From a virus, in IMG/VR virus record IMGVR_UViG_3300046530_000145, positions 1 through 26,435 of that record: 26,435 nt of DNA; one strand, 5' to 3'. Below the pieces are notes generated by a model. The model ran no database searches. It worked only from the letters and a program-made list of their open reading frames with translations, and had not been told where the DNA came from. A program made the translations under genes and the position numbers. Each line of letters begins with the position of its first letter. Within the stretch, counting starts at the first letter, position 1. Positions 1-26,435 of the stretch are shown here, piece by piece.

Positions 1-18
1 GCCCCGCTGTCGCGGGGC
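1..18. terminator. GC-rich hairpin at window edge
   Basis: A perfect 7-bp inverted repeat (GCCCCGC / GCGGGGC) with a 4-nt loop (TGTC) begins at the first base. It looks like the stem of an intrinsic terminator, or one side of a larger structure cut by the window edge. There is no T-run after it, so the terminator call is tentative and its direction is unknown. Confidence 0.3.
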
Positions 19-50
19 CGAAGATAACCGGTTCCCTTGAAAGTACTTGT

Positions 51-78
51 GGGCTTCCGCCTTTTGGGGCGGAAGCCC
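51..78 (+). terminator. Strong hairpin, probable terminator
   Basis: An 11-bp perfect stem (GGGCTTCCGCC, 51-61, pairing with GGCGGAAGCCC, 68-78) closes a 6-nt loop. It is followed by a mildly T-rich stretch (TTCGGCCTTTACC). This is the strongest intrinsic-terminator candidate in the leader and would isolate the late genes from whatever lies to the left. It could instead be part of a packaging-site structure next to the terminase gene. Confidence 0.5.
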
Positions 79-336
79 TTCGGCCTTTACCGGAGGGGGG
101 TGAGGGAGCCGCGCGGACGAAGGAGCACGGCTCCCGAGGGGGGAGGAAAGAGAAAGTTCTCGGGCGCAAAGATTACTTTGTCGGTCTGTTTTTTGAACCA
201 CAGCAGCTCCACGTCGAACCGTGGGTGGGCCCCTGGCCGGCGGAGCCGGCCGCAAGATCAAGACCGTCGGGTTGCCTGGCGGCAGGTCGTTCCAGGGGTG
301 GCTCACACAGAGTGAGCCACCGGGCGGGAGCAGTCG
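79..336 (+). other. Non-coding leader with inverted repeats
   Basis: About 260 bases carry no convincing gene; the open frames here lack a good ribosome site and look like GC-rich chance frames. The stretch has two similar G-rich purine tracts (around 91-107 and 135-150), an 8-bp inverted repeat at 104-111/128-135 (GGGAGCCG / CGGCTCCC), a 7-bp GGCCGGC/GCCGGCC hairpin at 235-251, and a 10-bp hairpin at 297-321. A T-run (TGTTTTTTG) lies near 188-195, but I could not fit a convincing -35/-10 pair. The position directly before the large terminase gene makes a packaging (cos/pac) site possible; nothing in the sequence proves it. Confidence 0.4.
297..321 (+). promoter_or_regulatory. Hairpin abutting terminase ribosome site
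   Basis: A 10-bp perfect stem (GGTGGCTCAC, 297-306, with GTGAGCCACC, 312-321) closes a 5-nt loop. It ends only four bases before the GGGAG ribosome-binding sequence at 326-330 of the terminase gene. It may tune translation or stability of the late mRNA, or be a protein-binding dyad. It lacks a T-tail, so termination is less likely. Confidence 0.4.
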
Positions 337-2178
337 GTGGCCAAGGTCCTGGTGGACGCGGCGTTGAAGAGGCTGTCCACGGCCGAGGCCAAAGACGTCG
401 TTCTTTCCAAGTTGATGGACTCCTGGCAGGTCAAGGACGCCTGTTATGCGGCGGGTCGTGTTCCTCGCACGTATGAGGATTGGATGCGTGATGACCGCGA
501 TTTCCGTAACGCGGTTGCCCACATCCGGGCGGTGCAGTCGAGAAACCTCAATGAGACACCCAGGTCGGACCCAGGAGAGTTCTCCGACTTCCGCACGAGG
601 TTTCTTCACACCAGGACGTTCCCGCATCAGATGCAGTGGATCGATCTGCTGGAGGGCAACGAGCCCAGGGACCTGCATCCGTCGATCATCTATGAGCCGG
701 CGAAGAAGAACCGACTGTTGGTGAACACCCCGCCCAACCATGCCAAGTCCACCGTCATCACCATGGACTACGTGACGTACCGGATCTGCAAGAACCCGGC
801 CGTCCAAGTCATCGTGGTGTCCAAGACCCAGACCCAGGCGAAGAAGTACTTGTACGGCATCAAGCAAAGGCTCACCCATCCCCGCTTCGCGCTCCTTCAG
901 GCCACCTTCGCTCCCACCGAGGGATTCCGTGCGGCCTCCGATCAGTGGACCGCGGACAAGATCTACCTGCAACGCGACTCTGATCAGAAGGACCCGACGA
1001 TCGAGGCGTTGGGTTTGGGCGGACAGATCTACGGGGCCCGAGCGGATCTGGTCATCTGCGATGACGTGGTGACGTTGGCCAATGCTCATGACCACGAGAA
1101 GCAGATGGCCTGGATCCGCCAAGAGGCATCCAGCCGACTGGGCCCTACCGGGAAGCTGTTGGTGGTGGGCACCCGAGTCGCGGCGAAGGATCTGTATTCC
1201 GAGCTTCGCAACACCGAACACTTCACCACCGGGGTCAGTCCTTACACCCGCCTCGCCCAACCTGCGGTCCTGGAGATGAGTGAAGAGCGCAGCGAGTGGG
1301 TCCCGCTCTGGCCCCGCAGCGACATCCCCTTCGACCCCGAAGGCGACGAAGTCGCCGACGAGGACGGCCTGTACCCGCGGTGGACGCCGGACCGGCTGTA
1401 CGAGATCCGCAACGAGCAGGGTCCACAAAAATGGGCGCTGGTGTACATGCAGCAGGAGCTGTCCGCCGTCTCCATCTTCGACGCGGAGAGAGTGCGAGGG
1501 TCCAGGAACAAGGACCGCCGACCCGGTCCGATGGTCGAGGACAAACACGGCCACCGCAAAGGTGGCATGGACGGCCTGTACGTCATCGCCGGCCTGGACC
1601 CGGCCATGGTCGGGGATTCGGCCATCGTCGTGCTGGCAGTCGACCGGTTGACCCGGATGCGCTACGTGCTGGATGTGCGCATCAAGACCTGCGCCGGGGC
1701 CCGCTGGATCCGTGAACAGATCCGCGAGGTCACCGACCTGTACAAGGTGAATGAATGGCGGGTGGAGAAGAACGCCTTCCAGGGGTTCCTCACGCAGGAC
1801 CCGGAGATCAACGAGTGGCTGGCGAGCCAAGGCGTGGTGTTGCAGGAACACCACACCGGCCGCAACAAGTGGGACGCCGACTACGGCGTCGCCTCTGTGT
1901 CCCTGCTGTTCGAGCAGAACCTCATCGAACTTCCCACCACGGTCCAGTTCGTCGCGGGTCAAACCTTGGTGGAACAGCTCGTCACCTGGACCCCGAACAC
2001 CCGCAACAAGTGTGATGCAGTGATGGCGATGTGGTTTGCCGAGATCCGTGCGCGTGAGATGATTCGCACGCAGATCAACCGGCACAACTCCTACGTCGCC
2101 AACCCGTTCCTGTCGTCAGTCCGTAAGCAAGAGCAGACTGTGGTCAACCTCGCCGACTGGACCCGCGCGGCAGGATGA
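337..2178 (+). CDS. terL: Terminase large subunit
   Basis: This 613-aa protein is the DNA-packaging motor: an ATPase that pumps DNA through the portal, joined to a nuclease that cuts concatemers. The ATPase half has a Walker A-like loop TPPNHAKST at residues 131-139 and a Walker B strand LVICDD at 238-243. The C-terminal RNase H-like nuclease has plausible metal ligands D421 (in AGLDPAMVGDS), E477 and D560 (in CDAVMAMWFAE). Residues ~20-65 read as a helix-turn-helix (a segment ending YEDWMRDDRDF), resembling the DNA-recognition part of small terminases, and no separate small terminase is seen. The start is GTG 337, six bases after GGGAG. The stop is followed by a strong AGGAGGG site for portal, so the two are co-translated. 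Confidence 0.93.
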   Translation: MAKVLVDAALKRLSTAEAKDVVLSKLMDSWQVKDACYAAGRVPRTYEDWMRDDRDFRNAVAHIRAVQSRNLNETPRSDPGEFSDFRTRFLHTRTFPHQMQWIDLLEGNEPRDLHPSIIYEPAKKNRLLVNTPPNHAKSTVITMDYVTYRICKNPAVQVIVVSKTQTQAKKYLYGIKQRLTHPRFALLQATFAPTEGFRAASDQWTADKIYLQRDSDQKDPTIEALGLGGQIYGARADLVICDDVVTLANAHDHEKQMAWIRQEASSRLGPTGKLLVVGTRVAAKDLYSELRNTEHFTTGVSPYTRLAQPAVLEMSEERSEWVPLWPRSDIPFDPEGDEVADEDGLYPRWTPDRLYEIRNEQGPQKWALVYMQQELSAVSIFDAERVRGSRNKDRRPGPMVEDKHGHRKGGMDGLYVIAGLDPAMVGDSAIVVLAVDRLTRMRYVLDVRIKTCAGARWIREQIREVTDLYKVNEWRVEKNAFQGFLTQDPEINEWLASQGVVLQEHHTGRNKWDADYGVASVSLLFEQNLIELPTTVQFVAGQTLVEQLVTWTPNTRNKCDAVMAMWFAEIRAREMIRTQINRHNSYVANPFLSSVRKQEQTVVNLADWTRAAG

Positions 2179-2188
2179 GGAGGGTCTC

Positions 2189-4072
2189 GTGCGCTCGGCC
2201 ACCGAGATTCAGCACAAAGTAGAACTGCTGACCAAGGCATACCGTGAGCGGGACAACCGCTGGCGTGACGTCCGGTCCGTGCGCAAAGGCCGCCTCGAAG
2301 ACGTCTTCCCTGGCGTGAAGAGCGAAACGTTCCCCAAACCCATCATCGGCAACTTCATCAACCAGGTGGCCCGCGACCTCACCGAGGTGATCGCCCCGTT
2401 GCCCGCTTTCAACTGTGCTTCCTCCACCATGACCTCGGACCGGGCCCGCACGTTTGCCGACAAGCGGACGAAGATCGTCTCCCACTACATGGAGAACTCC
2501 GAAGTCGACGTCCAGATGTACACCGCGGTGGACCAGTACCTCACCTACGGGATGATGGTCGCCCTGCTGGAACCGGACTTCGACGAGCGGATGCCCAGAA
2601 TCCAGTTCGAGGACCCCTACGGCGGCTACCCCGAGTACGACCGGTGGAGCCGGCTCACCTCCTACACCAAGAAGTTCAAGAAACCGGGCTGGCTGCTGGC
2701 CGAGGAGTTCCCCGAATACGCCGCCAAGTTCCTCCGCGACCCCACCGGCCGCGACATCGGCGAACAAGACGTCGAGGTCATCCGCTACATCGACGTCGAC
2801 CAGTGGATGCTGCTGCTGCCCGGCTCACCTCAGCCCGGATTCAACGGCCAACGGGTCCCCACCGTGCTGGTCCGCACCCCGAACCTGCTCGATTCCATCC
2901 CGGTGGAGGTCACCCGCAAGCCGGGCCTGGACTACGACTCCCAGGTGGGCCAGTTCGACGAGGTGATCTGGATCCAGATCGCCCGCGACATCATGGCCAA
3001 GCTCAACGTGGAGGCGGTCTACAAGTCCGTGCAGGCACCGATCGCGCTGCCGCCGGATGTGCAGGACTTCGCCCTCGGCGCGGACGCGGTGATCCGCACC
3101 GCGAACCCGGAGAAGATCCGCCGCATCCCCATCGACCTCCCGCAGGGGGCGATGGCCGAGAGCCAGCTGTTGGACAAGGACATGCACGACGCGGCCCGCT
3201 ACCCCGCCGGCCGCTCCGGGAACCCGGAAGCCTCCGTCATCACGGGCAGAGGCATCCAGGCGCTGATGGGCGGGTTCGACACCCAGATCAAGGCAGCGCA
3301 GACGAACTTCACCCGCACCTACAAGCGCATCGTCGCCCGCTGCTTCGAGATGGACGAGAAGCTGTGGCCCAATGTGGACAAGGAGATCCGCGGTCAGGTC
3401 AACGGCGCCGCGTTCAAGATGACCTACCGGCCGTCGAAGGACATCGACGGTGACCACACCTGCGATGTGAGCTATGGATTCATGGCCGGTCTCGACCCGA
3501 ACCGCGCCCTGGTCATGATGTTGCAACTTCGTGGCGACAAGGAGATCTCCCGCGACACCGTGCAGCGGTCCATGCCGTTCGGTATAGACGTCGGCGACGA
3601 GCAGCGCAAGATCGACATCGAAGAGCTGAGGGATGCGATCAAGCAGGGGATCTACCAGTACGCCAGCACCATCCCGCAGATGGCGCAGATGGGTGCTGAC
3701 CCCGGCGAGGCGCTCGGCAAACTCGCCGGGATGATCTCGGCCATCGAGAAGGGCCGCACCATCGAGGACGCCATCCTCAAACTGTTCCCACCGCCCGAGC
3801 CCAAGCCCGAAGGCGAAGCACCCACCGAAGAGGCAGCGGCGGCCAACCCGCTGGAAGCTCTCCTCGGCGGTGCCGCAGCCGGCGGTGGAGGCGCACCACC
3901 GGAGCTTGGTGGCGGTGGCGGTGGTGGAGGCGGACCGTTCTCCGAGGTCGCCCCCGGTCAGGCCCAGATGGGCCCCGGCGGCCGGCCGGATCTGCAGCAG
4001 ATGCTCGCCGGGCTCTCCTCCTCCGGGAAGCCCCAGCTCAGTGCGTCGGTCATGCGTCGCATGCCGGCCTAA
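2189..4072 (+). CDS. Portal protein
   Basis: This 627-aa protein is the probable dodecameric portal, through which DNA enters and leaves the head and to which the tail attaches. The call rests on position directly after terminase, on length, and on a portal-like N-terminal region rich in charged helices (YRERDNRWRDVRSVRKGR), followed by an α/β core with paired acidic and aromatic patches. Residues ~355-395 (GRGIQALMGGFDTQIKAAQ region) resemble the long stem helix of portals. The C-terminal ~75 residues are low-complexity, Pro/Glu/Ala-rich, with nine consecutive glycines at 574-582. Start GTG 2189 has AGGAGGG at 2178-2184 overlapping the terminase stop. It is unlikely to be anything but portal in this context. 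Confidence 0.88.
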   Translation: MRSATEIQHKVELLTKAYRERDNRWRDVRSVRKGRLEDVFPGVKSETFPKPIIGNFINQVARDLTEVIAPLPAFNCASSTMTSDRARTFADKRTKIVSHYMENSEVDVQMYTAVDQYLTYGMMVALLEPDFDERMPRIQFEDPYGGYPEYDRWSRLTSYTKKFKKPGWLLAEEFPEYAAKFLRDPTGRDIGEQDVEVIRYIDVDQWMLLLPGSPQPGFNGQRVPTVLVRTPNLLDSIPVEVTRKPGLDYDSQVGQFDEVIWIQIARDIMAKLNVEAVYKSVQAPIALPPDVQDFALGADAVIRTANPEKIRRIPIDLPQGAMAESQLLDKDMHDAARYPAGRSGNPEASVITGRGIQALMGGFDTQIKAAQTNFTRTYKRIVARCFEMDEKLWPNVDKEIRGQVNGAAFKMTYRPSKDIDGDHTCDVSYGFMAGLDPNRALVMMLQLRGDKEISRDTVQRSMPFGIDVGDEQRKIDIEELRDAIKQGIYQYASTIPQMAQMGADPGEALGKLAGMISAIEKGRTIEDAILKLFPPPEPKPEGEAPTEEAAAANPLEALLGGAAAGGGGAPPELGGGGGGGGGPFSEVAPGQAQMGPGGRPDLQQMLAGLSSSGKPQLSASVMRRMPA

Positions 4073-4087
4073 GTGGAAGGACGAACC

Positions 4088-4255
4088 ATGGCGAAGAACG
4101 TTCCCACCGGTCCCGGTGGCGGAGGCCGAGCTGCTCCGCACGAGCAGAAGCCGTCCCTGCAGAAGGAGAACAAGACCAACGTCAGCCCCAAGGGTGACGT
4201 CCGGTTCGGTGTCGCACCGTCCGGACAGCGGGGATCCCAGAAGGGCTGCCACTGA
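4088..4255 (+). CDS. Small basic hypothetical protein
   Basis: A 55-aa protein of unknown function, rich in Gly, Pro, Lys and Gln (begins MAKNVPTGPGGGG, ends SQKGCH). I chose ATG 4088 over the in-frame GTG at 4073, because GGAAGGA at 4076-4082 is well spaced for the ATG, while the GTG directly follows the portal stop. It has no hydrophobic segment and is probably disordered. Its stop overlaps the next start (TGATG at 4253-4257), so it is translationally coupled to it. The portal-proximal position suggests a head-associated or DNA-associated role, but no family was recognised. Confidence 0.65.
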   Translation: MAKNVPTGPGGGGRAAPHEQKPSLQKENKTNVSPKGDVRFGVAPSGQRGSQKGCH

Positions 4256-4602
4256 TGTCTCAGCGGAAGACACCAGGCCAGACACCAACTGTCCCCGGTA
4301 GGACACCGAAGCGACCCGCTCCCACCGGTGGACCGGTCATCGGCAAGAGAATGCCCGACAAGCGAACCCCACCGCCGGTATCGGTACCTGGCAGGGCACC
4401 GAAGCGTCCAGCTCCGAAGGGCGGACCGATTACGTCGCCGCAGCGGAAGACCTCCGGGATCGCGGCGGCCAACAACGCGCTGAACAAGGCCGCCTCGAAG
4501 ATCAAGTCCCAGCGGGCTACCAGCCTGGGCGCATCGACGTCGAAGCGGACCCCCCTCGACCAGGCCGCGATGGCTGTCAAGGCCAGGGCGAGGGGCCGAT
4601 AG
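4255..4602 (+). CDS. Cationic Pro-rich repeat protein
   Basis: A 115-aa protein of unknown function, strongly basic and proline-rich. It contains two copies of a 17-residue unit: VPGRTPKRPAPTGGPVI at residues 13-29 and VPGRAPKRPAPKGGPIT at 44-60. A shorter QRKT-G motif recurs at residues 3-8 and 63-68. The C-terminal half (~65-115) is helical in character, Ala/Lys/Arg-rich, ending ARGR. The first half looks disordered. High positive charge suggests nucleic-acid binding, perhaps a protein packaged with or bound to the genome; this is inference. It starts at the ATG inside the preceding TGATG overlap. Confidence 0.7.
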   Translation: MSQRKTPGQTPTVPGRTPKRPAPTGGPVIGKRMPDKRTPPPVSVPGRAPKRPAPKGGPITSPQRKTSGIAAANNALNKAASKIKSQRATSLGASTSKRTPLDQAAMAVKARARGR

Positions 4603-4617
4603 TGGAGGTGATCCACG

Positions 4618-5085
4618 ATGGCCGGTAAAGGTGGATACCAGCCGCCCGCCAAGCCGGCCCCGTCGTCGGGGCCGGGACCGCTGTCGAAGCGCACGGATGG
4701 CGGTCCGGCGGCGAAGCGGCAACCCATCAGGGAACTGCCCAACGCCGAATACGGCGAAGCCCAAGAGTTCCGCACGAACCAGCAGGCGGCTCCGATGGCC
4801 GCCTCGGCCGGCGGTGGCCAGGTCAGCGCGCCCCCGCCGGTGGACCCGACCGCTGGTGTCGTCGGCTTCGGGGCACCGTCGCAGATGCCGGACCAACCCG
4901 TCACGGCAGGCGCGGATGCCGGTCTCGGCCCCGACTCCTCGGCACTAGGAATCCCCGACCCGTCCAAGGCAGACATCGAGAACCTCAAGCGGGTACTGCC
5001 TGCCCTGGAGCTGGTCGCCAGTGGCCCGAACTCCTCGCAGGCAACCCGCAACGTCGTGCGGCGGCTCCGTTCGCTGACGGATTGA
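4618..5085 (+). CDS. Conserved phage hypothetical protein
   Basis: A 155-aa protein that resembles a small family I associate with actinobacteriophage portal neighbourhoods: N-terminal GKGGYQPPAKPAP, then SGPGPLSKRTDGG and LPNAEYGEAQEF. The N-terminal ~115 residues are Pro/Gly/Ala-rich and likely disordered. Residues ~118-155 (KADIENLKRVLPALELVASG onward) form amphipathic helices. No enzymatic motif is visible and the function is unknown. ATG 4618 follows GGAGGTGAT at 4604-4612. Its place between portal and the giant 1699-aa gene suggests head assembly or ejection, unproven. Confidence 0.75.
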   Translation: MAGKGGYQPPAKPAPSSGPGPLSKRTDGGPAAKRQPIRELPNAEYGEAQEFRTNQQAAPMAASAGGGQVSAPPPVDPTAGVVGFGAPSQMPDQPVTAGADAGLGPDSSALGIPDPSKADIENLKRVLPALELVASGPNSSQATRNVVRRLRSLTD

Positions 5086-5095
5086 CGAGGTCACC

Positions 5096-8000
5096 GTGAG
5101 CTTCTGGGGTGCTGTCAAAGGATTCGGCCGAGACCTCGGTAAGGCGTGGACCGACTGGTACGACCAGGACGCCAAGCCCAATATTGGTCTCGCCTACGAC
5201 ATGGCCCTGGTCGCCACCTCCGGGTTCGAGCAGTCCGCGAAGGACAAGGTTGCTTCGGACTGGAAGAAGATCAAGGAGAGGGAGCAAGATAGAGGTTTCC
5301 TCGGGTCGGTTATAGGCCCCGGTGGGATAGCTCCGGCCGCACCAGTGCTCCAGAACCTCGGCACGGTCACCGAAGTACCGGGGGTTGCCGGGGTCACGCG
5401 GGCCCTCGACACGCCCCGCGAGTGGGCCGGCCGTGCGATGACCAGTGCCACCCTGGTGATGGGACCCGGCGGGCTCATGAACTTGCCCTTCGGTATGCCC
5501 GGCGATCCTCTCGACGCCGACGACTGGCACAAGGCGTGGAACACGTCCCGGCACATGTCACCCGGCCAGTCGATGATTGCCTCCATCGGCGCGGCGAACG
5601 ACTCCAAAGACGGCAGTATCTCGATGGATGACGTCATCGACTACAACAAGGAGCAAGGCGACGACCCCACCAAACAGAGCGGCTGGTACCGCTACACCAG
5701 CGGTGCTCTGGACTTTGGGGCCAACTTTCTCGACCCGTCCTTCGGAGCCGGCAAGCTCGCCAAGGCCGGCAAGCTCAAGTACCTCACCATGCCCCTCAAG
5801 GAACACAAACTGGAGGAAGGGCGGTACCTGGACTCCAATCGACTCCAGAAAGTTCTCGACCTGTCGAGGACCGTCAAGTCTTCAAACGAGCTGTACCGCA
5901 AGGCGTTCAGCGAGTCGACGTTCGGCGGCTCGCAGGCCAACGTCCTCTACCGCCTGCGCCACGACGAAGACGCGCAACGCCTCGCCATCCGTGGGTTCCT
6001 CGGTGACGAGTCCGCGATGCTGCGTCTCAAGGAGTACGACCCTGGCGCGGCCGACAAGATCCTGGACGCGAAGACCCGCGAGGATTGGGCGGACCTCAAG
6101 AGCCGGGAAGACCTCGCTCCCGACCATCCGCGGACTCTGAAGGCGGAGGAACGCGAACGGCTCAACGTGTTCGATGCCCAGCGGGACCAGGCGGCCCGTG
6201 ACGCCTACCTGGATCCGGACACCTTGACGCTTCTTCGGACCACACTCGTCGGCCAGGCTGCTCCGCGGGTTGGCAAGGTCGCGTCCGCGCGGTACGCGAT
6301 CCAGCAGAAGAACCCCTACGACCGGCCCATCTCCTTCCGGCTGCTGCATGCAGCGTCCACCGACGCGCGCATCATCACCCACGTCAACGTTCACGAAGAA
6401 GAAGGCCACATCGCCATCCGCCGGTACCTCGACCGCACGACGCTCGACGCCGACGTGCGGAACGCGTTCCTCGACCAGTACATGGCCGCTCCCTCGCCGG
6501 AGATCAAAGCTCGCATCGCCGGTGAAATGGAAGACACAGTCATCAAGAAGCTGGCCGACGACAACGGGATCGGGGAGGACCAGTACAAGCAGATCCTCGC
6601 CGCAGCCCAGCGCGGCCGAGCAGCCGCGCGCTATAAGCATGTGACCACTGCCCAGAAGTTCGTCTCCGAGCAGGGCGCAGAGGAGATGCGGAAGGCGGTC
6701 GCCGAACACGGCGACGTCAGCGTCAGCTCCTTTGTGGACGATGAGGACAACGTCGTCATGACCGCGCAACGGCTGCTGACATCGCAGAGCGCGGACATCG
6801 TGCCGCTTGCTGACATCGACCACATGAAGCGGGTGTTCAACAGGCACGCGTCGAAGTTCCAGAGCGTCGCGGCAGGCGGCTTGGCAGACAAGTACCTCTG
6901 GGACGTGATGGATGACGTCATCGGTGTGTGGAAGGTGTCGACCCTTCTTCGCGGCGGGTGGCCCGTCCGCCAGCTCTCGGACGAGACGGCGCGGCAGGCG
7001 TTCCTGCTTGGTGGGTTCAAGACCATGACGTATGGGGCGCGGGGGGTCGCCAATGCCGGACGCAACATGTGGGATCGCGGACGGGCGGGTATCGGCTACA
7101 TGCGCGCTCGCAACTCTGGAGAAGAGACCGCGCAGCTGGATAGCATTGTTCGCCCGTCCCACGCCACGGTGCAGGCTAACGCCAAGCTTGGCCTCGCCGG
7201 GGAAACGGCCCCGGTCGAACTCGGTGTCGAGAAGTTCCGCTCGATGGAAGAGGCGTATGCCAACGGGAAGCTGACCACCGACGCCTACATCAAGAGCCTG
7301 GAGAACCTAGCCGACGAAGGCATCCTCCCGAAGGCTGAAGCCGGATTCCTCGCCGCTCGCAAGGATCTCGGTGAGGTCAAGTTCCGCAAGAAGCTGATGG
7401 ACTACTCGCTCAGCAAGATCGGGTACGACCGCTACACGAACGGCCCGTGGCAGACGGAGGTTCTGGACCAGGCCCTCCAACGACGTATCGCTGTGAACCC
7501 GTTCACCGGAGACATCGATGACCTAGACCTGGCGAAGAAGCAGACACCCGCGGCGTCCAAGGTGATCTCCCGCGGGGACCACGGTCAATTCGACGAAGAC
7601 AATCTGTACGACTTCATCTCCGAACACCGGGACCTCATGGCGTTCCGGGGTACCACGTTCGGCATCGTCCCTGACGCCTCCGGTGGGCTTCGCCTGGAGG
7701 TCTACGTCCCAGACGACATCCGCCGGTCGAAGAGTCTCCGTGCCTCGATGGGCATCGACTTCAAAGCCCAGAAGCGCACCCAGTCGACACAGTCCTTCAA
7801 GGTGAAAGCCGAGGGTTCCAAAGAGGTCTACGAGATCGAAGGCGCACTCATCGACGGGGTGTGGCAGAAGAACGTGGGCACCAACGGTTACGAAGGTGGT
7901 GGCACCGCGAATCTGGTCATCGGTGCGGTCAACACCAAGGTCGGGAGATCCGCCTCGAAGACGGCGTTCACCGAGATCAGAGCAGCCGATGACATGGTGT

Positions 8001-10195
8001 CCTACAAACCGGCGTGGGAACGGGCAGCCAATCACCAGCTCGGCAACGACGTCGTCGCACGTCGGATCCTGGTTGGTGAGACCGACGACAAGATCATCGC
8101 GTTCCTCGAATCCGACGCAGCCAAAGGTATACGTCGGGACCATCCCTTCTTCGCAAGCAACCCCGGCGCGTGGGTTACCTCGATCCGTGCTTACGTCGAT
8201 CACTACATCCCGGACCTCACACTCCAGAACGGGAAGAACCTCCGCGTCGAAGCGCTCGCCGGTCGGGCCAAGGCCGATGACTTCATCGAAGCGATGGGTG
8301 ACGTGAAGGTGAGTTTGCCGGACATCCACGGCGAGAAGATCGACCATGCGCTCGGCATGGGTGGTGCCCTGAGTGAGATCAACAAGGGTGTCGACTACCT
8401 GATGACGTTGCTGGGGACCCTGCCGTCCGACGTTGCGTCTCGGAACCCGTTCTTCGACCGCTCCTACCGCAACCACATGCAGATGCTCATCGACGCCAGC
8501 GACATCAAGAAGGGTCGCATCGACCTGGCGGAGGTCGGCCGGCTTCAACACATCGCCCGTACCCATGCGCTGTCGGACCTCAAGAAGTGGATGTACAACT
8601 CGGACTCCGTCACGGTTCTGGCGAGCAAGGCCCGGTACATGTCGGCATTCATGGGTGCCACCCAGGACGCGATGTCAGCATGGTCGCGGATCATGATCAA
8701 CGACCCGTCAGTTGCGGTGACGTTGAACAAGTTGTGGAACGCCCCCGACAAGGCCGGGTTGATCGTCGATGCGAACGGCAACCAGCTCCAGATGGTCGAC
8801 GGTAAGGAAGCGTGGTTCGCCCCCACTCCGGACGAGCAGGGGAATCGCGTCCGTCTCAATCCGGACGAGGTCGAGGGCGTGGGTCAGGGCCGCTACATCA
8901 CGCTGAAGCTGCCGGATGCGGTCTCCCCGAAACTGTTCGGCAAGGAGTCCACGTTCCTGGCGGTGGCGAACAAGGACTCGTTCAACACGTTCCTCAACCT
9001 CAACCCCGGCGCAGGTCCACTACTGGCCGCGCCGGTCAACGAGATCATCATGAGGAACCCGACCCTGGTCAAGGACGAGCACAAGTTCGAGCAGTGGGTG
9101 ACGAAACAGATCCTTCCGTTCGGTCCGACTGCGGACTGGACGGAGACGATCATGTCGACGTCGATCAAGGAAGCCATCACGGCGTGGCGTGGTGAGGAGT
9201 CGGACAAGTTCAACTCCCGCACCTCGGCGATTATGCAGACGATGCTGTTCGAGTGGGCACGCGGTGGTAAGCAGGGAGACCCTCCGACCTGGGATCAGGC
9301 CGCGTCTCGGGCCGGCAACATCGGTGCCCTGCGGCTCGCCGGTGCTCTCGCGCTGCCCATCCAGTTCCAGTACAAGAGCCCGTACCAGCCCTACATCGAC
9401 GCCTACAACCTGATGAAGCGGCAGGACCCCCAGAACGCGGACATGAAGTTCTACGAGCGGTACGGCGAGGAGTACTTCTACCTGACGTCCCGGGTCACCA
9501 AGTCGCTGCCGGGACTGCCGACCTCGGTCAAGGGACAGGACTTCTTCGAGAAGAACCGGAAGCTGATCGAGAAGCACCCCGAGCTACTGGGGCTCATCAT
9601 GGGTGAAGAGGGAGCCGGAGAGTTCTCGAAGTCTGTGTACGAGTGGGGCAAGCGCAACAGCCTCACTCCTGGCGGAGACAAGCTGCGCCGACAACGAACT
9701 CCCGAGGAGGTCAAGACCGACACCGAGGAACGCCTGGGTTGGGTGAAGTACACGAAGTTCATGGACGCATATCGTGCGGATCTACTCGAACGTGGGTTGA
9801 AGAGCGACCGCCAGGAAGGCGCCGAGGACTTGCGGGAGACGAAGCGGGCGTTCCTCGACCAGAATGCCGCGGATGCTCCTGCGTGGCGGGACGCGTTCTA
9901 CACCGTCGATTCGCAGAAGTACCAGAAACGGATCGAGGGCATGGTCGAGATCGCCAAGGATGAGACGCTTCGCGGTCGTGACGACATCCAAGGACTCACC
10001 GACTACCTGTTGCTGCGTGAGCAGATGAAGCACCAGTTGACGGAACGTGCCGCGCAGGGCGGTGCGAAGACTTTGGAAGCACAGTCCAACGCGGATCTCG
10101 CGGACATGTGGGATGACGTGAAGATGGACCTCCTCGACCGGAACCTAGCGTTCAGCAACCTGTACGACCGTTGGCTCGTACACGACAAGTTCTAA
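5096..10195 (+). CDS. Giant internal/ejection virion protein
   Basis: This 1699-aa protein is the largest in the window and is unlike a tape measure: it has few hydrophobic transmembrane runs and no simple heptad or Trp/Phe-spaced repeats. It is mixed, mostly helical, with many charged residues. Visible landmarks are an EF-hand-like loop NDSKDGSISMDD at residues 168-179, and a region at 611-630 (VWKVSTLLRGGWPVRQLSDE) that resembles segments in other large phage virion proteins. Start GTG 5096 follows GAGG at 5087-5090. Placed between portal-associated genes and a block with two cell-wall hydrolases, it probably is an internal virion protein released with the DNA. No catalytic site was recognised. 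An alternative is a head-tail minor protein with fused domains. Confidence 0.7.
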   Translation: MSFWGAVKGFGRDLGKAWTDWYDQDAKPNIGLAYDMALVATSGFEQSAKDKVASDWKKIKEREQDRGFLGSVIGPGGIAPAAPVLQNLGTVTEVPGVAGVTRALDTPREWAGRAMTSATLVMGPGGLMNLPFGMPGDPLDADDWHKAWNTSRHMSPGQSMIASIGAANDSKDGSISMDDVIDYNKEQGDDPTKQSGWYRYTSGALDFGANFLDPSFGAGKLAKAGKLKYLTMPLKEHKLEEGRYLDSNRLQKVLDLSRTVKSSNELYRKAFSESTFGGSQANVLYRLRHDEDAQRLAIRGFLGDESAMLRLKEYDPGAADKILDAKTREDWADLKSREDLAPDHPRTLKAEERERLNVFDAQRDQAARDAYLDPDTLTLLRTTLVGQAAPRVGKVASARYAIQQKNPYDRPISFRLLHAASTDARIITHVNVHEEEGHIAIRRYLDRTTLDADVRNAFLDQYMAAPSPEIKARIAGEMEDTVIKKLADDNGIGEDQYKQILAAAQRGRAAARYKHVTTAQKFVSEQGAEEMRKAVAEHGDVSVSSFVDDEDNVVMTAQRLLTSQSADIVPLADIDHMKRVFNRHASKFQSVAAGGLADKYLWDVMDDVIGVWKVSTLLRGGWPVRQLSDETARQAFLLGGFKTMTYGARGVANAGRNMWDRGRAGIGYMRARNSGEETAQLDSIVRPSHATVQANAKLGLAGETAPVELGVEKFRSMEEAYANGKLTTDAYIKSLENLADEGILPKAEAGFLAARKDLGEVKFRKKLMDYSLSKIGYDRYTNGPWQTEVLDQALQRRIAVNPFTGDIDDLDLAKKQTPAASKVISRGDHGQFDEDNLYDFISEHRDLMAFRGTTFGIVPDASGGLRLEVYVPDDIRRSKSLRASMGIDFKAQKRTQSTQSFKVKAEGSKEVYEIEGALIDGVWQKNVGTNGYEGGGTANLVIGAVNTKVGRSASKTAFTEIRAADDMVSYKPAWERAANHQLGNDVVARRILVGETDDKIIAFLESDAAKGIRRDHPFFASNPGAWVTSIRAYVDHYIPDLTLQNGKNLRVEALAGRAKADDFIEAMGDVKVSLPDIHGEKIDHALGMGGALSEINKGVDYLMTLLGTLPSDVASRNPFFDRSYRNHMQMLIDASDIKKGRIDLAEVGRLQHIARTHALSDLKKWMYNSDSVTVLASKARYMSAFMGATQDAMSAWSRIMINDPSVAVTLNKLWNAPDKAGLIVDANGNQLQMVDGKEAWFAPTPDEQGNRVRLNPDEVEGVGQGRYITLKLPDAVSPKLFGKESTFLAVANKDSFNTFLNLNPGAGPLLAAPVNEIIMRNPTLVKDEHKFEQWVTKQILPFGPTADWTETIMSTSIKEAITAWRGEESDKFNSRTSAIMQTMLFEWARGGKQGDPPTWDQAASRAGNIGALRLAGALALPIQFQYKSPYQPYIDAYNLMKRQDPQNADMKFYERYGEEYFYLTSRVTKSLPGLPTSVKGQDFFEKNRKLIEKHPELLGLIMGEEGAGEFSKSVYEWGKRNSLTPGGDKLRRQRTPEEVKTDTEERLGWVKYTKFMDAYRADLLERGLKSDRQEGAEDLRETKRAFLDQNAADAPAWRDAFYTVDSQKYQKRIEGMVEIAKDETLRGRDDIQGLTDYLLLREQMKHQLTERAAQGGAKTLEAQSNADLADMWDDVKMDLLDRNLAFSNLYDRWLVHDKF

Positions 10196-10206
10196 AGGAC
10201 GGCGTC

Positions 10207-11547
10207 ATGGCTACGCATGACAGGCGCGAGAAGGAACAAGCCAAGAAGCGCGCCGCCAAGAAGGCTGCCCAGGATAAGCGCCGGCAGGTAGCGGGCACCT
10301 CACAGGGTTCACGTACTCGCGTCGTCGAGGGTGTTGATCTCACAGAGGAGCAGTACCGCTCCTACCAGGAACTGCGGCGCACGGATCCTGCGGCAGCCTC
10401 ACAGTATGTCGACACCGTCAAGGCTTACCCAGATCGACCCGACCAGGCCGAATCCGTCAAGGCCACTCTCAAGCTCAGTGCCAAGCAACGGGGAGAGACG
10501 AAGAAGAAGGAGCTCGAGGATCTCGAGTACGGCCGGCTGACCGAGTCGAGGAAGCAGTTCGAGCAACGTCTCTCTACGACGAAGGTCGAGCCCGTTGGAT
10601 CGGCAACGGCAGCTGAACGTGCAGCCAGCGAGACGTGGCCGACACTCGCGCCCTCGCAACGCACGAACAAACCGCAAGCGAGGTACGAAAAGGACAAGGG
10701 AAGCCAACCGGCGGGGAAGTTGATAGCGCCGAAGGGCGGTAGCGCTGTCGAGCAGTACCTCACCTCCAGGGGGAAGCCGTACGTTGGCCCGCTCAAGCCC
10801 ACCCTTGCCACCGGAGTGAGCATTACTGGTGACGAGAAGATCTGGCTCGGCGAAACTGGCGGAGTGTATGCCCCGTCGAGGGGTCATATGAATGACCCGG
10901 ATGCGCCCGGTGGGCGTCTTGCAGGTCCCGAGGCTACTCAGTACTCGACCATCAACCAGTACTACATCAAGCTTTGGGAGATGACCCCGTTGGAGCGCAT
11001 GGAGTTTCAGCGCGCTCAGGGTCTTCCACCGACCGGGGCTCTGGATCAGTCCACACAGGACGCCTGGAAGAACGTGTTGGTGCACGCCGCTCGGCTGACC
11101 GCAGCAGGGCAGAAGGTCACTCCAGAGTCGCTGTACGGGTTCAAGCTCGACTCGGACAAGACTGGCAAGCGTGGCGGTCCCGCCGGTCCCGGTGAAGCGG
11201 GCGGTGGCCCGAGAACTACTACCCAAGTGGCCCTGACCAACCGAGGCGAGGCCAAGAAACTGCTGAATGCGATCTTCCGCCAGAAGCTCGGGCGAGCGGT
11301 CACCGAGGACGAAGTGTCGATGTTCCAGGCTCAGCTCAACTCCAGCGAGAAGAAGCACCCGAAGACCAGCACTGGGGAGCTCAACGCCGCAGGTTCGCTG
11401 GAGACGCAGAATGTCAGCGGTGGTCTCGACGCCGAGCAGTTCACCGAGGACTACCTGATGGAAACGAAGGGCGGGGAGGCGAACGCCCGCATGGTGGGTG
11501 TCGACTACTTCGACGCGGCGCTAAAGGCCATCGGGGCGGCGGTCTAA
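10207..11547 (+). CDS. Virion protein with PG-binding-like segment
   Basis: A 446-aa protein, probably part of the virion. The first ~45 residues are very basic (REKEQAKKRAAKKAAQDKRR), followed by a charged, coiled-coil-prone stretch. Residues ~255-315 (MTPLERMEFQRAQGLPPTGALDQSTQDAW) resemble a peptidoglycan-binding fold, with the G-L-x-x-T-G-x-x-D-x-x-T-x-x-A-W pattern. Residues ~345-385 (NRGEAKKLLNAIFRQKLGR, then TEDEVSMFQAQLN) match a helical motif I associate with actinophage tail or ejection proteins. Start ATG 10207 has AAAGGAC at 10194-10200; the longer upstream frame overlaps the previous gene without a better site. It is immediately followed by the peptidase gene, consistent with a shared cell-wall-entry role. 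The exact function is unknown. Confidence 0.72.
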   Translation: MATHDRREKEQAKKRAAKKAAQDKRRQVAGTSQGSRTRVVEGVDLTEEQYRSYQELRRTDPAAASQYVDTVKAYPDRPDQAESVKATLKLSAKQRGETKKKELEDLEYGRLTESRKQFEQRLSTTKVEPVGSATAAERAASETWPTLAPSQRTNKPQARYEKDKGSQPAGKLIAPKGGSAVEQYLTSRGKPYVGPLKPTLATGVSITGDEKIWLGETGGVYAPSRGHMNDPDAPGGRLAGPEATQYSTINQYYIKLWEMTPLERMEFQRAQGLPPTGALDQSTQDAWKNVLVHAARLTAAGQKVTPESLYGFKLDSDKTGKRGGPAGPGEAGGGPRTTTQVALTNRGEAKKLLNAIFRQKLGRAVTEDEVSMFQAQLNSSEKKHPKTSTGELNAAGSLETQNVSGGLDAEQFTEDYLMETKGGEANARMVGVDYFDAALKAIGAAV

Positions 11548-12858
11548 ATGGCCAGCTCCGCTGAAGTCGTGGCGATGGCGAAGAAGTACCTCGGCATCCC
11601 TTACGTCTTCGGCGGCACTGATCCCAAGAAGGGGCTGGACTGCTCCAGCCTGGTCCAGCTCGTCTACAAGAACCTCGGCATGCAGCTCCCTCGGCTGGTC
11701 CGGGACCAGCGTAACCAGGGACGCGCCGTCAACGGCATCAAGAATGCCCAACCTGGTGATCTCATCGTTTTCGGAACCCAGCCCTCGAACTACCACATCG
11801 GCATCTACCTCGGTGGGAACAAGATGCTGCACGCCCCGCAGCCTGGGGAGAAGGTGAAGATCGGCAACGTGTACGAGACGCCGACGACGATCCGCCGGCT
11901 CATCGGCGACGGCGGTGCCGGGCAGGATCTCTCCGGCACGCCGGCCGCCGGCTCCGCCGGGGCGGCTGCGGAGAAGCCCATAGACATGAACACCCTGGCG
12001 TCGAACTACGGCTACAGCGTCGCGTTCTTCAAGCAGGACAAGAGCTTGTGGGATCTCATCAACCTGTCGGTAAAGAGCCAGTTCACCCCGCTGGAGTTCC
12101 AGGCTCAGCTCAAGAACACCTCGTGGTACAAGAAGCACAGCGAGTCCTACCGTCTGTGGTCCGCTCAGGAGCGGGTGGATCCGGCGTCCGCGCAGGCGAA
12201 ACTGCACCAGACGAAGGTTCGGTTGATCCAGATGGGCCAGCAGCTCGGCATCAACGTGGACCCGAAACGGTTGGCTGACATGGCATGGAGGGTCAACGCC
12301 TACGCCTGGAGCGATCAGGAGATCTCTGCGGCGATGGCCGGTGAGATGAAGTTCGACCCGAAGAAGGCCGGGAAGTACTACGGCGGGATGGCCGTCAACG
12401 ACGCGAAGATCAAAGAGCAGGCCGCTGCCTACGGCGTCACCGTCGATGACAAGACGGCATTCAATCTGATGAACCAGCTTGTCGGTCAGCAGACCACCGA
12501 AGAGGGCGTGACTGCCTGGATCCAGAAACTGGCGAAGTCGAAGTATCAGGGTCTGGCCGATGACATCGACGCGGGGATGACGGTCGCCGAGTACGCCGAC
12601 CCGTTCATCCAGGCCCAGGCCCGGTTGCTGGAGGTTGACCCGGCGGATGTGCATCTCGACGACAAGCACATCCAGACGGCCCTGCAGAACAAGGACCAGA
12701 AGACTGGCGCCTACGCGCCGAAGAACATGTTCGACTTCGAGAAGCAGGTCAAGTCCGACGCGCGGTGGACCAAGACGAAGAACGGTCGGGACGAGCTGAT
12801 GGAAGGCGCGCAGCGGGTCTTGGCTGATTGGGGTCTGTCCACGACCGGAGGTGGCTGA
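11548..12858 (+). CDS. NlpC/P60 peptidase, virion-associated
   Basis: A 436-aa two-part protein. Residues 1-120 are an NlpC/P60 cysteine-peptidase domain: AKKYLGIPYVFGGTDPKKG, catalytic Cys32 in LDCSSLVQLVY, His83 in NYHIGIYLGG and His95 as the third polar residue. Known members cut peptidoglycan stem peptides. A Gly/Ala linker (~121-146) leads to a ~285-residue C-terminal module (147-431) that is repeated almost intact in the next gene. There is no signal peptide. The position far from the holin/endolysin cassette and beside giant virion proteins suggests local wall digestion at DNA entry rather than lysis. ATG 11548 directly follows the previous stop; the stop overlaps the next start (TGATG). 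Confidence 0.88.
   Translation: MASSAEVVAMAKKYLGIPYVFGGTDPKKGLDCSSLVQLVYKNLGMQLPRLVRDQRNQGRAVNGIKNAQPGDLIVFGTQPSNYHIGIYLGGNKMLHAPQPGEKVKIGNVYETPTTIRRLIGDGGAGQDLSGTPAAGSAGAAAEKPIDMNTLASNYGYSVAFFKQDKSLWDLINLSVKSQFTPLEFQAQLKNTSWYKKHSESYRLWSAQERVDPASAQAKLHQTKVRLIQMGQQLGINVDPKRLADMAWRVNAYAWSDQEISAAMAGEMKFDPKKAGKYYGGMAVNDAKIKEQAAAYGVTVDDKTAFNLMNQLVGQQTTEEGVTAWIQKLAKSKYQGLADDIDAGMTVAEYADPFIQAQARLLEVDPADVHLDDKHIQTALQNKDQKTGAYAPKNMFDFEKQVKSDARWTKTKNGRDELMEGAQRVLADWGLSTTGGG
11986..12840 (+). repeat. Duplicated C-terminal module, copy 1
   Basis: Codons 147-431 of the peptidase gene. Matching blocks shared with copy 2 in the same order include YGYS-AFFKQD, WYKKHSES, HQTKVRLIQMGQQ, DPKRLADMAWRVNAY, DDIDAGMTV and LLEVDPADVHLDD. 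Similarity extends to the nucleotide level, with long near-identical stretches around 12206-12245, implying a relatively recent duplication or gene conversion. Confidence 0.9.
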
Positions 12859-14114
12859 TGGCGTCGTTGGAGAGCATCCTCCGTCAGGCCGGGTTCACCG
12901 GCCAGGGACTCCAGACCGCGATGGCTGTGGCGATGGCGGAGTCTGGCGGTAACGCCAGGGCGTACAACCCGAAGGGCCGGGACCTGTCCTACGGCCTGTT
13001 CCAGATCAACATGCTCGGGGGCATGGGTCCGGAGCGCCGCAAGAAGTACGGCCTGGCGTCGAATGAAGCCCTGTTCGACCCGGTCACCAACGCCCGTGTC
13101 GCCTATGCGATGTCCAACGGTGGAAAGAATTGGAAGCCGTGGACCACCTACACCTCCGGGAAGTACCGCACGTATCTGGGGAAAGGCGCCGAAGTCGCTG
13201 GTGGCGCAGCCGCCACTGGTACTGCCGCTGGTGGCACCGGGGAGCAGCCCCTGTCGATGGATGCGCTGGCCGCCCGGTACGGCTATTCGCTGGCGTTTTT
13301 CAAGCAGGACCCCACCCTGTGGAAGCTCATCAACCAGGCCGTCAAAGACCAGATGACCCCGGATGAGTTTGGTGCCCAGCTCAAGAACACGCAGTGGTAC
13401 AAGAAGCACAGTGAGTCGGACCGACAGTGGCGGGCCTTGGAGCGTGTCGATCCGGAGACAGCACGGGCCCGGATGCACCAGACGAAGGTTCGGCTGATCC
13501 AGATGGGTCAGCAGATGGGTGTGCACGTCGACCCGAAGAGGCTCGCCGATATGGCGTGGCGGGTGAACGCCTACGGGTGGGATGAGAACCAGGTCGCGTC
13601 CGCGTTCCAGGCGGAGATGAAGTTCGATCCCAAGAAGGTCGACCAGTACCGTGGGATGGTGGCGGTGAACGCCGCCTCCATCAAAGAGCAAGCCGCAGAT
13701 TACGGCGTGAAGATCGACGACAAGACTGCGTTCACGCTGACGACGCAGCTGATCGGCCGGTCCACCACCGAAGAAGGCATCACCGAGTACATCAAGAAGC
13801 AGGCGAAGATCAAGTACGCGGGGCTGTCGGATGATATCGACGCGGGGATGACCGTCAAGGACTACGCCTCACCGTTCGTTCAGACCCAGGCGAAGCTCCT
13901 CGAAGTGGATCCGGCTGATGTTCACCTCGACGATCCGCGTATCGCGGCGGCACTCCAGCACCGCGACCCGAAGACGAACAAGCCTGCGGCCATGAGCCTC
14001 ACTGACTTCGAGAAGTCCGTGAAGTCCGACGGCCGGTGGATGAAGACGAAGAACGCCCGCGACGAGCTGATGGATGGCACCCGTCAGATCCTCACCGATT
14101 GGGGGCTCGGATGA
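12858..14114 (+). CDS. Lysozyme-like transglycosylase, virion-associated
   Basis: A 418-aa two-part protein. Residues 1-108 form a lytic-transglycosylase/lysozyme-like (SLT) domain: the likely catalytic Glu28 lies in MAESGGNARAYN, followed by the family's YGLFQIN motif at 45-51 and a NARVAYAM helix. Such domains cleave the glycan strand. A Gly/Ala/Thr linker (~110-132) joins it to a C-terminal module (134-417) that closely matches that of the preceding peptidase. Start ATG 12858 has GGAGG at 12847-12851; the in-frame ATG at 12828 lies inside the previous gene and is rejected. It overlaps both neighbours by a few bases, so all three are co-translated. It likely acts with the peptidase during entry. 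Confidence 0.88.
   Translation: MASLESILRQAGFTGQGLQTAMAVAMAESGGNARAYNPKGRDLSYGLFQINMLGGMGPERRKKYGLASNEALFDPVTNARVAYAMSNGGKNWKPWTTYTSGKYRTYLGKGAEVAGGAAATGTAAGGTGEQPLSMDALAARYGYSLAFFKQDPTLWKLINQAVKDQMTPDEFGAQLKNTQWYKKHSESDRQWRALERVDPETARARMHQTKVRLIQMGQQMGVHVDPKRLADMAWRVNAYGWDENQVASAFQAEMKFDPKKVDQYRGMVAVNAASIKEQAADYGVKIDDKTAFTLTTQLIGRSTTEEGITEYIKKQAKIKYAGLSDDIDAGMTVKDYASPFVQTQAKLLEVDPADVHLDDPRIAAALQHRDPKTNKPAAMSLTDFEKSVKSDGRWMKTKNARDELMDGTRQILTDWGLG
13257..14108 (+). repeat. Duplicated C-terminal module, copy 2
   Basis: Codons 134-417 of the transglycosylase gene, directly repeating copy 1 in the same orientation about 1.27 kb downstream. The module is helical, contains no recognisable catalytic site and is probably the virion-anchoring part common to both hydrolases. 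Confidence 0.9.
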
Positions 14115-14953
14115 CCCAACCCGCCGGCCTGAGTGCCGACCAGCAGGACGCCTTCCAGTTCATCCTCCAGAACATGCTCAAGCCTTACGGCCTGGAGTCT
14201 CTCGGTCCGGTGCTGAAGAACTTCATCATCTCCGGGTACACCGGGGACAACCTGTCCTACATGTTGCAGGACACCCCGGAGTACCAGAAGCGGTTCGCCG
14301 GCAACGAGGTCCGCGGGAAGGCCGGTCTGCCGAAGCTTCCGCCGGGGGAGTACATCGCCACCGAGCGGTCGTACCGGCAGATCATGGAATCGGCGGGGAT
14401 GCCGATCGGGTTCTACGACTCCCCCGAAGACTTCGCCTCGTGGATCGGCCAGGACGTCGCACCGCAGGAGGTCAAGTCGCGGGTGGACCTGGCGGTGGAT
14501 GCCACCAATAGGATGGATGACGACTACAAGAAGGCGATGCAGGACTACTACGGCATCGACCAGAACCACCTCGCCGCCTACTTTCTCGATCAGAGCCGAG
14601 CCGAGCCGTACCTCCAGAAGCAGGCGAAGGCGATGAAGGTCGGTCAGGCCGCGAACCGCAACCAGCTCGGCCTGTACAAGGAAGAGGCGGAGCGGATCGC
14701 CACCTCCACGCAGGCGGAGAACGCGGACGCGCTCATGGGCCAGGCGGCGTCCATCTGGCAGGCCGGGGAGAACCTGAAGGACATCTACGGCACCGACTAC
14801 AACAAGACCGACGTGCTCGAAGAGACCTTCTTCGGCACCGCCTCGGCCAAGCGGAAGCGGCAGAAGCTCGGCGAGATGGAGAAGGCGACGTTCTCCCAGT
14901 CCGGCGGTGCCGGCAAGGGTGCACTGGAAGCAGCCACTCCGGGTTCTTACTAG
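14111..14953 (+). CDS. Conserved virion-block hypothetical protein
   Basis: A 280-aa mostly helical protein of unknown function. I chose ATG 14111, which overlaps the previous stop (ATGA); an in-frame ATG at 14036 lies deep inside the preceding gene. Residues ~45-120 (LQDTPEYQKRFAGNE, then GEYIATERSYRQIMESAGMP, then GFYDSPEDFASWIGQDV) resemble a family I associate with actinophages. The LxxTxxYxKR element recalls the LKNTxWYKKHSES segment in both preceding hydrolases, so this may be a distant, enzyme-less relative of their shared module. It is the last gene before the 212-base non-coding gap and probably belongs to the ejection/entry block. Confidence 0.72.
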   Translation: MTQPAGLSADQQDAFQFILQNMLKPYGLESLGPVLKNFIISGYTGDNLSYMLQDTPEYQKRFAGNEVRGKAGLPKLPPGEYIATERSYRQIMESAGMPIGFYDSPEDFASWIGQDVAPQEVKSRVDLAVDATNRMDDDYKKAMQDYYGIDQNHLAAYFLDQSRAEPYLQKQAKAMKVGQAANRNQLGLYKEEAERIATSTQAENADALMGQAASIWQAGENLKDIYGTDYNKTDVLEETFFGTASAKRKRQKLGEMEKATFSQSGGAGKGALEAATPGSY

Positions 14954-14959
14954 ATCGCG

Positions 14960-14995
14960 CTAAACCGCACTAAACCGCGATAACCTTTATATACT
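14960..14995 (+). promoter_or_regulatory. Candidate promoter with tandem decamer
   Basis: An unusually A/T-rich patch follows the 280-aa gene. CTAAACCGC occurs twice with a 10-base period (14960-14968 and 14970-14978), followed by TATACT at 14990-14995, a good -10 match. No TTGACA-like box sits 16-18 bases upstream; the decamers occupy that position and might bind an activator. It would drive scaffold and capsid genes. Transcription from here is inferred. Confidence 0.45.
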
Positions 14996-15002
14996 TTCCG
15001 GT

Positions 15003-15044
15003 TGCGTGACTGGCCGGCACCGGGGTTCGAGCCCCCGGCACGCG
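15003..15044 (+). other. tRNA-like T-arm/acceptor fold
   Basis: CCGGGG (15020-15025), loop TTCGAGC (15026-15032) and CCCCGG (15033-15038) reproduce a tRNA T-arm with its 7-nt TTCGA loop. TGCGTG (15003-15008) can pair with CACGCG (15039-15044), whose strand directly continues the T-stem. This gives a 12-bp coaxial stack like a tRNA acceptor/T helix. Only 11 bases replace the D and anticodon arms, so it is not a functional tRNA. It may be a minihelix, a degraded tRNA, an att remnant or simply a hairpin. Confidence 0.4.
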
Positions 15045-15095
15045 CTCCTCACCCAGACCGACCGGCCCTGGGGAGTGAACCTAGTCCGGTAGTGG

Positions 15096-15134
15096 GAGCC
15101 GAGACCCGCTTCCCCTGGCGGGTCGTCGTGGCTC
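15096..15134 (+). terminator. Two-tier hairpin before scaffold gene
   Basis: GACCCGC (15103-15109) pairs with GCGGGTC (15118-15124) around an 8-nt loop. Outer GAGCC (15096-15100) can pair with GGCTC (15130-15134). No T-run follows, so it is either a weak terminator/attenuator limiting read-through, or an RNA element in the 5' leader of the scaffold/capsid message. Confidence 0.4.
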
Positions 15135-15165
15135 ACGTCCCTTCGATCGACAAGGGAGACGCCGC

Positions 15166-15699
15166 GTGAGTGGCAATCAGTGGCCAGACGATGACTTCAC
15201 TACCGACGACGACGGCTTCAACACCGAGGACTCCGGGGGTATCGCCCAGCTGCGACGGCAGTACAAGGCGATGCTGAAGGAGAACAAGGACAAGGATGCG
15301 GAGATCTCCAAGCTCCGCACCCAGTCCCGCACGGCCACGGTGAAGGAGATCCTCCGGACCAAACAGGTCAATCCCAAGCTGGCTGCCCTCATCCCCCCGG
15401 ATGTGGAGGTCACCGAAGAGGCGATCGAGAAGTGGCTGGAGGAATTCGGGGACGTCTTCAACGTCAAGGGGAGCGCACCCGAGGGTGGAGGCCCCGCTTC
15501 GGCGGAGGGGCAGGCGGAACCTGCGTACTCCAAGGATGACGTGACCGCGCTGAACAAGGTGGCACAGGCTTCTGCGGGAGCAACCGTCGACATGTCCAAG
15601 GCTCAAGAGCTGATCGGGCAGATCCAGTCGGCGAACCGGGAGGAGTTCTTTGCCCTGATGGAACAGCACGGTGTAGGTAGGAACACGGCTGGCGGCTGA
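15166..15699 (+). CDS. Scaffolding protein
   Basis: A 177-aa acidic protein directly before the major capsid gene, which is the usual place for a scaffold that templates procapsid assembly and then leaves. The N-terminus is Asp-rich (DDDFTTDDDGF). Residues ~24-55 form a charged coiled-coil-like helix (LRRQYKAMLKENKDKDAEISKLR). The middle (~100-120) is Gly/Ala/Glu-rich and flexible. The last third is helical, as expected for the capsid-binding end. No protease motif is visible. GTG 15166 follows AGGGAGA at 15153-15159. Identification is by position and composition, not by a sequence signature. Confidence 0.78.
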   Translation: MSGNQWPDDDFTTDDDGFNTEDSGGIAQLRRQYKAMLKENKDKDAEISKLRTQSRTATVKEILRTKQVNPKLAALIPPDVEVTEEAIEKWLEEFGDVFNVKGSAPEGGGPASAEGQAEPAYSKDDVTALNKVAQASAGATVDMSKAQELIGQIQSANREEFFALMEQHGVGRNTAGG

Positions 15700-15734
15700 T
15701 CGGAACACCCAACCGCTAGTAGGAAGGCAGATCA

Positions 15735-16685
15735 GTGCCTGATCAGTACACTGATGCCGGCGGCGGCGCTTCTCTTGGTGTAAACCTCGTTCAGGCCGCC
15801 ATGGATCGGTACCTCGAATTCAACCTGCGTGCGATGCCGCTCTACCGCCACCTGGCGGACAAGCGTCCCGTACAGCAGGCAATGCCGGGCAGCTCCGTAG
15901 TTTTCAACATCTACCAGGACCTGCCGAAGGCAACCACACCGCTCACCGAGACCGTCGATCCTGACGCCATCGGTGTGCCGTCCACCCAGACCGTGTCTGT
16001 GACTCTCATCGAATACGGTGAGGCGCAGATCAAGACGAGAAGGCTCCAGCTCTTCGCCCTGTCCGACGTCGATCCGGCTATCGCCAACATCGTGTCGTAC
16101 AACCTGGGTGACTCGCTGGATGACATCGTCAGAGATGTGCTCCGTCAGGGCACCAACGTCGCCCGCGAAGCGGGCGGGGTGATGACCTTCAACACCGGCT
16201 CCGCCGCGAACGTCACCGGGACAGATACGTTCAAGTCCCGTGACGGACGTGCGGTGGTAGCTAAGCTGCGGGGAAACAAGGCGGTCCCCCGGACGGGGAA
16301 CCTGTATGCCGCGTTCCTTCACCCGGACGTGGCCTACGATCTTCGCTCCGAAACCGGTGCGGCTGCATGGCGGGACCCCCATGTGCAGTCGGCTCCCGGT
16401 AATATCTGGGATGCGACGATCGGCACGTACGAAGGTGCCATCTATACCGAGACCCCGCGTGCGTACTTCGCCAACGACGGGGGCACCAGCGCGAAGGTGC
16501 ATCGCACGATCTTCTGCGGTCAGCAGGCTCTGGCCGAGGCTGTCGCAGAAGAGCCGCATGTGATCATCGGCCCGATCACCGACCGACTGAATCGGTTCAG
16601 GCCGATTGGTTGGTATGGCGTTCTAGGTTGGGCTCGGTTCCGCGAGGCGAGCTTGTTCCGCGTGGAATCCACCTCGACCCTGTAA
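15735..16685 (+). CDS. Major capsid protein, N4 gp56-like
   Basis: A 316-aa protein that forms the icosahedral shell (HK97 fold expected). The order of motifs resembles the N4 gp56 capsid family: AMPGSSVVFNIYQDLPKATTPLTETVDPDAI, here residues ~55-85, then TQTVSVTLIEYGEAQIKT, a spine-like helix ALSDVDPAIANIVSYNLGDSLDDIV, and a C-terminal β-rich half with YAAFLHPDVAYDLR and ending GVLGWARF-EASLFRVES. There is no N-terminal propeptide or protease cleavage signal that I recognise. Start GTG 15735 has AGGAAGG at 15721-15727, an excellent ribosome site matching high expression. A 13-bp hairpin follows the stop, fitting an abundant message. Confidence 0.9.
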   Translation: MPDQYTDAGGGASLGVNLVQAAMDRYLEFNLRAMPLYRHLADKRPVQQAMPGSSVVFNIYQDLPKATTPLTETVDPDAIGVPSTQTVSVTLIEYGEAQIKTRRLQLFALSDVDPAIANIVSYNLGDSLDDIVRDVLRQGTNVAREAGGVMTFNTGSAANVTGTDTFKSRDGRAVVAKLRGNKAVPRTGNLYAAFLHPDVAYDLRSETGAAAWRDPHVQSAPGNIWDATIGTYEGAIYTETPRAYFANDGGTSAKVHRTIFCGQQALAEAVAEEPHVIIGPITDRLNRFRPIGWYGVLGWARFREASLFRVESTSTL

Positions 16686-16696
16686 AGGGTTCGGCT

Positions 16697-16729
16697 CTGG
16701 CGGGGACGTCCCCCACACGTCCCCGCCAG
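16697..16729 (+). terminator. 13-bp hairpin after capsid gene
   Basis: CTGGCGGGGACGT (16697-16709) pairs perfectly with ACGTCCCCGCCAG (16717-16729) around a 7-nt loop. No T-tail follows. It may partly terminate transcription or protect the 3' end of capsid mRNA, so capsid is made in excess of the genes downstream. Confidence 0.6.
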
Positions 16730-16755
16730 GACGGGGGAAGAAACGGAGAACAGCC

Positions 16756-17007
16756 ATGCCGACCTTCATCCCCCCACGGGTTCCTGAAACCCCAGCCGGA
16801 GGCGGGAAGCTGTTCGAGCGGTACCACATCGACCGCGGTGTGTCCGTGCTCATCGAGAACGGCACGGTGCGTCTCACCCGCTATCCGTCACAGGACGAGA
16901 TCTTCGCGGCGGACACCTACTATATGGGTGGACACGAACACTCGATCACCGACGACGAAGCGGACGTTCTCCGGCTTGCCGGCCTGGGGGACTACATCAC
17001 CCCGTGA
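16756..17007 (+). CDS. Conserved small head-region protein
   Basis: An 83-aa protein resembling a family I associate with positions directly after capsid genes in actinophages: it begins MPTFIPPRVPETPAGGG, followed by LFERYHIDRGVSVLIENG, RYPSQDEI and YYMGGHEHSITDDEADVLRLAGLGDY. It looks like a compact β-rich domain with a short C-terminal helix. No function is established to my knowledge; head completion or a decoration role is possible. Start ATG 16756 has GGAGA at 16745-16749. Confidence 0.8.
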   Translation: MPTFIPPRVPETPAGGGKLFERYHIDRGVSVLIENGTVRLTRYPSQDEIFAADTYYMGGHEHSITDDEADVLRLAGLGDYITP

Positions 17008-17016
17008 GGGCGTGCC

Positions 17017-17277
17017 ATGTGCACCAGCACTTGTCCGACGCAGGACCACCGGTCCTGGGGTGACTGTCTCAAAGCGAAGAACGTGAAGATCGCCTACTGC
17101 CGTTCGGCGGCCGGTTCGGACTACACCCAGCAGAAGACGTGGGACAAGGAACTCGGAGCGTATGAGTCCGTTCGCCGTGAGGGTATCCAGCCGAGGGCAA
17201 CCACGAAGTACTTCATCGACGACGCCAAACGCAGAAGCGACACCGACGGTGGCGCGTTCGACGCGGGAGCGAGCTGA
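17017..17277 (+). CDS. Cys-rich conserved phage protein
   Basis: An 86-aa protein of unknown function. Cysteines lie at residues 2, 6, 17 and 28 and a histidine at 11 (MCTSTCPTQDH, then SWGDC and AYC), which suggests metal binding or disulfides. The rest is helical and charged (TWDKELGAYESVRREGIQP). I associate this N-terminal pattern with other actinophages, always as a hypothetical protein. ATG 17017 follows GAGGG at 17006-17010. Its stop overlaps the next start (TGATG, 17275-17279), so expression is coupled. Confidence 0.78.
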   Translation: MCTSTCPTQDHRSWGDCLKAKNVKIAYCRSAAGSDYTQQKTWDKELGAYESVRREGIQPRATTKYFIDDAKRRSDTDGGAFDAGAS

Positions 17278-17531
17278 TGGCCCACAACGATCGCACTCTC
17301 ACCTACCACCTGAACCGGGTCGCCGGCCTGCTCGTCAACGGCCAGCCCACCAGGGCTGACGCCTACGCGGCGAACGTGTACGCGGGGACGTCGAACCTCG
17401 AAGTGGTTGGAGCTCTCAACGCCAAGGCGGGCATCACAGATACCCGGAAGTTCTTGGAGCTGGCCGGGGTGCTGAACAAGCTCGCCGGCACGAAAGACCT
17501 CGAGGTCGACGAAGCAGCGAGTTACCTATGA
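17277..17531 (+). CDS. Small helical hypothetical protein
   Basis: An 84-aa, Ala/Leu-rich helical protein (MAHNDRTLTYHLNRVAGLL, then DAYAANVYAGTSNLEVVGALNAKAG). No motif was recognised. It is locked between two translational overlaps: its ATG sits in the stop of the Cys-rich gene and its stop overlaps the adaptor start (ATGA, 17528-17531). The fixed stoichiometry this implies fits a head-tail joining component, but the function is unknown. Confidence 0.75.
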   Translation: MAHNDRTLTYHLNRVAGLLVNGQPTRADAYAANVYAGTSNLEVVGALNAKAGITDTRKFLELAGVLNKLAGTKDLEVDEAASYL

Positions 17532-18400
17532 TCTACGCCGATCTCATAGACGAGGTGTACGAGAGCCTCCTGGGTTACACCCGCAGCCAGGAGCAGACCA
17601 CCCACCTGACGGCCCCGATCACCGAGACGGATCTGCTGGTGCCGGTGGCGGATGCGAACCAGATCTCCAAGGGTGTCATCGAGATCGGCGATGAACTGCT
17701 CTACCTCGACCGCAAGGACGGGGCCGCGTCCTCGGGTGCCGTTCCCCCGTACGGGCGGGGATACCTGGGTACGACGGCGACGTCCCACGAGCCGGGCGAG
17801 CGGATCATCAACAACCCGCGGACACCGCGCAACCACATCGGTCGGGCCATCAACGCGACGATCCGCTCGGTGTACCCAGACCTGTACTCGGTACTCACCT
17901 ACCAGTTCCCCTACGTTGCCGCTCAGCTGCACTACAACTTGCCGTCGGACGCGGAGACGTTGCTGCAGGTGGAGTGGCAGCCGCCGGGTCCGTCGCTGAT
18001 CTGGATCCCGATCTCCTACTGGCGGCACTCCTCCACCGCGGACGCGGTGGGTGTGGAACTCGGAGACTCCATCCAACCGGGCCGGCCGGTGCGGCTGACC
18101 TACGGCGCACGCCCGCGGGAACTCGACGACTTCAGCGTGGAGTTCACCGACACCGGGTTCGACGAGAACGCCCGCGACGTCATCGTGTACGGGGCGTGCG
18201 CCCGGATCATCGGCTACACCGAGTCGGCCCGGCTGCAGTCCGAGGCCATCGAATCCCAGACGCAGCAACAGATGATCCCACCGGGCGCGACCTTGAACGC
18301 CGGCCGGTACTTCTTCCAGCTCCACAAGCAGCGACTCGCCGAGGAGCAGCGTCGCCTGCAGCTCCGCCATCCCGTGGTCGTCCACCGCACCCAGTTCTGA
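17528..18400 (+). CDS. Head-tail adaptor-like protein
   Basis: A 290-aa protein that probably forms the ring between portal and tail. The N-terminal helix (MIYADLIDEVYESLLGYT) leads into a β-rich segment with GVIEIGDELLYLDRK, then GRGYLGTTATSHEPGERI, then a helical core with RNHIGRAINATIRSVYPDLYSVL. This pattern is typical of actinophage adaptor-type proteins. The long C-terminal helical arm (~235-285, Gln/Arg-rich, QKLHKQRLAEEQRRLQL-like) could insert into the portal clip. No enzyme motif is seen. The assignment relies on family impression plus position between capsid and tail genes. Confidence 0.65.
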   Translation: MIYADLIDEVYESLLGYTRSQEQTTHLTAPITETDLLVPVADANQISKGVIEIGDELLYLDRKDGAASSGAVPPYGRGYLGTTATSHEPGERIINNPRTPRNHIGRAINATIRSVYPDLYSVLTYQFPYVAAQLHYNLPSDAETLLQVEWQPPGPSLIWIPISYWRHSSTADAVGVELGDSIQPGRPVRLTYGARPRELDDFSVEFTDTGFDENARDVIVYGACARIIGYTESARLQSEAIESQTQQQMIPPGATLNAGRYFFQLHKQRLAEEQRRLQLRHPVVVHRTQF

Positions 18401-18410
18401 GGAGGGCGGC

Positions 18411-19838
18411 GTGCCCCGCTACTACAGCAACACGGCGGTCGAAGCGACACTCGCCGCCCCGGTCTCCGCCTCCGCCACCTCCATCATCGTGTCTTCGACG
18501 TCCGGGTTCCCGATTCTGTACCCGTACCGGCTCACTCTGGATTTCGAGTCCCCTGGTGCGGAGGTCGTCGACGTCACGGCCGGGTCGGGTACGAACCTCA
18601 CCGTCGTTCGGGGCGTCGACGGTACGTCCGCGCAGACCCATCCGACCGGTGCGATCGTGGCTCACACGGCGACCGCCCAGGACTTCCGGGACAGCCAGGA
18701 CCACATCGCCGCCACCACTGCAGTACACGGCCTTGCCCCCGGTGTCGCAGTGGCGGGCTTGTCGTCCACGCAGACGTTGACGAACAAGACGATCGATGGA
18801 ACCGCCAACACCCTGAAGAACATCGACGCCGGTGCAGTCACCGGGATCTTCAAGTCCACCACGGTCGCCGCCACGGGTGCAGCGACGGTGGGGTTGAACG
18901 TCAAAGGGTTCGCCGGCCAGACGGCGAACCTGCAGAACTGGTCGAACTCGGCGGGCACGGTGCTCGCGTTCGTCGAGGCCGATGGTGATGCCACGTTCGA
19001 TTCGATCACCACCACCGACGGCGGTATCGCCACCGCTGCGGCTGGCGGGTCGACGTTCCTCGGCAAGTCGTTGGACCTGACGGCACTGCTGACAACGGCC
19101 ATACCGTTGAAGGTGAAGGTCGCAGCGGCTGCCACCGCTGACGCCCTGCAGGTGCTGACGTCCGCTGCGGTTGCGGTATTCAAGGTCAGCCCCACCGGGG
19201 CGGTCACAGCGTCCGGGGGAATCACCACGGCCGGCGGTGTGACCGCGGCAACGAAGTCGTCGCTCACCCAAGCCGTCATCGTGCAGACCGGCGCCACCGA
19301 TCCGGTGCTGCAACTCAAGGCCGGCGCGGTGGCCACCACCAAGCCCTACCTGCAGATCACCAACCACGCCGATGCGGCACTGTCCAAGATTGACGAACTG
19401 GGCTACTGGGTGGGACCGGCGGATGCGGTGTCGCTGGCCCTGACCACCGCCGTCCCGTCCAACCAGGCCGTTTCCACCAAGGTCAACTATGTCGCAGGGA
19501 ACGCGGAGTTCGACCCGCGTGACCACCAGCTGGCCGCCTCACCCAGCCGTATCACTATCGCCGTGCCGGGGCTCTACCTGGTCAGCCACCAGGCGATCTT
19601 TGCCATCAACGCTACCGGGCAGCGGGGATCTGACGTTCGTCTCAACAGCGGTGGGTTCCCGTTGATGACCCGGATGAACGCCGTCGGTGGTGGGTACGTC
19701 ACCTCACCGGGGTCGACCCGTCTAATCAAGCTGGCGGCCAACGACTACCTCGAACATTGGGTGTACCAGAACACCAGCCCCGCGGTGTCTCTCTCGACCC
19801 AGCTGCACATGCAGTGCACCTTCATGGGGACGGGATGA
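18411..19838 (+). CDS. Tail fibre with C1q-like end
   Basis: A 475-aa probable receptor-binding fibre or spike. Residues 1-95 are a β-rich N-terminal attachment domain (STSGFPILYPYRLTLDFE, then TNLTVVRGVDGTSAQTHPTGA), followed by the fibre motif LTNKTIDGTANTLKNI at ~123-138. The shaft (~145-325) is Ala/Thr/Gly-rich with repeating β units ending in G-x-x-T...ITT. The last ~120 residues (VPGLYLVSHQAIFAIN to the end) look like a C1q/TNF-type jelly roll, a common trimeric tip. Start GTG 18411 has GGAGGG at 18401-18406. Fibre assignment is firm; receptor and tip function are inferred. Confidence 0.82.
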   Translation: MPRYYSNTAVEATLAAPVSASATSIIVSSTSGFPILYPYRLTLDFESPGAEVVDVTAGSGTNLTVVRGVDGTSAQTHPTGAIVAHTATAQDFRDSQDHIAATTAVHGLAPGVAVAGLSSTQTLTNKTIDGTANTLKNIDAGAVTGIFKSTTVAATGAATVGLNVKGFAGQTANLQNWSNSAGTVLAFVEADGDATFDSITTTDGGIATAAAGGSTFLGKSLDLTALLTTAIPLKVKVAAAATADALQVLTSAAVAVFKVSPTGAVTASGGITTAGGVTAATKSSLTQAVIVQTGATDPVLQLKAGAVATTKPYLQITNHADAALSKIDELGYWVGPADAVSLALTTAVPSNQAVSTKVNYVAGNAEFDPRDHQLAASPSRITIAVPGLYLVSHQAIFAINATGQRGSDVRLNSGGFPLMTRMNAVGGGYVTSPGSTRLIKLAANDYLEHWVYQNTSPAVSLSTQLHMQCTFMGTG

Positions 19839-19841
19839 CCT

Positions 19842-21767
19842 ATGGCCGTCAAGATCCCCACGAAACTGCCGGCGTCACTTTCCCAACCGCTGTCTGCGGT
19901 GAACCAGTTCTCCAAGGACGACATCGACTTCGCCTACGCCATCGGTGGTATGGGCTGGTTGTCCGCAGCCAACCCGGACCGGCCGGTACGCCGGCAGACT
20001 GCACCGTTTCGTAAGCAGCAGCTCGACGTCGGTGGCCAGGCCGGAGAACAGAGTCTGGAGAACTGGTGGTACCGCAGCCAGTTCACCTTTCACGGTGGGG
20101 CCGGCCAGCTCTACAACGACCCGAACACCCGTAACCCACAGGGTGGGTCTGAGTCTGTGGAAACCCGGTACTTCAAGTCCTGCGGTGTCGATGTGTGGAC
20201 ACCCGGAAAGGTCACTCTTCTGCCGGCGTTGATCCAAGTCGCCTCCGCGGCGGTGGTCGATGTGTTCGGGTATGCCACGCCCACGAACAAGAACATGGTC
20301 ATGTGGGCCACCGGGTCCACCGCCTACCAGCGTTCGGCCGATGGTGGCTACTCCGGTTCGACGGCGGCACCGGCCGGGGAAACCATCGTCTCGGTGTGCA
20401 CCAACGGTTCGTACGCTTTCATCGCTACGTCAGTGGGCATTTATACCGGGGCATTGCCGGACGGCAACGGTTCCATGACGTGGGTCAAGTTGTGGAACAC
20501 CGGTTCCTCGAAGGTGCGGATCGCCTGGGTGAAACAGCGGCTCGTTGGTTGCATCGGCACTGCGGTGTACGAACTCGTGGGAACCGGGCCAACGCTTCCC
20601 GTAGATAAGAAGATCTTCACCCACCCGAATGACCAATGGATCTGGACGTCGGTCACCGAAGGCGGCCGGGCCGTGTACGTTGCCGGCTATGCCGGCGGCC
20701 GGTCGTCGGTCTTCAAGTTCGTTCCCACCGAAACGACCGGTGATCTGCCGCAGCTCAGTACCGGCATTGTCGCCGCGGTGGTTCCCGAGGGTGAGAACGT
20801 GCACGCCGTCTACGGTTACCTCGGCACCTACATCGCCCTCGGCACCAGCCGGGGTGTGCGGATCGGGATTACCGACGACAACGGTGACATCACCTACGGC
20901 CCGCTCATCGTGGAAACATCCCAGCCGGTGCTGTGCTTTACGGCCAGGGATCGGTTCGTGTACTTCGGGCTCACCACCGCGGTGGACAACAAGTCCGGCC
21001 TCGGCCGCATCGACCTTGGATACGCCTTCGAGGGTTTGCGGTTCGCCTACGCCTGGGATGTTTTCCACGCCAACGCCACTTCCACGGTGACCGGCTGCGC
21101 ACTGGTCGGGAACAGCAACAACCTGGCCATGGGTACCTCGGCCAACGGGCTGTTCCTCAACGACGGATCGGGAACGAAGCTGGCCGCCGGGTATCTGGAA
21201 ACGAGTAGGGCCAGGTTCTCCACCTTGGAACCGAAGCTGTACAAGCTGTTGCGGGTACGGGGACCTCTGTTGGAGGGAAGTCTCGGCATCTCCATCACCG
21301 GCATGAGTGGCACACCGTCGCCGCTCATCACCCTGCCCCAGGGTGTGGTGCCCTCGGCGGATCTCGATATCAGGAACCCGTCCGGTCCGCAGGAGTACAT
21401 CTCTGTGCGGTTCGTGCTGAACAGGCACACCACCAACCTGACTCTGGGGGCGGAGTTCTCCTCCTACCAGCTCAAGGCATTGCCGGGCACGATCCGCACC
21501 AGGCTCATCCAACTTCCGCTGTTGTGCTTCGACCTGGAGTCCGATCCCAATGGGCAGCGGTGGGGTGGCACGGGTACCGCCATTACCCGCCTGCAGGAGA
21601 TCGAGGCAATCGAAGCCACCGGCGATACGATTCTGTGGCAGGACTTCTCCAACAACACCGCCGAGATGGTCAGCATCGAGCAACTGGAGTTCATCCAGTC
21701 CGCTCCACCACAGGACGCCTCCGGTTGGGGTGGATACCTCAACGTCACATTGAGGACTGTCAAGTGA
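19842..21767 (+). CDS. Tail nozzle/β-propeller-like protein
   Basis: A 641-aa β-rich protein. Repeating blade-like units such as SVCTNGSYAFIATSVGIYTG, RAVYVAGYAGGRSSVFKF and LGTYIALGTSRGVRIG suggest a β-propeller, as in tail nozzle proteins (T7 gp12-like) or minor tail proteins. The N-terminal ~110 residues contain GWLSAANPDRPVRRQTAPFRKQQLDVG. The C-terminal ~150 residues are a second β domain ending in the [10 protein letters not shown] strand. Start ATG 19842 follows GGGGACGGGA. Its stop overlaps the next gene (GTGA). With no tape measure or tail-tube gene in sight, nozzle is my preferred reading; a siphovirus minor tail protein is the alternative. Confidence 0.65.
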   Translation: MAVKIPTKLPASLSQPLSAVNQFSKDDIDFAYAIGGMGWLSAANPDRPVRRQTAPFRKQQLDVGGQAGEQSLENWWYRSQFTFHGGAGQLYNDPNTRNPQGGSESVETRYFKSCGVDVWTPGKVTLLPALIQVASAAVVDVFGYATPTNKNMVMWATGSTAYQRSADGGYSGSTAAPAGETIVSVCTNGSYAFIATSVGIYTGALPDGNGSMTWVKLWNTGSSKVRIAWVKQRLVGCIGTAVYELVGTGPTLPVDKKIFTHPNDQWIWTSVTEGGRAVYVAGYAGGRSSVFKFVPTETTGDLPQLSTGIVAAVVPEGENVHAVYGYLGTYIALGTSRGVRIGITDDNGDITYGPLIVETSQPVLCFTARDRFVYFGLTTAVDNKSGLGRIDLGYAFEGLRFAYAWDVFHANATSTVTGCALVGNSNNLAMGTSANGLFLNDGSGTKLAAGYLETSRARFSTLEPKLYKLLRVRGPLLEGSLGISITGMSGTPSPLITLPQGVVPSADLDIRNPSGPQEYISVRFVLNRHTTNLTLGAEFSSYQLKALPGTIRTRLIQLPLLCFDLESDPNGQRWGGTGTAITRLQEIEAIEATGDTILWQDFSNNTAEMVSIEQLEFIQSAPPQDASGWGGYLNVTLRTVK

Positions 21768-22120
21768 GCGAGAAGACAGCAGGCCGCCACGACCTGCAGA
21801 TGCGCGACAACGAGACGTTCGTCCTACACCTGACCTATAAGGACCCGAACAGTCTTCCCGTCGACCTCACCGGTTACGCCGTCCGGATGCAGGTCCGGGA
21901 CAAGGCCGGCGGCACTGTACTCCTGGACTCTGACGATTCTGGTACCGCGGTGATCACCGATCCTCTCGAAGGGAAGATCGACGTCACATTCCCCAGGTCG
22001 GACATGCTCGCGGTAACGGCACGTCTGGGCGTGTACGACCTGGCTCTGATCTCTCCCACCGCGCAGGTCGACGTTCTCATCGAGGGCACCGTGGCATTCA
22101 TCAGGGGCGTGACGGTATGA
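21764..22120 (+). CDS. BppU-like N-terminal domain protein
   Basis: A 118-aa protein of a widespread phage fold: an immunoglobulin-like domain with [35 protein letters not shown] and [24 protein letters not shown], like the N-terminal part of baseplate upper protein BppU. In other phages it links fibres to the tail. The start is GTG 21764 overlapping the preceding stop (GTGA), with TGAGGA at 21751-21756; earlier in-frame ATGs lie inside the upstream gene. The stop overlaps the collagen-fibre start (ATGA), so this domain probably docks that fibre. Here the domain is a separate gene rather than fused to the fibre. Confidence 0.8.
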
Positions 22121-23325
22121 CCACCACTCCGAACCAGGTTGTCGTCGATCCCAAGACGGTGGCGGTCATCGAGGTTGCCACTATCGGCCCGAAGGGAATC
22201 GAGGGGGACGCCGGTCCCACCGGCCCACCGGGACCTATCGGGCTCGACGGCCCCCCAGGACCCCAGGGAATTATCGGTGCCACCGGTTTGTCGGGGCCCA
22301 CGGGTGCCCAAGGGCAGATGGGTGACGTCGGTCCGGAAGGACCGATCGGGTTGACCGGTCCCACCGGGCCGCCTGGCTTGACGGGCGACACAGGTGACAC
22401 CGGATTGCAAGGGATCCCCGGTTCCCAGGGTCCCGAAGGACCCATCGGCCCGATGGGACCGCGCGGGTTCAAGGGCGATACGGGTGATCCCGGTGGACCT
22501 GTAGGACCGATGGGACCGGAAGGTCCACAGGGTGTGCCAGGTTTGCCGGGCATCCAGGGTTTGGAGGGGCCCACCGGCCCACAAGGTGTGAAGGGGGATA
22601 CGGGGAGTACGGGTGCCACTGGTACTACTGGTGCTACTGGCTCGCAGGGTCCCAAGGGCGATAAGGGCGACCCCGGAACCAACGGAACCAACGGTGCCGC
22701 CGGTGCCACGGGTCCACAGGGACCGGTCGGTCTCACTGGAGCCGATGGTCCACAAGGAATTCCCGGCGCTTCTGGTGGAACTGTCGGACCGGCTGGTGGC
22801 TCACCCTTCACACTCGTCGCTGCACAAGCGAACCTTCCGGCCGCGACGGCGGCAGCAGGGCCTGGCTATCACGTCGCCAACACCAAGACATCGTGGGTTT
22901 CCGATGGAGCGGTGTGGAAGCTCGTTCAGGGCGATACGGGTGTCCGCGATATCTCGTCGACGCTGCGAACCGCCAACTGGAAGCTCTCCTCGACGGCTGG
23001 TTACTTCCGGATTCGGCGTGTTCTCAACACGGTGTGGCTCTCGGGTCGGTTGCAGTACAACGGCCCAGGCGTGATCATGGCGTCAGATGTGGAGATCTAC
23101 ACCGTGACGGCCGGGTTCATCCCGGCGAACGCATACGTCCCACTCGGCGTATGCGTTCGTTACGCGACGAATCTGGGCGTGATCGACAACTACTCCTCAC
23201 CGTCCATTGTCAGCTGCAACTTTCATGGGACGGCTGGTAGCTGGGTGGTCGACCAAAGCTTCTTCTTCCAGGTGTCATGGATTACGAACGATGCCTGGCC
23301 GAACAACCCACTTCCTGGCGTGTAA
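22117..23325 (+). CDS. Collagen-like tail fibre
   Basis: A 402-aa fibre. Residues 1-23 form a short β-prone head. Residues 24-219 are a collagen-like Gly-X-Y shaft of 65 triplets, interrupted once by a single extra glycine after triplet 34 (GDP-G-GPV). Residues ~220-402 form a β-rich C-terminal domain ([13 protein letters not shown], then a [19 protein letters not shown] strand, then a Cys-containing tail half), probably the trimerising receptor-binding tip. Proline and threonine/aspartate are common at the Y and X positions, as in bacterial collagens that are stable without hydroxyproline. It is translationally coupled to the BppU-like gene by an ATGA overlap. Confidence 0.9.
22186..22773 (+). 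repeat. Gly-X-Y collagen repeat tract
   Basis: Nine-base periodic GGN-rich DNA encoding 65 Gly-X-Y triplets with one register slip near residue 126. The tract is repetitive at codon level but not made of identical units, so it is less prone to slippage than a true microsatellite. Its complement also reads as Pro/Gly triplets, creating a spurious reverse-strand frame. Confidence 0.9.
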
Positions 23326-23350
23326 GCCCTTGATTCGATCGGAGCGAACG

Positions 23351-23566
23351 ATGAAGGCCGCACAGCGCAAGGCGCTGCCGAAGAGTGAGTTCGTGTACAA
23401 GGAGAAGAAGGCGTACCCCATAGATACGCTGGCCAGGGCACGTAATGCCCTGGCACGGGCGGCCCAATCCAAGACCTCCGGTGACTACGCGACTGTGGCC
23501 CGAGCGGTGCGGGCGAAGTACGGGGACCAGATCGAGACCAAGGGCAAGCCGAAGGGCAAGACCTGA
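23351..23566 (+). CDS. DUF6582-like small protein
   Basis: A 71-aa basic protein with the pattern LPKSEFVYKEKKAYPIDTLARARNALARAAQS followed by VARAVRAKYGDQI. This resembles a small family (DUF6582-like) found across phages as a free protein or as part of prohead proteins. The molecular role is unknown. I chose ATG 23351, preceded by GGAGCGA; a longer frame from 23207 overlaps the collagen-fibre gene. The stop overlaps the next start (TGATG, 23564-23568), tying it to the lysis-side genes. Confidence 0.75.
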   Translation: MKAAQRKALPKSEFVYKEKKAYPIDTLARARNALARAAQSKTSGDYATVARAVRAKYGDQIETKGKPKGKT

Positions 23567-24015
23567 TGTCTTGGAACCTTCCGTTCCCGGATCCGGAGAA
23601 GTATCCCGACCTGTTTGGAGACGACGACATGCCTACTCTGTCTGAACCGCCGGTGTGGCCGTTGCCCGCCGGACACTTCTTCGGACCTGCCTCCCTCGAA
23701 GAGAGCAACGCCGCCTGTCACTCTGGCACGAAGGAGTGGGTGGACAACAACAAGCTCCAGTTGTGGCAGCGGCACTTCTTCGAGGTGTGGGACCGGGAGC
23801 TGGACGTGACCGGGAAGTTCGACGCCGGCACCCAGGATGCCGTGGAGAAGGTACAGGAAGCCGCCGGCTGGGAGCCCAGCGGGAAGCTGGACGAGAACAC
23901 CTGGAAGGTGGTGTGGACCGCGAAGCCCAAGGAGAAGAAGGAAGTGAAGGAGAAGGAGCCGGCGAAGAAGAAGCCCACCACCCGCTCGGCGTTCAAGAAG
24001 TCCATGGGTGGCTGA
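23566..24015 (+). CDS. Peptidoglycan-binding domain protein
   Basis: A 149-aa protein with one peptidoglycan-binding (PGB_1-like) domain at ~60-115: LQLWQRHFFEVWDRELDVTGKFDAGTQDAVEKVQ, then GKLDENTWKVVW. The C-terminal ~30 residues are a Lys/Glu/Pro-rich tail. No catalytic domain or signal peptide is present. Start ATG 23566 lies in the previous stop overlap; an internal in-frame ATG at 23629 (MPTLSEPPVWPLPAG), with GGAG at 23617-23620, is a credible alternative giving 128 aa. It directly precedes the endolysin, so it might assist wall binding during lysis or be a virion wall-binding protein. Confidence 0.75.
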   Translation: MSWNLPFPDPEKYPDLFGDDDMPTLSEPPVWPLPAGHFFGPASLEESNAACHSGTKEWVDNNKLQLWQRHFFEVWDRELDVTGKFDAGTQDAVEKVQEAAGWEPSGKLDENTWKVVWTAKPKEKKEVKEKEPAKKKPTTRSAFKKSMGG

Positions 24016-24020
24016 GTTCG

Positions 24021-24812
24021 GTGGCCGTGTCCTACAAGCTTGCCAAGCCGGTCCAGAACAACAAGGACCAGTTCAAGAAGTACTTCCCGAAGGCCCCCTT
24101 CCTGGGTGATATAGGTGATGCCCGGCACCTCAAGGGCAGCGGTGATCATACGCCCTGGGCGTCGGACGTGATCAACGGTAAGAGGCACCAGCGGGGCACC
24201 GTCTACGCCATGGACCTGGGGAATGGCTCGGGCTTCGACTCGGTGAAGTTCTCTCAGTGGCTACTGCAGCAGGTGAAGGCCGGGAAGTACCCGGAGGTGA
24301 AGTACTTCCTGTCCAACTACAAACTGTGGGATCGCCGGTATAGCTGGCGTCAGCAGAAGGGGTCGGATGGACCGGGCCATGTTCATCTCAGTTTCATGCC
24401 GGGGCAGGAGAACACTTCGAGCCAGATCATGGCCGACTACTACCGCTACCTCCATCCTCCTGCGAAGCCGCCGGCCAAGGGGCCGCCGACGCTGGCGGCG
24501 GCACCGGTACGTCCAGCGCCACCGGTCTACCCGATCAAGGCCCGGACGCTGAAGGACGGGAAGGTTCTCGGCTCGCCAATTCCGAACGCTCGGGTGGTGC
24601 CGGCGAAGAAGGCTCCGGTGCTGTCGATCGGTGCCGGTGACGACAAGATGGGCGGCTGGGTGACCTACGCCGAGCACAAGCTCGGCGTCCCGGCAAACGG
24701 ATACTACGGGCCAGAGATGGTCAAAGCGGTCAAAGCGCTACAGAAGGCCCGTGGTCTACCCCAGACCGGACAAATCAACGAGGCCACATGGCGCAGCCTC
24801 GGACAGAAGTAA
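24021..24812 (+). CDS. Endolysin, M15-like zinc peptidase + PG binding
   Basis: A 263-aa lysis enzyme. The N-terminal domain (~25-145) has a Zn-peptidase arrangement like D-Ala-D-Ala/L-Ala-D-Glu peptidases of the M15/VanY type: His43 in SGDHTPW, Asp65 in GTVYAMDLG and His120/His122 in GPGHVHLSF. It would cut stem peptides. A Pro/Lys/Ala-rich linker (~146-205) leads to a PGB_1-like domain at ~210-262 (YAEHKLGVPANGYYGPEMVKAVKALQ, ending INEATWRSL). The start is GTG 24021 just after the previous stop; GTG 24027 is also possible. There is no signal peptide, so it needs the adjacent holin to reach the wall. Confidence 0.87.
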   Translation: MAVSYKLAKPVQNNKDQFKKYFPKAPFLGDIGDARHLKGSGDHTPWASDVINGKRHQRGTVYAMDLGNGSGFDSVKFSQWLLQQVKAGKYPEVKYFLSNYKLWDRRYSWRQQKGSDGPGHVHLSFMPGQENTSSQIMADYYRYLHPPAKPPAKGPPTLAAAPVRPAPPVYPIKARTLKDGKVLGSPIPNARVVPAKKAPVLSIGAGDDKMGGWVTYAEHKLGVPANGYYGPEMVKAVKALQKARGLPQTGQINEATWRSLGQK

Positions 24813-24823
24813 GGGAGGCTCCC

Positions 24824-25045
24824 GTGGTAGCACCGACGTATGCGTGGAGAACACCAGCGGAGTGGGTTGTTCTCGTGTTTCTGCAGGTCACGGTCACTTT
24901 GCTGCTCGGCGACCTGGTCGGGTTGTTGGACCTGGACTGGCGTTGGTCACTGGCCTGGGGCGGCATCGCCGCCCTGGCTTCGCTGCTGGTGTTCCTCGTC
25001 AGTTATCTGTTTCACCTCGACCGTCCGCGGACCGTAGTAGAGTAG
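24824..25045 (+). CDS. Holin
   Basis: A 73-aa protein with two hydrophobic segments: ~14-35 (WVVLVFLQVTVTLLLGDLVGLL) and ~41-63 (WSLAWGGIAALASLLVFLVSYLF). They are separated by a short acidic/aromatic turn (DLDWR), and a charged C-terminus follows (HLDRPRTVVE). Size, topology and position right after the endolysin fit a class II-type holin that permeabilises the membrane at lysis. I chose GTG 24824, five bases after AGGGAGG (24812-24818); an in-frame ATG at 24788 would overlap the endolysin and has no ribosome site. This is the last gene of the long late operon. Confidence 0.82.
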   Translation: MVAPTYAWRTPAEWVVLVFLQVTVTLLLGDLVGLLDLDWRWSLAWGGIAALASLLVFLVSYLFHLDRPRTVVE

Positions 25046-25094
25046 GCCCCACGTCGAGGTTGTTTCCCCTTCCTCTGCGTCTCTCTCAAGAGTC

Positions 25095-25118
25095 GGCCCC
25101 TCGGTTTACCGGGGGGCC
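25095..25118 (+). terminator. Terminator of the late operon
   Basis: GGCCCCTCGG (25095-25104) pairs with CCGGGGGGCC (25109-25118), with one G·T pair, around a 4-nt loop (TTTA). A TTCTC tail follows. It lies 50 bases after the holin stop and probably ends late transcription. Confidence 0.8.
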
Positions 25119-25146
25119 TTCTCGTGTTCACCCACGGAGGATGATT

Positions 25147-25260
25147 GTGGGCGGACGCGGCCTGTGGTTCTTTGGGGGGCGAGAGGTAGGGGCCGTTGCG
25201 CCGGGGGGCGGAAGGCTAGTCCCCTGTGCTCGGTGCGGGCAAGACCTGCGTGGGGTGTGA
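25147..25260 (+). CDS. Possible mini-protein with CxxC
   Basis: A short frame of 37 aa from GTG 25147, with GGAGG at 25136-25140 at ideal spacing; ATG 25141 would touch the ribosome site. It reads MGGRGLWFFGG, then PCARCGQDLRGV, so it is Gly/aromatic-rich with one CxxCG pair near the C-terminus, like half a zinc ribbon. It sits alone between two terminators. It could be a real small protein, or a leader with a fortuitous ribosome site. No family was recognised. Confidence 0.4.
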   Translation: MGGRGLWFFGGREVGAVAPGGGRLVPCARCGQDLRGV

Positions 25261-25265
25261 CCTGT

Positions 25266-25294
25266 CGAGACCCCCTGACGTGTGGGGGGTCTCG
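25266..25294 (+). terminator. Second terminator-like hairpin
   Basis: CGAGACCCCC (25266-25275) pairs perfectly with GGGGGTCTCG (25285-25294) around a 9-nt loop. A weakly T-containing tail (TCCGGTTTCG) follows. It starts eight bases after the mini-frame's stop codon, which it may terminate, and it insulates the downstream nuclease operon. Confidence 0.65.
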
Positions 25295-25460
25295 TCCGGT
25301 TTCGCCAGTGGAACACCGGTCTGCTGCCTCTTGTGCCCGTGGTGGTTCTGAGTAACGTGTCCACCCATAGACAGAACGATTGATACCGGTTGACGTTGGT
25401 CGACCGTAGAGAACGAACTTCCCCAGGCTCGGAGTGTGGGGCACCCGTGTGCCCAGGCCA
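25295..25460 (+). promoter_or_regulatory. Upstream control region of nuclease operon
   Basis: No gene is seen. Elements present are TTGACG at 25390-25395 (a good -35, though I find no good -10 at 16-18 bases), the palindrome GGTCGACC at 25398-25405, ACCGGT at two places (25312-25317 and 25385-25390), and a 6-bp hairpin GGGCAC/GTGCCC at 25439-25454. A promoter for the next operon most likely lies here or just downstream, but I cannot place its start site. Confidence 0.4.
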
Positions 25461-25476
25461 TGTGACGGACATCACA
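25461..25476. promoter_or_regulatory. Crp/GlxR-type operator
   Basis: TGTGA-CGGACA-TCACA is a perfect 5-6-5 inverted repeat matching the known consensus of cAMP-receptor-type regulators (TGTGA-N6-TCACA), shared by Crp and by actinobacterial Crp/GlxR. It lies about 16 bases before the leader ATG and 36 before the nuclease start. Host control of this operon by Crp is inferred; it could activate or act as a roadblock. Confidence 0.6.
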
Positions 25477-25491
25477 GTTTGGAGACGTGAC

Positions 25492-25512
25492 ATGACGAGA
25501 GAGATCGGCTAG
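25492..25512 (+). CDS. Six-codon leader peptide MTREIG
   Basis: ATG 25492 is well spaced from GGAGA (25481-25485) and opens a frame of six codons (MTREIG) ending in TAG at 25510-25512. The last base of the stop is the first base of the nuclease GTG (TAGTG). The best ribosome site thus serves the leader, and the nuclease would be reached by re-initiation. Translation is inferred from spacing alone. Confidence 0.45.
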   Translation: MTREIG

Positions 25513-26339
25513 TGGCCCAACCCAAGCCGGTCGAGCTACCGAGCCACGGCTCGTACAGCTCGCTGTCCAGCTACCTCGACTGCGGCTGGCGGTACTACCT
25601 CGAACGGGTCCAGAAGATCCCCGAGAACCCGGCCTGGTACTTCATCGGCGGATCGGCCGTTCACGCGGCCACCGAAGCACACGACCGTGGAGTGCTGGCC
25701 ACGGCCGAACGACTGTTCCACGATGCGTTCGAGGCTGAGCTGGCCGAACGCACAGCCACCACCGACGTACCCGAAGAGCTGTGGATCGCCGGCGGTCGGG
25801 CCACCAAGGAGTGGCCCGAGAAGCACAACCGGGCGTGGTGGTTGGCCAAGGGTCCGGCCATGGTCCAGGGCTGGATCGACTGGCGGGAACGCAGCGGTTG
25901 GCAGATCTGGTCACCCACCGACGACGCCACCCTCGGAGTCGAGCTGGCGCTGATGGTCAACCTCGGCGACGTGCCGGTGAAGATGTTCGTGGACAGAGTG
26001 ATGGTCACACCCGACGGCCAGCTCGTCGTCGTGGACATCAAGACCGGCAACACCGAACCGGAGTCGGCGACCCAGCTCGGCCTCTACGCCTGCGGTCTGG
26101 AGCTGACCTTCGGTATCCGTCCCCAGTTGGGGGCGTTCTGGATGGCCAAGTCCGGGGACCTCGGCCAGGTTGCCGACCTCGACCACCTCACCCCAGCACT
26201 CATGGGTAGCTGGATCTCTGACTGGAACAAGGCCCGCAGGGCGGGCATCTTCATCCCCCATCCCACCCGGCGATGCCGCACCTGCGGCGTCAAAGACTAC
26301 TGCGCTGCCGTAGGCGGCAAGAAGGCGAGCGAGGTATGA
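25512..26339 (+). CDS. Cas4/RecB-like PD-(D/E)XK nuclease
   Basis: A 275-aa nuclease of the Cas4/RecB superfamily, likely used in phage DNA replication, recombination or degradation. Visible motifs are SLSSYLDCGWRYYLERV with Cys24; GSAVHAATEAH with His51; the catalytic core D161 (KMFVDRVMV), D175 and K177 (VVVDIKTGN); QLGLYA (Q188, Y192); and a C-terminal CRTCGVKDYC. Cys24, Cys255, Cys258 and Cys264 are placed to hold a 4Fe-4S cluster, as in Cas4 and AddB. GTG 25512 is the only early start, because an in-frame stop lies just upstream. There is no cas1/cas2 or CRISPR array in the window, so a CRISPR role is not indicated. It overlaps the next gene by ATGA. Confidence 0.9.
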   Translation: MAQPKPVELPSHGSYSSLSSYLDCGWRYYLERVQKIPENPAWYFIGGSAVHAATEAHDRGVLATAERLFHDAFEAELAERTATTDVPEELWIAGGRATKEWPEKHNRAWWLAKGPAMVQGWIDWRERSGWQIWSPTDDATLGVELALMVNLGDVPVKMFVDRVMVTPDGQLVVVDIKTGNTEPESATQLGLYACGLELTFGIRPQLGAFWMAKSGDLGQVADLDHLTPALMGSWISDWNKARRAGIFIPHPTRRCRTCGVKDYCAAVGGKKASEV

Positions 26340-26435
26340 GCGAGCACGACGAATGGTTCTTCCAGGTCTCCCCGAAGCTGGCCGATGGGACGTTGATCAA
26401 CGTCCGTGGCCGCACCGGTCCGGAGTTCGCTCAGA
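26336..26435 (+). CDS. Partial conserved hypothetical protein
   Basis: The first 33 codons of a gene cut by the window edge. It starts at an ATG overlapping the nuclease stop (ATGA) and reads MSEHDEWFFQVSPKLADGTL, followed by INVRGRTGPEFAQ. The pattern (xxVSPKxxDGTLxNVRG) resembles small proteins that I recall beside Cas4-like nucleases in actinophages. The function is unknown, but co-translation suggests a DNA-metabolism partner. Confidence 0.75.
   Translation, partial: MSEHDEWFFQVSPKLADGTLINVRGRTGPEFAQ

Follow-up and report, generated by a model that had tools for sequence, protein, structure and literature searches.

A duplicated helical module bearing predicted peptidase and lysozyme-like heads in the structural operon of a virus related to Streptomyces podoviruses

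In phage T7, an N-terminal lytic transglycosylase on the virion protein gp16 opens the peptidoglycan for DNA entry, and among podoviral ejection proteins this head is found either on gp16 or on the gp15 homologue (PMC8954989). The tail-knob enzyme gp13 of the podovirus phi29, which has lysozyme-like and endopeptidase activity, serves in penetration of the wall of a Gram-positive host (PMC9863714). The Beephvirinae, podoviruses of Streptomyces that are short-tailed by electron microscopy (PMC11536984, PMC9753666), encode pairs of 'peptidase' and 'glycosylase' genes annotated as minor tail proteins (PHROG 6654), including Manuel gp12/gp13, Immanuel3 gp11/gp12 and FlowerPower gp11/gp12. In the Abafar paper, where a short-tailed virion is shown, a search of passages for mass spectrometry found none. 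Entry lysozymes are also encoded by the actinobacterial tectiviruses Forthebois, WheeHeim and RickRoss, whilst in tectivirus Toil a lysozyme-like protein is accompanied by an NlpC-like virion protein.

The sequence analysed here is a 26-kb virus record, the whole 26,435 nucleotides of which are referred to as the window, and the isolates closest to it at the protein level are Beephvirinae, podoviruses of Streptomyces (31-35% identical to the window proteins). A conserved block was found in the window and its relatives, in the order large protein, g10171, one or two module genes, g14111, scaffold and major capsid protein (MCP). The features of the block in the window are as follows.

5096..10195 (+): large protein at the start of the block, 1699 aa, phrog_10618, with synteny in relatives
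10171..11547 (+): g10171, conserved gene upstream of the pair, 458 aa, recognised by synteny
11548..12858 (+): gene 1, 436 aa, composed of NlpC/P60 head, linker and module copy 1; phrog_6654 matched across residues 4-431 (E 1.7e-67)
11593..11883 (+): NlpC/P60 head of gene 1, residues 16-112, with C32, H83 and H95, PF00877
11971..12837 (+): carrier module copy 1, residues 142-430 of gene 1, a nucleotide repeat at an offset of 1271
12858..14114 (+): gene 2, SLT_3 lysozyme-like head, linker and module copy 2, 418 aa, ATG at 12858
12882..13148 (+): SLT_3 lysozyme-like head of gene 2, residues 9-97, catalytic Glu E28 assigned by family, PF18896
13242..14108 (+): carrier module copy 2, residues 129-417 of gene 2, predicted all-helical
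14111..14953 (+): g14111, the next gene after the pair, 280 aa, phrog_8424, with an ATGA overlap with gene 2
15735..16685 (+): MCP, PF13252 and phrog_1357, the same PHROG as N4 gp56

The genes are translationally coupled, with a TAA stop running directly into an ATG at 11545-11550 and a TGATG junction at the start of gene 2. Both hydrolase domains are thus encoded within a virion structural operon whose scaffold and MCP block is conserved across relatives. No transmembrane-like segments were found in the block. The 1699-aa protein is possibly an internal or ejection protein, and g10171 weakly resembles PG_binding_1 (E 3.6e-4, below the Pfam cut-off). In N4 the order gp50-gp51-gp52-gp53-gp54-gp55-MCP is likewise headed by a very large protein near the scaffold and MCP. 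The ejection-protein blocks of the Schitoviridae N4 (gp50-52) and DEV (gp71-73; PMC10925440) resemble that of the window in gene layout.

The pair occupies the same operon slot as that of the Beephvirinae, with an NlpC head first, a lysozyme-like head second and a homologous module, but the second head of the Beephvirinae isolates is another SLT type and not SLT_3. The T7 enzyme offers a likeness of presumed function, whereas the window differs in having a duplicated carrier with putatively complementary enzymes. Both catalytic domains of phi29 gp13 lie on a single chain, whereas those of the window are divided between two paralogous genes.

Both heads score well above their Pfam cut-offs. That of gene 1 matches NLPC_P60 (PF00877) with an E-value of 1.3e-24 (86.6 bits against a cut-off of 23), and that of gene 2 matches SLT_3 (PF18896) with an E-value of 1.1e-23 (83.9 bits against 27) and, also above cut-off, SLT (PF01464, E 4.7e-7). 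Residues C32 and H83 were invariant in the 130 NlpC heads compared and the third position, H95, is present in the window; E28 of the SLT_3 head is likewise present, and is invariant in 103 heads. An earlier note on this DNA had proposed that adjacent genes carry unrelated N-terminal enzymes, an NlpC/P60 peptidase and a lysozyme-like one, and the matches and intact catalytic residues bear this out. The SLT_3 head (12882-13148) is also 60-62% identical to the lysozyme-like protein of the Streptomyces tectiviruses Forthebois, WheeHeim and RickRoss, the highest-identity phage matches. Tectiviruses belong to another realm (Varidnaviria), lack the carrier module and have the SLT_3 head alone in common with the window; judged by sequence, this putative wall-cutting head is common to viruses of two realms.

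The C-terminal module of about 285 residues claimed for both genes in the earlier note was recovered by BLASTP as an ungapped alignment of 289 residues (142-430 against 129-417) with 192 identities (66%; E 6e-145). At the DNA level the second copy follows the first at a fixed offset of 1271 bases, and the two are about 70% identical overall, with values of 71% (11954-12253 against 13225-13524) and 78% (12733-12836 against 14004-14107) in two of the segments compared. Ahead of residue 142, similarity drops to background over some 60 bases or less, in a Gly/Ala linker, and it does so again at the stop codon. The similarity had been described as close, which holds for the identities given above but not in the sense of a young repeat, as a dS of 1.11 (Nei-Gojobori) indicates that the duplication was not recent. 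With dN at 0.26, the dN/dS ratio of about 0.23 indicates purifying selection on both copies.

An AlphaFold2 model of module copy 2 is an all-helical fold of 287 residues (mean pLDDT 94.4). Neither sequence nor fold searches gave a credible PDB match for the module, no Pfam wall-binding domain was found in it, and the fold search matched only relatives among viral models, including FlowerPower gp12. The model of g14111 is also all-helical, and its fold search likewise gave no credible PDB match. A profile-profile comparison of g14111 with the module scored 42 (Prob 73), against 16.4 or less for shuffled and reversed controls; g14111 is therefore a probable, much older relative of the carrier by sequence profile, and duplication of the carrier may have happened before. 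Comparison of N4 gp50-gp59 with all families of the block, including the module against gp50-gp55, gave no signal, in a search where the MCP positive control was itself barely seen.

Relatives were surveyed with profile searches over fetched loci, anchored on the MCP. As the survey was seeded by heads and MCP and not dereplicated, and headless loci lie partly at contig ends, the following counts are not frequencies: 53 loci carried an NlpC and other-SLT pair, 24 an NlpC and SLT_3 pair, 12 a single SLT_3-headed module, three an NlpC gene with a headless second copy, and 55 a single module without a recognised head. Among the latter, 31 had 70 or fewer residues before the module, several of these at contig ends, and 24 had a longer N-terminus without a catalytic-domain match. 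Relatives with a single-copy module and relatives with other heads, both of which the earlier note had suggested looking for, were therefore found. Among the 12 SLT_3-headed singles, the module of L024 bears M23 and SLT_3 heads, and among the 24 longer N-termini that of L261 bears a PG-binding head. Copy 1 of the module used alone as a scan query returned no matches. Neither the carrier module nor the paired arrangement was found described in the literature.

Headless single-copy modules occupied the same slot in L094, L096-L101, L104, L106 and others. No NlpC or SLT domain was detected anywhere in the 38-45 kb records of the module-bearing, headless L094, L096, L099 and L103, while headless L118 has an SLT match elsewhere in its record. 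Such modules, in some cases in genomes without an NlpC or SLT match, suggest a structural carrier able to go bare rather than an obligate part of an enzyme. There were also two instances of a split-head arrangement, in which a freestanding NlpC protein lies directly upstream of the module gene: in L253 (2261-2851) before a headless module (2860-3726), and in L261 (2327-2863) before the module with the PG-binding head (2859-3947). The second pair gene of L236 (3775-5077) is broken into two overlapping ORFs, which suggests a frameshift in the genome or its assembly.

The close kin of the window are the environmental records L092 and L093, with MCPs 91-92% identical. The six modules of these three viruses form one clade (100/100), the sister of which is the headless L094/L100 module (99/81), whereas in the Beephvirinae-type phages the first-gene and second-gene modules form ancient, separate clades. 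Forcing the window-clade modules into the Beephvirinae first-copy and second-copy clades gave a tree about 160 lnL worse, and orthology with the Beephvirinae pair, first with first and second with second, was rejected (AU p 3.3e-5 and 3.2e-58). The earlier note had held that ancient, separately evolving module families in all relatives would speak against its reading; such families exist as the two old Beephvirinae-type clades, but do not extend to the window clade. It had also supposed that one module was duplicated and refitted with a second head. One duplicated module with two unrelated heads is indeed what was found, but the closest module outside the clade has no head, so that both may have been added, as opposed to one being original and the other a refit. 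Within the clade, first copy groups with first and second with second between the window and L093 (AU p 0.016 against the window copies as sisters), whereas in L092 the two copies pair together. A tree with all second copies joined was rejected (AU p 0.026) and one with all first copies joined was not (p 0.062), which places the duplication, or the last homogenisation, near the split from L092.

Whether these trees record separate duplications was weighed against a single ancient NlpC and SLT pair inherited by all paired phages, with modules re-unified by gene conversion in the window clade (and in L108) and one copy and the heads lost from headless phages, a history that we regard as unlikely. 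It would explain why gene order and the order of head types are the same in every pair; if origins were independent, NlpC first and lysozyme-like second throughout would be a coincidence, which counts against the explanation preferred here. The grouping of the two L092 modules is what conversion in L092 would give, with copy identity kept in L093 and the window. A single origin was not rejected for the module-linked NlpC heads (AU p 0.34, in a weak test on a reduced set) or for the SLT_3 heads (AU p 0.07, in a similarly weak test on head domains alone), and in the MCP and g14111 tree, where the window clade stands beside the headless L094/L100/L107, parsimony is tied, two gains fitting equally as well as one gain and one loss. 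Yet a single ancient pair needs conversion of the whole module, with no trace left of first or second identity, at least twice. Moreover, the closest kin of the window-clade modules is a single-copy module without a head, not either Beephvirinae copy, and the best tree places the window-clade and L108/L258 NlpC heads outside the 42 linked heads of Beephvirinae type (branch 100/95). Independent duplication is hence favoured over homogenisation, clearly but not decisively, and the pair appears to have been built by phages more than once.

Two further explanations concern what the genes do. Lysis enzymes acting at exit, with the module as a wall-binding domain, would suit the domain make-up: NlpC and lysozyme-like domains are also found in endolysins, and the endolysins of Gram-positive phages usually have C-terminal wall-binding domains. 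We consider this very improbable, as both genes belong to the structural operon, ahead of the scaffold and capsid genes, a headless module fills the same slot in phages without an NlpC or SLT match, the 287-residue helical fold resembles no Pfam wall-binding domain, and a separate PG_binding_1 protein is encoded at 23655-24812. Marginally less credible still is an active head-shuffling device, working by recombination between the modules as direct repeats, which the earlier note had raised. Head exchange did occur at the level of the family: on the second-gene module tree the head type (SLT_3, another SLT type or none) changed 11 times, at least six of these on well-supported branches, and both freestanding heads and headless modules exist. 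The present repeats, however, are unlikely to drive it because the longest identical stretch in register is 20 bp, in copies only some 70% identical, and each copy has retained its identity since the window and L093 diverged. Among the surveyed loci, no phage was seen with head types exchanged between first and second positions.

The explanation we find reasonably probable is that, in this lineage, a carrier was duplicated and its copies received heads for use at entry, a peptidase on one and a glycan cutter on the other, separately from the similar pairs elsewhere. The module of about 289 residues would be the carrier, a helical structural protein of a short-tailed virion, and its common sequence and fold suggest that both products are incorporated by way of it. 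Both proteins would be exposed or ejected at infection, where the NlpC/P60 peptidase is expected to cut peptide stems and the lysozyme-like head glycan strands; by analogy with T7 gp16 and phi29 gp13, their combined cutting may breach a thick wall so that the DNA can enter. Historically, a single and perhaps headless module would have been duplicated, and both heads acquired, in the common ancestor of the window, L092 and L093, an event separate from the older Beephvirinae-type duplication and from that of L108/L258. Database names such as 'minor tail protein', 'peptidase' and 'glycosylase' for family members rest on annotation, and we infer virion incorporation, activity and common docking of the predicted hydrolases from sequence and analogy.

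A bolder proposal, to which we lean less than half-way, is that the module is an undescribed virion socket on which heads have been mounted repeatedly. Three or more independent duplications (window clade, Beephvirinae-type and L108/L258) would have turned the socket into an NlpC/lysozyme pair, forming a hetero-oligomeric assembly that presents both activities, with bare sockets in phages that need no cutters.

Further downstream, the 385-aa protein at 23655-24812 carries a C-terminal PG_binding_1 domain (40.4 bits against a cut-off of 23) and lies behind a collagen-like tail protein (22117-23325); it could be an endolysin or a further wall-binding virion protein.

A separate observation concerns the gap at 14954-15165, the site at which the Beephvirinae carry 14-22 tRNA genes. 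ARAGORN found no tRNA in the window, and the gap holds only a tRNA-like non-coding element of about 42 nt (15002-15047, +), which also occurs in L092 (near 7281), L093 (near 7285) and L287-L294. Its shape is that of the top half of a tRNA, with a 5-bp acceptor-like stem, a connector of about 11 nt replacing the D and anticodon arms, and a 6-bp T-stem with a TTCGANY loop. Across the window, L092, L093 and eight isolates of actinophages, at least 35 copies were found. The full set of 11 pairs forms in 33 of the 35, with many two-sided (compensatory) changes, and in none of five shuffles. The nine copies in Leviticus are all intergenic and on the coding strand. The element matched 123 phage records, with no annotation at the site among the matches listed, and its best Rfam match, mascRNA-menRNA, was below cut-off. 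No paper on it was found in the literature. Possibly, it serves as RNase P punctuation of operons.

Modular virion lysins are already known, but a duplicated carrier bearing two complementary cutters as neighbouring proteins differs from these. Since the module occurs in relatives either bare or joined to other heads, this two-cutter tool was apparently built more than once, and the bare-carrier relatives together with the repeated exchange of heads amount to a natural experiment in fitting entry machinery to wall type, the boundary between linker and module being a suggested natural exchange point. The survey suggests that the module represents an unplaced family of virion proteins that many environmental podoviruses encode. 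Should pairs in this one order have arisen repeatedly, function probably requires that stem peptides and glycan be cut from matched positions.
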